From Sulfurovum sp. (GTDB taxonomy: Bacteria; Campylobacterota; Campylobacteria; Campylobacterales; Sulfurovaceae), in assembly GCA_027081115.1 (NCBI GenBank), contig JALWLD010000057.1:110397-174396 (forward strand): a stretch of 64,000 bases of DNA, in the 5' to 3' direction. Below, piece after piece: positions 1-64,000 of the stretch; position 1 is the first letter of the stretch; each line of letters opens with the position of its first letter. The notes below the pieces were generated by a model. The model saw only the letters and a program-made list of their open reading frames with translations, was not told the origin of the DNA and made no database searches. The position numbers and the translations under genes were made by a program.

Positions 1-2
1 TC

Positions 3-2870
3 TTTAACATTAAAGCAGATGTTAAAGTAGGCTCTGACAATCAACTGGTACTCTCTGATGTCAAAGATATTATTTCCAATGTAAGACGTGACATTCCTGC
101 AGATATGGATGAACCCATTGCAAAGATCACAGTACATGATTTCCCTCTGTTGCTTATAGCTATATCGGGTAATGTAGAGACTAAAAGACTTTTGGATGTG
201 GCAGAAGCCTTAAAGACAAAATTAAGTAATTACAAGGATTTAAGTGGGATTGCCATACGTGGTGATGCAGATGATGAAGTCCTCATACAGATTGATAATG
301 AAAAGTTGACAGCGTATGGGCTCTCCAAAGATGCTGTCTATAAAGCTATCTCTGCTTTGAGTTCTATTTTTCCTATTGGTACTATTGAACAGAAGGGAAA
401 CCACCTCTACCTCTCTACAATCAATGGAGAAAAATCTGTGGAAGCATTGGAATCAACACTCATTAACGTATCAGGAAAGAGAGTACGTCTGGGTGACATT
501 GCAACAGTTACGCTTGGCTTGAGTGAGAGTAAAGAGATTTCTCATTTCAATGGAGTTAAAAATATCTCTATTAACATTAACAAAACCAAACAAGGCAATG
601 CAATTGCCTTGAGTAAAGAGATCAAAGCACTGCTTGTTGAGTTTCAAAAAGAGTATGAAGATGTAAAGTTTGAAGCCTATACCGATACTTCTATTTGGAT
701 TAAGAACAGACTGAACCTTGTCTCATCCAATATTCTTTTTGGCCTTATTTTGGTCTTTTTAGCACTTTTTATGTCTGTCAACTATAAGATAGCCCTGGTA
801 GTTGCTATTGGTATTCCCGCTTCTTTTATGATTACCCTTATTGGTGCAGATATGATAGGTTACAGTCTCAATATGTTAACGCTTTTGGGTGCACTTATTG
901 CACTGGGAATGCTTGTCGATGAAGCCATTGTCGTAGCAGAAAACATATATCGGCATATGGAGATGGGGAAAACTCCTCGTGAAGCGGCTATAGATGGTTC
1001 GGTTGAAATGTTCCCTGCAGTATTGACAGCTACATTGACAACAGTCTTTGCATTTTTGCCACTGCTCATTTTGAGTGGGGAGATGGGTATGTTCATGAAA
1101 GTTTTGCCTGTGATGATCTCTATTTTACTGATCTCTTCACTCTTTGAAGCCTTTTATTTCCTGCCTTTACACTCTAAAGAGTTTTTTTCTATGAAAGACA
1201 CAAAGTCTGCACATGATCGCTCTGAATTTTGGCAAAAACTTGATGTAAAGTATGAAGCACTTTTATCAAAATTTTTAAAAAAGAAAAAACGTTCTTTGTT
1301 TGTTTTGGTTACTTTTATCATTGTTTTAACTATAGGTATGATGAGTTTAACCAAGTTTAAACTTTTCCCGGAATTTGACTCTACACAGATATATCTCAAT
1401 GGTAAAGTAGATGTCAATTCTAAACTTGAAGATACTGAAAAAAGAGTTACACAGATAGAAAAGGCCTTGTTGGAGTATTATAAGTCACATGGAGGAGAGA
1501 AAGAAGTTTCATCCATTACTTCTGTGATAGGGATACTTTTCAACTCTGACCAGACTTTTGAGACAGGAGATAACCTTTTCCATATTTTCATTAATCTGCA
1601 TGAAAAAGCCCCTGAAAACTTTTTTGATACCTATTTAAATCCTATTTTCTCATTGGAATATGATGGCTCAGATATGATACGTGAACAAAAAGCACAGGAG
1701 ATAGCCAAAAATACACAGGATGAAGTGATAAAGAAATTTAAAGCTATGAAGCTTTCTACAGGAAATAATATTTTTACTGAGATCAATCTCTTTGTACCAC
1801 AAACCGGGATTGTTGGCCATGATATTGAGATAGGGCTCAATACTATTGATGAGAAAAAACAGTTGGCTGCTATTGTCAAACTTAAGGAGGCTCTTGAAAA
1901 CATAGAAGGTGTGTTTGATGTGACAGACAATGCTACAGAGGGAGTTAAGGAACTTAAACTTCGTGTCAATGAATATGGCCAGATGTTAGGCTTCTCAGAA
2001 GCATATGTGGCTTCTTTGTTAAAAGGTACATTTCTTAAAGGTGAGTATGGAAAGATGTTTGATGACAAAGGGCTGATACGTGTACGCATTGAAGATCCAG
2101 ATAAAGATGAAAACCTTGATATCAAGTCCGTTAAACTGACCACGCCTGATGGTCAACAGGTAGTCAGATTGGATGATATTTGTGATTTCATCTATAAAAA
2201 ATCATATGTTAAGATTTTTAAAGAAGATGGAGACAGAGTACGTACAGTGATTGCCAGAGTGGAGAGTAAGACGGTGTTAGCCACAGAAGTAATGCAGCAG
2301 ATCAAACCTCTTTTAGAAGAATTTGAAAAAGAGGGTACCCATGTTATTGTCAAAGGAGAAGAGAAAGAGAACAATCAGATGAAAAAAGAGATGTCTGAAG
2401 CTGCCCTCATCGCTATTTTTCTTATCTTTATTTCTTTAGTCTGGATGTTTAATTCATTGGTTTTGCCATTGATCATTATCTCTACTATACCACTCTCTAT
2501 TGTGGGTGCTTTGGTGGGTACTTATATCATGGGTATTAATATGACTCTGCCAGGTATTATGGGGATGATCGGTCTTGCGGGTGTTGTAGTAAATGATGGA
2601 TTGATCATGTTGAGTTTTATCAAAGAGAGTAAAAACCATAATGAAATGAAAAAGAGGGCAGGACACAGGCTTAGACCGATACTGCTTACCTCTGTGACTA
2701 CGGTACTGGGCCTCTCTTCCATGATCTTCTTTGCGAGTGGGCAAGCACTCATCATCCAGCCTATGGCGATCTCTCTGGGCTTTGGTATTGCTTGGGCAAC
2801 GATACTGAATCTCTATTATGTTCCTTTACTTTACTCTGTTATTTATAAAGTACCTGAAGCATCAAAGTAG
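3..2870 (+). CDS. RND (AcrB/MMPL-type) efflux transporter permease, 5' end truncated by window
   Basis: Frame is open from base 3 through the listed ORF start (FNIKADVKVGSDNQL...); RND TM and motif signatures (GALIALGMLVDEAIVVAENI; GLAGVVVNDGLIMLSFI). Confidence 0.93.
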   Translation, partial: FNIKADVKVGSDNQLVLSDVKDIISNVRRDIPADMDEPIAKITVHDFPLLLIAISGNVETKRLLDVAEALKTKLSNYKDLSGIAIRGDADDEVLIQIDNEKLTAYGLSKDAVYKAISALSSIFPIGTIEQKGNHLYLSTINGEKSVEALESTLINVSGKRVRLGDIATVTLGLSESKEISHFNGVKNISININKTKQGNAIALSKEIKALLVEFQKEYEDVKFEAYTDTSIWIKNRLNLVSSNILFGLILVFLALFMSVNYKIALVVAIGIPASFMITLIGADMIGYSLNMLTLLGALIALGMLVDEAIVVAENIYRHMEMGKTPREAAIDGSVEMFPAVLTATLTTVFAFLPLLILSGEMGMFMKVLPVMISILLISSLFEAFYFLPLHSKEFFSMKDTKSAHDRSEFWQKLDVKYEALLSKFLKKKKRSLFVLVTFIIVLTIGMMSLTKFKLFPEFDSTQIYLNGKVDVNSKLEDTEKRVTQIEKALLEYYKSHGGEKEVSSITSVIGILFNSDQTFETGDNLFHIFINLHEKAPENFFDTYLNPIFSLEYDGSDMIREQKAQEIAKNTQDEVIKKFKAMKLSTGNNIFTEINLFVPQTGIVGHDIEIGLNTIDEKKQLAAIVKLKEALENIEGVFDVTDNATEGVKELKLRVNEYGQMLGFSEAYVASLLKGTFLKGEYGKMFDDKGLIRVRIEDPDKDENLDIKSVKLTTPDGQQVVRLDDICDFIYKKSYVKIFKEDGDRVRTVIARVESKTVLATEVMQQIKPLLEEFEKEGTHVIVKGEEKENNQMKKEMSEAALIAIFLIFISLVWMFNSLVLPLIIISTIPLSIVGALVGTYIMGINMTLPGIMGMIGLAGVVVNDGLIMLSFIKESKNHNEMKKRAGHRLRPILLTSVTTVLGLSSMIFFASGQALIIQPMAISLGFGIAWATILNLYYVPLLYSVIYKVPEASK

Positions 2871-2889
2871 AAGTAAAAGGAAGATTAAC

Positions 2890-2907
2890 AATTTTTGGCT
2901 ATAATAA
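2890..2907 (+). promoter_or_regulatory. Putative sigma70 -10 region (gcTATAATaat) upstream of the DUF2018 gene
   Basis: TATAAT hexamer about 40 nt before the ATG at 2944; intergenic. Confidence 0.4.
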
Positions 2908-2943
2908 TTTCCTTTAAAAATAATAAGATATAGGATAAAAAAT

Positions 2944-3243
2944 ATGAGCAATTATATCGATGAAGATGATGATTATGGTGATTATAAAGATGACTTTTGG
3001 GGACGTTCTCCACAGTCTAGTTACTTTGAAATAGCAAAAACTGCTAACCAGAATGTAGTAGAGACAGAACTTGAGGCTGTCTTTAGACGATTGGCAGTGG
3101 CCGAGCGTATGCTTGAAGAGAGAGGTCTTGATGAGGCACTTGAGCAAGAGATCTCTGCTACAATGATTGACAAAGATATCGATGGTAGAATGATGACTGT
3201 GTTCATTGACCTAGTTGCAAATATTGTGACGAAGTGCGAATAA
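2944..3243 (+). CDS. DUF2018 family small protein (HP0242-like)
   Basis: 99 aa; pattern FWGRSP...FEIA...VETELEAVF...A..E resembles the epsilonproteobacterial DUF2018 family; sits upstream of the polyprenyl synthase. Confidence 0.65.
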   Translation: MSNYIDEDDDYGDYKDDFWGRSPQSSYFEIAKTANQNVVETELEAVFRRLAVAERMLEERGLDEALEQEISATMIDKDIDGRMMTVFIDLVANIVTKCE

Positions 3244-3258
3244 GCAAATAGGATCAAA

Positions 3259-4155
3259 ATGTTAAGTGCCGTAGAGAGAAAAATAGAACAGTTCGTTGCT
3301 GATTTAAATGACAAAGAAGTTACTGCGCTATATGCTAAGTTGCCACAGGGAAAAAGATTGCGTGCAAAGCTGATCTTGAAGATTGCAGGCAATACTCTAC
3401 CTGTAGTAAAAACAGCTGCAGTGGTGGAGATGATCCATGCAGCGAGTTTATTGCATGATGATGTCATAGATGATGCTTTTACCAGACGTTCTAAACCTTC
3501 TCTCAATGCACTCTACGGAAATAAAACAGCCATTATGCTTGGTGATATTCTCTACTCTAAAGGCTTTTTTGAACTCAACAATATCTCAGCAGAAGTCTCT
3601 AGAATGGTTTCAAATGCGGTGACACAGCTTAGCCTTGGTGAGTTGAAGGATGTCTCTTTATCTAAGTCTTTTAATTTAGATAAAGAGATCTATCTAGAGA
3701 TGATCTACCAGAAAACTGCATCACTTATTGAAGCATCTGCTGGTGCTGCTGCAATCTTGGCAGGGAAACCCAAAGAGGTCTATATGACCTATGGTAGAAA
3801 TCTGGGACTTGCTTTTCAGATGATTGATGATCTTCTGGATATCACTTCAGATGCCAAAACACTTGGAAAGCCGGCTTTACATGATTTTGTAGAGGGTAAG
3901 ACAACACTGCCTTATATCTATTTGTATGAAGTATTAAGTAAAGAGGAACAAGAGAAATTATCTATACTGCATGCCAAAGTATTGACTAAAGAGGAACAGT
4001 CCTGGATACTCTTAAAGATGCAGGAACATCAGATTATTGAAAGATCTTATTTTGAAGCTAAAGAACTTATAGAAGAAGCTATAGAGTTGATGGATTCTCA
4101 TGGTGAAGAGGCACTTTCAGGCATTGCCAAAGAGATGATAGAGAGGGATTTTTAA
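3259..4155 (+). CDS. Polyprenyl (octaprenyl/geranyl-type) diphosphate synthase
   Basis: Asp-rich motifs LLHDDVIDDA and MIDDLLDIT. Confidence 0.93.
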   Translation: MLSAVERKIEQFVADLNDKEVTALYAKLPQGKRLRAKLILKIAGNTLPVVKTAAVVEMIHAASLLHDDVIDDAFTRRSKPSLNALYGNKTAIMLGDILYSKGFFELNNISAEVSRMVSNAVTQLSLGELKDVSLSKSFNLDKEIYLEMIYQKTASLIEASAGAAAILAGKPKEVYMTYGRNLGLAFQMIDDLLDITSDAKTLGKPALHDFVEGKTTLPYIYLYEVLSKEEQEKLSILHAKVLTKEEQSWILLKMQEHQIIERSYFEAKELIEEAIELMDSHGEEALSGIAKEMIERDF

Positions 4156-5462
4156 TGTATTATCAGGTCATCAGTTTTTCACATAAAACTTGTGAACAGG
4201 CAATGAGAGAGAAGTTGGCTTTTGCTACAGATGAAGAGAAGAAAATTTTCTTAGACCAATTGGTTAGTTTTGAATTTGTACATGAAGCATTTGTGGTTTC
4301 TACCTGTAATCGCGTAGATGTTGTTATGGCAACAAGAGACAATTTTTCATCGTACCATGCTGTACTGGGATTGATCTCACAAAAATCTGATGTGAATTTT
4401 TATGAAGTCAAGTCTACTGCAAAACGTGTGGATGATGAAGAAGCTGTTGCACACGTCTTTTCTGTAGTCTCCTCTTTAGATTCTTTGGTTGTGGGAGAAT
4501 CTCAGATTACTGGACAGGTTAAAGAGGCGTTTAAATTTTCTGTTCAGAACGGTACAGCAGGACGCAAACTCAATAGATTGCTCTCTTACGCAGTGAAGTG
4601 TGCAGCAGAAGTGAGGAATGCTACCAATATTTCTCAAAATCCTATCTCTATAGCTTCAGTAGCTGTAGCACAGGCACATAAAATACTCGGAGACAATATT
4701 CAGGGTATGAAAGCCATCATTGTGGGTGCTGGTGATATGGGAGTGCTTGCTGCAAAACATTTGCTAAGAGTAGGCTGTGATGTGGTTCTCATAGGACGTG
4801 ACCTTGAAAAGACACAAGCAGTAGCAGATTCATTGGGTGAAAATGTCAAAGCAGATACTATTGATACCTTGGCAAAATATTTGAACCGTTACAGACTTGT
4901 ATTTTCTGCAACCTCTTCTCCTGAACCGGTAATAACACGTGAGCTTATTGAAAACGAGACGTTACCAAGACACTGGTTTGATATGGCTATTCCTCGTGAT
5001 ATTGAAGAAATGGGTCTTGAAAAACTAGAATTGTTTCGCATTGATGATCTTCGCTCTATATCCAATGATAATCATGCACTGCGTGAAGAACAGGCTGTCA
5101 GAGCTGCTGAAATCGTTGAAAGATACAAAGAAGAGTTTTATGCCTGGCTAAGAGCACTCTCGGTAGAACCAGTTATTAAGAAGATGCGTGAAGATGTGGC
5201 AGAAGCTATTGACAAAGAGATGAAACGGGCATTGAAAAAAGGCTTTGTTCCTAAAGAATATGAGGAGAATATGCGAAAAATGGCGGCGCAGATGTTTAAC
5301 CGTTTCCTTCATGATCCCACTCAGAATCTTAGACGTTCATCTACAGCAAAAGAGAATGCAAACTGTATCGAATCATTTAAACAGATGTTTGAGATAGATA
5401 CAGAAGCAATTGACGTAAAACAATATAAAAATGATCATCATACAAAAGGATACAGCGCGTGA
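4155..5462 (+). CDS. hemA: Glutamyl-tRNA reductase
   Basis: STCNRVDV active-site motif, [19 protein letters not shown] nucleotide-binding motif; ATG overlaps the stop of the upstream gene. Confidence 0.96.
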
Positions 5463-7165
5463 GATTTTCAAGACTATTGGTTCCGACCACAAAAGAGACA
5501 CCTAATGATGCTACATTGGCAAGTCATATTTATCTTATCCGTGGAGGATTCATCCAATCCGTAGGTGGTTCGGGACTTTACAACTTTTTACCTTTGGGTA
5601 AAAAAGTATTGGACAAAGTACGTGCGGTTGTTAAAGAGGAGTTAGACAAAGTAGGATGCCAGGAAGTTGCATTAAGTTTTGTGACACCGGCTTCTCTTTG
5701 GGAGGAAAGTGGACGTTTTGAGAAGTATGGGAAAGAGCTTCTTCGTTTTAAAGACAGAAAGAACAATGACTTCATCTTGGGGCCGACTCATGAAGAGATG
5801 ATGGTGAATATGGTAAGACAGACAGTAAAAAGTTATAAGCAGCTACCATTAAATCTTTACCAGATAAATCTAAAATTTCGTGATGAGATTAGACCACGTT
5901 TTGGTTTAATGCGTGGACGTGAATTTCTGATGAAAGATGGTTATAGTTTCCATGCTTCGCAGGAAGATATGGAGCGTGAGTTCAATTTGATGGAAGAGAC
6001 CTATAAAAAAATCTTTACGCGTTTAGGACTTGAATTTAGAGTAGTTGCTGCAGATTCTGGTGCCATTGGCGGTTCTGGGTCTAAAGAATTTATGGTACTT
6101 GCTGATTCAGGGGAAGATACCATAGTAGTTTGTGACAACTGTGACTATGGTGCAAACATCGAAGCGGCCATTCGTCAAGAGAAAGTTTGTGAAGCAGAAG
6201 CACCGGAAGCTGTTTTTTCAAAGTTTCATACGCCTGATACGAAAACTATTGAAGCATTGAGTACATTTTTCCATGTAGACCCATATTATTTGGTAAAGAC
6301 AGTGGCTAAAAAGGCTTTATATGATGAAGGGAAATCAGAAACAGTACTATTTGCACTTAGAGGTTCTGATGAACTGCAAGAAGTTAAAGCCTGTAATGCT
6401 GTAGGTGCGAATGATTTGATAGAGGTTACAGAAGAGGAGTTGTCCGAAGCAGGATTGGTTGCAGGTTATATGGGGCCTACTACTGCACCTGAAGGTATTA
6501 AAGTAGTCTATGATAATAATATGAAAAATGCCTCTTCTATGATTTGTGGTGCCAATGAAGAGGATTATCATTTGATAGGGAATGATTTTAAAGGTATTGA
6601 TGCTGCTTATGCAGACTTAGTAGCGGTCCAAGAGAATGATCTCTGTAGCTGTTGCGGAGAACCTCTACGTTACACTAAAGGAATAGAAGCAGGGCATATC
6701 TTCCAGCTTGGTACGCAATATTCTAAGCCATTGGGTGCAAATTTCTTAGATGAAAACGGAAAAGCACAACCAATGGTCATGGGAACATACGGTATTGGAG
6801 TGAGTCGTCTGCTAGCAGCCATTATCGAACAAAATCACGATGATAAAGGTTGTATCTGGACCAAAGCGTCTGCACCGTTTGATCTACAGATATTAGTCTC
6901 AAATATAAAAGATGAAGCACAACTTGCTTTAGGTGAGAAACTCTATGCTTCTATGCTTGAAAAAGGTGTAGATGTACTTTTAGATGAGCGTAAAGACCGT
7001 TTTGGTGCAAAAATGAAAGATTATGAACTGTTAGGTGTCCCATACGCCGTGGTCATTGGTAAGAAACTGGCTGATGGTTTGGTCGAATTTGTAACACGTG
7101 ATGGTATGGTCAAAGAAGAGATATCTATTGATGCAATCTCTCCTCTATTAAATGAGAAGTTTTAA
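5459..7165 (+). CDS. proS: Prolyl-tRNA synthetase (GTG start overlapping hemA stop)
   Basis: Class II aaRS motifs ([33 protein letters not shown]), editing domain, [15 protein letters not shown]. Confidence 0.96.
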
Positions 7166-7168
7166 ACT

Positions 7169-7588
7169 ATGTTCTTAGCCATTCCTTTTTTCCTTATTGA
7201 ATTGTATTTATCACTAAAGACAGGAGAAACCATCGGTTTCTTCTGGTCAGTTATTTGGATCATCTCTTCAGCAGTTCTTGGAATGATCTTTTTGCAGAAC
7301 TCTCCACATGCTATTATGGGGCAGATGCAATCGGTGCAAAGAGGTAAATTGAATCTAAAAAAGTTTCAAGATGCCAGTATGGCATATTTTGTTGGATCAA
7401 TTTTACTTATTATCCCCGGGGTATTTTCTGATTTTATGGGTGTGATTGCTTTAGGTTACACAATGTATTTACGTTTAGTTGCTAAAATAACACCTGAACA
7501 AACAAATTTTCAAAAAAACAAAGGAGATGACAATGTCATTGACGTCGAAATTATTGACGAGCACACTGATCGCATCAACCGTTCTTAG
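7169..7588 (+). CDS. FxsA family membrane protein
   Basis: FxsA-like topology (FFLIELYLSLKTGETIGFFWSVIWIISSAVLG...PGVFSDFMG). Confidence 0.8.
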   Translation: MFLAIPFFLIELYLSLKTGETIGFFWSVIWIISSAVLGMIFLQNSPHAIMGQMQSVQRGKLNLKKFQDASMAYFVGSILLIIPGVFSDFMGVIALGYTMYLRLVAKITPEQTNFQKNKGDDNVIDVEIIDEHTDRINRS

Positions 7589-8366
7589 TGCCAATGCAGT
7601 ACCTGATAACAAAACACTTGTAAAGTATGTAAAAAGAAATATTGTAAAAAACCCACAAGTAAAAGTAAAGGGTGTTACCCTTATAGAGAAGAAGACACAT
7701 AAAGATCTTCCAGGGTGGACTATCTTGTTAACTACCATGGACTTGGAATATCAGAAAAAAGAGATCCATGCCCCTGAAATGATGTTTATAAAAGATGGCC
7801 TTATTACCGGTCACCTGGTCAACCAGAAGACAGGGAATGACTATAGAAATGAGATCAAACCAACGGTTCCCAAGACTATGTATGATGCAAAACATCTTCT
7901 CTTTGGAAATAAAGATGCAAAACACAAGATCCTGGTGTTCTCAGATCCACAGTGTCCTTTCTGCCAAGAAGTCGTACCTGCCATCTTTAAAGCAGCAAAA
8001 GAGCACCCTGAAACCATTGGGGTTTACTATTACCATTTGCCACTCTTGAGAATTCACCCGGTATCGGGTATTTTGACAAAAGTGATGCATATAGCTCAAG
8101 AGCAGGGGAAACTTGATATAGTTGAGAAGATGTATACACTTAAAATCAACCCGCAAGAGACCAATATGAAAAAAGTGCTGGCAGCTATTAAAAAGCATAC
8201 AGGTTTTGTAGTGACAGAAGCAGAGCTTAAAGCCAAAGAGGTAGAAAAAGCACTCAAAGAGGATGAACTTGCGGCTTCAAAACTTATGGTGAGTGGAACA
8301 CCAACTGTTTATATAGATGGTGAGTGGGATAAAATGAGAAACGGGTACGAAAAACTTATAAAATGA
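7533..8366 (+). CDS. Periplasmic thiol:disulfide interchange protein, DsbC/DsbG-like
   Basis: Signal peptide, FSDPQCPFCQEV active site, VSGTPTVYIDG; AAGGAG spaced 6 nt before ATG 7533 favours this start over 7527. Confidence 0.88.
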   Translation: MSLTSKLLTSTLIASTVLSANAVPDNKTLVKYVKRNIVKNPQVKVKGVTLIEKKTHKDLPGWTILLTTMDLEYQKKEIHAPEMMFIKDGLITGHLVNQKTGNDYRNEIKPTVPKTMYDAKHLLFGNKDAKHKILVFSDPQCPFCQEVVPAIFKAAKEHPETIGVYYYHLPLLRIHPVSGILTKVMHIAQEQGKLDIVEKMYTLKINPQETNMKKVLAAIKKHTGFVVTEAELKAKEVEKALKEDELAASKLMVSGTPTVYIDGEWDKMRNGYEKLIK

Positions 8367-8421
8367 GAAGCGTTAGATAAACGACAATAATTTGTCGTTT
8401 ATAGATTTGGAACAGAAATGG
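8364..8421 (+). repeat. Copy A of a dispersed intergenic hairpin element (see copy B at 15339)
   Basis: TGAGAAGCGTTAGATAAACGACAATAATTTGTCGTTTATAGATTTGGAACAGAAATGG; perfect 11-bp stem 8377-8387/8392-8402 with TAAT loop. Confidence 0.7.
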
Positions 8422-8459
8422 TCTGAATGAAGAGTAGCATAAAGGAAAGAGGGAATTTT

Positions 8460-9413
8460 TTGGAAAAACTAATCATAGCAACAAGAGCAAGTAATCTTGC
8501 TCTCTGGCAAGCCTACCACATCAAAGAGAGAATTGAAAGTTCTTTTCCTGAAGTGACAGTAGAACTCAACGAGATCACATCAAAAGGTGACAAGATACTA
8601 GATAAACCTCTTGCCCTCATAGGTGGCAAAGGGCACTTTACCAAAGAGTTGGAAGATGAAATGCTTGCAGGTAATGCACATTTGGCAGTACACTCTTTAA
8701 AAGATGTACCAACCTACATTCCAGAAGGTTTAGAACTTTGTGCCATTACAAAACGTCAAGAGCAGAGTGATGTACTCCTCTCTCATACCTATAAAAGCCT
8801 AGATGAACTTCCTGAAGGTGCAACTGTTGGTACAACAAGTTTGAGAAGACGTATGCAACTCTTAGAAAAGCGTCCTGACCTTAAAGTTAAAGAGTTAAGG
8901 GGAAATGTTAACACACGCCTTAGAAAGCTTAAAGAGGGGCAGTATGATGCCATTATCTTGGCATACATTGGTCTTTACAGACTAGACCTTCTTAAAGACA
9001 TTCCTTTTGTAGAGAAACTGGATTTTTTTATCCCTCCTATGGGGCAGGCAGCACTGGGTATTGAGATTGTCAGTTCTGATGATAGAGTACGTCAGATAGC
9101 GATGTCTTTAAATGATGAAAATTCATTTATATGTACAAAACTAGAACGTGACTTTGTTTCTAAAATAGGAGCAGGATGTTCTGCTCCTGTGGCAGTAAAT
9201 GCTGTTATTTCAGGGAATGATATCACCGTTAAGGCTATGCTTGGTTTTCCAAATGGTACTAACATTATGCATAAAGAGCTGACATCTACAGTTCAAGACT
9301 GTACTTTCCTTGGTGAGCAGTTAGCTGAAGTGATGATCAAAGAAGGTGCTTTAGAGATACTCTCAAAAGCAGAAGAGATTGCCTTTAAAGATGAAATGCC
9401 AGAAAGACTTTGA
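8460..9413 (+). CDS. hemC: Porphobilinogen deaminase (hydroxymethylbilane synthase), TTG start likely
   Basis: LIIATRASNLALWQA, HSLKDVPT, GTTSLRRRMQL, LRGNVNTRL, GAGCSAPVAV; SD-like AAAGAGGGA before TTG 8460. Confidence 0.95.
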   Translation: MEKLIIATRASNLALWQAYHIKERIESSFPEVTVELNEITSKGDKILDKPLALIGGKGHFTKELEDEMLAGNAHLAVHSLKDVPTYIPEGLELCAITKRQEQSDVLLSHTYKSLDELPEGATVGTTSLRRRMQLLEKRPDLKVKELRGNVNTRLRKLKEGQYDAIILAYIGLYRLDLLKDIPFVEKLDFFIPPMGQAALGIEIVSSDDRVRQIAMSLNDENSFICTKLERDFVSKIGAGCSAPVAVNAVISGNDITVKAMLGFPNGTNIMHKELTSTVQDCTFLGEQLAEVMIKEGALEILSKAEEIAFKDEMPERL

Positions 9414-9628
9414 TCTCTACGAAATGCGTTACTTGAATGCATTTCATCCCTACTCCCCATAATTTAAATAGTATTCAATGTTTATATATGCCCAAAGTTG
9501 TTGAAAAATTAATTTTAAGAGATTCTTTTTGTATGTAAAAGTAATTATATGATTTATAAATAAAAAGTTTGCAAATGAAGAGGAGTTAAAAAAGTTCCAC
9601 CAAGCCAAAAGGCTTAGTAGAGTAGTTC

Positions 9629-10240
9629 TTAGAACTGGTAAGTTACACCAAAGTTCCAAGTATCAATTTGAGCATCATAACCTGTTGTATCGATTGGAGC
9701 ATTAGGCTGGTCATCATAAAGTGATACATAGTCAACAAATACAGCAATGTTGTCTGTAAAAGAGTATGCTGCACCTAGACCCCAAGAGAAACCATCTTGA
9801 TCATCACTGTCTGGAGCATCAGAAAAAGAAGCAGCTGATGAAGCATAACCCAATAGTGCATATACATCAAAAGCATCAGTTACTGGATACATAGGTTTTA
9901 CATAGATTCCCCATGCATCTACACTCATATCATATGGAGTTACATCATTAATTGTTGAGTCAAGTCCAGCCCAGTATCTCCCTTCAACTGCTATGTAAGA
10001 GTTGAATTTATAACCCGCTTGAAACATGATTTCATCAAAATTCTCATCAAAACCAACTGGATCTGCTGGATTTGTAGCATCAATATTTAAGAGACCATAA
10101 CCCAAACCAAGATAGAATCCTGCATCTGTTACTACTGGCTCAACTACTACTGGCTCTTCTACCGGAGCGATATCCCCACCTGCTACTGCGAATGAACTCA
10201 TTGCTAATACAGCTACTGCTGATAAAACGATATTTTTCAT
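9629..10240 (-). CDS. Outer-membrane beta-barrel (OmpA/OMP_b-brl-like) porin family protein
   Basis: Signal peptide, alternating barrel strands, C-terminal aromatic (VTYQF). Confidence 0.82.
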   Translation of the reverse strand: MKNIVLSAVAVLAMSSFAVAGGDIAPVEEPVVVEPVVTDAGFYLGLGYGLLNIDATNPADPVGFDENFDEIMFQAGYKFNSYIAVEGRYWAGLDSTINDVTPYDMSVDAWGIYVKPMYPVTDAFDVYALLGYASSAASFSDAPDSDDQDGFSWGLGAAYSFTDNIAVFVDYVSLYDDQPNAPIDTTGYDAQIDTWNFGVTYQF

Positions 10241-10546
10241 AATATCTCCTTGTTGTGTTTAATTTATTACGACGTTATTATAACATCTTATCTTCAGTAG
10301 AGTCAAGTTTCTATATGAGAAGCAAATAAAAGAACAACAATAAATTGACAACTTTTCCTACTGTCAGGCAGCTTGGAGTACATTATCTCAATATATTTTA
10401 ACTCACAAAGGTTACCAAATAGAGCATATTTCAGTCAAATTTTAGCTATTTTATATAAAAAGTAAACAAAGGTTAACACAAAGTGTCAACAGAATCTTCT
10501 AAATAGTTAACAAGTTCCATTCTATAAATATTGGTTTGAATCATGA

Positions 10547-10552
10547 TATAAT
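10547..10552 (+). promoter_or_regulatory. Putative -10 (TATAAT) for the L,D-transpeptidase gene
   Basis: TATAAT about 27 nt before the ATG at 10579. Confidence 0.4.
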
Positions 10553-10578
10553 AATTCAAAAGTATGGATGAGGGAAAA

Positions 10579-11067
10579 ATGAAAAGAGTATGGATATTGA
10601 TGATATTTACATTTTCTTCTCTTTTTGCCTATAAAGAGATTGTTGTGGATCTCTCTGAACAGATGGCTTATGCTATAGAAGATGGCTTTGTGGCATTTGA
10701 AGGTCGGATATCTTCAGGAGTCATTGGAAGAGAAACACCTAATGGTGAGTATAGGATCCTGCAAAAGAAGCGTTTTCACAAGTCAAACCTCTGGCCAAAA
10801 CCAGATGGTGGAGCAAAGATGAATTATATGTTACGTTTGAGTAACTCCGGCATTGCGATGCATCTGGGGCATGTACCAAATAAACCAGCTTCCCACGGAT
10901 GTATCCGTATGAAGAGTGGATTTGCACAAAGGATGTTCAAGTGGGCAAGGGTAGGGATTCCTGTTTATGTTGAAGGGGATGCTTTGGATTATTTACACTT
11001 TAGAACAAATTATAAGAGTAAAGATTATTATGTAGACGATTACGGGATGATCGAGTATCATGATTGA
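10579..11067 (+). CDS. L,D-transpeptidase (YkuD domain) family protein
   Basis: Signal peptide, GIAMHLGHVPNKPASHGCIRM matches the HXnSHGCIR catalytic motif. Confidence 0.9.
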   Translation: MKRVWILMIFTFSSLFAYKEIVVDLSEQMAYAIEDGFVAFEGRISSGVIGRETPNGEYRILQKKRFHKSNLWPKPDGGAKMNYMLRLSNSGIAMHLGHVPNKPASHGCIRMKSGFAQRMFKWARVGIPVYVEGDALDYLHFRTNYKSKDYYVDDYGMIEYHD

Positions 11068-11096
11068 GATGTTGTTTTATATCGGGGCAGAATTTA

Positions 11097-11672
11097 TCAT
11101 TCAGTGATAGTGATTTTACGGAAGCTTTGAAAGATGAGTATAATCACGATGATCTCAATGACCAATAGTAAATAATGAAGATCATAGACCTGTGTCTGAT
11201 TGTCTGTAATCTGTTGGGCATTTAACACTTTATAAAAGATATATGCTATTCCCATACCTAAAAGATAACCCAGTTGTTTTGCTGTGTCCAGTTTGGTCAG
11301 TAGGAGATCTGTTTTAAGTAGAAGTGTTTCTGCTCTAACAAGGTAAGATCCAAAGACAAAAGTGATTTGATAACCTATATACATAAGCAGAGCAGTTTGA
11401 TACGAATAGGCATAGAGTAAAAAGTAGAGTATTGCTGCGACCAGTACAAGTTCAACAAAGAGTGAGATACGGAAAAACCAGGTGGCATTGAGTATATGGT
11501 TATAGAGTCTTGCTACAAGTAGCATAGAAAGAGCAAGGTAGACCCCACCTAAAGAGTATATGGAGGGTTCCAGGGGTGTATAGAGTGTAAAAATGGCACC
11601 GACACTCAGCCCTAAAAAGAGTGAGTTGAAGAACTTGTATCGGATGAACCATTCAGGGAGTATTGTTAACAT
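11097..11672 (-). CDS. Hypothetical multi-spanning membrane protein downstream of a TonB-dependent receptor
   Basis: 191 aa with several hydrophobic helices; same strand and only 13 nt from the receptor stop. Confidence 0.7.
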   Translation of the reverse strand: MLTILPEWFIRYKFFNSLFLGLSVGAIFTLYTPLEPSIYSLGGVYLALSMLLVARLYNHILNATWFFRISLFVELVLVAAILYFLLYAYSYQTALLMYIGYQITFVFGSYLVRAETLLLKTDLLLTKLDTAKQLGYLLGMGIAYIFYKVLNAQQITDNQTQVYDLHYLLLVIEIIVIILIFQSFRKITITE

Positions 11673-11685
11673 AAAGTATTATAGC

Positions 11686-13539
11686 TTAAAAGCTGTATTT
11701 TACTTTTGCGTACAAAGAAGCCCCTTCGCTAGCATAACCATAGACTGATTGATACTCTTTGTCAAAAATGTTTCTTGCATGGAGCGTCAAGTCAAGATCT
11801 TCAGCAAGTTTGGCTCCGAAGTTTAGGTTCCATAAGGTATAGTTTCCTGTTGGTACATCTGCTGCAATAGGGAATCCTCCATCTGTGTCAGTTCTATCTC
11901 CAATGTACTGTGCATCTATACCAAAGTACATGTTGCTGTCAGTGTAGTAATTGGCAGAAACATTGAGTGTGTCTTTTGCACGTCTTGGCAGGTCTGATCC
12001 ATCATATTTTTCAAAGTCAATTAAGTGTGTATAGTTAGCATTTAGTACAAGGTTTTCCATTGGTGTGTAAGTACTGGAGATTTCTATTCCTGAGAATCTT
12101 GACTCTCCATCTACATTATAATAGCCATAATTAACATAATCATAATCTATGTAATCTTCTACTTTATTGTTGAAGTAAGAAATAGAGATGAGTTTTTTGT
12201 AGCTAGCAGTTATATCAAATCCTGTTGTATAGCTTGGATTTAGAAAAGTACCAAAAACAGTATTTGCAAATTGGAAAGAACTTGGTGCATCATACGAGGT
12301 ATAGTAGTTAGCAGCAGTAGTAAATCCTTCCAAAAATGAATGCTGATGTTTCAAACCTATTTTGTAAGTGGTTTTATTGTCAAATTCATCATAATTGTCA
12401 TAACGCAGGTTGGTTTCTAAAAGTGTTCTGTCATTGATATGATAGATATTTGAAATATAGACAGCTTTGTTTGTATACGCTGCTTCGCTTGCTGCGAAAT
12501 CATTGTATTGGTTGAATCCATCAATATCCTTGTACTCGAGACCAAGAATCACTTTTCCTACACCATAGTCATATTTGTTTATAAGCGAATATTCTTTGAT
12601 TGTTGCTTTGTATGCATTGACACCATCTCCAAAAAAAGGATTTGTAGTAAAATATTCTCTTTCATACTCTCCTTTACTTGCCTGGAAAAGAGCAGTGTAA
12701 TTATTGTATGAAAAATCATAGTTAAGTGCATAATTGGTTTGGTCTGAAGTAGCATGACTAAAGTCATCATCCGCTTGCGCAAATGAATAAGAATCATCCC
12801 ACTCTGTTTTTGTTTTGTAACGGTTGTAACTGAGTCTTAGTTTGTTATTTTCATTAAACGCGTAACCAAGTTTGATATTTCCATTTTTATTTTCATAACT
12901 GTCTGACTCAGCATCTCTTGGTGCTAGAGCTGAAAAACCATCACTGTCAAGGTATGAACCAAGTACCTGTGCAGTAAACCTTTCATCTTTATAAGAGAGG
13001 TCTGCATCAACGCCTTTGGTGTTATATGAACCATAAGAAAGTGCAAGTGAACCATGTACCCCCTTTTTAGGCTGTTTTGTAATGATGTTAATGACACCGG
13101 CTGAAGCGTTGGACCCCCAGATGGAACTTGCTCCGCCTTTTACGATTTCTATCTGCTTGATATTACTTGTGGTCAGTGCATCAAGAAGTGCTGTTCCATT
13201 AGTTGTACTGGGATCATTGAGTCTCATCCCGTCTATCATAACAAGTATCTGGCCTGAATCCATACCTCTCATAAAAAAAGAAGTAGGTTGTCCTAATCCT
13301 CCTGATTGAGCAACTTGGATACCGGACTGAGTGGAGATAGCCTGTGCTACAGTCTGGTAGCCTTTTTCTTCGATATCTTCAGCTGTGATGACTGTAATGT
13401 CAGAGGTTGTCTCAGCGATACTTTGTGTGGTTTTGTTGGCTGAGATAACAGTGATCTCTCCCATATCCACTTCTTCTGCATGTATATTTGTTGTTAAGAG
13501 TAGGGTTGCCGTGATAAGGCTAAGTGATTTGATGGTCAT
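11686..13539 (-). CDS. TonB-dependent receptor (BtuB/CirA-like)
   Basis: Start at 13539 gives a signal peptide (MTIKSLSLITATLLLTTNIHA); TonB box-like VDMGEITVIS; plug domain (GGASSIWGSNASAGVINIIT); C-terminal YAKVKYSF. Confidence 0.92.
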   Translation of the reverse strand: MTIKSLSLITATLLLTTNIHAEEVDMGEITVISANKTTQSIAETTSDITVITAEDIEEKGYQTVAQAISTQSGIQVAQSGGLGQPTSFFMRGMDSGQILVMIDGMRLNDPSTTNGTALLDALTTSNIKQIEIVKGGASSIWGSNASAGVINIITKQPKKGVHGSLALSYGSYNTKGVDADLSYKDERFTAQVLGSYLDSDGFSALAPRDAESDSYENKNGNIKLGYAFNENNKLRLSYNRYKTKTEWDDSYSFAQADDDFSHATSDQTNYALNYDFSYNNYTALFQASKGEYEREYFTTNPFFGDGVNAYKATIKEYSLINKYDYGVGKVILGLEYKDIDGFNQYNDFAASEAAYTNKAVYISNIYHINDRTLLETNLRYDNYDEFDNKTTYKIGLKHQHSFLEGFTTAANYYTSYDAPSSFQFANTVFGTFLNPSYTTGFDITASYKKLISISYFNNKVEDYIDYDYVNYGYYNVDGESRFSGIEISSTYTPMENLVLNANYTHLIDFEKYDGSDLPRRAKDTLNVSANYYTDSNMYFGIDAQYIGDRTDTDGGFPIAADVPTGNYTLWNLNFGAKLAEDLDLTLHARNIFDKEYQSVYGYASEGASLYAKVKYSF

Positions 13540-13595
13540 TATGTTTCCTTGTTTTATATTAGGTCTGGAATAGCCAAACTTATATGTGTTATGTA

Positions 13596-13626
13596 TGTGT
13601 ATAAATGTATAGAGCGTGTGTATAAA
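13596..13626 (-). repeat. Direct repeat TGTGTATAAA x2 (21-bp spacing) upstream of the TonB receptor
   Basis: Identical 10-mers at 13596-13605 and 13617-13626 on the + strand. Confidence 0.4.
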
Positions 13627-13627
13627 A

Positions 13628-13792
13628 TTATGCTGAGTGAAGAGGAGGAGAGGTTTTATATTCTTCAATTTTAAAGGCATGGTTGTGGTACTGAACATTA
13701 CTGTCTACGGTACATAATTTATTGAGAGTAGAATACATCGCAATAATTGCCAAAGAATAGTAACGTTTGGTATAGCCTCGTAAGTGTTTCAT
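13628..13792 (-). CDS. Possible small ORF (54 aa), function unknown
   Basis: MKHLRGYTKRYYSLAIIAMYSTLNKLCTVDSNVQYHNHAFKIEEYKTSPPLHSA*; below the ORF-track length cutoff; no clear Shine-Dalgarno. Confidence 0.3.
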   Translation of the reverse strand: MKHLRGYTKRYYSLAIIAMYSTLNKLCTVDSNVQYHNHAFKIEEYKTSPPLHSA

Positions 13793-13826
13793 GTGCGGAT
13801 TTTACACTAATTTAAATAAAATCGAG

Positions 13827-13832
13827 TATAAT
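13827..13832 (+). promoter_or_regulatory. Putative -10 (TATAAT) for dapD
   Basis: TATAAT 38 nt upstream of the dapD ATG. Confidence 0.4.
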
Positions 13833-13869
13833 CCTTAAAAATATTTTTTATTATTATCAGGAGAATTCA

Positions 13870-15063
13870 ATGGCAATTGAAACAGTTACATTAACAGATG
13901 AATTTAAAGCATTGGTAGCAGACGTTACTTCACAAGAGGGCTACAGAGAGCCGATTGCATTTGGTATTGCTAGAGTGGACAGGGGGCAGAAGAATGCTGA
14001 AAAAGTACTTCAGGCAAATTTTGGTCTTGTAAACTGGAAAGAAAATTATGGTTCTGCAGCGGTATTTATCAAGGCATTGCAAGAGGCAAACTGTGATGTA
14101 AATTGCGCAGCTTCTGAGTTTGTAACAACGATCAATGATAACTTTGTGCAGAATTGTATGGCTGCATTTGCACCATATCTTGCAGAAGCAACAGGCGAAG
14201 CACATAAAAATGTACAAGTCATTAAAACATTGGCGTCTATGGAAGATATTGCTAAGAATTTTAGAATTGTTTTCTTGTTTGAAGATGCAAATCCTCAGTC
14301 AGTGGAATCTGTCTATTTGAAGCTCTATTCTATTTCATTGGCAAAAGCACCACTTAGAAGAGTAAATCTTAATGGTGCCTTTGGCATCTTGTCAAATGTG
14401 GCATGGGTTGGGAATACACCTTATGAGCTTGACTACCTTAGAGAGAATGAAATAGAAATGAAACTCAACGGCACATTCCCAAAAATTGATTCTGTAGATA
14501 AGTTCCCAAGATATCTACAACACATCATCCCAGCAGATAATACAAGAATACTTGAAGCTTCCAAAGTAAGAATGGGTGCACAGTTGGCAGCTGGTACTAC
14601 AGTAATGCCAGGTGCTTCATACATCAATTTCAATGCAGGGACACTTGGTCCGGTAATGGTTGAAGGACGTATCTCTTCTTCTGCGATTGTAGGTGCCGGT
14701 TCAGATGTCGGTGGTGGTGCAAGTATCCTTGGTGTACTTTCAGGAACTGACGGAAACCCTATTACTATTGGAGAAAATACATTGTTAGGTGCAAACTCTA
14801 CTTGTGGTATTCCTCTTGGTGATGCATGTATTATTGATGGTGGTTTGGCAATTTTTGCTGGAACAAAAGTTTCCATAACAGAAGAAGAACTAGCGAAGAT
14901 CATCGAAGCAAACCCAGGAAAAGAGATAGAGTATAAAAATATTTTCAGAGCCGATGAACTGCAGGGATTAAATGGTTTACATTTCAGACAGGACTCTACT
15001 ACCGGAGAGATCGTAGTGAGAAGATCAACTAGAGAAGTACAGCTTAACGCAGTATTGCATTAA
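13870..15063 (+). CDS. dapD: 2,3,4,5-tetrahydropyridine-2,6-dicarboxylate N-succinyltransferase (epsilon-type DapD)
   Basis: Left-handed beta-helix region (PGASYINFNAGTLGPVMVEGRISSSAIVGAGSDVGGGASILGVL); length and motifs match long DapD. Confidence 0.88.
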   Translation: MAIETVTLTDEFKALVADVTSQEGYREPIAFGIARVDRGQKNAEKVLQANFGLVNWKENYGSAAVFIKALQEANCDVNCAASEFVTTINDNFVQNCMAAFAPYLAEATGEAHKNVQVIKTLASMEDIAKNFRIVFLFEDANPQSVESVYLKLYSISLAKAPLRRVNLNGAFGILSNVAWVGNTPYELDYLRENEIEMKLNGTFPKIDSVDKFPRYLQHIIPADNTRILEASKVRMGAQLAAGTTVMPGASYINFNAGTLGPVMVEGRISSSAIVGAGSDVGGGASILGVLSGTDGNPITIGENTLLGANSTCGIPLGDACIIDGGLAIFAGTKVSITEEELAKIIEANPGKEIEYKNIFRADELQGLNGLHFRQDSTTGEIVVRRSTREVQLNAVLH

Positions 15064-15104
15064 AATGTAAGTGGGGCGATTGTGATCGTACCAAAAGGTA
15101 AAAA

Positions 15105-15341
15105 ATGAACGAAGAAAATGTAGTAGAACGTGTCTGTCTTTTGGCACTTATGAAAAAAGAGCCAGAAGAGACACTCCTGGATGTACAAAAGATGCTTGTT
15201 GAGACAGGTATGTTTGAGATGAAAGAGTGTAAAGAGGTGTTTAAAAAACTTGAAGATGAACAGTATATCTCTTCGAATGGCTCTTTGACTATGAAGGGTG
15301 TAATGGAAGCCAAAGTGGCTGAAGAGATGTTTAAGCAATGA
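15105..15341 (+). CDS. Conserved hypothetical small protein (78 aa)
   Basis: ORF with coding-like composition lying between dapD and the S4 gene in the same direction. Confidence 0.65.
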   Translation: MNEENVVERVCLLALMKKEPEETLLDVQKMLVETGMFEMKECKEVFKKLEDEQYISSNGSLTMKGVMEAKVAEEMFKQ

Positions 15342-15397
15342 GAACCGTTAATCAAATGACAATAGTTTGTTGTTTGTAGGTTCAGAATAAAAAAAGG
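15339..15397 (+). repeat. Copy B of the dispersed intergenic hairpin element (see copy A at 8364)
   Basis: TGAGAACCGTTAATCAAATGACAATAGTTTGTTGTTTGTAGGTTCAGAATAAAAAAAGG; 10-bp stem 15353-15362/15367-15376 with two G.U wobbles. Confidence 0.65.
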
Positions 15398-15404
15398 ATA
15401 AAAC

Positions 15405-15650
15405 ATGCGTGTAGACAAATGGTTGTCGGCGGTGAATGTTGTGAAGCGTCGTACGATCGCTACTGATATGTTAAAATCCGGCGTAGTTTTTGTTAATGAT
15501 ATGAAAGCAAAAGCTTCTAAAGATCTGAAGATCGGAGACAAAGTGACCATCGAGTATCTTAAAGGGGCAAAGTCTTACGAAGTGTTGCAGATACCTACAA
15601 CCAAGACAATCCCAAAAAGTCAAAAAGAAGAGTATGTGAAAGAGTTGTAA
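15405..15650 (+). CDS. S4 domain RNA-binding protein (HslR/RqcP-like)
   Basis: MRVDKWLSAVNVVKRRTIATDMLKSGVVFVND S4 signature. Confidence 0.9.
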   Translation: MRVDKWLSAVNVVKRRTIATDMLKSGVVFVNDMKAKASKDLKIGDKVTIEYLKGAKSYEVLQIPTTKTIPKSQKEEYVKEL

Positions 15651-16625
15651 ATGAATATAAAATATCAATTTGAAAAACTGTTTAACAATGAGATGTCTGC
15701 GGACGAGGCACGTCAGTTTCTTATAGAGCTTTATGAAAAAGGTGAGAGTGGAGCTGATATAGCAGCAGCAGCTTCTGTAATGCGTGAGCACTCCATTAAA
15801 CTTGCACTTTCTGATGCTTTACGTGAAAAAGCTATAGATATTGTAGGTACGGGTGGAGACAAGAGTGGTTCTTTTAATATCTCTACTACAGTTTCTCTTT
15901 TGCTTGCTTCTCTTGGACGTGTGGTGGCGAAACATGGGAACAGAAGTATTACTTCAAACTCGGGTTCTACAGATGTATTGGAAGCTTTGGGTATAAATCT
16001 TAATCTCTCTATGGATAATAAGATCAAGATGTTAGAAGAGACGGGTTTTTGTTTCTTTCCTGCAACAGATCATCATCCTGCCATGAATCATATTATGCCA
16101 ATTCGTAAATCTATAGAACATAGAACCATCTTTAATCTTCTGGGACCTCTGACTAACCCCGCAGGTGCAAAAAAATATATGTTGGGTGTATTTGATCCTG
16201 TTTATATCAAACCTATGGCAGAAGCCTTGCTTGAACTAGATACAAAAAGAGCGTATGTTGTCTCTTCTCATGATGGGATGGATGAACTTTCTCTCTCTGG
16301 GAATTCATCATTTGCCTATGTGGAAGACAATCGTATTTCACAAGGAGAGATAAATCCTGAATCATTAGGATTTACACTGGCCTCAAAAGAGATGATACAA
16401 GGTGGAGATGCAAAGGTAAATGCACAGATCACAAAAGATATTTTTTCTGGTGTTGAGCAAGGCCCTAAAAGAGATATTATTGTGCTTAATGCAGCATTTG
16501 CACTTTTTGTAGATGGCGGGGTGAGAGATATAGATGAAGCTATTGAAATGGCAAAAGAGGGCCTGGATTCAGGGAAAGCTGCAAAGCATTTGAAAAAAAT
16601 AGCTAAATTCAGTCAAACTGTATAA
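15651..16625 (+). CDS. trpD: Anthranilate phosphoribosyltransferase
   Basis: VGTGGDKSGSFNISTT, KHGNRSITSNSGSTDVLEALG, NLLGPLTNPA. Confidence 0.96.
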   Translation: MNIKYQFEKLFNNEMSADEARQFLIELYEKGESGADIAAAASVMREHSIKLALSDALREKAIDIVGTGGDKSGSFNISTTVSLLLASLGRVVAKHGNRSITSNSGSTDVLEALGINLNLSMDNKIKMLEETGFCFFPATDHHPAMNHIMPIRKSIEHRTIFNLLGPLTNPAGAKKYMLGVFDPVYIKPMAEALLELDTKRAYVVSSHDGMDELSLSGNSSFAYVEDNRISQGEINPESLGFTLASKEMIQGGDAKVNAQITKDIFSGVEQGPKRDIIVLNAAFALFVDGGVRDIDEAIEMAKEGLDSGKAAKHLKKIAKFSQTV

Positions 16626-16631
16626 CGTCAG

Positions 16632-17045
16632 ATGATAAAAGAAATTACAGCATCACTTTTGGAATTAGATGGGGTAGTAAAGTATTTACATGAAGTTTTA
16701 CCCCACAATGCCATTGTTTTTCTGAGAGGAGATCTGGCAGCAGGTAAAACTACTCTGACACAGGCAGTAGCCAAAGCCAAAGGTATTGATGCTGAAGTAA
16801 CATCTCCGACTTTTTCTCTACAACAGTGCTATGCTGATGATCTTTATCATTACGATCTCTATCGTCTTGATCATGAAGAGTTTATGAACTTAGGACTTTT
16901 TGAAGAGTTTGAAAAGAATGGGTGGCATATGGTAGAGTGGGGCTCAGATGGGCTTAAAGCCTTTTTAGAAGGTGTTGGCTATAATGTAGCCCTTGTAGAG
17001 ATAGAGAATCAAGAAGAGAAAAGATTGTATAGGATAACTGTTTAA
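16632..17045 (+). CDS. tsaE: tRNA threonylcarbamoyladenosine biosynthesis ATPase
   Basis: FLRGDLAAGKTTLTQ Walker A, SPTFSLQQ, HYDLYRL, MVEWGSDG. Confidence 0.94.
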   Translation: MIKEITASLLELDGVVKYLHEVLPHNAIVFLRGDLAAGKTTLTQAVAKAKGIDAEVTSPTFSLQQCYADDLYHYDLYRLDHEEFMNLGLFEEFEKNGWHMVEWGSDGLKAFLEGVGYNVALVEIENQEEKRLYRITV

Positions 17046-17767
17046 TGCACACACTTGAAGCCAGAGCACTTGCAAAAACTATTAAAAAGACCAACATAGT
17101 GCATGACATTTCGCTCATTGTAAAGAGTAGAGAGATTGTTGGTTTGCTTGGTCCCAATGGTGCGGGGAAAACCACCTCTTTTTATATGGTCTGTGGTTTG
17201 ACAGATGCTACAGCAGGAGAAGTGTTTTTAGATGGAGAAGATATTACAAAACTGCCTTTAAGTTCACGTGCTCAGATGGGGATTGGGTATTTGCCTCAGG
17301 AGTCAAGTATTTTTAAAGACTTGACGGTGGAGGAAAATCTATTCATCGCTGCTGAAGCATTAAATATTGATAAAGAGAAAGTACAGCCACGTATCGAAAA
17401 ACTTCTAGAGATCTTCAATATTGAACCTATACGTGCACGTATAGGTATACGTCTAAGTGGAGGAGAGAGAAGAAGGGTAGAGATAGCACGTGCATTAGTC
17501 GGAGAGCCTAAATTCCTTCTTCTAGATGAACCTTTTGCAGGTGTTGACCCTATAGCAGTACTTGATATCCAAAATATTATTAAACAGTTGGTTGATCTTG
17601 ATATGGGAATATTGATTACTGATCATAATGTACGAGAAACTTTGGGCATTTGTGACCGAGCTTATGTAATGCGTTCAGGAGAAATGTTGGCAAGTGGTAC
17701 TTCTGATGAAATTGCCAATGATGAAAATGTACGAAAGTATTATCTTGGAGAGCATTTTACATTTTAA
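17045..17767 (+). CDS. lptB: LPS export ABC transporter ATP-binding protein
   Basis: GLLGPNGAGKTTSFYM, YLPQESSIF, LSGGERRRVEIARAL, FLLLDEPFAGVDPIAV, ITDHNVRETL. Confidence 0.95.
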   Translation: MHTLEARALAKTIKKTNIVHDISLIVKSREIVGLLGPNGAGKTTSFYMVCGLTDATAGEVFLDGEDITKLPLSSRAQMGIGYLPQESSIFKDLTVEENLFIAAEALNIDKEKVQPRIEKLLEIFNIEPIRARIGIRLSGGERRRVEIARALVGEPKFLLLDEPFAGVDPIAVLDIQNIIKQLVDLDMGILITDHNVRETLGICDRAYVMRSGEMLASGTSDEIANDENVRKYYLGEHFTF

Positions 17768-17776
17768 GGATATTTT

Positions 17777-18532
17777 ATGAAACTATCTGAGGCAAAAGCA
17801 CTTCTCGATGCTGAAGTAGAGAAACGCAATGTACGCTCAGAACTCTCTCTTGAAAAACCGGATCCTCTTTTGATCGCTTCTAAATTTAAAGATGAAACCA
17901 TTGCCCTTATCTGTGCACTGTTCGCCTATGGAAATGCAGCACTCATCGTGAATTTCTTAGCTTCATTAGATTTTTCTCTATTGGATGAGAGTGAAGAAAA
18001 TATTCGTAAAACATTTGCTTCTCACTACTATCGTTTTCAAAAACCTGAAGATGTTATAGCTCTCTTTATTGCAATGAAACGACTCAAAGAAATAGACAGT
18101 ATAGAAAATATTTTTTATGAGGGATATAAAAAAGAACATAATATTTTGGATGGTATGTGGTATTTTATAGAGGTTTTAAAAAATATATATACTCATCAAA
18201 CTCAGGGTTACTCTTTTTTGGTGGGTTCTGTACCTAAAAAAATAAATACAGCAGGTACCTATAAACGCTATATGATGTATTTACGTTGGATGGTACGTAA
18301 AGACAGCTTAGATATGGGTTTGTGGTCCAAGGTAGATAAAAAAGATTTGCTTATGCCTCTAGACACACATACCTTTAAAGTTTCTCAAAAGTTGAAATTG
18401 TTAAAACGAAAATCGTATGATATGAAAGCTGTTATAGAGCTAACGGAGCGTTTTAGGAAATGGGATAAAACTGACCCTGTCAAGTATGATTTTGCTTTGT
18501 ATAGACTGGGACAGGAAAATATCATCACATAA
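17777..18532 (+). CDS. TIGR02757 (DUF2400) family protein
   Basis: DPLLIASKF, CALFAYGN, LRWMVRKDSLDMGLW, MPLDTHTFKVS typical of the family. Confidence 0.85.
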   Translation: MKLSEAKALLDAEVEKRNVRSELSLEKPDPLLIASKFKDETIALICALFAYGNAALIVNFLASLDFSLLDESEENIRKTFASHYYRFQKPEDVIALFIAMKRLKEIDSIENIFYEGYKKEHNILDGMWYFIEVLKNIYTHQTQGYSFLVGSVPKKINTAGTYKRYMMYLRWMVRKDSLDMGLWSKVDKKDLLMPLDTHTFKVSQKLKLLKRKSYDMKAVIELTERFRKWDKTDPVKYDFALYRLGQENIIT

Positions 18533-18633
18533 GTATAAATTCATATATATTAACCCGGTTTTTAGTACATTTTCTGTAAAATACGGGCAAATGAATCTCT
18601 TGAGTAGATTCGATATTAACTAGAGGATGTTTT

Positions 18634-19353
18634 ATGGAAGGTGTATTTACTTACCTTGGTGCTATTTTCGGACACGGACAAATGATGTTCGTGGCGCACT
18701 TGATCTTAGTTGCAATTATTATTATTGCGATCGCAAAAATGGCTACAAAAAGCCTTAGAGCTGTACCTAATGGTACGCAAAACGTGATGGAAGCATACCT
18801 TGGTGGTGCTGTAGCTATGGGAAAAGATGTTATTGGTGAAGAACTTGCAAGAAAGTATTTACCTCTTGTTGCCGCTGTGGGTATGTTTGTATTTGTTTCC
18901 AACGTGATCGGTATTATCCCAGGGTTTGAATCTCCAACGTCAAACATTAATGTCACATTGCCATTGGCACTTTTGGTATTTTTCTATTATAACTATGAAG
19001 GTATAAAGAAAAATGGTGTGGTACATTATTTTGCACACTTTGCCGGACCGGTAAAAATACTTGCCCCTCTAATGTTCCCAATTGAGATCGTTTCTCATAT
19101 TTCTAGAATCATTTCACTCTCATTCAGACTTTTTGGTAACATCAAAGGTGATGATCTTTTCTTATGGGTACTTTTGATGTTGGTACCATTTATCGCGCCA
19201 CTTCCTGCATACCTTCTGTTAACATTCTCAGCATTGTTACAGACTTTTGTATTTATGATCCTTATCTATGTTTATCTTGCAGGTGCTGTAGCGATTGATG
19301 ATGAACATGAGAAAGCACCAAACCCAGTTGTAGACACAATGGGTGCAGTATAA
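18634..19353 (+). CDS. atpB: F1F0 ATP synthase subunit a
   Basis: [32 protein letters not shown]; multi-TM. Confidence 0.95.
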
Positions 19354-19360
19354 AAAGACA

Positions 19361-19639
19361 ATGAGACTCGGGGAGAGACCACTGGGTTTCATTGTTAATT
19401 TTCTTTTAGGCGTTGCATGGGCTTTTGTGCTCATCGGTGTCACTACTTCCTTCTTTTCCTTTTACGGTACAAGTATTTTATCAGCAATTATTTATGCACT
19501 TATCGGTGCTTTACCTGGTATGGTAGCAGTACTTCTACTCGAATATATCATTACTTCAAAAGAGCAATATGAGGAGTTGAGAAAGCAGACTCAATTGCTT
19601 GAAAAACTTCTTGCTGCACAAGAGCAAAAAAATACATAA
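19361..19639 (+). CDS. Small membrane protein co-located with atpB
   Basis: Two or three TM helices plus C-terminal coiled region; tight spacing after atpB. Confidence 0.75.
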
Positions 19640-19698
19640 ACTCCTTTATAGCACCAAAACGCTATAATCTTCTTAATTATTTCACAAGGAATTCCACC

Positions 19699-21129
19699 AT
19701 GTTTGAAACCGTTATCGGTCTTGAAGTTCATGTACAATTGAATACAAAAACAAAACTTTTTTGTGCCTGTCCTACCTCTTTTGCAGAACACCAAAATACA
19801 AATACCTGTCCCACTTGTTTAGCCCTTCCCGGAGCATTGCCGGTTGTCAATAAAGAAGCAGCGATAAAAGCAATGCGTTTTGGGTATGCGATCAATGCGA
19901 ATGTAAATCATACTTCACATTTTGATAGAAAGTCATACTTCTACCCGGATTCTCCTTCGGCCTATCAGATCACACAGTTAACCAAAGCCATTGTACAAAA
20001 AGGTGAAGTGTTTATTGATCTTGCAGATGGATCACAAAAACGTATTGGGATGACTCAGGCACACCTTGAGGCTGATGCAGGTAAGAATATGCATGAAGGA
20101 GAGTATTCCAAAGTGGACTTGAATCGTGCAGGTACACCATTGATGGAGATTGTTTCAGATCCGGATATGCGCTCTTCGGAGGAAGCTGTAGCATATTTGA
20201 AAAAGCTTCATGCTACGGTGCGTTACCTTGACATCAGTGATGCAAACATGCAAGAGGGATCATTCAGATGTGATGTAAATGTTTCTATTCGACCAAAAGG
20301 GCAAGAAGCATATGGTACGAGAGTAGAGATAAAAAATATCAATTCATTTAAATTTGTAGCTGCAGCAATTGCATATGAAGTACAAAGGCAGACAGAAGCC
20401 TATGAAGATGGTGTCTATGAGCAAGAAGTATATCAAGAAACACGTTTGTGGGATGTTGATAAAGGTGAGACACGCTCTATGAGAGGGAAAGAAGAAGCGG
20501 CAGACTACCGTTATTTTCCGGATCCTGATCTTCGTCCTCTGATCGTTACTGAAGAGATGGTAGAAGAGGCAAAAAAGATTCCTGAACTGCCAGATGCAAA
20601 AGTCAAACGTTATGTAGAAGTACTTGGGATTAAGCGATCTGATGCACTTGTTATTACTTCTAATAAAGAGTTGGCATACTATTTTGAAGAGATGTTGGAG
20701 CATGATGCTGTAGCAAAAACAGCAGTCACATGGTTGACCTCTGAGCTTTTGGGACGTTTGAACAAGGCCGGACATGATATTGAAGATTCACCAATCTCTG
20801 CAGCTACATTAGGTGATCTGCTTGCCAAGATGTCAGATGATACTATTTCTGGAAAAGGTGCCAAGGAAATTTTGGATCATATGATGGAGAATGAGAGTCG
20901 TGATATTGATGCACTCATTGATGAACTTGGATTGGCACAGGTCAGTGATGATGGCGCAATACTTGCAATTATTGATGAGATACTTGCAAATAATCAAGAT
21001 AAAGTAGAGCAGTATAAAGCGGGTAAAGAGAAACTCTTTGGCTTCTTTGTGGGGCAAACGATGAAAGCAAGCAAAGGTACTGCCAACCCTGGTAAAGTAA
21101 ATGATTTACTGAAACAGAGACTGGGTTAA
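19699..21129 (+). CDS. gatB: Asp-tRNA(Asn)/Glu-tRNA(Gln) amidotransferase subunit B
   Basis: [47 protein letters not shown]. Confidence 0.97.
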
Positions 21130-21163
21130 GCTACAAAAATAAAATAGAAACAAGGAGGGGAAG

Positions 21164-22699
21164 ATGAAACAGTTACTACTGTCTATTGCACTTCGTCTCC
21201 GTACTTCAAAGCGTTATAAACGAAGCAAAGATTTTATACGTGACGTACTTACAAATGCAAACAATCCTTATAAAAAATATGTAGATATAACAATTATTTT
21301 TCTGATTATTACTTCGGTATTTATTTTGATCTATGAGGTTAAAAATCCTGTACCAGAATGGATGGATATGTATGATATCTATTTTGTCTCTTTTGTATTT
21401 TCTATTGAATATGTATTAAGACTCTGGATACATAATGATCTAAGTGAGTATATTACAGAAGAGTATCATGATGCCCAGTTCCTGCAACGGGACTTTGAAC
21501 CTTGGAATGCTCTGAAAGAGGGGATAACAGAAAAGCTGAAATATATGGCTACACCTGCTGCAATTGTAGATCTTTTGGCAATTTTCCCTGCCTATAGGCC
21601 ATTGAGAGTATTGCGTATTTTTGTACTCTTTAGGGTCTTTAAATTGTTACGTTACACTAAAAGTATCAATCAATTTGTCGAAGTACTTTCCAATAAACGC
21701 TTTGAACTTCTTACTTTACTTTTCTTACTTGCATTCATAGTTATTACAGCGGGTATCGCTATTTATGTGCTTGAAGAGAGACTCAACCCAAACATAGAAT
21801 CTCTGTTTGATGCAGTTTACTGGTCATTGGTAACAATAGCAACGGTGGGATATGGAGATATCTCTCCTGTGACACCTGAAGGGCGTACTATCTCTATGCT
21901 TATTATTATTTCTGGTATAGCGATGATCTCATTTGCTACCTCAGTTATTGTTTCTGCTTTTTCAGAAAGACTTATAGAGATGAAAGAGAATAGAATTGTT
22001 GAGCAGATCAATAAAAGTAAATCATTTTTGATCGTTTGTGGCTATGGTCAGATGGCAAAGATGTTTTTTAGACAAAATCAGAGTGATGTAGACAATTATA
22101 TTATCTTGGATAAAGATATAGAACGGGTAGAAGCTGCACGAAAAGATGGATACAATGCCATACATGAAGATGCAAGCCGTTTTGAAACACTGAGTAAGTT
22201 TAATGTGGAACATTCCAGAATTACTATTTTGTGTCTTACTGCTTCAGATGTGGAAAATATCTATATCACGCTGAATGCGAAAAGTATCTCCCGAAAGATC
22301 CAGGTGATTGCCAGAGTAAATGATATTGATATCATCTCAAAGTTTGAGTATGCAGGGGCAGATCACTTACTGATGCCAAATAGAGTGGTCAATACTATGG
22401 TACATACAGCTATTACACAACCTACCATGTATAAAGCCATACATGCCATATTGACAGGTAAAAGTGTGGCCCGTATTGATGAAATTCATGTGCATGAGTT
22501 TCATCATGTTGTAGGAAAAACAATAAAAGAGTTAGATTTTAGCGGTAATAAACTATTGTTTATTGGTATACAGAGAGAGGGAAGTTTTATATTTAACCCT
22601 TCTCCCTCTGAAGAGATCAACCCCTATGATATTTTGCTGGTTATGGGACGACAGATATCTCTGGATTATTTTTCGGCAAAACAGATGGGAGCTGCATAA
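21164..22699 (+). CDS. Kv-like voltage-gated potassium channel with fused RCK (TrkA-N) domain
   Basis: S4-like RPLRVLRIFVLFRVFKLLRY, selectivity filter TIATVGYGD, TrkA-N domain GYGQMAK. Confidence 0.9.
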   Translation: MKQLLLSIALRLRTSKRYKRSKDFIRDVLTNANNPYKKYVDITIIFLIITSVFILIYEVKNPVPEWMDMYDIYFVSFVFSIEYVLRLWIHNDLSEYITEEYHDAQFLQRDFEPWNALKEGITEKLKYMATPAAIVDLLAIFPAYRPLRVLRIFVLFRVFKLLRYTKSINQFVEVLSNKRFELLTLLFLLAFIVITAGIAIYVLEERLNPNIESLFDAVYWSLVTIATVGYGDISPVTPEGRTISMLIIISGIAMISFATSVIVSAFSERLIEMKENRIVEQINKSKSFLIVCGYGQMAKMFFRQNQSDVDNYIILDKDIERVEAARKDGYNAIHEDASRFETLSKFNVEHSRITILCLTASDVENIYITLNAKSISRKIQVIARVNDIDIISKFEYAGADHLLMPNRVVNTMVHTAITQPTMYKAIHAILTGKSVARIDEIHVHEFHHVVGKTIKELDFSGNKLLFIGIQREGSFIFNPSPSEEINPYDILLVMGRQISLDYFSAKQMGAA

Positions 22700-23406
22700 T
22701 GGAGAGTCATACAGTACTTCTTTTTGGTTATGGAAACCATGGTAGGTTTATTGCAAAAGGACTTGTCAATGATGGTCTCCTTGTCAAAGTAGTGGAGTCT
22801 GATAGGCATTGTTATGAGCAGGCACTTAAAGATGGCTTTAATGATATTGTTTTTATTGATGTGACCAACGATGATGCATTAAAGGCACTCCATCCAGAAA
22901 AGTTTGAAAAACTGGTTTGTGTGATGGATGATGAACATTTAAATGTTTTTTTAACACTCTCTTTACATTCACTCTTCAAAGAGAGTTATATTTTGTCTAT
23001 TTCGGACTCTTTGCATGTGACAAAAAAGTTGAAAATGGCTGGAGCAACGAAGGTAATAGACCTCTATGAAGTTTCTGCAAATAAGATACATAATATTTTA
23101 AAGCGTCCTATAGCAACTAAACTTTTGGAAGGATTTGTCCTAGAAAGGGATGGTATTGGTTTTAAAGAGATGATTATTCCTGAAAATTCGTTCCTGGTTG
23201 GTTCTACAACAGATGAGATTGATTTTTCTCCCTATGGTGTATTGCTGATAGGGATGATAGATGAAGAGCTGGGGCATTCATTTATTTTTATTACAGCAGG
23301 GATCAATCACAATTTGGATGCAGGTGATACCATTGTCTGTATTGGTTCTCGTGATAAGCTTGATATTTTTGCAGAAGAGATCAAAAAAAAGGGGAATACA
23401 TTATGA
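22699..23406 (+). CDS. Stand-alone RCK/TrkA-N/TrkA-C protein, probable channel regulatory subunit
   Basis: LLFGYGNHGRFIAKGL Rossmann motif; TrkA-C-like end; start overlaps the channel stop by one base. Confidence 0.85.
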   Translation: MESHTVLLFGYGNHGRFIAKGLVNDGLLVKVVESDRHCYEQALKDGFNDIVFIDVTNDDALKALHPEKFEKLVCVMDDEHLNVFLTLSLHSLFKESYILSISDSLHVTKKLKMAGATKVIDLYEVSANKIHNILKRPIATKLLEGFVLERDGIGFKEMIIPENSFLVGSTTDEIDFSPYGVLLIGMIDEELGHSFIFITAGINHNLDAGDTIVCIGSRDKLDIFAEEIKKKGNTL

Positions 23407-24290
23407 AATTAGCAGTTATAGGTGCAGGTAAATGGGGACAGGCTTTGTATCATGCTTATAGTCAGGATAATGATGTTGTCATTCATTCTCGTACGGACAA
23501 AGAGATAGATAATTTTGTTTCTTTGGATGAAGCTTTGGACAGAGAGTATCTGGTTATGGCAATTCCTGCACAGTTTGTACGTGAGTGGATGGAAAATAAT
23601 TTTGAAGACAGAGGACAAAAAGTTCTGGTAGCAGCAAAAGGCATAGAAACTACTACAGGTGCATTTCTTAATGATATTTATTCTGAGTTTCTTCCTGAAG
23701 AGAGGTTGGCTTATATTTCCGGACCCTCTTTTGCTGCAGAAGTGAAACAGTCACTACCCACAGCTCTGATGATAAGCTCAACAAACCTTGAACTGGCTCA
23801 AACCTATGCAGATGCATTACCTGAATTCATCAAGGGATATGTAGATGATGATGTGGTTGGAGCAGAGGTTTCGGGTGCTTACAAAAATGTTATTGCTATT
23901 GCCGGGGGTGTTTCAGATGGATTTGAACTGGGGAACAATGCCAGAGCTGCTTTGATCTCTCGTGGTTTGGTGGAGATGACACGTTTTGGAGAAGCTTTTG
24001 GTGCAAGAGCTGAAACTTTTCTCTCTTTGGGAGGTGCAGGAGATCTTTTTTTAACGGCCTCTTCCACACTTTCGAGAAACTACAGGGTAGGACTTGGACT
24101 GGCGCAGGGGAAAAGTATGGATGAGATTCTTGAAGAACTGGGGGAAGTAGCTGAAGGGGTACCTACAGCCAAGGCACTTTATAAAATTGCACAAGATAAA
24201 GATCTCTATCTTCCTATAGCAAGAGAGGTATATGCTATGATAGAAGAGGGTAAAGACCCTAAAAAGAGTGTAAAAGATCTGTTAGGTTAA
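23403..24290 (+). CDS. gpsA: Glycerol-3-phosphate dehydrogenase [NAD(P)+]
   Basis: AVIGAGKWGQAL, AAKGIE, SGPSFAAEV, AYKNVIAIAGGVSDG, GLGDLF-like GGAGDLFLT. Confidence 0.95.
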   Translation: MKLAVIGAGKWGQALYHAYSQDNDVVIHSRTDKEIDNFVSLDEALDREYLVMAIPAQFVREWMENNFEDRGQKVLVAAKGIETTTGAFLNDIYSEFLPEERLAYISGPSFAAEVKQSLPTALMISSTNLELAQTYADALPEFIKGYVDDDVVGAEVSGAYKNVIAIAGGVSDGFELGNNARAALISRGLVEMTRFGEAFGARAETFLSLGGAGDLFLTASSTLSRNYRVGLGLAQGKSMDEILEELGEVAEGVPTAKALYKIAQDKDLYLPIAREVYAMIEEGKDPKKSVKDLLG

Positions 24291-24292
24291 AG

Positions 24293-26173
24293 ATGCATCA
24301 ACGAGCAATTAGTTTTTATCTGGATCAACTCTCCAAGTATGCAGGTGTTATAGCAGCTGTTTTGGTTTTACTGCTTGCACTTTTGGTTGCCTATGATGCA
24401 GGGATGCGCTACCTCTTTTCAGAAGGATCCATCGCATTACAGGAGATAGAGTGGCATCTTTTTGATATCATTTTTCTTTTGGGCCTCTCTTATGCTCTTA
24501 AACATGACAAACATGTACGTGTAGATATCTTTTTTGAACGTTACTCCTTTGATACAAAAGCGACCATACAAATACTGGGTATGCTTTTTTTAGTCATTCC
24601 TTTCTCTCTTCTTTTCTTGAATGATGCAGTAGATATGACCTATCAAAGTTTTTTGCAACATGAAGTCTCTCCTGATCCGGGAGGGTTGACAGATCGTTGG
24701 TTCATTAAAGCGATGTTGGTCTTTGGGTTTGTATTATTACTATTGCAAGCTATCTCAGAAGTTTTAAAAGCGTATCACCGTATGGGAAATAAAACGCTGT
24801 TATGGCGTACTTTAGCACTAGTTGTGATTTTAGGTATAGTCACTTATATGGCATGGTACAATAGGGTTGCTTTCTGGTTTGAGCCAGTATTTCTCATGTT
24901 CCTCTTAGCACTCTTTTTACTTATGCTTGGTTTTCAAGTAGCTTTTGTTTTTGCCGGTGTGGCACTTTTCTTTGCACTTATTACAGATGAAGTGGGATTA
25001 CATGTTTTAGAGATGCTTCCTTATAGAACGTATGGAATCATGGGGAATGTTACATTAATGGCTATCCCACTGTTTATTTTTATGGGGTTAATACTTGAAA
25101 AGTCTAAAATGGCTGAAAATTTGCTCATATCTATGGGGAAACTTTTTGGGCAGGTCAGGGGTGGTTTAGCGATCTCTGTTGTACTTGTAGGAGCGATTTT
25201 AGCTGCAAGTACCGGTATTGTTGGGGCTTCGGTAGTTATGATGTCCCTTATTGCATTGCCTCTGATGCTCAACCATAACTACTCTCCTGCTTTGGCTTCA
25301 GGGAGTATTGCTGCATCTGGTACACTGGGGCAGCTTATTCCCCCTTCTATTGTACTCATTGTTCTGGGAGATCAGATGCATCTCTCTGTGGGAGATCTTT
25401 TTAAAGCAGCGGTTGTGCCAGGATTGTTATTGATATTTCTCTATATTCTCTATATCCTTATTTTTGCCTATTTCAAAAAAGAAGCAGCACCTGCCATTGT
25501 TTCAGATGAACAGTATGGGAAAGTACTCAAGGAAGCCATTAGAGCCATCATTCCGCCTCTTTTACTCATAGGGGCAGTGCTTGGGTCTATCTTTGCAGGT
25601 ATTGCCTCTCCTACCGAATCTGCTGCTATTGGTGTACTGGGTGCGATGGGACTTGCCGCGATGAACAGAGTCTTTGATGTTGCACTACTGCGTTATGCTA
25701 CTGTAGAGACAGTAAAACTTACCGCAATGATCTTTATGATACTTATAGGAGCTACAGCCTTCTCTTTGGTATTTAATGAGTTGGGTGGTGGTGATATGGC
25801 ATTGAAATTTTTTGCAGAAGATATGGGAGATAAGTGGACTTTCATACTTATAGCAATGTTGGTTATCTTTTTACTTGGTTTCTTTATTGATTTTATCGAG
25901 ATCGCTTTTGTTGTGGTACCTATTTTGGTACCGATTGTGGCATCGTTTGGTATTGACCCGATTTGGTTTGCCATACTGATAGCGATGAATTTACAAGCTT
26001 CTTTTTTGACACCACCTTTTGGATTTGCACTCTTTTACCTTAAAGGTGCAGCAGGAGATAAAGTACGTACAGGAGATATATATAAAGGTGTACTTCCTTT
26101 TATTGTATTGCAGGTAGTAGCATTGGGAATTATTGTACTTTTCCCTGATCTTATCTATGTTTTTGGGAAGTAG
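24293..26173 (+). CDS. TRAP transporter, fused small (DctQ) and large (DctM) permease
   Basis: DctQ region (LVAYDAGMRYLFSEGSIALQEIEWHLF) followed by DctM (IPLFIFMGLILEKSKMAENLL...GQLIPPSIVLIVLGD) in one 626-aa ORF. Confidence 0.92.
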   Translation: MHQRAISFYLDQLSKYAGVIAAVLVLLLALLVAYDAGMRYLFSEGSIALQEIEWHLFDIIFLLGLSYALKHDKHVRVDIFFERYSFDTKATIQILGMLFLVIPFSLLFLNDAVDMTYQSFLQHEVSPDPGGLTDRWFIKAMLVFGFVLLLLQAISEVLKAYHRMGNKTLLWRTLALVVILGIVTYMAWYNRVAFWFEPVFLMFLLALFLLMLGFQVAFVFAGVALFFALITDEVGLHVLEMLPYRTYGIMGNVTLMAIPLFIFMGLILEKSKMAENLLISMGKLFGQVRGGLAISVVLVGAILAASTGIVGASVVMMSLIALPLMLNHNYSPALASGSIAASGTLGQLIPPSIVLIVLGDQMHLSVGDLFKAAVVPGLLLIFLYILYILIFAYFKKEAAPAIVSDEQYGKVLKEAIRAIIPPLLLIGAVLGSIFAGIASPTESAAIGVLGAMGLAAMNRVFDVALLRYATVETVKLTAMIFMILIGATAFSLVFNELGGGDMALKFFAEDMGDKWTFILIAMLVIFLLGFFIDFIEIAFVVVPILVPIVASFGIDPIWFAILIAMNLQASFLTPPFGFALFYLKGAAGDKVRTGDIYKGVLPFIVLQVVALGIIVLFPDLIYVFGK

Positions 26174-26279
26174 GGACTTATATTTCAAGTATGAGTTCAT
26201 ATAGAGTTCATGTATATTGCTTATACTCTTCATAAGTTCTATTGATTTATAGAGCAAATTTAATCCTAAAGGATAAAGT

Positions 26280-26783
26280 ATGAAAAAATTAGCATTATTG
26301 GCATTACTTGCCACAGCAGCATGGTCAGTGGATTTTAGTCAAATGAGTACAGAAGAGTTAATGAACATGAGAGGTACATTGACTTCTGCAGACAGACCGG
26401 CTTTTAGAGCAGAAATGCAGAAACGTATGCAAACAATGTCTCCGGTAGAGAGACAGCAGATGATGCAAGGTCGCGGTGGTAAAGGTATGAAACAGGGTAT
26501 GAAAGGACAGGGTCGTGGTATGGGGCAAGGTAAAGGTATGCAGAATAGACCAACCTTTGCAACCTTTGACACAAATGGTGATGGTAAGATGACAGAAAAA
26601 GAGTTTTATGATGCACAGGCAGCACATATGACACAAAAAGCCAAAGAGGGAAAAATGATGAAAAATGCAGGAAATGCTCCTAGCTTTGAGAGTATTGATA
26701 CAAACCATGATAAGGTTGTGACTCCTGCAGAGTTCAACGCCCATCAAACACAACGTATGAATAGTAAAATGAAGAGAATGTAG
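26280..26783 (+). CDS. Secreted EF-hand protein with Gly/Met/Lys-rich linker
   Basis: Signal peptide; two EF-hand loops DTNGDGKMTEKEF and DTNHDKVVTPAEF; linker GRGGKGMKQGMKGQGRGMGQGKGMQ. Confidence 0.85.
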   Translation: MKKLALLALLATAAWSVDFSQMSTEELMNMRGTLTSADRPAFRAEMQKRMQTMSPVERQQMMQGRGGKGMKQGMKGQGRGMGQGKGMQNRPTFATFDTNGDGKMTEKEFYDAQAAHMTQKAKEGKMMKNAGNAPSFESIDTNHDKVVTPAEFNAHQTQRMNSKMKRM

Positions 26784-26797
26784 CCAATTCTTTTTCT

Positions 26798-26841
26798 AGA
26801 GTAAGAGAATAGTTTCAAATGAAAGCAGTTTTTCTTACTCT
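26798..26841. terminator. Weak terminator candidate after the EF-hand gene
   Basis: AGAGTAAGA (26798-26806) / TCTTACTCT (26833-26841), 9-bp stem, long loop, no clean T-tract. Confidence 0.25.
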
Positions 26842-27155
26842 CTTTGGAAATATGGGATAAATTTTTTAATCTATTGGTGTAGTAGCTGTCTTGATTGTAG
26901 AAAGTAAAAAGCCCATAGTCAAATTTATCTTTCTTAAATCTAGTTTTTTTGTATCGAACTTTATACAGAGTAGTGTAAATCTTAGAATGACTATGGCAAT
27001 TACAATAGCACAAAATACCAATAATAATTTAATTAAATTCTCCCTTTATTATTTTCTTGAAAAATATTATGAAAAAGTACAACTAAAAATATTTTACCTC
27101 TCTCCTTCCTTGTAATTATTTGATACAATGTAAAAAAGATTTAAAGAGAACAATA

Positions 27156-28130
27156 ATGCAAGCACGAAAAGCAATAAAAGAACTTTTAGAAAGAATGAAT
27201 GCAAAGATCATAGGTCAGGAACATATTGTTAGACGCTTCGTGATGGGGCTGTTGGCAGACGGGCATATCTTGGTAGAGGGTTTACCCGGTTTAGCAAAAA
27301 CCAGAACTGTACGAGCGATGGCTGAGATCATTGATTCACAATTTTCTCGTATACAGTTTACTCCTGACCTTTTGCCTTCGGATGTATTAGGACAGGAACG
27401 TCACTATGAAGAGGACGGAAAAGAGTTCTATCGTTTTCACAAAGGTCCCATATTTGGAAATATTATTTTAGCGGATGAGATTAATCGTGCTCAGGCAAAA
27501 GTACAGTCAGCGATGCTTGAAGCAATGGAAGAGAAACAGGTAACGATTGCTGGTAAAACCTTTAAGCTGCCAGAACTTTTTATTGTACTTGCTACACAGA
27601 ACCCTATAGAGCAAGAAGGGACGTATCCTTTGCCAGAAGCACAGAAGGACCGTTTTTTGATGCATGTAAAGATTGACTATGTGACTATGGATTCTGAACT
27701 AAAGATGATCAGGATGGTACAAGAAGAGAAACACCATGTAGAAGATACGCAGGTCAAAATATCACAAGAGATGATCTTTGCAGCCAGAGATGAGATATCT
27801 AAAATTATTTTAAGCGATGAGGTAGGTAGATATATTGTTGATCTGGTCTATGCAACACGTTATCCGTTGCGCTATAGTAAACAATTGGATGTGATGATAG
27901 ATGTCGGGGTCAGTCCAAGAGGTTCTTTGGCTCTGACACAATGTGCACAGGTGCATGCTTGGATGAAAGGGAACAATGAAGTAACGGTACAGGATGTACA
28001 GTCGGTCATTCATGATGTCTTTAGACATCGTATCATTAAAAGTGAGCATACACGTTTCTCCGGTATAGAGAATGATGAGATCATCGATATTATTGTAAAA
28101 ACGGTTACACTACCTGCTTCAACCAAATAG
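27156..28130 (+). CDS. MoxR family AAA+ ATPase
   Basis: LVEGLPGLAKTRTVRAMA Walker A, ILADEINRAQAKVQSAMLEAMEEKQVT, LATQNPIEQEGTYPLPEAQKDRF. Confidence 0.95.
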   Translation: MQARKAIKELLERMNAKIIGQEHIVRRFVMGLLADGHILVEGLPGLAKTRTVRAMAEIIDSQFSRIQFTPDLLPSDVLGQERHYEEDGKEFYRFHKGPIFGNIILADEINRAQAKVQSAMLEAMEEKQVTIAGKTFKLPELFIVLATQNPIEQEGTYPLPEAQKDRFLMHVKIDYVTMDSELKMIRMVQEEKHHVEDTQVKISQEMIFAARDEISKIILSDEVGRYIVDLVYATRYPLRYSKQLDVMIDVGVSPRGSLALTQCAQVHAWMKGNNEVTVQDVQSVIHDVFRHRIIKSEHTRFSGIENDEIIDIIVKTVTLPASTK

Positions 28131-28472
28131 TTTAGAGAAGAATGAGCCTTTGCCAGAGAGTTTGTCTATGATGCCAAAGTAGTAACTGGTGTCTTTTAGT
28201 CCTATCTCTGGATATTTGAGCTTTCCATCAGGCAGTACGGCAATGGTAAAGGGCACAGACTGCACTTTAAATGCTTCTGCAAGTTTAGGGTTACGTGAGA
28301 CATCACACTTGATGACATATACACCATTTTCTTCACCATAGGTACTTAATCCATTATCTATAATTTCCATAAGAGTTTGACAAGGTCCACAAGTAGGGGA
28401 GTAGAAATCTAAAAAGACAGGTTTATCGTTCTGTTTGATGATCTTTTCATAATTTTTATCTGTAAGTTCCAT
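28119..28472 (-). CDS. Thioredoxin family protein
   Basis: FLDFYSPTCGPCQTLMEII; CGPC motif; 12-bp tail-to-tail overlap with the MoxR gene. Confidence 0.9.
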   Translation of the reverse strand: MELTDKNYEKIIKQNDKPVFLDFYSPTCGPCQTLMEIIDNGLSTYGEENGVYVIKCDVSRNPKLAEAFKVQSVPFTIAVLPDGKLKYPEIGLKDTSYYFGIIDKLSGKGSFFSKLFG

Positions 28473-28508
28473 GTCTGTATTCTACCAAAAACTTGTTACA
28501 ATCCTTTT

Positions 28509-28727
28509 ATGGAAAATATACAATTAGAACTTAAACAAGATACTGTAGATAACCTTTTGGCCTTTTCAGAACTCTTATATAAAGATGTCAACAAAATACT
28601 GGAGGAAGCTTTGGAACAATACTTTGAAAGTGAGCAGAAGAAGCTTATAGAAAAAGGTATAGAAGAAGATGCGACCATGACCAATCTTGACTATGATGAG
28701 TTTTGGGACGATGTGGATTTGGATTAA
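28509..28727 (+). CDS. Hypothetical small acidic protein (72 aa)
   Basis: Short ORF preceding a kinase gene; helix-rich composition. Confidence 0.6.
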   Translation: MENIQLELKQDTVDNLLAFSELLYKDVNKILEEALEQYFESEQKKLIEKGIEEDATMTNLDYDEFWDDVDLD

Positions 28728-28733
28728 CATTCA

Positions 28734-29591
28734 ATGATGCATGTAGATAAAGCATATTTGGAGTCTACACTTGATAGAGAGATTCTCTCGTTAGAGTATT
28801 TTAGCAAGGGACAAATAGGAACTATTTATAAGGTTATAACAGAAGATAGCCAATATGTTCTAAAAACTTCTCAGACCTCATCACAGTTCCAAGTAGAAGC
28901 TGACATGTTAAAAGATATTAATAAATATAATATTCATGTACCTCAAGTATTTGATGTATCCAAGAGCACACTCTTAATGGAATGTATTGAAGAAGAAGAG
29001 ATCTCGATAGATGATAAGGAGTTACAGGCAGCTGAGCTTTTGAGTACACTTCACACTGTAAGTAATGAAAGTAGGATGTATGGCTATTATTATAATACGG
29101 CCATTGCCTCTTTTGAACAGAACAATGAACAGACGCAATACAATTGGGGACTGTTTCTAGGGCAGATGAGGATCATGCCTATGGCTAAGATCTGTTATGA
29201 GAAAGGGTACATAGATCAAAAGACAGTCACACGATTAGAGGGGTTATGTAGAGATCTCTATAAATATATAGATATGAGTACAATCGTACCTTCACTACTT
29301 CACGGAGATCTATGGAGTGGTAACATACTATTTAATATGAATGGTGCTACACTGATTGATCCTGCCATCTATTTTGGAGACAGAGAGATGGAGTTGGCAT
29401 TTATTTTGATGTTCAATACATTTGGGGATATCTTCTTTGAGAAGTACAGTGAAGTACATCCTTTAAGTCAGAATTTTTATGAGGTTAAAGTCCCACTTTA
29501 TCAGATATACCCGATTTTAGTTCATGTAGCACTTTATGGTGCAGCATATACAGGAACTCTAGAAACACTTTTAAAAAGGTTGCAGGTATGA
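28734..29591 (+). CDS. Fructosamine kinase/aminoglycoside phosphotransferase-like protein
   Basis: SLLHGDLWSGNILFNMNGATLIDPAIYFGDREMELAFI is the fructosamine-kinase catalytic loop. Confidence 0.88.
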   Translation: MMHVDKAYLESTLDREILSLEYFSKGQIGTIYKVITEDSQYVLKTSQTSSQFQVEADMLKDINKYNIHVPQVFDVSKSTLLMECIEEEEISIDDKELQAAELLSTLHTVSNESRMYGYYYNTAIASFEQNNEQTQYNWGLFLGQMRIMPMAKICYEKGYIDQKTVTRLEGLCRDLYKYIDMSTIVPSLLHGDLWSGNILFNMNGATLIDPAIYFGDREMELAFILMFNTFGDIFFEKYSEVHPLSQNFYEVKVPLYQIYPILVHVALYGAAYTGTLETLLKRLQV

Positions 29592-30082
29592 GATGGAATA
29601 TAGGGAAGATAGCTAAAGAAATATTTATAGGGGCAGTGGCTGTATTCATATTAAGTAATATTATAAGCTATATACGTAAACCATCTTTAGATTCAGAGCA
29701 TCTACCCCATTTTGAAATAACGCTTTTGGATGGTTCGATCTTCAAATATAGTGAGGGTAAACCTTTGGTAATTCACTTTTGGGCTGACTGGTGTAAGGTC
29801 TGTAAAGTGGAAGCATCCAATATTGAACGTGTTTCAAAAGAATATGAAGTATTGGGTATTGCCGTAAACTCTGGGGATAATGAAAAAGTAAAAGCTTATA
29901 TGCAAAAGAGGGGGTTGACCTTTAAAGTCCTGAATGATGTAGATGGCAAATGGGCAAAAATGTTTAAGGTAGAGATCTTTCCAACCACATTTATTTATGA
30001 TGGACAAGGAGAATTGAAATTTACTGAAGTAGGGTATATGACTACAGCAGGACTTCTTACACGACTAGCTTTATTGCAGTAG
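29588..30082 (+). CDS. Membrane-anchored thioredoxin-like protein (ScsD/TlpA-like)
   Basis: N-terminal TM; VIHFWADWCKVCKVEASNI; FPTTFIYDGQG. Confidence 0.88.
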   Translation: MRWNIGKIAKEIFIGAVAVFILSNIISYIRKPSLDSEHLPHFEITLLDGSIFKYSEGKPLVIHFWADWCKVCKVEASNIERVSKEYEVLGIAVNSGDNEKVKAYMQKRGLTFKVLNDVDGKWAKMFKVEIFPTTFIYDGQGELKFTEVGYMTTAGLLTRLALLQ

Positions 30083-30083
30083 A

Positions 30084-30980
30084 TTATGTATTTGCCAATC
30101 TGCCTTTATCATCATCTCTTTCAAATTCACATTGAAAGATGGTATGTTCAATCTCATAGTCGTCATGCAACTCTTTTTCCAGTTTGTCAATAACGGCATT
30201 GCTCTCTTTAAGTGTCAGGTTTTCTACAAAATCCAAATGGGCATCCAGGTAGATGTGTTTGTCATCTAAACTCCACAAATGCAAATGGTGTGCATTTTGT
30301 ATTTGTGGATATGCTGTAATGGTCTTTATAACTGCATCTATATTGATCTCTTTAGGTGCAAACTCCATTAGAATAGAAGTAGAATCTTTAATGAGACCGT
30401 AAGAGGCATAGATAAGGTAGAGAGCAATCAGCATGGAAATGATAGGATCAACCCAGTAAATTTTCCAAAATAGCATGAGTAAACCTCCCAATACTACAGC
30501 TACTGAAGTGAGTACATCACCTAAAAGATGTAGGTAGGCCGCTTTAATGTTCATATTCTCATCAATATTATTTTTGAGGAGAAAAATACTCCCGCCATTA
30601 ACCAAAATACCCAACATCCCAAGCCAAATTACCAGTGTTGAATTTATTATTTGTTGGTTGGATATTCTGCTTAGTGCTTCAAAAATGACATACAATCCTA
30701 TGGCAATGAGTATGGAAGCATTAATGAGAGTTGCAAGTATCTCTGCACGTTTATAGCCAAAAGTACGCATGGCACTTCCCTTTTTTTGTGCAATTTGGTT
30801 GGCAGCATATGAGATGACCAAAGAGAGTACATCTGAAAAGTTGTGCAGGGCATCGGAGATAAGGGCCAAAGATCCGGAGATGATACCTCCAGTGAGCTGT
30901 GCAAGAGTAATGACTACATTCAGCACAATGGCAAGAAACAGATTCTTGCCACTTAAGTCATGGCTATGACTGTCAGACAT
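30084..30980 (-). CDS. Cation diffusion facilitator (ZitB/CzcD-like)
   Basis: GSLALISDALHNFSDVLSL, HLLGDVLTSVAVV, HHLHLWSLDD. Confidence 0.93.
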   Translation of the reverse strand: MSDSHSHDLSGKNLFLAIVLNVVITLAQLTGGIISGSLALISDALHNFSDVLSLVISYAANQIAQKKGSAMRTFGYKRAEILATLINASILIAIGLYVIFEALSRISNQQIINSTLVIWLGMLGILVNGGSIFLLKNNIDENMNIKAAYLHLLGDVLTSVAVVLGGLLMLFWKIYWVDPIISMLIALYLIYASYGLIKDSTSILMEFAPKEINIDAVIKTITAYPQIQNAHHLHLWSLDDKHIYLDAHLDFVENLTLKESNAVIDKLEKELHDDYEIEHTIFQCEFERDDDKGRLANT

Positions 30981-30989
30981 AGGTATGAC

Positions 30990-31643
30990 CTATTTTTTCT
31001 CATTGAGTCTGGACTGGTATTCTTGTGGGTGTTTACAAACAGGGCAGACTTTTGGTGCTTTTTTACCTCTATGTACATGACCACACACTTCACAGATCCA
31101 CTCTTCGTCTTCATTTTCAGATTCAAACTCTTTGCCTGAGCTGAGACGTTCTAGTAGTTCCCGATACATTTTTTCATGTTCCACTTCCACCTTTCCAATA
31201 GCAGTAAAGAGGCGTGCAGCTTCATCATGTCCTTCTTCTTTGGCAATAGCTGCAAAGTCCGGGTACATGGTAAGATTTTCATAACTCTCTCCATTGATGG
31301 CATCTTGCAGGTTGGCAAGCGTATCTCCCAGAGGGTCATTACCATTCATGACATTATGCAGTTTGAGTTCCATTTTGGCATGCTGTATTTCGTTGTGTGC
31401 AGCACGTCTGAAATGTGTGGCTATATCTCGATAACCTTCTTTGTCCGCTACTTTGGCATAGTATTCATATTTATTTCTTGCCATAGATTCTCCCGCAAAA
31501 GCTTTAAGCAGATTGACCATGGTTACATTGTCGGTAATGCACTCCATCTCTTGACCACAACAGACTAAAGTTCCACCGCCAACATGGCTTACTTCTACTT
31601 CATTTCCACATTTTGCACATTTGTAACTTTCATATTTTTTCAT
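30990..31643 (-). CDS. Desulforubrerythrin-type protein: desulforedoxin + rubrerythrin + rubredoxin domains
   Basis: N-term CAKCGNEVEV...LVCCGQEM; ferritin-like ESMARNKYEYYA...EVEHEKMY; C-term WICEVCGHVHRGKKAPKVCPVCKHPQ. Confidence 0.93.
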   Translation of the reverse strand: MKKYESYKCAKCGNEVEVSHVGGGTLVCCGQEMECITDNVTMVNLLKAFAGESMARNKYEYYAKVADKEGYRDIATHFRRAAHNEIQHAKMELKLHNVMNGNDPLGDTLANLQDAINGESYENLTMYPDFAAIAKEEGHDEAARLFTAIGKVEVEHEKMYRELLERLSSGKEFESENEDEEWICEVCGHVHRGKKAPKVCPVCKHPQEYQSRLNEKK

Positions 31644-31766
31644 GACATATCCTTTATGTGTTTTTTATAGTGTATCTAATTTAAGATAATGAATTATAAA
31701 GGATTCTAATTCATACATAATTCATTTTATATCACTATGATGCTAGAATAGATAAAAGGTTGGTTT

Positions 31767-32435
31767 ATGACAGCAAGTATTTTACTTTTGGAAGATGATT
31801 TACAACTCTCTGATACTGTAAAACAGTTTCTAGAATTTAAAGGCTATGAAGTGCACTGTGCATATGATGGGTTACAAGCACAAAATATGGCATATGAGAA
31901 ACATTTTGATCTTATGCTTTTGGATGTAAAAGTCCCACATATGAACGGGTTTGAATTTTTAAAATTCTTAAGAGATGAAGGTAAAGAGATCCCAGCAATT
32001 TTTATTACTTCTCTTAATTCTGTAGAAGATGTAGAGAAAGGGTTTGAAGTAGGATGTGATGACTATATACGAAAACCTTTTGCACTTAAAGAGTTGCTTG
32101 TCCGTGTAGAGTCTCTGCTTAAACGTACATTTGGTACACATGATGATAAAATTACTTTTGATAATGGCATGGTATTCGATACTAAGGAACTGATCTTGAT
32201 GCACGACAATAAAAGAGTACCTCTTAAAACGAAGGAGCTTAAACTTCTTTCTCTTTTTCTACAGCATCCCAATGAACTCCTTAATTATGAAAAGATCAAT
32301 GAGACCCTTTGGGACTACGATGAAGAACCAAGTTCCGGTTCACTGCGTACCTATATAAAGACATTACGTTCAGAGATAGGCAAAGAGAGTATAGAGACTA
32401 TCAAAAATATAGGATACCGTTTTGTTAAAGAGTGA
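31767..32435 (+). CDS. OmpR-type response regulator (TCS 1)
   Basis: Receiver ILLLEDD...MLLDVKVP...ITSL...KPF; C-terminal winged helix. Confidence 0.93.
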   Translation: MTASILLLEDDLQLSDTVKQFLEFKGYEVHCAYDGLQAQNMAYEKHFDLMLLDVKVPHMNGFEFLKFLRDEGKEIPAIFITSLNSVEDVEKGFEVGCDDYIRKPFALKELLVRVESLLKRTFGTHDDKITFDNGMVFDTKELILMHDNKRVPLKTKELKLLSLFLQHPNELLNYEKINETLWDYDEEPSSGSLRTYIKTLRSEIGKESIETIKNIGYRFVKE

Positions 32436-33576
32436 AAAACGAAGTTTGGCCAGATTTTTACTGACGTATCTGATCTCAACATTTATTCTTTTTTCTGTGG
32501 CTTCCTGGCTTTTTTATATTTCAGGAAAACATCAGATATTGGACCGCCAGGAAGAGGCATTGATGTATGAAGCTGAAAATTTACAGTCTCAGTTAAGGGC
32601 CTTACACCATTCAAATAGTGAAGTACTAATCTATCCTAAAGACATTCATAGTCAATCTGCGATTTATGATTTGGATAAACACTATATTTTTGGTACATTT
32701 CCAGTACCACCTTCATTGAACCATTTGGATGAGAAGAATAAACTGTACTATATCGAACATGTGGAACCATATTTTTTAGGAGCAGCCTATCTTTTGATTG
32801 CTAAAGATATTGATGAAACACCTATTGTAAAACTACAAAATAATATTTTAATTTTTATGTTGATTGCGGGTATTGTATTTTCAATTCTAGGGTATTTCCT
32901 TGGAAGACTTTTTGTTGCACCGATGAGAGATTCACTCAAACAGATGAACCGTTTTATCCAAGATACTACCCATGAGCTTAATACTCCCATAAGTACGATT
33001 TTAACCAATATTGAGATGATTGAGACATTTGGTAAATATGAAGAGAGCAATCGTGAACTCAAACGTATTGAGATCGCATCAAAGACTTTGAGTCGTATTT
33101 ATGACGATCTTACCTACTTGAACTTGAATCACCGCTATCATAGAGATGTGATGCGTTTGGATATGGGGAAACTAATCGAGGAGCGTGTGCTTTATTTTGA
33201 TGCAATGTCTGAGGCTAAACGTTTGGATACTGTTCTAAATATAAGAAAAAATGTTACCTTGCTCATTGATAAAAATGATGCAATACGTCTGGTGGACAAT
33301 CTTATATCTAATGCCATTAAATACAATAAAACAAAAGGTACATTAATTATAACGCTAACAGAAGATATGTTGATAGTAAAAGATACCGGTATTGGGATCA
33401 GAAAAGAAGATATGAATATGATTTTACAACGTTTTCAACGTGCGAATGCAAGTGAGGGTGGTTTTGGTATAGGATTGGATATTGTCAATCATGTTGTAAA
33501 GAGTTATGGCTTTGAACTGGAGATTAATTCTAAGAAAGATGAAGGGACGGAAGTATGTGTAAAATGGAAAAAGTAA
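32422..33576 (+). CDS. Sensor histidine kinase (TCS 1)
   Basis: H-box THELNTPISTIL, N-box LVDNLISNAIKYN, DTGIGI, GFGIGLDIVNHVV. Confidence 0.93.
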   Translation: MLKSEKRSLARFLLTYLISTFILFSVASWLFYISGKHQILDRQEEALMYEAENLQSQLRALHHSNSEVLIYPKDIHSQSAIYDLDKHYIFGTFPVPPSLNHLDEKNKLYYIEHVEPYFLGAAYLLIAKDIDETPIVKLQNNILIFMLIAGIVFSILGYFLGRLFVAPMRDSLKQMNRFIQDTTHELNTPISTILTNIEMIETFGKYEESNRELKRIEIASKTLSRIYDDLTYLNLNHRYHRDVMRLDMGKLIEERVLYFDAMSEAKRLDTVLNIRKNVTLLIDKNDAIRLVDNLISNAIKYNKTKGTLIITLTEDMLIVKDTGIGIRKEDMNMILQRFQRANASEGGFGIGLDIVNHVVKSYGFELEINSKKDEGTEVCVKWKK

Positions 33577-33923
33577 TAGTTTTATTAACTGTGTTAAGTT
33601 TGCAACTGTTCGGACATCAAGAACAGGCAAGTAGTGATACACTTCAAAAAGAGTGTCTCTCCTGTCATAAAAAACAACAAGTACCAAATGCTCTCATTTA
33701 TAAACGATATTTGATGAAGTACAGTACCGATAATCGTATACAAGAGGCAATGTTTAAGTATTTGAAAAACCCTCAACAAGAAGATTCTGTAATGCCAACA
33801 CCTTTTTTCGGAAAATTTCCTATGCAAGAAAAAATGACAATGGATGATCAGCTCTTGAATGAGAATATTCAAGCCTATTTAAAAAAGTACAATATTAAAA
33901 AGAAATTGCGACTGGAAGAGTAA
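33555..33923 (+). CDS. Small periplasmic monohaem c-type cytochrome-like protein
   Basis: Signal peptide and one CLSCH motif; overlaps the kinase 3' end. Confidence 0.75.
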   Translation: MCKMEKVIVLLTVLSLQLFGHQEQASSDTLQKECLSCHKKQQVPNALIYKRYLMKYSTDNRIQEAMFKYLKNPQQEDSVMPTPFFGKFPMQEKMTMDDQLLNENIQAYLKKYNIKKKLRLEE

Positions 33924-33982
33924 TTCACTTAAAATTCATATGACTTAGCTATACTCTTTTCTTATCATAAAGGGAGTTTTCT

Positions 33983-35290
33983 ATGAAATATATCTGGGGT
34001 ATACTGTTATTTACAAGTATTTCATTTGGACAATCATTACATTATCTGATCGACTATGCACTCAAACACAGTACTGTTGTTAAACAGAGTAAAGCACAGA
34101 TGGAGTTTGCAGCTGCACAACGTGAAGAGAGTAGAGCAGTACAGTTTGGTAGCATTGACTTGGTGGGAAGTTATACACATTACAATCTGCCGCGTACCTT
34201 GGCTCCGTTAACACCGGGGAGTATTGTTGGGAAGCCAGTTGATGATACTCCTACAACTAAAGATCTTTTTGGTACAGGTGTTATGTATACGGTTCCTCTC
34301 TTTACCGGTTTTGCTCAGACAAGACAAGTAGAGATGGACTCTATCGCGACACAACTTTCACACAGTAAACTTTCACTTACTAAAGAACAACTTGCTTACA
34401 ATGTGGCTTCTCTCTATCTTTCGATATTGGCACTGCAGGATATGTCTTATGCCCAGAAAAAGTATGTCAAGGCACTTAGAAAATTAAGAGATATTATCAA
34501 AACAGAGGTAACACTTGGTAAAAAAGCATCTATAGATCTGCTAAAGGCTGAAAATGATCTTTATGGGAATATCTCTTACATGGAGGTGATCAAAGGTAAT
34601 ATTGCTATGACTAAAGCTTCCTTGGCTTCACTGGTTGGTTTGGATCATGTGGGGGAGATCAAGCCTATTAAAGTATCTGTAAAAAAACCAAACTACTCCA
34701 TTAACCGATTGGTAAATGAGGCAGCAACACTGGACAAAGTTCATATTGCCGACCTGAACATTAAAAAAGCCAATAAAGGGGTTGAGAAGAGTAAGGCAGG
34801 ACTTTACCCGCAAGTCTCTTTAAGTTCCTATTATGGCTATAACTATGGTGAAAATGATAGTACCCATATTACAAACTCTGGAGAATTTAACTCTCAGGAG
34901 AACTGGCAGATCGGTGTTAATGCCAAATGGACAGTATTTGATTTTGGTAAAAATTCAGCGGCTACACAAAAAGCCAAGATTGCCAAAATGCAGGCGACTT
35001 TTGAGAAGCAACAAACACTGTTGGACTTAAGAAAATCATTGGTGGAAGCTTATGAAAAGATGAAGCAGGAGTATGCGAATTATCAGGGAAATACGAAGCA
35101 GTATGCTTTATCAAAGAAGTCTGAAATGATAGAGAGGGTACGTTACAAGAATGGTGTCTCGACTATCAATGACCTGCTTTATGCAAGTTCTCAGACACAG
35201 TTGTCACGTGCAAAGTTGATCGAGAGTAAATATAATTATCAAAAAGGGAAGTTTTATATGGATTATTTGTTAGAAAGAGGGGTAAAATAA
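33983..35290 (+). CDS. TolC family outer-membrane efflux protein
   Basis: Signal peptide, repeated OEP helices, start of a TolC-MFP-RND operon. Confidence 0.9.
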   Translation: MKYIWGILLFTSISFGQSLHYLIDYALKHSTVVKQSKAQMEFAAAQREESRAVQFGSIDLVGSYTHYNLPRTLAPLTPGSIVGKPVDDTPTTKDLFGTGVMYTVPLFTGFAQTRQVEMDSIATQLSHSKLSLTKEQLAYNVASLYLSILALQDMSYAQKKYVKALRKLRDIIKTEVTLGKKASIDLLKAENDLYGNISYMEVIKGNIAMTKASLASLVGLDHVGEIKPIKVSVKKPNYSINRLVNEAATLDKVHIADLNIKKANKGVEKSKAGLYPQVSLSSYYGYNYGENDSTHITNSGEFNSQENWQIGVNAKWTVFDFGKNSAATQKAKIAKMQATFEKQQTLLDLRKSLVEAYEKMKQEYANYQGNTKQYALSKKSEMIERVRYKNGVSTINDLLYASSQTQLSRAKLIESKYNYQKGKFYMDYLLERGVK

Positions 35291-36369
35291 TGACAAAGAA
35301 GAGAATTATTATGATTGTGGCAATTATTGCTGTGGTGGCATTGCTCATCAAGGGAAAGGGACTTTTAAAGAGTAGACAAGCACAGAATGCAGAAGAGCCA
35401 TTGCCTTCAAAGCATGCACTGACAGTACCTGTGGTTAAGGCAAAACACGGAACACTTCAGAACAAAATATCTTTTTTAGCACAGGTGCTTTCAGATAAAA
35501 ATATACAACTCTCTACAAAGCTTGCAGGATATGTAGAAAAGGTCTTGGTAGAAGAATCACAAGCAGTAAAGAAAGGTGATGTGCTTGTACGTATTGATGC
35601 AATTGAAATTCGCTCCAATATTGAAGCCTTGCAATCTACTCTTGCGGCACAAGAGGGAGATTTGGTATTGGTGAAAAGTATTTATGCACGTAATAAAAAA
35701 CTATATGCAATCGGGGGACTCTCTCAAGAGCAGTTAGAGAGTTCAAAAGTAGCACTTTCGCTTAAAGCCTCAGCACTTGAAAGTACAAAACAGAAGATCA
35801 CTCAGCTTGAACATCAGCTCTCATACCTGAAGATCGTTGCTCCTTTTGATGGTTATATCGATACTATTTTAATGCATGAGGGAGACTTGGCTGCTACAGG
35901 TAAACCGATTTTGAGTATGAGTAACGGGAAGAAGAAGTTGGTTTTCTCATATAGCCCTTCACAGCAGTCACTCATTAGAAAAGAACAGGATGTTTATTTG
36001 AATGGTAAAGAAATTGGGTATGTAAAAGCCATCTATACCACTGCCCAAAATGGATTGATATCTGCAGAAGTAAGACTTGATGAAGATATAGTACAACCTG
36101 CTGGCAGCTCTGTTACTATGGAAGTACTGGTTAAAGAGAAAGCTGGATGTATATTGCCTGATACCACGATTTTACATAGAAAAGAAGGTACCTTTATGAT
36201 GGCTTATGAGAAAGGTAAATTTGTCCCTTTCAAGGTAGAGGTTGAGATGCAGAATATTGATCAGATTCTTGTTTCCCCTTGTCCCAAATCAGCAGTTGCA
36301 CAGGCGAGTGAAGTCAAACTGGCACAACTTCCTGCCTTTAATAAAGTTAGCATCAGCGGAGCGAAATAA
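35290..36369 (+). CDS. RND efflux periplasmic adaptor subunit
   Basis: Lipoyl/hairpin organisation (VEKVLVEESQAVKKGDVLVRIDAIEI...IVAPFDGYIDTILMHEGDLAATGKP). Confidence 0.9.
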   Translation: MTKKRIIMIVAIIAVVALLIKGKGLLKSRQAQNAEEPLPSKHALTVPVVKAKHGTLQNKISFLAQVLSDKNIQLSTKLAGYVEKVLVEESQAVKKGDVLVRIDAIEIRSNIEALQSTLAAQEGDLVLVKSIYARNKKLYAIGGLSQEQLESSKVALSLKASALESTKQKITQLEHQLSYLKIVAPFDGYIDTILMHEGDLAATGKPILSMSNGKKKLVFSYSPSQQSLIRKEQDVYLNGKEIGYVKAIYTTAQNGLISAEVRLDEDIVQPAGSSVTMEVLVKEKAGCILPDTTILHRKEGTFMMAYEKGKFVPFKVEVEMQNIDQILVSPCPKSAVAQASEVKLAQLPAFNKVSISGAK

Positions 36370-39300
36370 TGTCTAAAGATTCCACTACCTGGGTAGAGAA
36401 GGTTTTACGAAAACCCCATGTTATTATCTCTTTTGTCGCACTTTTTGTGATGGCAGGGATGTTTGGATACAACAAGATACACAGAAATCTTTTCCCAAAC
36501 TCAAATTACCCTGAGGTTGCATTGGTTATTGTTGAACCAGGCTCTTCTGCCAAAACAATGGCAAGTAACATCGCGGTACCTGTGGAAGAGGAACTGTATG
36601 CGCTTGACCAGATTCGTCGTGCCTATTCAACTACCATAGATGAAGTAAGTGTGATACGTGCGGAGTTTGAATATACAAAAGATATCGATACGGCAGTGAA
36701 TGACGTAACCAATGCACTCTCCAAGATACGTGCAAAACTGCCTAATGATATAAGAGAACCACAGATTATTAAAATTACGGAAGCGACAGCTCCCGTACTT
36801 GTGGTAGCCATGTCTCCTAAAGAGGGGACGGCACTGAGTTTGGAGGATATACGTGACCTTGCAAGTGGAGAGATCAAACATACTCTGCTTCGTACAGATG
36901 GTATAGCCAATGTAGATATTTTTGGTGGTTATGAAAAAGAGTTGCAGATTATTGTTGATAAAGAGAAACTGGATGCTTTGCACCTCTCTTTAGGACAGGT
37001 TATCGCTACCATCCAAAAAAATGACAATGAGTATGCCGTTGGTTTCGTCAGCAATGAAGAACACCGCTATCTTTTGAAGTCTCAGGGAAAACGTGACAAG
37101 GTAGAGAAGCTAAAGTCTCTGTCTATTACACCCGATGTCAAACTCTCTGATGTGGCAAAGGTCTATTTTGGACATTATGAGAATTCAGCTGCTTATTTTG
37201 GTAACGGGAAAGAGGCGATTGCCCTTTCTATTCAGCGTTCTATTACAGCAGATGTAATTAAGACGATTGATAGGGCTGAAGGGATTATGGAGAAGTTTAG
37301 AAAGAAGTATCCCAGCATAAATTTTGAAGTAAGTGATACACAAAAAGAGACGATTGAACAGAGTACTATGAATATGTTTGATTCTCTTCGAGATGCAATT
37401 ATTATGTCAACGATAGTAGTATTTCTATTCCTCGCTTCTTTCCGTCAAATTTTGGTGGTACTTGTTACTATCCCATTGGTGTATGCATCGACCATCGCTT
37501 TGATGTGGTTGGTAGGCATAGATTTTAACGTAGTAACATTGACTGCGATCATACTTGCGTTGGGATTGTTGTTGGATGACACAGTAGTGGTGATGGAAAA
37601 TATCGAGAGGCACTACCGTGAGCTAGGCAAAGAGATCCATGCTGCCGTCTTTGACGGTACCAAAGAGATTATGTTTGCTGACTTCTCAGGAACGGTTACA
37701 ACAATGATTGCACTCTCTCCAATGCTTTTTGTAGGGGGATACCCTCAAACAGTCTTTGCACCTCTGGTTGGAACACTGCTTTTAGCGTTGATTTCCTCTT
37801 ATGTTATTTCTATTGTGGCTGTACCATTGCTTTCATTACATATTTTGGCAATTAAACATCCATTGCTTTTAAAAATAGAAAATGGATTTCACTCTGTTAT
37901 TGGTAGAGCAAATGACTACATTCAGGAGTTCTTTGCAAATATTGTACGTGCTATTACCGCATCAAAAGCTTTAGGTTTTGTCTCCATCTTTGTACTGATT
38001 GCTCTTTTTGTTACTTCGGTAAAGCTTGTGATGCCAACCGTAGGTCAGGAGTTGATGCCACCAATGGATACTGGAGGGGTAAATATTAATATTACCACTG
38101 CTTCCAATCTTCCCATAGAGAAGAGTGAAGCAATCATGGAGAAGGTCAATAAAATTATTAAAGAAGAAGGGAAATTACTTCGTATATCGGGAAGTATTGG
38201 TTCTGAAGCAGGGGTTTTGAGTATCGGTTCGGGTTCTGATTTAAATCATCTTAAAATTGTTGCAACCTATGTAGACAGATATAAAAGAAAAGAAGATATC
38301 TGGGAGATCTCGCAATCATTAAGAGAGAAGATTGCGACTATTCCAAATGTAAAATATTTTGATGTTACACCATATGGTGCGACTGCATTGGCAAGTATCA
38401 GGGCAACAGTTGATGCAAAGCTGAGTGCTTCGAATATAGACCTTTTGCAGGAAGCAGGTGATATGGTTGAAAAGGCTTTGTCTCAAACCAAAGGTGTGGT
38501 TTCTACGTCTACAACATGGGATGCAGATAAAGTCGTATACAATCTTGAGATAGATGAAGCAGAGGCTTTACGTTACGGTTTGAGTCGTGAAGATGTGACT
38601 ACACAACTTCAACTGGCACTTCGTGGTGCACCGGTTGCAAGTTTTACAAAAGCAAACAGTATGGATTATGCAGTAAGGGTTTGGTTACCACAAGACCAGA
38701 TCAGTCACTTTAATAAAGTGATGCACCTACTTATAGATACAAGTAAAGGGAAGATACCACTTAATAAGATTGCTACACTCACTTCAAGTAAAGAGCCAAG
38801 TTTAATTACCAGAGAAGGTTTGGAGTATACTCTTGAAGTGTATGGAGATAGAGAAAAAGCAGCGGTTTCTCACATTATGGCAAACTTTGAAGAACAACTT
38901 AAAGAAGTGACGCTTCCTAAAGGTGTTGAGTTGGAGCAGATAGGAGATATTAAGCAGTTTAAAGCCTCTGCAGAGCGTATGATCGGAGCGATTATCATCG
39001 CAGTGATTCTTATCTTCTTTACCTTGATTGTGATGTTTGGAAATATCAAGATCTCACTGATGATTCTTTTTTCTATTCCTCTAACGATCATTGGAGCATC
39101 TTGGACAATGCTGGGTATTGGTTACCATGTTTCTATGCCGGCTATGATGGGTTTCATGCTTCTCTCCGGAGTCATCGTGAATAATGCCATTTTGTTGATA
39201 CACTTTGCCATAGAACAGATCAATGCAGGAATGAATAAACGTGATGCAATGCTTGAAGCTATTAAGATCCGTACACGTCCTGTACTTATGACGGCTTTTG

Positions 39301-39485
39301 CCGTCTCAGCAGGTATGCTACCTGTTGCACAGGGTGCAGCCATAGGTCTGGAGAGACTGGCGCCACTTGGTGCTGTAGCTATTGGGGGTCTTATAGTGGG
39401 AACATTCATGACATTGGTGTTTATACCAATCATGTTCATCTGGACAGTTAAAGAGAAAAATATGATTGAAGAGGTTGCAGTATAA
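36369..39485 (+). CDS. RND efflux transporter permease (AcrB family)
   Basis: 1038 aa; ALGLLLDDTVVVMENIERHY; LSGVIVNNAILLIHFA. Confidence 0.95.
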   Translation: MSKDSTTWVEKVLRKPHVIISFVALFVMAGMFGYNKIHRNLFPNSNYPEVALVIVEPGSSAKTMASNIAVPVEEELYALDQIRRAYSTTIDEVSVIRAEFEYTKDIDTAVNDVTNALSKIRAKLPNDIREPQIIKITEATAPVLVVAMSPKEGTALSLEDIRDLASGEIKHTLLRTDGIANVDIFGGYEKELQIIVDKEKLDALHLSLGQVIATIQKNDNEYAVGFVSNEEHRYLLKSQGKRDKVEKLKSLSITPDVKLSDVAKVYFGHYENSAAYFGNGKEAIALSIQRSITADVIKTIDRAEGIMEKFRKKYPSINFEVSDTQKETIEQSTMNMFDSLRDAIIMSTIVVFLFLASFRQILVVLVTIPLVYASTIALMWLVGIDFNVVTLTAIILALGLLLDDTVVVMENIERHYRELGKEIHAAVFDGTKEIMFADFSGTVTTMIALSPMLFVGGYPQTVFAPLVGTLLLALISSYVISIVAVPLLSLHILAIKHPLLLKIENGFHSVIGRANDYIQEFFANIVRAITASKALGFVSIFVLIALFVTSVKLVMPTVGQELMPPMDTGGVNINITTASNLPIEKSEAIMEKVNKIIKEEGKLLRISGSIGSEAGVLSIGSGSDLNHLKIVATYVDRYKRKEDIWEISQSLREKIATIPNVKYFDVTPYGATALASIRATVDAKLSASNIDLLQEAGDMVEKALSQTKGVVSTSTTWDADKVVYNLEIDEAEALRYGLSREDVTTQLQLALRGAPVASFTKANSMDYAVRVWLPQDQISHFNKVMHLLIDTSKGKIPLNKIATLTSSKEPSLITREGLEYTLEVYGDREKAAVSHIMANFEEQLKEVTLPKGVELEQIGDIKQFKASAERMIGAIIIAVILIFFTLIVMFGNIKISLMILFSIPLTIIGASWTMLGIGYHVSMPAMMGFMLLSGVIVNNAILLIHFAIEQINAGMNKRDAMLEAIKIRTRPVLMTAFAVSAGMLPVAQGAAIGLERLAPLGAVAIGGLIVGTFMTLVFIPIMFIWTVKEKNMIEEVAV

Positions 39486-39509
39486 TCAAGTATGGGAGTT
39501 AAAAATTAA

Positions 39510-40439
39510 ATGTTACGAAGAGTAGTAGGTATCTTTATTGTCACAGGTTCAATACTTTATAGTGATACAGTTTCATTTACACTGGAAAATGACTTTTTTG
39601 GCAGTAAAGAGGACAATCATTATACCAATGGTGTTTCCTTGGTCTGGATGCAAGATAGAGAGCAGTATGATACATTTGATTTTATTTTTGGAGATCTTCA
39701 GACCCATACGGCATTCTCTTTTACCCATCAGATATTTACACCTACTGACAAAGAAGCTATAGAACCTATATGGGATGATCTGCCTTATGCTGGTTATGCC
39801 AAGTTCAATTTTCTGCTTTATAAATCTACAAAGAACTATTTTCATGAATTTGGTATAAATTTTGGTGCTGTAGGACCTGTAACACATGCAGAACAGTTAC
39901 AGGATTTTTTTCATAAGGTAGTGGGTGATGGTAGGTTTCAAGGTTGGGACAATCAGTTGGAAAATCAATTCATGGCGGGCGTATCTTATCAATTTGCCTA
40001 CAAAACTGACCCTCTGTATTTTCAGGGGTATGCATTGGATGCTATAGGGAATATACGAGGAGAAATAGGTAATTTTTATACGGGTGCTTTAACTTCTCTT
40101 ACTTTAAGAGTTAGCTCTTCATCACAGAATACATTTATTACAGCAGGTACTTTTGTTGTGACAGATGAGAGTGAACTTTTAAATGTCAAACATACAGATG
40201 GATTGAACTGGGATCTCTCCTTTGGTATCTTTGGCAATGTGGTCCACAACTATTATCTTATTGATGATGCTATAGATATGGGGTATAATATTGAAGCCAT
40301 GGATAGCAGTGTGGGCTGGCAGGCAGCATTCAACCTTATGTATGATGATTGGAAGTATACTTATAAGTTAAAGTCATCTCATGTGAATGATCAACGGCAC
40401 AAACGTTGGGGTGGTATGACAATCAGTTGGTCTTTTTAG
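39510..40439 (+). CDS. LpxR-like (DUF2219) outer-membrane lipid A deacylase family protein
   Basis: SFTLENDFFGSKEDNHYTNGVSLVW is the LpxR N-terminal signature; barrel-like remainder. Confidence 0.82.
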   Translation: MLRRVVGIFIVTGSILYSDTVSFTLENDFFGSKEDNHYTNGVSLVWMQDREQYDTFDFIFGDLQTHTAFSFTHQIFTPTDKEAIEPIWDDLPYAGYAKFNFLLYKSTKNYFHEFGINFGAVGPVTHAEQLQDFFHKVVGDGRFQGWDNQLENQFMAGVSYQFAYKTDPLYFQGYALDAIGNIRGEIGNFYTGALTSLTLRVSSSSQNTFITAGTFVVTDESELLNVKHTDGLNWDLSFGIFGNVVHNYYLIDDAIDMGYNIEAMDSSVGWQAAFNLMYDDWKYTYKLKSSHVNDQRHKRWGGMTISWSF

Positions 40440-40626
40440 GGGGAGTGTATTTTTCATTATGTCAATTTTTCTGACTTTGAGTATCTTGTCTATTTTGTAT
40501 TAGAGATTTACAAAGGATACTTTAGCTGGGGAAGAAGAAATGTAAATATCGTGTCAGGATATCCAATTCATATTTAGTTGATACAGAGGCTCTATAATTG
40601 GATAAAATATAAATATGGAGTGATGT

Positions 40627-41217
40627 ATGGAATATCAGGCATTTTTTGATGAAATTGAGACAATAGTACTGCAGGATGAACTTGCAGCGTTTCTGGGAGT
40701 TAACAAAGACGGGATTATTGAGATGTCTTATCTAGATATAGTCAAGAGTGCAGGACACAGCTGTGGTACTGTTGCGGGGGCTTATCTGACGGCATTGCTT
40801 GGGTTGAAAGCACTTTTTGGTGAAGAGATACCAAAACGTGGTAAAATTAAGGTAGAATTGAAACGTTCAACAACAGATGAAAATGCTGGAGTGGTGGGCT
40901 GTGTACTCTCCAATATTACTGGAGCAACAACAGATTACGGTTTTGGTGGTATTCCTGGTGGAAAATTTTCCAGAAGGGAGCTTCTTTTTTATGAAGCTGA
41001 TATCGACACCGATGTACGTTTTACCCGACTCGATACAGATGTATCAATAGGTGTAAACTATTATCCTCAAAAAGTGGTTAACCCTATGAAGATACTGATG
41101 TCTGCTATCGGAGAAAATGCTACAGAAGAAGATAAAGCTTCTTTCCCGGTACGTTTTCAGGAGATGGTGCATACACTTTTTAAAAATAAAGATACAGTCA
41201 TTGAGATTGTAAAGTGA
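40627..41217 (+). CDS. FmdE-like domain protein
   Basis: AGHSCGTVAGAYLTALLGLKALFG...GVVGCVLSNITGATTDYGFGGI resembles the FmdE H-x-C plus downstream Cys layout. Confidence 0.5.
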   Translation: MEYQAFFDEIETIVLQDELAAFLGVNKDGIIEMSYLDIVKSAGHSCGTVAGAYLTALLGLKALFGEEIPKRGKIKVELKRSTTDENAGVVGCVLSNITGATTDYGFGGIPGGKFSRRELLFYEADIDTDVRFTRLDTDVSIGVNYYPQKVVNPMKILMSAIGENATEEDKASFPVRFQEMVHTLFKNKDTVIEIVK

Positions 41218-41233
41218 CCCTTTGGGAGGAACT

Positions 41234-42484
41234 ATGAAAAAAACTGTATGGCTGATAGTGTTTCTTGGTCTGCAAGGACTGAATGCACAAACTTTGACAC
41301 TCAGAGAATCCATTACAAGAACACTTGCACACCATCCTGATGTAAAACAGTTTATGTTGCGTATACAGCAGGCAGAGCAGGGTTACAATGCGGCTTATGC
41401 AGACTACCTGCCTCAGCTCGATCTCTCGGCAACGTATTCTCCACAGACTACCTATGTACTTCCTGTTAATGGTTCTTTTCATACATTGGATGATACAGGA
41501 TGGAATGCCGGTATTACATTACATCAAAAGGTTTGGGATTTTGCCAAAACTTCTGCTTTGGTTGAAGCATCCAAAAAAGATGAAGATATCTCTAAATTCT
41601 CACTGCAAGAGGTTAAAGCGCTATTGGCCTATAAAGTAAAGTCACTTTATGAACTTTTGGTTGTCCAACGTGAAGCTATTAAGGTACGAAAAAAAGATCT
41701 TGAAGCAAAAAAAGCATTTTATGATCAGTCAAGAGCTCTTGTGAAACAGGGCTTGAAGACAAATGCTGATGCACACCGTTTTCTTTCATCTGTTTATGTT
41801 GCCGAAGACAATCTTGCGATTGCCAAAGCCTCTTTTGAGAAAGCAAAAACATCACTTTCTCTTTATATGGGTATGCCTATAAAGAGTAATGTGAAACTGC
41901 AAAGCAGTGCTTTGAAGAAAAATGTGCATCCCAATAAATATGTAGAGCGTGATGTACTTGAGAGTAACTATAAAATGAAAATGGATGCACTGGTTGTTGA
42001 TAAGAGTCGACTTATTCATAAGTCAACCAAATCTGCACAGTTTGGATCCATTGACCTGGTAGCTTCACATAGTCGTTTTGATACGCTTAACAGCTACAAT
42101 ACTGACTATGTAGGGGTAAGCTACAATATACCGCTTTATACGGGTGGTAGAATGACGGCACAGGAGCAGCAGGCAAAGATAGGTTACCAGATTTCACGTG
42201 AACAGAGAGCATCGGATGAGCTGGCACTTAAAGAGGAGCTTCGTGCTTTGTTGATTGATATAAAACGTTATAGCAAGACGGTAAAAGCAAAAAAAGCACA
42301 ACTTGTTTCTGCAAAAAGTACACTTAGAGTACTTGAAGCCCGTTATAAAGAAGGTTTGGCTACCTATATTGAAGTCCTGGACAGTACAACACTTGTACTG
42401 AATGCAAAACTGGGTGTACTTGAAGCTTACTATTCAAGAAGTCTCGCACTTGATAGAATAGATTATTTAAAAGGAAAAATCTGA
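41234..42484 (+). CDS. TolC family outer-membrane protein
   Basis: Signal peptide (MKKTVWLIVFLGLQGLNA), OEP repeats; first of TolC-HlyD-ABC string. Confidence 0.9.
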   Translation: MKKTVWLIVFLGLQGLNAQTLTLRESITRTLAHHPDVKQFMLRIQQAEQGYNAAYADYLPQLDLSATYSPQTTYVLPVNGSFHTLDDTGWNAGITLHQKVWDFAKTSALVEASKKDEDISKFSLQEVKALLAYKVKSLYELLVVQREAIKVRKKDLEAKKAFYDQSRALVKQGLKTNADAHRFLSSVYVAEDNLAIAKASFEKAKTSLSLYMGMPIKSNVKLQSSALKKNVHPNKYVERDVLESNYKMKMDALVVDKSRLIHKSTKSAQFGSIDLVASHSRFDTLNSYNTDYVGVSYNIPLYTGGRMTAQEQQAKIGYQISREQRASDELALKEELRALLIDIKRYSKTVKAKKAQLVSAKSTLRVLEARYKEGLATYIEVLDSTTLVLNAKLGVLEAYYSRSLALDRIDYLKGKI

Positions 42485-43623
42485 TGCAAAAATGGTTAAA
42501 ATATCTGTTTGTAGTTTTATTGATAATGGCTGCTGCCACACTCTTCTACAAGAAAGTCTATATTCCAAAGACTACGTATGAAACGGTGTCATCAACACGT
42601 GGAGATCTTAGTATTGAAGTGTATGGCATAGGAAATGTCGGGGCAAAAAATATCTACAGTATCACTGCACAGACAGGGGGGAAGATACTCTCCATTTTAA
42701 CTGATGAAGGGAAGTGGGTTAAAAAAGGTGATCTGCTTATTAGTATAGACAGTGTTGATATTCCACAACTTCTTGCTGAGTCAAAGATTGCAGTAGCTAA
42801 AGCAAAATCAGAGTATGTTGCATCACAAAAAGAAATTGAAAGTCTGTTTGCACAAAAACGTTTGGCTCAGATTACCTATATACGCTACGAGAAGTTAAAA
42901 AAGCAGTCTTTTGCTTCCAAAGCAGAGTTTGATAAAGCAAAAGCTGATCTTGATGTGATCGATGCACAGATTGCTGCGAGTAAAGCACATATCACATCTG
43001 CCAAAATGGAGATAGACAGAGCAGAAAAAGGTTTGAATGCACTAAATGAGAAACTCTCACGCTATAAGATTTATGCACCAATTGATGGTTATGTGATTGC
43101 CCGCAAGGCAGAAGTTGCGCAGAGTGTATTACCATCACAGACCATTCTTCAAATTGTTGATCCCAAAAGTATCTGGATTAAAACCTATATTGATGAAAAA
43201 ATCAGTGGGAATGTCAAAGTAGGTCAGAAAGCGACTATCAAACTGCGCTCTGAGTATGAAAAACGTTTTGTTGGTACTGTTAAACGTATTGTAGCGCAGA
43301 GTGATGCTGTAACACAGGAGAGAGAAGTGAATGTTGCTTTTGATTCACTCCCTATTCCTTTTTACATTAATGAACAGGCAGAAGTGAGTATTGCTTCTCA
43401 TACCTATAAAGATGTGGTCAAGGTACCTACTCATGCATTGAGTTATTATAATGAAAAAACAGGTGTCTGGGTGGAAGAGAGTGGAAAAGCACATTTTATA
43501 GCATTAAAGGTTCTTGCACGTGGTCATAAAGAGGTTGCAGTATCTGGCTTGAAAGAGGGAGAGACGATCTTGATAGAATCATCAAAGAATAAAGCTCTCA
43601 AAGAGGGATCGAGTGTACACTGA
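42484..43623 (+). CDS. HlyD/MacA-like periplasmic adaptor
   Basis: N-terminal TM, GKILSILTDEGKWVKKGDLLISIDS, coiled-coil hairpin, IYAPIDGYVIARKAEV. Confidence 0.9.
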   Translation: MQKWLKYLFVVLLIMAAATLFYKKVYIPKTTYETVSSTRGDLSIEVYGIGNVGAKNIYSITAQTGGKILSILTDEGKWVKKGDLLISIDSVDIPQLLAESKIAVAKAKSEYVASQKEIESLFAQKRLAQITYIRYEKLKKQSFASKAEFDKAKADLDVIDAQIAASKAHITSAKMEIDRAEKGLNALNEKLSRYKIYAPIDGYVIARKAEVAQSVLPSQTILQIVDPKSIWIKTYIDEKISGNVKVGQKATIKLRSEYEKRFVGTVKRIVAQSDAVTQEREVNVAFDSLPIPFYINEQAEVSIASHTYKDVVKVPTHALSYYNEKTGVWVEESGKAHFIALKVLARGHKEVAVSGLKEGETILIESSKNKALKEGSSVH

Positions 43624-44774
43624 TGATCAATCTTGCTGAAAAAGATATACGACATACCTTTGGTAAATTTATCGTGACTGCAATGGGTGTAGGTATGTTG
43701 TTAGGAATTGTTCTTATTATGATCGGGGTTTATCGGGGAATGATCGTCGATGCCAAAGTATTGTTAGATGACCTCAATGTTGATCTTTGGGTAGTACAGG
43801 AAGATACACTGGGCCCATTTGCGGAAGCTTCACGTATTCACGAGGACCTTAAAGATTCTGTCTATGTAATTGATGGTGTGGAAAAGAGTACGGGAATCAC
43901 GTTTCAGAATCTTCAACTACCTACTTCAAAAAAACCGGTGCGAGTGGTAGCGGTAGGGTTTGATCCTTTTGATACGGTTGATCCTATAAATCCTAATCGG
44001 CTTGTTGAAGGGCGTGGGTTGAGACGTGACCACTATGAGATCGTTGTCTCTGATAATATTGGATTTAAAATGGCTGAAGAGATCTCTATTGGGCGTAATA
44101 CATATAAAGTTGTAGGTATTACACACGGAACTGTCTCGTCCGGTGGGGATCCTCTGGTATACATCAGTTTAAAAGATGCCCAGGAGCTACAGTTTTCTTA
44201 CTCTAACAATCGTATACGAAGTGATCGTGCCAGAGGTATTGGAGACAGTACTATCAATATGCCTATGGTCAATGCCGTTGTGGCAACAGTACGCCCGGGT
44301 TACAGTATTGATGAAGTTGCAGAGGGTATTCGAAATGGATTGCATAAAAGTGTCTATACCAGAGAAGGACAAAAAGATATTTTGACCAAAAACCTGATAG
44401 AACGTGCCTCCAAGCAAATTGGTCTGTTTACAGCTATTTTAGTGGTGGTCTCTACCATTATTATTGCGCTTATTATCTATACTATGACACTGGAAAAAAT
44501 GAAAGAGATTTCAATTATGAAACTAATTGGTATTCCTAATTCAATGATCATGAAGATGATTGTACAGGAGACTCTGTTGCTTGGTTTTCTGGCATTTATA
44601 TTTGGTAATGTATTTTCACATCTTATCTATAGTAAATTTCCTAAGCGGGTGGTACTTGAGATACCTGATGCCTGGATGCTCTTTGTTGTCATTATGATCG
44701 CTTCGATTCTTGCATCTCTGATTGGTATTAAAAAAGTGATCAATGCAGATCCAGCAGCGGCAATAGGAGGCTAA
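43623..44774 (+). CDS. ABC transporter permease (MacB/DevC/FtsX-type)
   Basis: N-terminal TM, periplasmic domain, C-terminal FtsX-like three TM; MKEISIMKLIG. Confidence 0.9.
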   Translation: MINLAEKDIRHTFGKFIVTAMGVGMLLGIVLIMIGVYRGMIVDAKVLLDDLNVDLWVVQEDTLGPFAEASRIHEDLKDSVYVIDGVEKSTGITFQNLQLPTSKKPVRVVAVGFDPFDTVDPINPNRLVEGRGLRRDHYEIVVSDNIGFKMAEEISIGRNTYKVVGITHGTVSSGGDPLVYISLKDAQELQFSYSNNRIRSDRARGIGDSTINMPMVNAVVATVRPGYSIDEVAEGIRNGLHKSVYTREGQKDILTKNLIERASKQIGLFTAILVVVSTIIIALIIYTMTLEKMKEISIMKLIGIPNSMIMKMIVQETLLLGFLAFIFGNVFSHLIYSKFPKRVVLEIPDAWMLFVVIMIASILASLIGIKKVINADPAAAIGG

Positions 44775-44775
44775 A

Positions 44776-45489
44776 ATGTCAAAACAGGCGATAAAAGTTG
44801 AAAATCTTGTCAAACATTTTGGAGAAGGGGACAGTCTTGTACGTGTGATAGAAGGGGCTGACTTTCGGGTGGACAAAGGAGAGTTGGTTGCACTTATTGC
44901 TCCTAGTGGTGCAGGGAAAACTACGCTTCTTATGATGATAGGCTGTGTGGAAGAACCGACAAGCGGAAAGATCTGGCTTGGGGATGAACTGGTTTATGAT
45001 AACAAATGGTTGACTAAAGTACAACGTAAGATCCGTCGTGAAAAGATTGGGTTTATCTTTCAGGCACACTATCTTATACCATTTTTAAATGTGATTGAAA
45101 ATGTTACACTTGTTCCTCAAACCAATGGTATTCCTGAAAAAGAAGCCAATGCCTTTGCCATGGAGCTTTTGGAATATTTTGATATAGCAGACAAAGCACA
45201 TAACCTCTCTTCTGAACTTTCCGGTGGTCAAAATCAGAGGGTTGCCATTGCCAGAGCACTTGCAAACAAACCACAGATCATTCTTGCAGATGAACCTACT
45301 GCTGCACTTGATACTGATCGTTCAGTCTCAGTGGTTAAAATGCTTAAAAAGATTGCACTCGATCAGGATGTTGCCATCATTATGGTTACTCATGATGAAG
45401 CAATGCTACCATTTTGTGATCGGATCTTAAAGATAGAAAATAAAAAAGTTGTCTCACATGAAGTACCTAAAGAGACAACAATGTTATAA
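44776..45489 (+). CDS. ABC transporter ATP-binding protein (MacB/LolD/DevA-type)
   Basis: IAPSGAGKTTLL, LSGGQNQRVAIARALANKPQIILADEPTAALD. Confidence 0.95.
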   Translation: MSKQAIKVENLVKHFGEGDSLVRVIEGADFRVDKGELVALIAPSGAGKTTLLMMIGCVEEPTSGKIWLGDELVYDNKWLTKVQRKIRREKIGFIFQAHYLIPFLNVIENVTLVPQTNGIPEKEANAFAMELLEYFDIADKAHNLSSELSGGQNQRVAIARALANKPQIILADEPTAALDTDRSVSVVKMLKKIALDQDVAIIMVTHDEAMLPFCDRILKIENKKVVSHEVPKETTML

Positions 45490-45490
45490 A

Positions 45491-45509
45491 GAGTAGTTGT
45501 TAACTACTC
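45491..45509. terminator. Convergent hairpin terminator candidate
   Basis: GAGTAGTT-GTT-AACTACTC, 8-bp perfect stem between convergent genes. Confidence 0.4.
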
Positions 45510-45823
45510 ATTTGTTGTAGGTAGTCATGCATCTGAAAATAGCCTATCATCATTTCAAACATCATTCGCCACATCAATTCCATACTAAAGAACATGAGGA
45601 GAAAAAAGAGCTTGGCATAGCGTTGGTTCTTAACATCTAGAGAGGAAAAAGCATCTAGAAATATCTCATTAAGAGAGCGGATGAATTGTACATTTTCTAC
45701 AAGGTATTTCCGACTTTTATAAAGTAGAATAGGGATGATAATCGCACCGATATAGTAGCAGACAATAAGAATATCTGCCGTTATAAAAGATTTAAACGTT
45801 AAAAAGTCAATAAGTGTTTGCAT
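45500..45823 (-). CDS. Hypothetical membrane protein (107 aa)
   Basis: Two hydrophobic helices; convergent with the ABC operon. Confidence 0.55.
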   Translation of the reverse strand: MQTLIDFLTFKSFITADILIVCYYIGAIIIPILLYKSRKYLVENVQFIRSLNEIFLDAFSSLDVKNQRYAKLFFLLMFFSMELMWRMMFEMMIGYFQMHDYLQQMSS

Positions 45824-45841
45824 AGAGATATTATAACCTAT

Positions 45842-46276
45842 TTAAAAATAGATCACTTTCATCTCTTTTTTTATGTTTTTATTAACGATAAAAGAGGCTG
45901 ACTTGAAGTTGGGAAGATTAAAAAAATTGATAGTTTCAAAATTACTCAATCCTACACCCTCTTCAGGCATGACCAGACCTTTGTCTATTTTATGATTGTT
46001 ATTCTCATCATGGTAAAAACTGACTGCATACTTTCCTTGTGGAAGGTTATTAAAGGTGGCTTTTGCATAGCCATTTTTCACTTTGACTCTTTTTTTCTTA
46101 AAGTAGAGGTTGAGTTTTTTATCAGGAATGGTTCCCTCTTTATTGTAGAGTGAAAACTGTACCTCTCCCTTATCATTCTTGAAGTTATCTGCTTCAACAG
46201 TTAACGTATAGCTGTCTTCAGAAGCAAAAAGTGTACTTCCTGATAAAAGTGAAAGAGCAAGTAATATATGTTTCAT
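45842..46276 (-). CDS. DUF2141 domain secreted protein
   Basis: Signal peptide; NDKGEVQFSLYN...ATFNNLPQGKYAVSFYHDENNNHKIDKG typical of DUF2141. Confidence 0.85.
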   Translation of the reverse strand: MKHILLALSLLSGSTLFASEDSYTLTVEADNFKNDKGEVQFSLYNKEGTIPDKKLNLYFKKKRVKVKNGYAKATFNNLPQGKYAVSFYHDENNNHKIDKGLVMPEEGVGLSNFETINFFNLPNFKSASFIVNKNIKKEMKVIYF

Positions 46277-46448
46277 TTGTAATCTCCTTGGGTATGGAGT
46301 AAGACTATAACAGACAAATGTGAATTAAAGTGGGATTATATGGCAGGATTGCATTCTCTTTGTTAGCAGAGTGTTAATGATGTGTATGTTAGAATAGTAG
46401 AACTATACATTAAAATCAAATAATTTTATATTTAAAGGCATTGGCTTC

Positions 46449-47075
46449 ATGAAACTTCTATTACTCGAAGATGACCATATCTTAAGTGAGACATTAGAGT
46501 TATTCCTTACAAAAGAGGGCTATGAAGTGGATGTTGCACTGAGTGAAGAAGAAGCCATAGAGTTGACATTTGAGCATCAGTATGACTTATATCTTTTTGA
46601 TATAAATCTTCCCGAGGGTAACGGTTTAGAGTTCTTAAAAGCATTGCGCCATGCGGAAGATGAGACACCTACTATCTTTATTACGGCATTGACCGATATG
46701 AATTCTATGGCAAAAGGCTTTGAACTTAATGCTATTGACTACATCAAAAAACCTTTTGAACCCGAAGAACTGCTTATTCGCCTAAAGGCAAAATTTAAGG
46801 ATGAGATACTTCATTACGGAGAGATAGAATATGATCCAAAGTCTCAAGTATTACGCAAAGATGGAAAAATTATCAATATAGGAAATGTACCTTTCCGTGT
46901 CTTTGTCAAATTACTTATGAATACAGGAAATGTGGTAACACAGGATATACTTTGTGAATGTCTGGAAAATCCATCGGGTAATGCACTGCGTGTTGCTTTG
47001 ACTAAGATAAAACAGAAACTTAATATTGAGATAACCAATGTACGTGGTCAAGGATACCTACTTGAAACGTTATGA
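46449..47075 (+). CDS. OmpR-type response regulator (TCS 2)
   Basis: LLLEDDHILSETLELFL...YLFDINLPEGNG...ITALTD...KKPFEPEEL. Confidence 0.92.
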   Translation: MKLLLLEDDHILSETLELFLTKEGYEVDVALSEEEAIELTFEHQYDLYLFDINLPEGNGLEFLKALRHAEDETPTIFITALTDMNSMAKGFELNAIDYIKKPFEPEELLIRLKAKFKDEILHYGEIEYDPKSQVLRKDGKIINIGNVPFRVFVKLLMNTGNVVTQDILCECLENPSGNALRVALTKIKQKLNIEITNVRGQGYLLETL

Positions 47076-48117
47076 AAAAGAGTCTTTGTTTAAGAACTTC
47101 CTGGTTTTCTTTTCTCTGCTTGAGTTTTTACTCGTCTTTTTGTTTTTAGAGTTGTATCATACAGAAAAGAGAGAATATCGTCAAAATCTCTTTAAAACCA
47201 TGCAAGTATGTAGTTATACACTTGAGTGTGATCAGTTTGAGTTTGACTTTGTTTCCAAAGATGAGGGAAACCCCAATACCTTGATAGGGAATAGTGAGCT
47301 GTATGCCTATTTCTCTATACCTACGTCAGAAAAGTTTTATATCAAGATTTTATATCCTCAAGAAGCACTTAAAAAAGATATAGATGAAATACAATCTGGA
47401 TTCTGGATACGTTTTATTTTAGCAACATTTTTACTTTTTATCACCGCACTTTTTTTTACTTTTTATTCACTCAAACCCATACGAAAAGCGTTACAACTCA
47501 ATGATGAGTTCATTAAAGACATATTACATGATTTCAATACACCTATAACCTCGATGGTACTCAATATTAAGATGTTCAAAGATGAAAAAGGGGAAGACCC
47601 CTTTATGCAGAGAATTTCACATAGTATAGATACGCTTCTTTTTTTACAAAATAATTTAAAACATTTTTTGTTTCATTCACCTTCACAAAATGAAAATGTT
47701 GATGTGGCTAAACTTGCAAAAGGGCGTATGGATTTTATTGCCAATGCCTATCCGAAAGTGATTTTCTCTTTTCATAAAGAAAATGATCTTTTTAAAAATA
47801 CCAACCCCGATCTACTCTCCCGTATTTTAGACAATATTTTGAGCAATGCTGCTAAATACAACCGTCCTAAAGGATCTGTACATGTTGTAATAAAAAAAGA
47901 ATCTCTTTTCATTGAAGATACCGGTAAGGGTATAGAAAATGCAGAAAAAGTGATGCAGCGTTACTATAAAGAGCAGGAGCGTGGACTTGGTTTGGGTTTG
48001 CATATTGTAAAGAAATTAACAACTGAGCTCAATATTGAGATAAAAATAGCTTCGACAGTAGGTGTCGGTACTACGATAGAACTGGATTTTCGACATATAA
48101 AAGAGGTAGATTCATGA
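47062..48117 (+). CDS. Sensor histidine kinase (TCS 2); start uncertain (TTG 47062 or ATG 47038)
   Basis: H-box LHDFNTPITSMVL, ILDNILSNAAKYN, DTGKGI, GLGLGLHIV. Confidence 0.88.
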   Translation: MKRYEKESLFKNFLVFFSLLEFLLVFLFLELYHTEKREYRQNLFKTMQVCSYTLECDQFEFDFVSKDEGNPNTLIGNSELYAYFSIPTSEKFYIKILYPQEALKKDIDEIQSGFWIRFILATFLLFITALFFTFYSLKPIRKALQLNDEFIKDILHDFNTPITSMVLNIKMFKDEKGEDPFMQRISHSIDTLLFLQNNLKHFLFHSPSQNENVDVAKLAKGRMDFIANAYPKVIFSFHKENDLFKNTNPDLLSRILDNILSNAAKYNRPKGSVHVVIKKESLFIEDTGKGIENAEKVMQRYYKEQERGLGLGLHIVKKLTTELNIEIKIASTVGVGTTIELDFRHIKEVDS

Positions 48118-48476
48118 GAATAGTAATATTTTTACTGGTATTTTTACTATACTTTACACCTTTATACCCCAAGTCTATTGATGCAGAGATTGAAGCGATA
48201 CAAAAAGCACCGGTTTCGGAACGTTTTAAACTAATGAATGAACTTAAAAAGAGACTTGTAAAGATGAAAGAGAAAGAGCGTATCCATGCACTTTCAAAAC
48301 TGCGAGCCAGTACCAAAAGTAAAAAAGCAAAAAAAGCTATAGGTAAAGTGGAACAACGTAGTAAGAGCATTGCAAAGCAACATTTAGAAAATGAGATGGA
48401 GAACCACATTGAGAATGAATTGGAGAACCAGATCCAGGAGAATAATGAAGAGAATGAAGGAGATGATGATGATTAA
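48114..48476 (+). CDS. Hypothetical exported Lys/Glu-rich coiled-coil protein
   Basis: Signal peptide-like N-terminus; basic middle; acidic tail EGDDDD; tight spacing after the kinase. Confidence 0.6.
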   Translation: MRIVIFLLVFLLYFTPLYPKSIDAEIEAIQKAPVSERFKLMNELKKRLVKMKEKERIHALSKLRASTKSKKAKKAIGKVEQRSKSIAKQHLENEMENHIENELENQIQENNEENEGDDDD

Positions 48477-49278
48477 ACCATTTTACACCATATTGCTTTT
48501 AAGTGGAGGTCTATGTGCTGAAGCTATACAAGATACAGATTTCGATGGTGTACCTGATGCACAAGATAACTGCCCCAACACCCCTTTTCTCAATCAGGTA
48601 AATTCCCAGGGGTGTACTACAAGTGTTTTGAGGCTCCCTGATGAGACAGATTATGACAGTATGACGATGACACTTGCAAGTGGTTATGAAAACAATGATG
48701 ATCTTCCTGGTGTGACAAAACAGTATAAGACAAAGTTTCAAGTTAATTATTATCATAATGACTGGAGTTATTCTATACGTAGTTCATTCCGTACTAGAGA
48801 TGATGACGGTGGCTTGGGAGATACAACATTGAAGATTCGAAAACGATTTCGTCTTAGTCCTGAAATCAGACTCAATTTGGGTGCTGGATTGAAGCTACCA
48901 ACCTATGATTTCCTTGGAAACAAAACAGACTATAAACTCTATAGTTCACTCTATTATTATCCGACAGGTGCAGTCTCTTTTTTTGGAGGGTTTAATTACA
49001 CCTTCATTCAAGATGAAGAGATCATGGGAGAGTTACAGAATAGAAGTAATCTTTATGTGGGTGCAGGATACTTTTTTAGAGATGATCTCTATGCAAATAT
49101 TACCTATATGTATGAAAAGAGTAAGTATGTTTATGAACACCCTGAATATTCACTTTCAGGAACACTTTTTTATCAGGTGACTGACAGTTGGTTTGCCACA
49201 CTCTATTATAAACAAGATATTTTAGATGAAGATCTTCATGAAGAACTTTACTTTAAGTTAGGATATAAATTCTGGTAG
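48469..49278 (+). CDS. Outer-membrane beta-barrel protein with thrombospondin type 3-like Ca-binding motif
   Basis: DTDFDGVPDAQDNCPNTP motif then barrel strands ending LGYKFW; AAGGAG 6 nt before ATG 48469. Confidence 0.78.
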   Translation: MIKPFYTILLLSGGLCAEAIQDTDFDGVPDAQDNCPNTPFLNQVNSQGCTTSVLRLPDETDYDSMTMTLASGYENNDDLPGVTKQYKTKFQVNYYHNDWSYSIRSSFRTRDDDGGLGDTTLKIRKRFRLSPEIRLNLGAGLKLPTYDFLGNKTDYKLYSSLYYYPTGAVSFFGGFNYTFIQDEEIMGELQNRSNLYVGAGYFFRDDLYANITYMYEKSKYVYEHPEYSLSGTLFYQVTDSWFATLYYKQDILDEDLHEELYFKLGYKFW

Positions 49279-49284
49279 GAAGAT

Positions 49285-49308
49285 ACCTTTTTTTATATAA
49301 AAAAAGGT
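49285..49308. terminator. 24-bp perfect palindrome, bidirectional terminator candidate
   Basis: ACCTTTTTTTATATAAAAAAAGGT between convergent genes. Confidence 0.5.
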
Positions 49309-49385
49309 CTGTCCGGATTAGTTTAGAAGTATTATAGATAGGGAGAAGGAGAGAAAGGGGGAAAACTCTCCTTCTATTTTGAAGA

Positions 49386-51065
49386 TTAATCTCCACTTGG
49401 TCCATTATGGCAGTCATAACAGCTCACTTTGTGTCCTTTTGTAAAGTTCTTTTGACCCCATTCTGTTGAGAATGAACGGTTCGTCCATGTAGATGAGAGT
49501 ACAGAACCTCTATAGTCTTGACCATGACATGTTTTACATTGTGCAGGATTGTTTTCTGCTGCATCTTCATGATCTCCAACCCAAGATTGTCCTACAGGGT
49601 GCATACCATGAGGTCCACCAGTTACTGTTTTTGGTACAGTTGTGTGACATGCTGTACACTCTGCAATAGTACCGGTATGACCTTGCATCTGTTCACTGAG
49701 TATATTGTCTGCGTTATGTGCCGGATAGATAGCATGGGTAGCTCCATGACATGCTTCACATTGTAATTTACCATGACCGGTACTGTATCGGTAGAGACTA
49801 AGTCCTGTTGCTGGTGTATTAAGGTTGGTAGCAAACTGTGTATCGACCACATGTCTGAGTGTATTGGTTGCAGGATCGATTGCTGAGATCTCTCTTTTTC
49901 CATTGTAGTGACAAGCTTGACAGTTTGGCTCATTGAACCATCCTTCTCTGCTGCTACTTCCTACGGCAGTCATATTACCGTGACAACTCTGACACTGCAT
50001 GGCATTGTTACCGTTAGCATCTTTTGCATCTCCCATAGCACCTCTTAGACATTTTGTCTGTGCACCAGGGTGGCAAGTATAGCAGGCATTTCTGTTGGTA
50101 ATATCATCAAGTGGTAATCCATTTAATGGATCAATAACTTTTGAGTGCTTTGCATGTATAGCTGAAGTAAAGGCTGATATATTATTTACACCTGTACCAG
50201 GCAATGCATTGGATCGGTGACATGCCGCACAAAGAATGGCGGTACCAGCGTTGGCTGTGGCTTCAAGGCCATTGGGATCATAGTTATATCCCTTTACCTG
50301 TAATGCAGCAGTATTGTTGGTAACTGCATTGGGGTTCTTTTCATCATGCAAACGTAAAATATTGAACTTGAAATCTTTTTCAGGATCAGCATTATTTACC
50401 CAACCAGCTGCTGGTGTGGCATCAGCATTTGCTGAATTACTCTCATGACACCGTTTACAATCCATCTCGTCACTGACGGGTAGTACCGTTGTAGCTTCTG
50501 AGAGGATATTCCCCTGTGCATCTTTTGCAATTATTTTGACTAAAGGGTAATAGTTTTTACTACCATCATCATTGTATGGAGTTATAGGGATACCCTCTGC
50601 TTCCCACCATTGGTGTGTGGCATTAAAGGTAAGCTTTTGAGGTGTTGTACTCGGTGTCTTTACCCCGGTAAGTCCTGTATCTTTAGCCAGTACTGCACCA
50701 AAAAGTGATTTACTATGGTCCCAGAAGTTTGTTTTGTCAGTACTTGTGGTATTCATTTTCCCATCTGTACCCTTGACTGCTTCATAGGTTAGTGTTATTC
50801 CTGAAGTAACAAGGTCACCATTTTTGTCTTTAATTTGTGCATGCAGATTGTTGTAGGGAGGCAGGACTGAGAAGACTGCAAAGTCATTTCCATCCATACA
50901 GTGCATCCCCAGATCATTCCAGGCGGTTAGTGCATATTTGTAGGATGCATTGGGTGCATTTAGTACTGGATCACTGATATCTTCAGTATCTCCATCTTCA
51001 CCTCCACCACAACCGGCAATCATTAAGGAAGCTGATAAGGCAAGCCATAATTTTTTATGTTTCAT
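49386..51065 (-). CDS. Nonaheme c-type cytochrome lipoprotein
   Basis: Lipobox LMIAGC; nine CxxCH motifs (CKRCH, CAACH, CYTCH, CQSCH, CQACH, CEACH, CTACH, CKTCH, CYDCH); N-terminal WNDLGMHCMD motif. Confidence 0.92.
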   Translation of the reverse strand: MKHKKLWLALSASLMIAGCGGGEDGDTEDISDPVLNAPNASYKYALTAWNDLGMHCMDGNDFAVFSVLPPYNNLHAQIKDKNGDLVTSGITLTYEAVKGTDGKMNTTSTDKTNFWDHSKSLFGAVLAKDTGLTGVKTPSTTPQKLTFNATHQWWEAEGIPITPYNDDGSKNYYPLVKIIAKDAQGNILSEATTVLPVSDEMDCKRCHESNSANADATPAAGWVNNADPEKDFKFNILRLHDEKNPNAVTNNTAALQVKGYNYDPNGLEATANAGTAILCAACHRSNALPGTGVNNISAFTSAIHAKHSKVIDPLNGLPLDDITNRNACYTCHPGAQTKCLRGAMGDAKDANGNNAMQCQSCHGNMTAVGSSSREGWFNEPNCQACHYNGKREISAIDPATNTLRHVVDTQFATNLNTPATGLSLYRYSTGHGKLQCEACHGATHAIYPAHNADNILSEQMQGHTGTIAECTACHTTVPKTVTGGPHGMHPVGQSWVGDHEDAAENNPAQCKTCHGQDYRGSVLSSTWTNRSFSTEWGQKNFTKGHKVSCYDCHNGPSGD

Positions 51066-51225
51066 TTTTCTCTCCTTCTAGTAGAAATATTTCAAATTTT
51101 AACTTAAGAAGTGTTAGCGGTTTGTGTCTATAAAATATCTATAAAAGGATGTACGATAAAAACTTCATACTTTTTTCATACTTTCACTCTACAATGGCTT
51201 ACTCTTTAAAAGAAGGAATGAATAA

Positions 51226-52443
51226 ATGAAGTATTATATATTGGTATTCTCTGTATTTATGTTACTTGGGTGTGAACATGGAAAGATGATGGAAGAAGAG
51301 GTTATGACTACAACAGTTATTCATAAAACCCTCTATTATGGAGATATCGTGAGTGATAAAGTAGTTATGCTTGATATTGAAAGTATGAAATTAAGAGACA
51401 GTATTGACAGTAATGGACATTACCCCTATGAGGTCTCTGAAGGTTTTGGAACAGATCTTTTTGTGATCAATAGAAAAGACTATACTATAGGTATTTTAGA
51501 TACATATACTAATACGATTGCAGATGCAGTTGCTCTGGACTTCTCTCCACGTTCTGTGAAGATCAACAATTTGGATGCTTTTTTAACCTCTTCAAATGCA
51601 CCTTCTGGTGCAATCATCAATGGCAATATAGCTTCAGCAGCTTATTCGGACTCTAGTTACGTTGACCCTGTCTCTTATGGGGGGACTAATGCCACCGGAC
51701 ATCCGGTTTGGGTTGACAATAACTACTTTTTACTTTTAGATAGAACAGAGAATAGTCTAGAGCTTTATGTTAAGGGCAATTACTTGCCTATTGACAAGTT
51801 TAAAACAAAAAGTTCTATACATCATGTCATGTTGAAAAATGGATATTTTTACGGTATAGAAGAGGGGGAGCAGAATGTTGTCTCCCCTGGGATACTGAAG
51901 TTTTCTGTTAGTAGTGGCAAAATCAATATTATTCAGGAACGTCTTCTCTCCGAATTGAGTGGCTTACCAAGTGACTTTTTACCTGCAACCTGGGGTGCCC
52001 ATCATGGTGCTTTTCATCCTACGCAAGAGTATATCTATATGGGATCATCAGAGGGAAATGTATTTGTTCTGGATTTAGCGACTCTTTCATTGAAAGATAC
52101 GTTTAAATCAGGTAAAGGAGTGGGGCATATTTTATTTCATAATAATCTACTCATCACTACGAACCATTATGATACATTTAAATCTTTTTATGATGCAGCA
52201 AACCCGGTAAGTAATGTCTTTATTAAAAATATCTATTTTGATACAAAGGTTTATGCAGATATGACCATGCAGTCACATACTACGCATATCGTGGAGAATA
52301 TGATGTACTTCATGTTTAACACAGATCATGACTCTACACTCTATGAGATTGATTTGGATCGTTTGCATATATATAGAGCATTAACTTTGGATAATCATAC
52401 GTGTCTTATGGGGAGTTTTGTAGAGAGTGAAGATGCCATGTAA
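51226..52443 (+). CDS. Predicted lipoprotein with beta-propeller-like (YncE-type) repeats
   Basis: Lipobox MLLGC; repeated VxxLDxxxxxLxD strands; His-rich segments (WGAHHGAFH). Confidence 0.65.
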   Translation: MKYYILVFSVFMLLGCEHGKMMEEEVMTTTVIHKTLYYGDIVSDKVVMLDIESMKLRDSIDSNGHYPYEVSEGFGTDLFVINRKDYTIGILDTYTNTIADAVALDFSPRSVKINNLDAFLTSSNAPSGAIINGNIASAAYSDSSYVDPVSYGGTNATGHPVWVDNNYFLLLDRTENSLELYVKGNYLPIDKFKTKSSIHHVMLKNGYFYGIEEGEQNVVSPGILKFSVSSGKINIIQERLLSELSGLPSDFLPATWGAHHGAFHPTQEYIYMGSSEGNVFVLDLATLSLKDTFKSGKGVGHILFHNNLLITTNHYDTFKSFYDAANPVSNVFIKNIYFDTKVYADMTMQSHTTHIVENMMYFMFNTDHDSTLYEIDLDRLHIYRALTLDNHTCLMGSFVESEDAM

Positions 52444-52560
52444 GGCATCTACCTATCATTTTTTTATACTTATCTGTGTAAAAAAAGAAGAGTGGTTTTT
52501 TTAAACTTGTCTCATATATTTTTGGCATAGTTCATATTGTCTATGAATTTTGTTGTAGCA

Positions 52561-52923
52561 TTATCGGCCTCGTCCACCGCCGCCACGACCACCACCTGCT
52601 CCACCGGGGCCACCACCACCCATTCCCCCTGCAGCACCACCGCCTAAACTGGCAGCAGGACCTGCCCCTGATCCTGCACCACCACCAGGGTTGGCAATGT
52701 TACTTTGTCCCAAGCCGGATTGAAATTTGAATTTAAAACGTGATTTGTTCTTATATTCAAATATCTTCTCTTTCTCTTTTTTTTCTATCTCTGCATAGGT
52801 GTCAACAAAGGTAAAATAATAAGGTTTTTCTTTTTTCTTTTTTTTAGAAGCGCTGTGCTCTTTTGCATGCACTGTGACAGTGAGTATGACAATAGTTAAT
52901 AACATAATGGGTTTTTTAAACAT
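52561..52923 (-). CDS. Secreted protein with Lys-rich middle and Gly-rich C-terminal tail
   Basis: Signal peptide; tail NPGGGAGSGAGPAASLGGGAAGGMGGGGPGGAGGGRGGGGRGR. Confidence 0.75.
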   Translation of the reverse strand: MFKKPIMLLTIVILTVTVHAKEHSASKKKKKEKPYYFTFVDTYAEIEKKEKEKIFEYKNKSRFKFKFQSGLGQSNIANPGGGAGSGAGPAASLGGGAAGGMGGGGPGGAGGGRGGGGRGR

Positions 52924-53097
52924 CTATTGCCTCACTTTCACAGAATTTAATCCCTTTTTAACATTTAATATAGAGGGTATTTATAGTATTATAATATAGT
53001 ATTGTGAAATAAATGTAAAGTCCTACAATTTTATTCACAGTGTGTTCATATTTGAAACATATAATAGTAAGTTAGTAGTGTGATGAAGGAGTTGAAG

Positions 53098-53775
53098 ATG
53101 AAAATATTATTATTAGAAGATGATCTTGCACTCTCAGATATTATTTTGGAATATTTAGAAGACAATGATAATGAAGTTGAGTTGGTATATGATGGGCAGG
53201 AAGCACTTAATGCAGCTTACGAAAGCCATTATGACCTCTACTTGTTTGATGTGAATGTTCCTGCTATCAAAGGATTTGATCTTCTTAAGATACTGCGTGA
53301 ATCAGGTGATAAAACCCCTACGGTATTTATTACTTCTTTAAATGATATTGAAGATGTCTCTGCAGGGTTTGAAAGTGGTGCAGATGATTATATTAAAAAG
53401 CCTTTTGAACTGGCAGAATTGTTGATACGTATACGTAACATTCAAAAGCGTTCTTTTACACAAAAACGTTCTACACGTATTACCATTGCCAAAGATCTGA
53501 TATTTGATATAGATAAAGAGGTTTTGTTTCAAAAAGATGAATCGGTGGCACTCCCTCTCAAAGAGTTAAAGGCATTGAAATATTTTTTACAATATCCCAA
53601 TGAACTGGTCACTTTTGAGACACTTTACTCTGTACTTTGGGATTATGATGAAAATCCAACATCTGAATCTCTTAGAGCACACATTAAAAATCTTCGTAAA
53701 AGTTTGGGAAAAGATATTATTCAGTCTGTACGAGGTAGTGGCTATAGATTGCAAATAAGTGATGTTGGTGTATGA
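53098..53775 (+). CDS. OmpR-type response regulator (TCS 3)
   Basis: KILLLEDDLALSDIIL...YLFDVNVP...ITSLND...KKPFELAEL; AAGGAG before ATG 53098. Confidence 0.93.
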   Translation: MKILLLEDDLALSDIILEYLEDNDNEVELVYDGQEALNAAYESHYDLYLFDVNVPAIKGFDLLKILRESGDKTPTVFITSLNDIEDVSAGFESGADDYIKKPFELAELLIRIRNIQKRSFTQKRSTRITIAKDLIFDIDKEVLFQKDESVALPLKELKALKYFLQYPNELVTFETLYSVLWDYDENPTSESLRAHIKNLRKSLGKDIIQSVRGSGYRLQISDVGV

Positions 53776-54914
53776 AAGCAGTTACTAAAAGTCTGATCTA
53801 CTTCTTGGTAATTTATTTAGGATCCATCGCAATCCTGGGTGGTATCATAGGATACTTCTATTTTCATGACCAAAAAGATGTCATCATTGATAAGATGCAT
53901 GTTGGTATGCGGCATAAAGCAGAAGATATCAATGCAAAGTTGGAGTATTATCACAATAAAAACAGTGAAGAGTTTGTTTTTGCAGAAGAGGGGTATGACA
54001 TTGCCCTTTACAATAAAGATAAAGAGCAGATTGCTTCAACTTTTGGAGATGCCAAGCTTGATTTTTCACAATTCTTTTACAGTGAAAATGAAGAGTATTA
54101 CCTTATAGAGTCACTTTATAAACAGTATTTGGGAGTCAAGTATATTGTTATTAAAAAGTCTTTACCTGTAGAGGAGATCAGGGCGGTAAAAACAGAAATG
54201 ATGTATGCATCGCTTTATGTAACAGTATTTTTAATTTTTGTTGCTATTTTGTTGGCAAAAATTATGCTTTTCCCACTTAAAAATGTCATTTCCTCCTTGA
54301 AAACATTTATTAAAAATACCACACATGAGATGAATACACCTATTTCAACTATCTTAATGAGTTATGAACATTTTGATAAGAACAGTCTCAATACAAAACA
54401 GTTGCGTTCTTTGGATCGTATTGAAATTGCAACAAAAACACTCTCTACACTTTACAATGATCTTACCTACATCTCTTTTCATGAGCATATTGTCTATGAA
54501 AAAACAGAAATTAATGTTAAAGAGGTACTTTTGGAACGTGTCAAGTACATTGATACCTTTATTCGCTTCAAGGGTTTGCATGTGACTTATGATTTGGAAG
54601 ATTTTATGTTTCATATAGATTCAAGAAAGCTTATCTTGCTTATTGATAATCTACTCTCCAATGCGGTAAAGTTTTCTAAACCCAAAGGAGAGATTCATAT
54701 CAGTCTTAATCAACATGCTTTGTCTGTAAAAGATCATGGTGTGGGGATTGCTAAAGAAGATCAAGAGAAGATATTTAAACGTTTTGAGACCAGTAACGGT
54801 TTTGGAGTGGGACTGGATATTGTAAGTAATATTTGTCAAGAGCATCATATTAAAATTGCACTTGAGTCAGAAGTTTCAAAAGGGAGTGAATTTATATTGT
54901 ATTGGCCTAGATGA
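53772..54914 (+). CDS. Sensor histidine kinase (TCS 3)
   Basis: H-box THEMNTPISTIL, LIDNLLSNAVKFS, DHGVGI, GFGVGLDIV. Confidence 0.93.
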   Translation: MKAVTKSLIYFLVIYLGSIAILGGIIGYFYFHDQKDVIIDKMHVGMRHKAEDINAKLEYYHNKNSEEFVFAEEGYDIALYNKDKEQIASTFGDAKLDFSQFFYSENEEYYLIESLYKQYLGVKYIVIKKSLPVEEIRAVKTEMMYASLYVTVFLIFVAILLAKIMLFPLKNVISSLKTFIKNTTHEMNTPISTILMSYEHFDKNSLNTKQLRSLDRIEIATKTLSTLYNDLTYISFHEHIVYEKTEINVKEVLLERVKYIDTFIRFKGLHVTYDLEDFMFHIDSRKLILLIDNLLSNAVKFSKPKGEIHISLNQHALSVKDHGVGIAKEDQEKIFKRFETSNGFGVGLDIVSNICQEHHIKIALESEVSKGSEFILYWPR

Positions 54915-54934
54915 TCTTAAAAGATCAATCTAGG
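54906..54934. terminator. Hairpin between convergent kinase and DUF2202 genes
   Basis: CCTAGAT-GATCTT-AA-AAGATC-A-ATCTAGG, 13 bp with one bulge; no T-tract. Confidence 0.35.
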
Positions 54935-54947
54935 AAAGATAAATTGT

Positions 54948-56120
54948 TTAGTAGTTTGCGTTTTCATTTTGTGGGTATTCAGGGTGGCAGTATGCTGCAC
55001 CAAGAGAACAACATCCTTCTGTAACTCCTAGGTTCTTGAGTCCATTGTCAAATGCCCAGTAGTGATTATAACTTCCTGAGAGTAAAACATTCCATGCTGC
55101 TATAAGATCTTGTGCATCTACTTCTTGGGCAATGGTTATCTCATCTAGGAGGTCATTTACATCCAGCACTTCCACTTTACATCCAACTTCGAGTGCTGTT
55201 TGCTGTGACTGGGTACCTTCTGCATAGAGTGAATCATAAAGATCTTGAACTTCCTGTACACCAAACTCACCTGGTGCAAATGCTCTAAGCTCTGCCTCTG
55301 AGTAGTTCTCTGTGTAGTCTACAAGGTTGGTAATGTTCAGATCATATCTTTGTACCAATTCTTCAACGAGTGCTTCGTGTCTTGTTTCAGATTGTGTAGC
55401 AATAGTTTCAAGTTCCTGTGTTGGGTAAATGACGTTGAGTTCAAGATAGAGGTCTTTAGCCATTTTCTCTTCATTCCACATAAAGGCAATAGTATATTTC
55501 TGTGCATCTGTCAAGTTTGACATTGGATATAAAGAAAAATCAACACCATTGGCTCCTTGGTAGTCATAGAGCAGTTCTCTCATAGTCTCTCTTAAGTGGT
55601 TTTGTGCTTCAGTCTGTGTACGTATCTGATTTCTGATAGTATTACCCGCATAGACAAGTAGGTTTTCAGCAGTAAATGTTTCTGCTTCTAAAGCCTCTTT
55701 ATCACTGTCAGAGACCTGAATACCATTGTTAAGATTATTATCTGTATCCAGTGACTGTAAGAGTTGTGCCATCGCAGTGACTTGGGCATTCATAACTTCT
55801 GTTCTGGCTACACCTACAATATCTTGAGGAAATACATATCCGTCCTGTGGTACAGTTGCCACTTCTCCAAGTACAAGATTACCAAGTCTAAAACGGATTT
55901 GCTGCATATTTTGACAGCTAAATGCACCATCTGGTCCAGTTACTTTATCGTTAACACCGTCTGCAAGACAGTCATAGTCTACATTACTTACCGCAGAATC
56001 TACGAGGTATGCTGTTGTTAAGCTATCAACCGTTGTATCTGTAGAGCTACTTCCACATCCTACCAATGTTGCCATAGCTGCTAGTGTAATTGTTGAACCA
56101 ATAAGGTATTTTTTCATCAT
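54948..56120 (-). CDS. DUF2202 domain (ferritin-like) lipoprotein
   Basis: Lipobox LVGC; NEEKMAKDLYLEL, ETRHEALVEELVQRY, SGSYNHYWAFDNGL. Confidence 0.85.
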   Translation of the reverse strand: MMKKYLIGSTITLAAMATLVGCGSSSTDTTVDSLTTAYLVDSAVSNVDYDCLADGVNDKVTGPDGAFSCQNMQQIRFRLGNLVLGEVATVPQDGYVFPQDIVGVARTEVMNAQVTAMAQLLQSLDTDNNLNNGIQVSDSDKEALEAETFTAENLLVYAGNTIRNQIRTQTEAQNHLRETMRELLYDYQGANGVDFSLYPMSNLTDAQKYTIAFMWNEEKMAKDLYLELNVIYPTQELETIATQSETRHEALVEELVQRYDLNITNLVDYTENYSEAELRAFAPGEFGVQEVQDLYDSLYAEGTQSQQTALEVGCKVEVLDVNDLLDEITIAQEVDAQDLIAAWNVLLSGSYNHYWAFDNGLKNLGVTEGCCSLGAAYCHPEYPQNENANY

Positions 56121-56336
56121 GTTGTTTCCTTTGTAAATAACTTCCTTTCTATTTGAAAGGTTTCAGAGTGTATTGTAATTTATTTTTGTGAATTAAGTAT
56201 GAAGTTTAGAAGCTTGCCCTTTAAAGATCAGGCTTTTACTGAGAAGAGAGATGTCTACATAAGGTTTTTGTACTTATCTATAATGATTGAGAAGTTTTAT
56301 GTGTATCTGTTTAATAGAATGAAAGTTTTTAGTGTT

Positions 56337-57356
56337 TTATCGTAATACCTTTTCATACTTCTTTTTGTATTTTTCTTTTATCTTTTGTGCAAGCTGATGT
56401 ACAACCATGGCGTAGTAGCTGCTGTGGTTATATCGGGTAATGACATAGAAGTTGTGTGTACCATACCAGAGTTCATCATAGTTGGTACGCTTAAGTTTGA
56501 TGAGGTGTACTTTGCCGTTGTAATCAAAAGGTTCTTTAGGGTAGATATTTTTAAGTGATTTACGGTTGTATTTGTACTTGTAGCCTGTTCTATGCCCTTT
56601 ATATCGTGTACCTGGGTAAGAGACACGAACTGCTACAGGTTCGTGTTTTCTCCAGTGATGGCGTTTGAAGTAGTATGCTATACTGCCTATGGCATCTGTA
56701 TGGTTATTCATCTGTTTATGGCCATCTTTGTTAAAGTCTACGACAAAAGTTTTGTAGTTACTTGGCATGAACTGTCCCAAGCCAATAGCACCGGCATAAG
56801 ATCCTTTGACATTTTTAGGGTTTACACCTTCTCTTTTTGCCATAATCAAAAATTCTTTAAGCTCTGAACGGTAAAACTTTTGCCGTCTGTTAGGTTCAAA
56901 TGCTAACGTTGTCAGTGTATCAAAAACAGGGAATTTTCCTCTGTTGTACCCGTAGTGACTCTCTATGCCAATGATGGCAGTAATGTATTCAGGTTCTACA
57001 CCATACTTTCTATAGGCTCTTGAGAGGTCTGCTTTATGGTTATGCATGTAAGCTACACCTTTGTCAGCTTTTCCTTTTTTTAAAAATATCTGCTCATACC
57101 TATCCCAGGATCCTACTCGTTTATAGTTTTTAGGTTTGACCCATTTAGGACGAAGAGAAGGAACATAGATGGCATGGGCTCTTTTTTGATATTTTGCATT
57201 GGAAAAGAGATGGTTCAGCTCAGAGCGTTTAAAATGGTGGTATTTGACCATTCTGTCTATAAATACACGTACTTCATGCTTTTTTGTATAGTCTTTTGCA
57301 CAAAGTAGTGTAGTCAATAACAGTGTTGAGAATAATAACAGTTTAATGATCTTCAT
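56337..57356 (-). CDS. Lytic murein transglycosylase (MltB family)
   Basis: IIGIESHYG, YAGAIGLGQFMPSNY, WYGTHNFYVITRYNHSSYYAM. Confidence 0.92.
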   Translation of the reverse strand: MKIIKLLLFSTLLLTTLLCAKDYTKKHEVRVFIDRMVKYHHFKRSELNHLFSNAKYQKRAHAIYVPSLRPKWVKPKNYKRVGSWDRYEQIFLKKGKADKGVAYMHNHKADLSRAYRKYGVEPEYITAIIGIESHYGYNRGKFPVFDTLTTLAFEPNRRQKFYRSELKEFLIMAKREGVNPKNVKGSYAGAIGLGQFMPSNYKTFVVDFNKDGHKQMNNHTDAIGSIAYYFKRHHWRKHEPVAVRVSYPGTRYKGHRTGYKYKYNRKSLKNIYPKEPFDYNGKVHLIKLKRTNYDELWYGTHNFYVITRYNHSSYYAMVVHQLAQKIKEKYKKKYEKVLR

Positions 57357-57664
57357 AAATATATACCTTAGGTTTTAAAATTCCATTGTAACATGCAAAT
57401 GTCAATGAAATATAAATAGTAAAAATTTGACCATAACAAAGAAAGACTGGTATCACTATGCATCTTTGTGAAATTAAAGATACTGTGTCGGACGGTCAGT
57501 TGGAGCCATTGAGTTTTGAAGAAGTTAAATAGACTTCTATATTTTCTGCTGATTGCACAGATGCTTTTGAAGTACTTATATCTCTTTAATATACTGAGCT
57601 TAGAGCTTTATAATCAAACTTCAACTATAATCCTACAATCAGAAACTATTTATAAAGAAGAAAC

Positions 57665-58114
57665 ATGCCAGTAGAACAGATCAAAAATATTGTAGATTAT
57701 GGAATTATAGGATTACTTGTCTTTTTGTCTTTCCTCACTTTTGCCCTTGCCATAGAACGGATTCTTTTTTACCGATCGGTAAAAGTAGAAGAGTATAGTC
57801 ATGAGAAAGAGTTGGAACTTGATCTCTCCAAGAACTTGCCGACTATCGCTTCGATTGGGGTAAATGCACCGTATATTGGTCTATTGGGTACAGTTATTGC
57901 GATCATTCTTACTTTCTATATTATCGGTGATCAGCAAGATACTATTGACCCGGGTGAGATCATGAAACACCTGGCCTTGGCACTAAAAGCAACGGCTGCT
58001 GGGCTTGTTGTGGCTATTCCTGCTACTGTATTCTACAATGCATTGCTTACTAAGGTAGACAGGATTCTCTCAGAGTGGGAGATCCATCAGGACAAAAAAG
58101 GTCTTAGAAAATAA
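57665..58114 (+). CDS. exbB: TonB-system energizer ExbB
   Basis: MotA/TolQ/ExbB family: APYIGLLGTVIAIILTF...LALALKATAAGLVVAIPATVFYN. Confidence 0.9.
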   Translation: MPVEQIKNIVDYGIIGLLVFLSFLTFALAIERILFYRSVKVEEYSHEKELELDLSKNLPTIASIGVNAPYIGLLGTVIAIILTFYIIGDQQDTIDPGEIMKHLALALKATAAGLVVAIPATVFYNALLTKVDRILSEWEIHQDKKGLRK

Positions 58115-58488
58115 TGAGACGAGAACGTTTTGACAAGATGAACGTTGTCCCGTTCATCGATATTGTTCTGGTTCTTTTGGTCATTGTTTTGGCAACAGCT
58201 TCGTTTGTTAACAACAAGACTATCAAGATCGACCTGCCATCTGCTTCTACTAAGAAACAAGAAGATAAGAAAAATCTTATTATTGCTATAGATAAAGATG
58301 GGAAATACTTCTTTAATCAGGAAGAACTTCCTTTAGACTCTATTAAAGAGAAACTTGCTGAACTCGACCCGAAAAAAGATACCGTTTCTTTACATACAGA
58401 CAAAAAAACAGATTTCCATTACTTTGTGGATGTGATTGACTTTATGAAAGAGAAGGGTTTCCAGAACATCTCTATTGTAACAAAGTAA
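58114..58488 (+). CDS. exbD: Biopolymer transport protein ExbD
   Basis: MNVVPFIDIVLVLLVIVLATASF. Confidence 0.93.
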   Translation: MRRERFDKMNVVPFIDIVLVLLVIVLATASFVNNKTIKIDLPSASTKKQEDKKNLIIAIDKDGKYFFNQEELPLDSIKEKLAELDPKKDTVSLHTDKKTDFHYFVDVIDFMKEKGFQNISIVTK

Positions 58489-58504
58489 AAGTAGAAAGGT
58501 TATT

Positions 58505-59230
58505 GTGAAAAAGCATCGCTATAAAGTCTCTTTTTCCTTAACAACTCTTATTTATGCCTCTGTGTTTTTAATCTATGTCGTGATGATGGGAGAGCGTTTC
58601 ATTGTTTCTCAAAAAGAGAAAGACAAGACACTAAACCTTTCTCTCTCCCAGTTTGTACCAGCAGTTATAGAACAGCCTAAAGAAGAGGAAGTACCTGAAC
58701 CCAAAGAACCTGTGGTTGAAGAAGAGCCAGAACCTGAAATTATAGAACCAGAGCCTATTCCTGTTCCCGAGGTAGAAGAGAAGCCTGTACCTGAACCGGT
58801 AGTTATTAAAAAAGTAGAGAAAAAACCAGAACCCAAAAAGATTGTTAAGAAAAAAGTTAAAAAGAAAGCTGTCAAAAAAAGAGTCAAGAAAAAGAAAACT
58901 AAAGCATGTAGAGCTTCCTCCAGACGGGCTACCTCACGTAGAATAGATCCTAACAAAAAAAGTCGATTTCTCGCAAATCTCAGAGCTAAAATAAACAGAG
59001 GGAAATCATATCCACGAATTGCAAAAAAAAGAGGAATGCAGGGGACAATAAAAATCTGTTTTATCATTTTAAAAAATGGACATGTTGGAAACATTACTCT
59101 TAGTGGTCCAAAAGTTTTCCATAATTCTGCAAAAAGAGCAGTAAAAAAAGCATTCCCTCTTAACGTAAAAAATGCACCACTTTCTTTGCCTACTACCGTA
59201 AATCTTTCTTTACGTTATAAGTTACGTTAA
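58505..59230 (+). CDS. tonB: TonB protein (GTG start)
   Basis: N-terminal TM, Pro/Glu then Lys-rich spacer, C-terminal YPRIAKKRGMQGTIKICFIILKNGHVGNITL. Confidence 0.92.
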   Translation: MKKHRYKVSFSLTTLIYASVFLIYVVMMGERFIVSQKEKDKTLNLSLSQFVPAVIEQPKEEEVPEPKEPVVEEEPEPEIIEPEPIPVPEVEEKPVPEPVVIKKVEKKPEPKKIVKKKVKKKAVKKRVKKKKTKACRASSRRATSRRIDPNKKSRFLANLRAKINRGKSYPRIAKKRGMQGTIKICFIILKNGHVGNITLSGPKVFHNSAKRAVKKAFPLNVKNAPLSLPTTVNLSLRYKLR

Positions 59231-59376
59231 AACCATTAAATTTTCTGCGTGGCTTTGTCTATGAGGGATATTAGATATTTATAATGTTGATTTGCTTATA
59301 AAAGATATAAATTTAACACTAATTTAACACAAGCATGTCATACTCTCTCACAAATAATTCAAGGATGAGGAAAATA

Positions 59377-61440
59377 ATGAAAATACAAACAGGAATAGTA
59401 CTTTCTTTGGCATGCGCAATGTCGCTATATGCTGAACCGGTAGATATGGGAACTATAGATGTTGAGGCAAAAGTTGATACAGAAATCGTTAAAGATGTAC
59501 ATGGTGAAGATATTAAGTCAGCAGACTTGGCAGAGGCACTGTTTAAACAGTCTCCTTCTGTATCACTTGTAAGAAGATCTGGAATCGCCAATGATGTTAT
59601 TGTAAGAGGTCAGAAGAAAGACAACATCAATGTAACGATTGATGGTGTTAAAGTGTATGGTGCCTGTCCAAACAGAATGGACCCACCAGTATCTCACGTA
59701 CTTACCAATAATGTTGATTATATCGAGATCAATGAAGGTCCATATAATGTAGAAGATTTTGGTGTACTCTCTGCAGATGTGAAGATTCATACGATTCAGC
59801 CTAAAGATGAGTTTGAAGGAGATATCAATCTCGGTTTTGGTTCATGGGGTTACAAAAAAGCAGCATTATCAGCTTCTGGAGCTATTACTGAAAATGTAAA
59901 ATTCCTTATCTCTGCTTCTGCTGAAACAAGTGAACAGTATGAGGATGGTGATGGTAATAACTTTGTAGATCAGATACAAAGAGAGATAGATGCAGGAAAA
60001 GCTATACCAACAGTTCAGTATCAAGACCAATATAAAGATATGGATGCCTATACTAAAAAAACAGTCATGGCAAAACTATTTTGGAATATTACTGACAATC
60101 AAGAATTGAGACTCTCTTATACGGGTAACAGATCAGATGATATTCTGTACCCATCTTCAAAAATGGATGCCTTATATGATGACTCTGACTTATTCAATGT
60201 TGAATATATTGCCAAAGATCTTGGAAAGTATTCAAAAGAATTGAATATTCAACTCTATCAATCAGAAGTAGAACATCCAATGTCTACGAAGTATAGATTA
60301 ATGGGTGCTGTAGACTATATGACTCATACATTGACTACTAAAATGCAGGGTGCAAAGATCAAAAACAGTTTTGATGTAGATAATCATACGATTACTGCAG
60401 GTATTGATTATTCTTTACGTAACTGGAATGGATGGTATACGAAGAATGAAATCCTTTTACCAATGGATTACTCTTATAGTATTGATGATGTAGATACAGA
60501 AAATATTGCATTTTTCCTCAAAGATACAATTACTATGGATAAACTTGTGTTAGATCTTGGTTTGAGATATGATGATACAACAATTACGCCTGCTAATAAT
60601 CGTATGAAAATGGTACAGCCCGAAAATGAGTATAATGAGTTAAACGGATATATTTTTGCTACATATAATATGGATAAAGATACAAAGTTATTTGTGGGTG
60701 CAGGAAAATCTTCAAGAGTACCGGATGCTAAAGAGCTTTACTGGATAGGTGCTCCAAAACAGGTTACATTACCTGATGGTTCAATGAAAATGGTTGCACC
60801 TGCTATAGGTACACCTGATCTTGATGCCACGATTAATTATGAAGCGGATATTGGTTTTGAAAAGAAGTTTGAAAATGCAACAGTTAAAGCTAAAGCATTT
60901 TATTCACAACTTGATAATTTTATAGCATATAACGCTTCAAAAGCCGAGAATAAATATGAAAATGTAGATGCAACTATCTACGGATTTGAGTTAAGTGGTA
61001 CATACATTGCTACAGCAGAACTCTATTTTGACTATGGTATGTCTTACCAAAGAGGTGAAAAAGACACTCCTCTAACTGGACAGACAGGTACAGATATGCC
61101 TGAGATCCCACCATTCAAATTTAACGCAGCAGCAAACTATGACTGGGATGAGACACTGAATTTCAGAGCAGAACTCATAGCTTCAGATACTTGGTCAAAC
61201 TATGATTATGAGAATGGAGAACAGGAAATTGATGCATATGGTATCTTAAACCTTAAGGGTGCTAAGCGATGGGGTAACATTGAATTAACTGTTGGTGTGG
61301 ACAATGTATTTGACACAACCTATGCCGTATCAAATACATATTATGACTTGATCTTGTTGCCAACAGGTAGCAATGATGTAGTGATGCTCATGAATGAGCC
61401 TGGGCGTTACTTCTATACAAACCTAAAGTATACGTTCTAA
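59377..61440 (+). CDS. TonB-dependent receptor, OprC/NosA-like (putative copper receptor)
   Basis: Signal peptide, plug with GACPNRMDPPVSHV, later EHPM (HxM), C-terminal FYTNLKYTF. Confidence 0.85.
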   Translation: MKIQTGIVLSLACAMSLYAEPVDMGTIDVEAKVDTEIVKDVHGEDIKSADLAEALFKQSPSVSLVRRSGIANDVIVRGQKKDNINVTIDGVKVYGACPNRMDPPVSHVLTNNVDYIEINEGPYNVEDFGVLSADVKIHTIQPKDEFEGDINLGFGSWGYKKAALSASGAITENVKFLISASAETSEQYEDGDGNNFVDQIQREIDAGKAIPTVQYQDQYKDMDAYTKKTVMAKLFWNITDNQELRLSYTGNRSDDILYPSSKMDALYDDSDLFNVEYIAKDLGKYSKELNIQLYQSEVEHPMSTKYRLMGAVDYMTHTLTTKMQGAKIKNSFDVDNHTITAGIDYSLRNWNGWYTKNEILLPMDYSYSIDDVDTENIAFFLKDTITMDKLVLDLGLRYDDTTITPANNRMKMVQPENEYNELNGYIFATYNMDKDTKLFVGAGKSSRVPDAKELYWIGAPKQVTLPDGSMKMVAPAIGTPDLDATINYEADIGFEKKFENATVKAKAFYSQLDNFIAYNASKAENKYENVDATIYGFELSGTYIATAELYFDYGMSYQRGEKDTPLTGQTGTDMPEIPPFKFNAAANYDWDETLNFRAELIASDTWSNYDYENGEQEIDAYGILNLKGAKRWGNIELTVGVDNVFDTTYAVSNTYYDLILLPTGSNDVVMLMNEPGRYFYTNLKYTF

Positions 61441-61518
61441 TATCTTAAACATGTGGTGTTGTGACGGCATAACACCCGTGGACAATAGATATTTCTATAT
61501 AATAATCACTGTTGATTA

Positions 61519-62607
61519 TCATAAACCACCACGTGTGAACCTTATGGTGTATTTGGTTTTTTCTCTACTTTGCATTCTCATCTCTCCTCCGAGTTGGCCA
61601 TAGACCAGGGTCCGAACAATTTTCAGACCCAGGGTTTGCACATTTTTTCCCATATCAAATCCTTTTCCATTATCTTCAATGATCAATTCGAAATGATCTG
61701 ATTTTTCTTTTAAGTGAAATAGAAACTCTCCCTTTGTCATCAAAAGCATATTTGTAGGCATTGCTGATCAGTTTATTGATAATAAGACCGATGTAAATGG
61801 GTTCCCGCAATGGTAGATGGGCATCAATATCGGTTTCAACAGTGATATCCCTGCCACTCAAGGTCTTGAAGGAGGGTTCCAATATACTCCTGCATATCTA
61901 TCTTTTCAATATTGTTTTTAAGCAGCAGTATATTGTAGGTTTGAGAGATCGCGGAGATCCTGTTCTCCAGATTGAGGAACTTCTCGGTGGTCTGTCTGTC
62001 TTTTATCTCATCGTTTTGAAGTCGTATCCTGGAGAGGATGATCTGAAGGTTGTTCTTGACACAGTGGTCTCTTTGAGCAGTAACTCTTTCATCTGCAACG
62101 CTTCATTTAGTTCTTTGGTTTTTACCAAGACCTCTTCCTATACCAATTCTGTACGATGTTTGTATTCATCCAAAATACGTGTATCCACCTTCTCTTTCTG
62201 AAGGATGATGTAACGGTCTGCAAAGGCCTGGTTGAGTATGAGTGCTTCAAAAGCCGTAGTGAACATGAGTATATTAGTGAAGTTCTGCATGACAGATGTG
62301 AGACCGATAGCATCGAATGATAAGAAGATAAGAGATAAAAATAATGCCGAAACTGGTAATAAAGAGCCTTGCCTGTTTGTGCCCGATCGTGTAGGCATAG
62401 ATACCCGCACTGAGGTTGAATACAATGAACAGTGCGCCTGTGAAGATTACAAAAAGAAGAGGTACTTAAAAAGAGTATCTCCAGAAATGAGACGATAATA
62501 AAACCGTTATAGATATTATAGAGAGGTTTGATAGATTCTATTTTTAAAAAATGCATGGCAAAGAGTGCCACGGTGATCATCCTCAAATTCACTTTTAAAA
62601 CCGGCAT
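61519..62607 (-). pseudogene. Degenerate 7TMR-DISM/HisKA_2-type sensor histidine kinase
   Basis: Fragments in shifting frames: 7TM segment, AFADRYIILQKEKVDT, KELLLKE//HCVKNNLQ, NKLISNAYKYAFDDKG, ELIIEDNGKGFD; several frameshifts and an in-frame TAG at 62138-62140. Confidence 0.85.
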
Positions 62608-62672
62608 GAATAATGCTATTTAAAATTATATTAAAAAAGTGATTATGTCATATTTTTGTCACATGATACGGT

Positions 62673-62678
62673 TATAAT
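62673..62678 (+). promoter_or_regulatory. Putative -10 (TATAAT) for the VWA gene
   Basis: TATAAT 25 nt before the ATG at 62704. Confidence 0.4.
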
Positions 62679-62703
62679 AATATATAAAAAGGAGAAAATG
62701 ATA

Positions 62704-64000
62704 ATGAAAAGATTGTTAATGAGAATAGTACTGATTTTTACAGTATTCATTACAGGTTTAATAGCAGAAGATAATCCGCGTGCAGTCATCATCTTTGATG
62801 CATCGGGGAGTATGTGGGGGCAGATAAACGGTAAAGCCAAAATAGAGATTGCCAGAGATGCGTTGAAAAATGTGGTCAAGGAGTGGAACCCTGCTGTTGA
62901 GTTGGGGCTGACGGTTTACGGACACCGAAAAAAAGGGGACTGTAACGACATTCAAACGGTCATACCCGTAGGTAAAGTTGACAAGAACAATGTCATACGT
63001 ACGGTGATGGACATTAAACCCAAAGGGAAAACACCGATCAGCCGTTCTTTGAGAAAAGTGGCTGATGAGATCAAGTATACCGAAGAGAAAGCGACGATCA
63101 TTCTCATCTCGGACGGGAAAGAGACCTGTGACCCTGACCCCTGTGCTACAGCAAAAGAGTTGGAAAAAGAGGGGATTGATTTTGTGACCCATGTCATCGG
63201 CTTCAATGTGGACAAAAAGACCGACAAGCAGTTGGAGTGTATTGCCCATGCAACAGGAGGAGAGTACTTCTCTGCGAAGAATGCTGCGGCTTTAAATAAG
63301 GCTATGAAAGTCATTGCCAAGAAGGTTGAGGTGGTCACTCCTTCCAAACCAGTGGTAAAGAAGAAAAAACATAACCTGGTAGTGACAGCATCCGAGACTG
63401 AAGGTGGAAAGCTTATAGCGGCAAGCTGTAGCATCTACAATGAAGACAAGAGTGACCATTGGAGTATGACGGTTTACAAAAATAAGGCTGAGTCATACGC
63501 AAAAGAGTTACCTGTCGGAAAATATACGCTCGATTGCACATACAATGTATTTAAAAGAAAAGATATCCCTGTCGAGATCAAAGAGGGGGAAACAAGTAAG
63601 GTGCATGTGGTATTTGCACAGACAGGAAAAGTGTATGCGACAGCAAGAGAGACAGAAGGCGGTAAGCTTATAGATGCATCGTGCAGGATTTACAATGAAG
63701 ATAAAAGCGATTGGTGGAGTCTTGGTGCATATAAGAAAGAGCCAAAGAGTCATAGCAGACAGATTCCTGTTGGGAAATATACCGCAAACTGTACCTACAA
63801 TGTATTTGAGCGAAAAGATATTCCCGTAGAGGTTAAAGCGGGAGAGATGGCACATGTGGATGTGGTCTTTGGTCAGACAGGAAAAGTGTATGCGACAGCA
63901 AGAGAGACAGAAGGCGGTAAGCTTATAGATGCATCGTGCAGGATTTACAATGAAGATAAAAGCGATTGGTGGAGTCTTGGTGCATATAAGAAAGAGCCAA
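62704..64000 (+). CDS. Secreted VWA-domain protein with C-terminal tandem repeats, 3' truncated by window
   Basis: Not in the ORF track because no stop occurs before the edge. MKRLLMRIVLIFTVFITGLIAEDNPRAVIIFDASGSMWGQ...; DxSxS MIDAS; SD AAGGAG 9 nt before ATG 62704. Confidence 0.88.
   Translation, partial: MKRLLMRIVLIFTVFITGLIAEDNPRAVIIFDASGSMWGQINGKAKIEIARDALKNVVKEWNPAVELGLTVYGHRKKGDCNDIQTVIPVGKVDKNNVIRTVMDIKPKGKTPISRSLRKVADEIKYTEEKATIILISDGKETCDPDPCATAKELEKEGIDFVTHVIGFNVDKKTDKQLECIAHATGGEYFSAKNAAALNKAMKVIAKKVEVVTPSKPVVKKKKHNLVVTASETEGGKLIAASCSIYNEDKSDHWSMTVYKNKAESYAKELPVGKYTLDCTYNVFKRKDIPVEIKEGETSKVHVVFAQTGKVYATARETEGGKLIDASCRIYNEDKSDWWSLGAYKKEPKSHSRQIPVGKYTANCTYNVFERKDIPVEVKAGEMAHVDVVFGQTGKVYATARETEGGKLIDASCRIYNEDKSDWWSLGAYKKEP
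63619..64000 (+). repeat. In-frame tandem repeat, 255-bp (85-aa) period
   Basis: 63619-63745 and 63874-64000 are identical by eye (127 bp); a diverged earlier unit starts near 63379. Confidence 0.9.

Follow-up and report, generated by a model that had tools for sequence, protein, structure and literature searches.

To our knowledge, only few proteins are known that import copper across the outer membrane. OprC from Pseudomonas aeruginosa binds copper via Cys143 and Met147 in the plug as well as His323 and Met325 in the barrel, whereby a further residue, Met286, coordinates silver (Ag2) within the methionine track (PMC8610252). For NosA from Pseudomonas stutzeri, it has been debated for decades whether it serves the N2O reductase, and its role in NosZ maturation is disputed, since one strain of P. 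stutzeri requires NosA and another one does not (PMC8610252). In the case of ZnuD from Neisseria, the zinc site is located 2.8 A from the OprC copper site when both structures are superposed (PMC8610252).

Here, we analyzed a TonB-dependent receptor gene from a stretch of 64,000 nucleotides (contig C57, positions 110397–174396), hereafter called the window, which originates from a 2.45 Mb draft genome of Sulfurovum sp. By analogy to P. aeruginosa OprC, the encoded protein is very probably an outer-membrane copper importer that works in the same way. Support for this reading comes from the homology to OprC, from the four ligand positions, which match exactly and are invariant, and from the gene neighborhoods of relatives. 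In the literature searched, which was mainly non-subscription, no OprC-like receptor is described from Sulfurovum or other Campylobacterota, and the main text of a copper-stress study on Nitratiruptor mentions neither TonB nor a receptor (PMC10092412). As far as checked, the kind of protein is already known and the variant is new, the new elements being a sister clade that spans the phylum, three invariant methionines, and a gene order with nosZ, NosL, or cco genes.

The Receptor Gene and Its Surroundings in the Window

The receptor gene is preceded by a set of TonB system genes in the order exbB-exbD-tonB-receptor, for which the following features were assigned:

57665–58114, plus strand: exbB (TIGR02805, 161 bits, over the cut-off)
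58114–58488, plus strand: exbD (PF02472, 108 bits)
58505–59230, plus strand: tonB, directly upstream of the receptor gene (PF03544, 41 bits)
59377–61440, plus strand: 687-aa TonB-dependent receptor from the Campylobacterota clade of the OprC superfamily, predicted to import copper
59377–59433, plus strand: signal peptide MKIQTGIVLSLACAMSLYA, predicted by eye from the sequence
59446–59469, plus strand: candidate Ton box MGTIDVEA, placed after the signal peptide by inspection

The start at 59377 was favored over the start of a longer ORF at 59335, since AAGGATGAGG, which resembles a ribosome-binding site, stands just in front of the ATG at 59377. Both receptor domains were recognized above their Pfam cut-offs, with 34.9 bits for the plug (PF07715) and 139.9 bits for the barrel (PF00593, TonB_dep_Rec_b-barrel). 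Altogether, the genome encodes four TonB-dependent receptors with a plug domain, the window receptor included, as well as two TonB genes, the second of which is located elsewhere. The nearest relatives, as judged by the receptor gene, are Sulfurovum MAGs with at most 81% identity. A tonB gene directly before the receptor gene is found in 30 of 153 loci, and the complete exbB-exbD-tonB-receptor order is found in 11 of them.

No copper genes were detected among the genes scanned near the window receptor. The neighbors on the near side comprise a cluster for RND/MacB-type efflux, MltB, a DUF2202 protein, and a two-component system, and the nosZ and ccoN genes as well as the best NosL match of the genome are located on contigs other than that of the window. 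The DUF2202 protein is encoded near the TonB cluster on the minus strand (54948–56120), and relatives of it occur upstream of tonB in several Sulfurovum loci (L006, L007, L013, L016). Between the receptor gene and the next gene, the minus strand harbors histidine-kinase-like ORF pieces in differing frames (61519–62607), with a HATPase_c match of 27 bits in 61519–61761. These pieces could represent a broken or frameshifted sensor kinase, or else an assembly error. The plus-strand region from 62656 to 64000 encodes a protein that has a von Willebrand-like start as well as tandem repeats (VYATARETEGGKLIDASCRIYNEDKSDWWSLGAYKKEP...) and runs past the end of the window.

The Receptor Carries the Four Copper Ligands of OprC

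An earlier note, made from the sequence alone, had pointed out a CxxxM motif within GACPNRMDPP in the plug and an HxM motif within VEHPMS in the barrel, and had equated these with the pairs of copper ligands from OprC. Both motifs were found in the respective domains, and the ligand pairs named in the note agree with the published ones (PMC8610252). Together with a third position, they were assigned as follows:

59665–59679, plus strand: CxxxM of the plug, C97–M101 (687-aa numbering), corresponding to OprC Cys143/Met147 (profile alignment, codons checked)
60163–60165, plus strand: Met263 (277 in the 701-aa numbering), corresponding to OprC Met286 (profile alignment)
60274–60282, plus strand: HxM of the barrel, H300–M302 (687-aa numbering), corresponding to OprC His323/Met325 (profile alignment, codons checked)

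When the residues were counted in the profile alignment to OprC, which the earlier note had proposed as a check, CPNRM and HPM of the receptor fell exactly on the four copper ligands. A PDB search with the single receptor sequence yielded OprC entries only (E 2e-20), and in a PDB search with a profile built from 15 relatives, OprC was the top match with an E value of 2.5e-32, followed by PhuR with 1.3e-14. In order to estimate how often such motifs arise by chance, the receptor sequence was shuffled 20,000 times. A C...M within residues 1–160 combined with an H.M further on occurred in 0.2% of the shuffles, and the same combination with the H.M near its place in OprC occurred in 0.01%. On the basis of these frequencies and the invariance of the ligands in relatives, a chance motif was ruled out. 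Neither C...M nor H.M nor any cysteine is present in the three remaining TonB-dependent receptors that the genome encodes.

Conservation of the Site Across the Campylobacterota

A phylum-wide search revealed the receptor family in 140 of 397 Campylobacterota genomes, which belong to 37 of 68 genera. Conservation was analyzed across 154 full-length relatives with a median identity of 46% and a minimum of 23%. At the ligand positions, the cysteine is present in 153 of the 154 relatives, and both methionines as well as the histidine are present in all of them. The sole exception (L013, 7992–10028) has a glycine in place of the ligand cysteine (GAGPNRMDPP); there are Ns nearby in this record, and the exchange is likely a sequencing fault. 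Met263, the equivalent of OprC Met286, is also a methionine in 154 of 154 relatives. Overall, only 3 of the 24 methionines in the window protein are invariant, namely those that correspond to OprC Met147, Met286, and Met325, and H300 is the only invariant one among its six histidines. This pattern is the one expected under selection for a metal site.

The extracellular methionine track of the receptor looks thin at the sequence level, as just one OprC loop methionine appears to be matched: Met329 (701-aa numbering) is the equivalent of OprC Met343 and is a methionine here and in 87 of the 154 relatives. Such a thin track leaves space for a chelate, and the uptake of chelated copper is known from other TonB-dependent receptors for copper (PMC12914433). 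It might therefore be that the receptor takes up copper bound to a chelator, such as a chalkophore or small acids, in a manner like MbnT or CrtA, instead of bare ions. We consider this improbable, since the invariant ligand set consists of the four residues of OprC, which is a receptor for ionic copper, whereas a complete CxxxM-HxM metal site would be dispensable for a receptor of the chelate type. Moreover, no solved chelate-type copper receptor was among the matches of the PDB profile search.

Predicted Fold and Family Placement

The AlphaFold model of the receptor, for which 15 sequences were used as input, reached a mean pLDDT of 72.6 and a pTM of 0.75. The plug is weak in this model, with residues 98–108 around the CxxxM motif being under a pLDDT of 50, and because of the poor plug the model was used for the overall fold only. 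When it was submitted to Foldseek, the first 28 matches were all OprC chains (E about 1e-33, TM about 0.75–0.8), and haem and enterobactin receptors came after OprC in the list. The modeling of the fold, also proposed in the earlier note, gave OprC as the best match, and a convergence of the four ligands on one site is predicted from the homology to the OprC crystal structures.

The haem and enterobactin receptors further down the fold list, together with a score of 127 bits for the haemoglobin/transferrin/lactoferrin model TIGR01786, which is under its cut-off, could be taken as a hint for an ordinary ferric-siderophore or haem receptor in which the motifs are incidental. We give hardly any credence to this explanation, and the candidate was ruled out, since OprC was the best scorer in every comparison, the motifs are invariant, and the other receptors of the genome have neither of them. 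The closest characterized homologue by sequence, profile, and fold is OprC instead of a siderophore receptor, which supports the suggestion of the earlier note that the substrate is copper rather than a ferric siderophore.

The curated equivalog model for OprC/NosA-type TonB-copper receptors (TIGR01778) gave 170 bits and did not reach its cut-off of 472.45. Because this score is far below the threshold, the window receptor was filed under a sister subfamily that works like OprC rather than under the curated family itself. In a quick maximum-likelihood tree, which was calculated with no bootstrap, has long branches flagged, and lacks the OprC sequence of P. aeruginosa, seven OprC-type rows (99) are sister to 58 Campylobacterota rows (100), and both the OprC-type and the window-type clades stand apart from five siderophore-type or other receptors (98). 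The window receptor is placed outside of the OprC-type clade on this tree. The latter clade contains proteins from Thioclava, Cupriavidus, Pandoraea (annotated as copper receptor), and Burkholderia, which share the C...M and carry DHxM, as well as a few Campylobacterota copies. Three loci from genus g14 or its family f6 (L056, L062, L068) harbor an OprC-type and a window-type receptor gene in tandem, whereby the OprC-type receptor has the motif GGCGGRMDPP...VDHIMDN.

Copper-Enzyme Genes Adjoin the Receptor Gene in Relatives

The N2O reductase NosZ and the cbb3 oxidase are copper enzymes, and genes for both of them adjoin the receptor gene in a part of the relatives. The order tonB-receptor-nosZ is present in five Sulfurovum loci (L011, L154, L156, L161, L162), in which nosZ is the next gene on the same strand and is located 227–385 bases after the receptor gene. 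The linked nosZ is of the Sec-dependent (clade II) type, with the one from L161 encoding a protein of 866 aa that scores 859 bits vs. a cut-off of 625, and after it come nosD and further genes similar to those of a nos cluster. In two other loci (L014, L163), the receptor gene is followed by genes for two NosL-type proteins and a MacB-type ABC permease, and in another two (L136, L177), related NosL-type genes are oriented divergently from the receptor gene. Here, the NosL assignment was made by Pfam for the first L014 protein and elsewhere by similarity to the L014 proteins. Furthermore, the receptor gene is located upstream of ccoNOQP, encoding the cbb3 oxidase, in 13 loci from two families (f8, f11). 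The ten f8 loci have same-strand genes up to ccoN, mostly via genes for a DsbD_2 membrane protein and a two-component pair, and in the three f11 loci ccoNOQP comes directly after the receptor gene. Both the nosZ linkage and the cco linkage have at least two origins each (starred branches of the tree). In genomes of such size, the chance of a given gene being the next gene is about one in two thousand, and given this chance the recurring linkage to the two chief copper enzymes of these bacteria constitutes independent evidence for copper.

The same neighborhoods bear on the identity of the metal. The receptor might serve another soft or borderline metal via the same site, with silver being a by-product or zinc being bound as in ZnuD, and the nearness of the ZnuD zinc site to the OprC copper site (PMC8610252) indicates that this fold is able to change its metal. 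However, Cys, Met, His, and Met make up a copper-type ligand set, and the neighbors in relatives encode copper enzymes or maturation proteins (nosZ, nosD, NosL, ccoNOQP), so that we regard a metal other than copper as highly unlikely.

In most of the 153 loci, no gene for a copper enzyme adjoins the receptor gene. The commonest neighbors throughout the phylum encode alanine racemase, a peptidyl-arginine-deiminase-like protein, GcpE, DnaB, and ACP/FabF, which are house-keeping genes that hold no substrate information. Co-occurrence over the 397 genomes is not strict, with the receptor being present in 140 and nosZ over the cut-off in 126 of them, and family f3 includes many nosZ genomes but has no receptor match in this set. 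Because of this loose co-occurrence and the presence of nosZ without the receptor in f3, the receptor is not an obligate partner of NosZ.

Two further arrangements were observed beside the receptor gene. The region directly after it in L014 (10137–15218) is an unusual multi-NosL operon, which encodes three NosL-like proteins, one of them with a Cys/Met-rich N-terminus, as well as a MacB-type ABC exporter and a 345-aa membrane protein. In L136 (6653–12193) and L171 (10880–16072), a gene for a siderophore-class TonB receptor without the motifs lies beside the copper receptor gene and is followed by genes for a DsbD_2 membrane protein and a large Fer4_5/DUF4198 protein, which has a NosL domain in L136. 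This is perhaps another metal-uptake set.

Proposed Route of Copper and Its Significance

If the receptor works like OprC, Cu(I), and perhaps Cu(II), would be caught outside of the cell, probably aided by the invariant methionine that matches OprC Met286, and would be held by Cys97/Met101 of the plug and His300/Met302 of the barrel wall. The ExbB-ExbD-TonB complex encoded upstream would then pull the plug and part the two half-sites, upon which copper would pass into the periplasm, where it could feed N2O reductase and cbb3 oxidase. Binding and transport of the metal as well as the place where the copper ends up are predicted from OprC or from gene order, and that NosZ and cbb3 oxidase make use of it is deduced from the gene order in relatives. 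On balance, we lean towards a wider reading, in which an OprC sister subfamily that curated models do not name extends across the Campylobacterota and would provide, in several lineages, an operon-level copper route for a particular copper enzyme. Meant here are the order tonB-receptor-nosZ, which would supply N2O reduction in Sulfurovum, and the order receptor-ccoNOQP, which would supply the cbb3 oxidase in two further families.

Sulfurovum and related bacteria live as sulfur oxidizers at vents and seeps and in sulfidic sediments. Many of these bacteria have nosZ, and the sulfide in such habitats should strip copper from solution. If the proposed route is true, outer-membrane copper uptake would be built into, and would limit, N2O reduction and microaerobic respiration. 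The location of a receptor with an OprC-type site directly before nosZ or ccoN makes this copper supply testable by a single deletion. In addition, many proteins that are now likely labelled merely as “TonB-dependent receptor” can be assigned a predicted substrate.

Comparison With Known Receptors

Like OprC from P. aeruginosa (PDB 6fok, 6z8q, and others), the window receptor has the fold of a TonB-dependent receptor, and it carries CxxxM-HxM at identical alignment positions, with Met286 being kept as well. However, both proteins share about 18–19% identity over the structural alignment, and the window receptor belongs to a separate Campylobacterota clade and scores below the TIGR01778 cut-off. 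In the extracellular loop from which the OprC track is built, it appears to have a smaller number of methionines, and it has its own exbB-exbD-tonB genes upstream. NosA from P. stutzeri is likewise a TonB-dependent receptor with a CxxxM-HxM site and a genetic link to N2O reductase (PMC8610252), which has its counterpart in the five Sulfurovum genomes with the receptor gene immediately before nosZ. In contrast to the NosA system, the nosZ linked to the Campylobacterota receptor is of the Sec-dependent (clade II) type, and NosA is about 60% identical to OprC (PMC8610252), whereas the window receptor is far less so. ZnuD from Neisseria shares with OprC the location of the metal site within the fold (PMC8610252) but is a zinc receptor, and it was absent from the PDB profile search and from the first 50 fold matches listed. 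The CrtA family (B. pertussis BfrG, P. aeruginosa PA0434) resembles the window receptor in that it represents copper-linked TonB-dependent receptors that are tied to haem-copper oxidases, but it is reported to import chelated Cu(II) and to constitute a sequence cluster distinct from OprC in the published network (PMC12914433). The window receptor groups with OprC.
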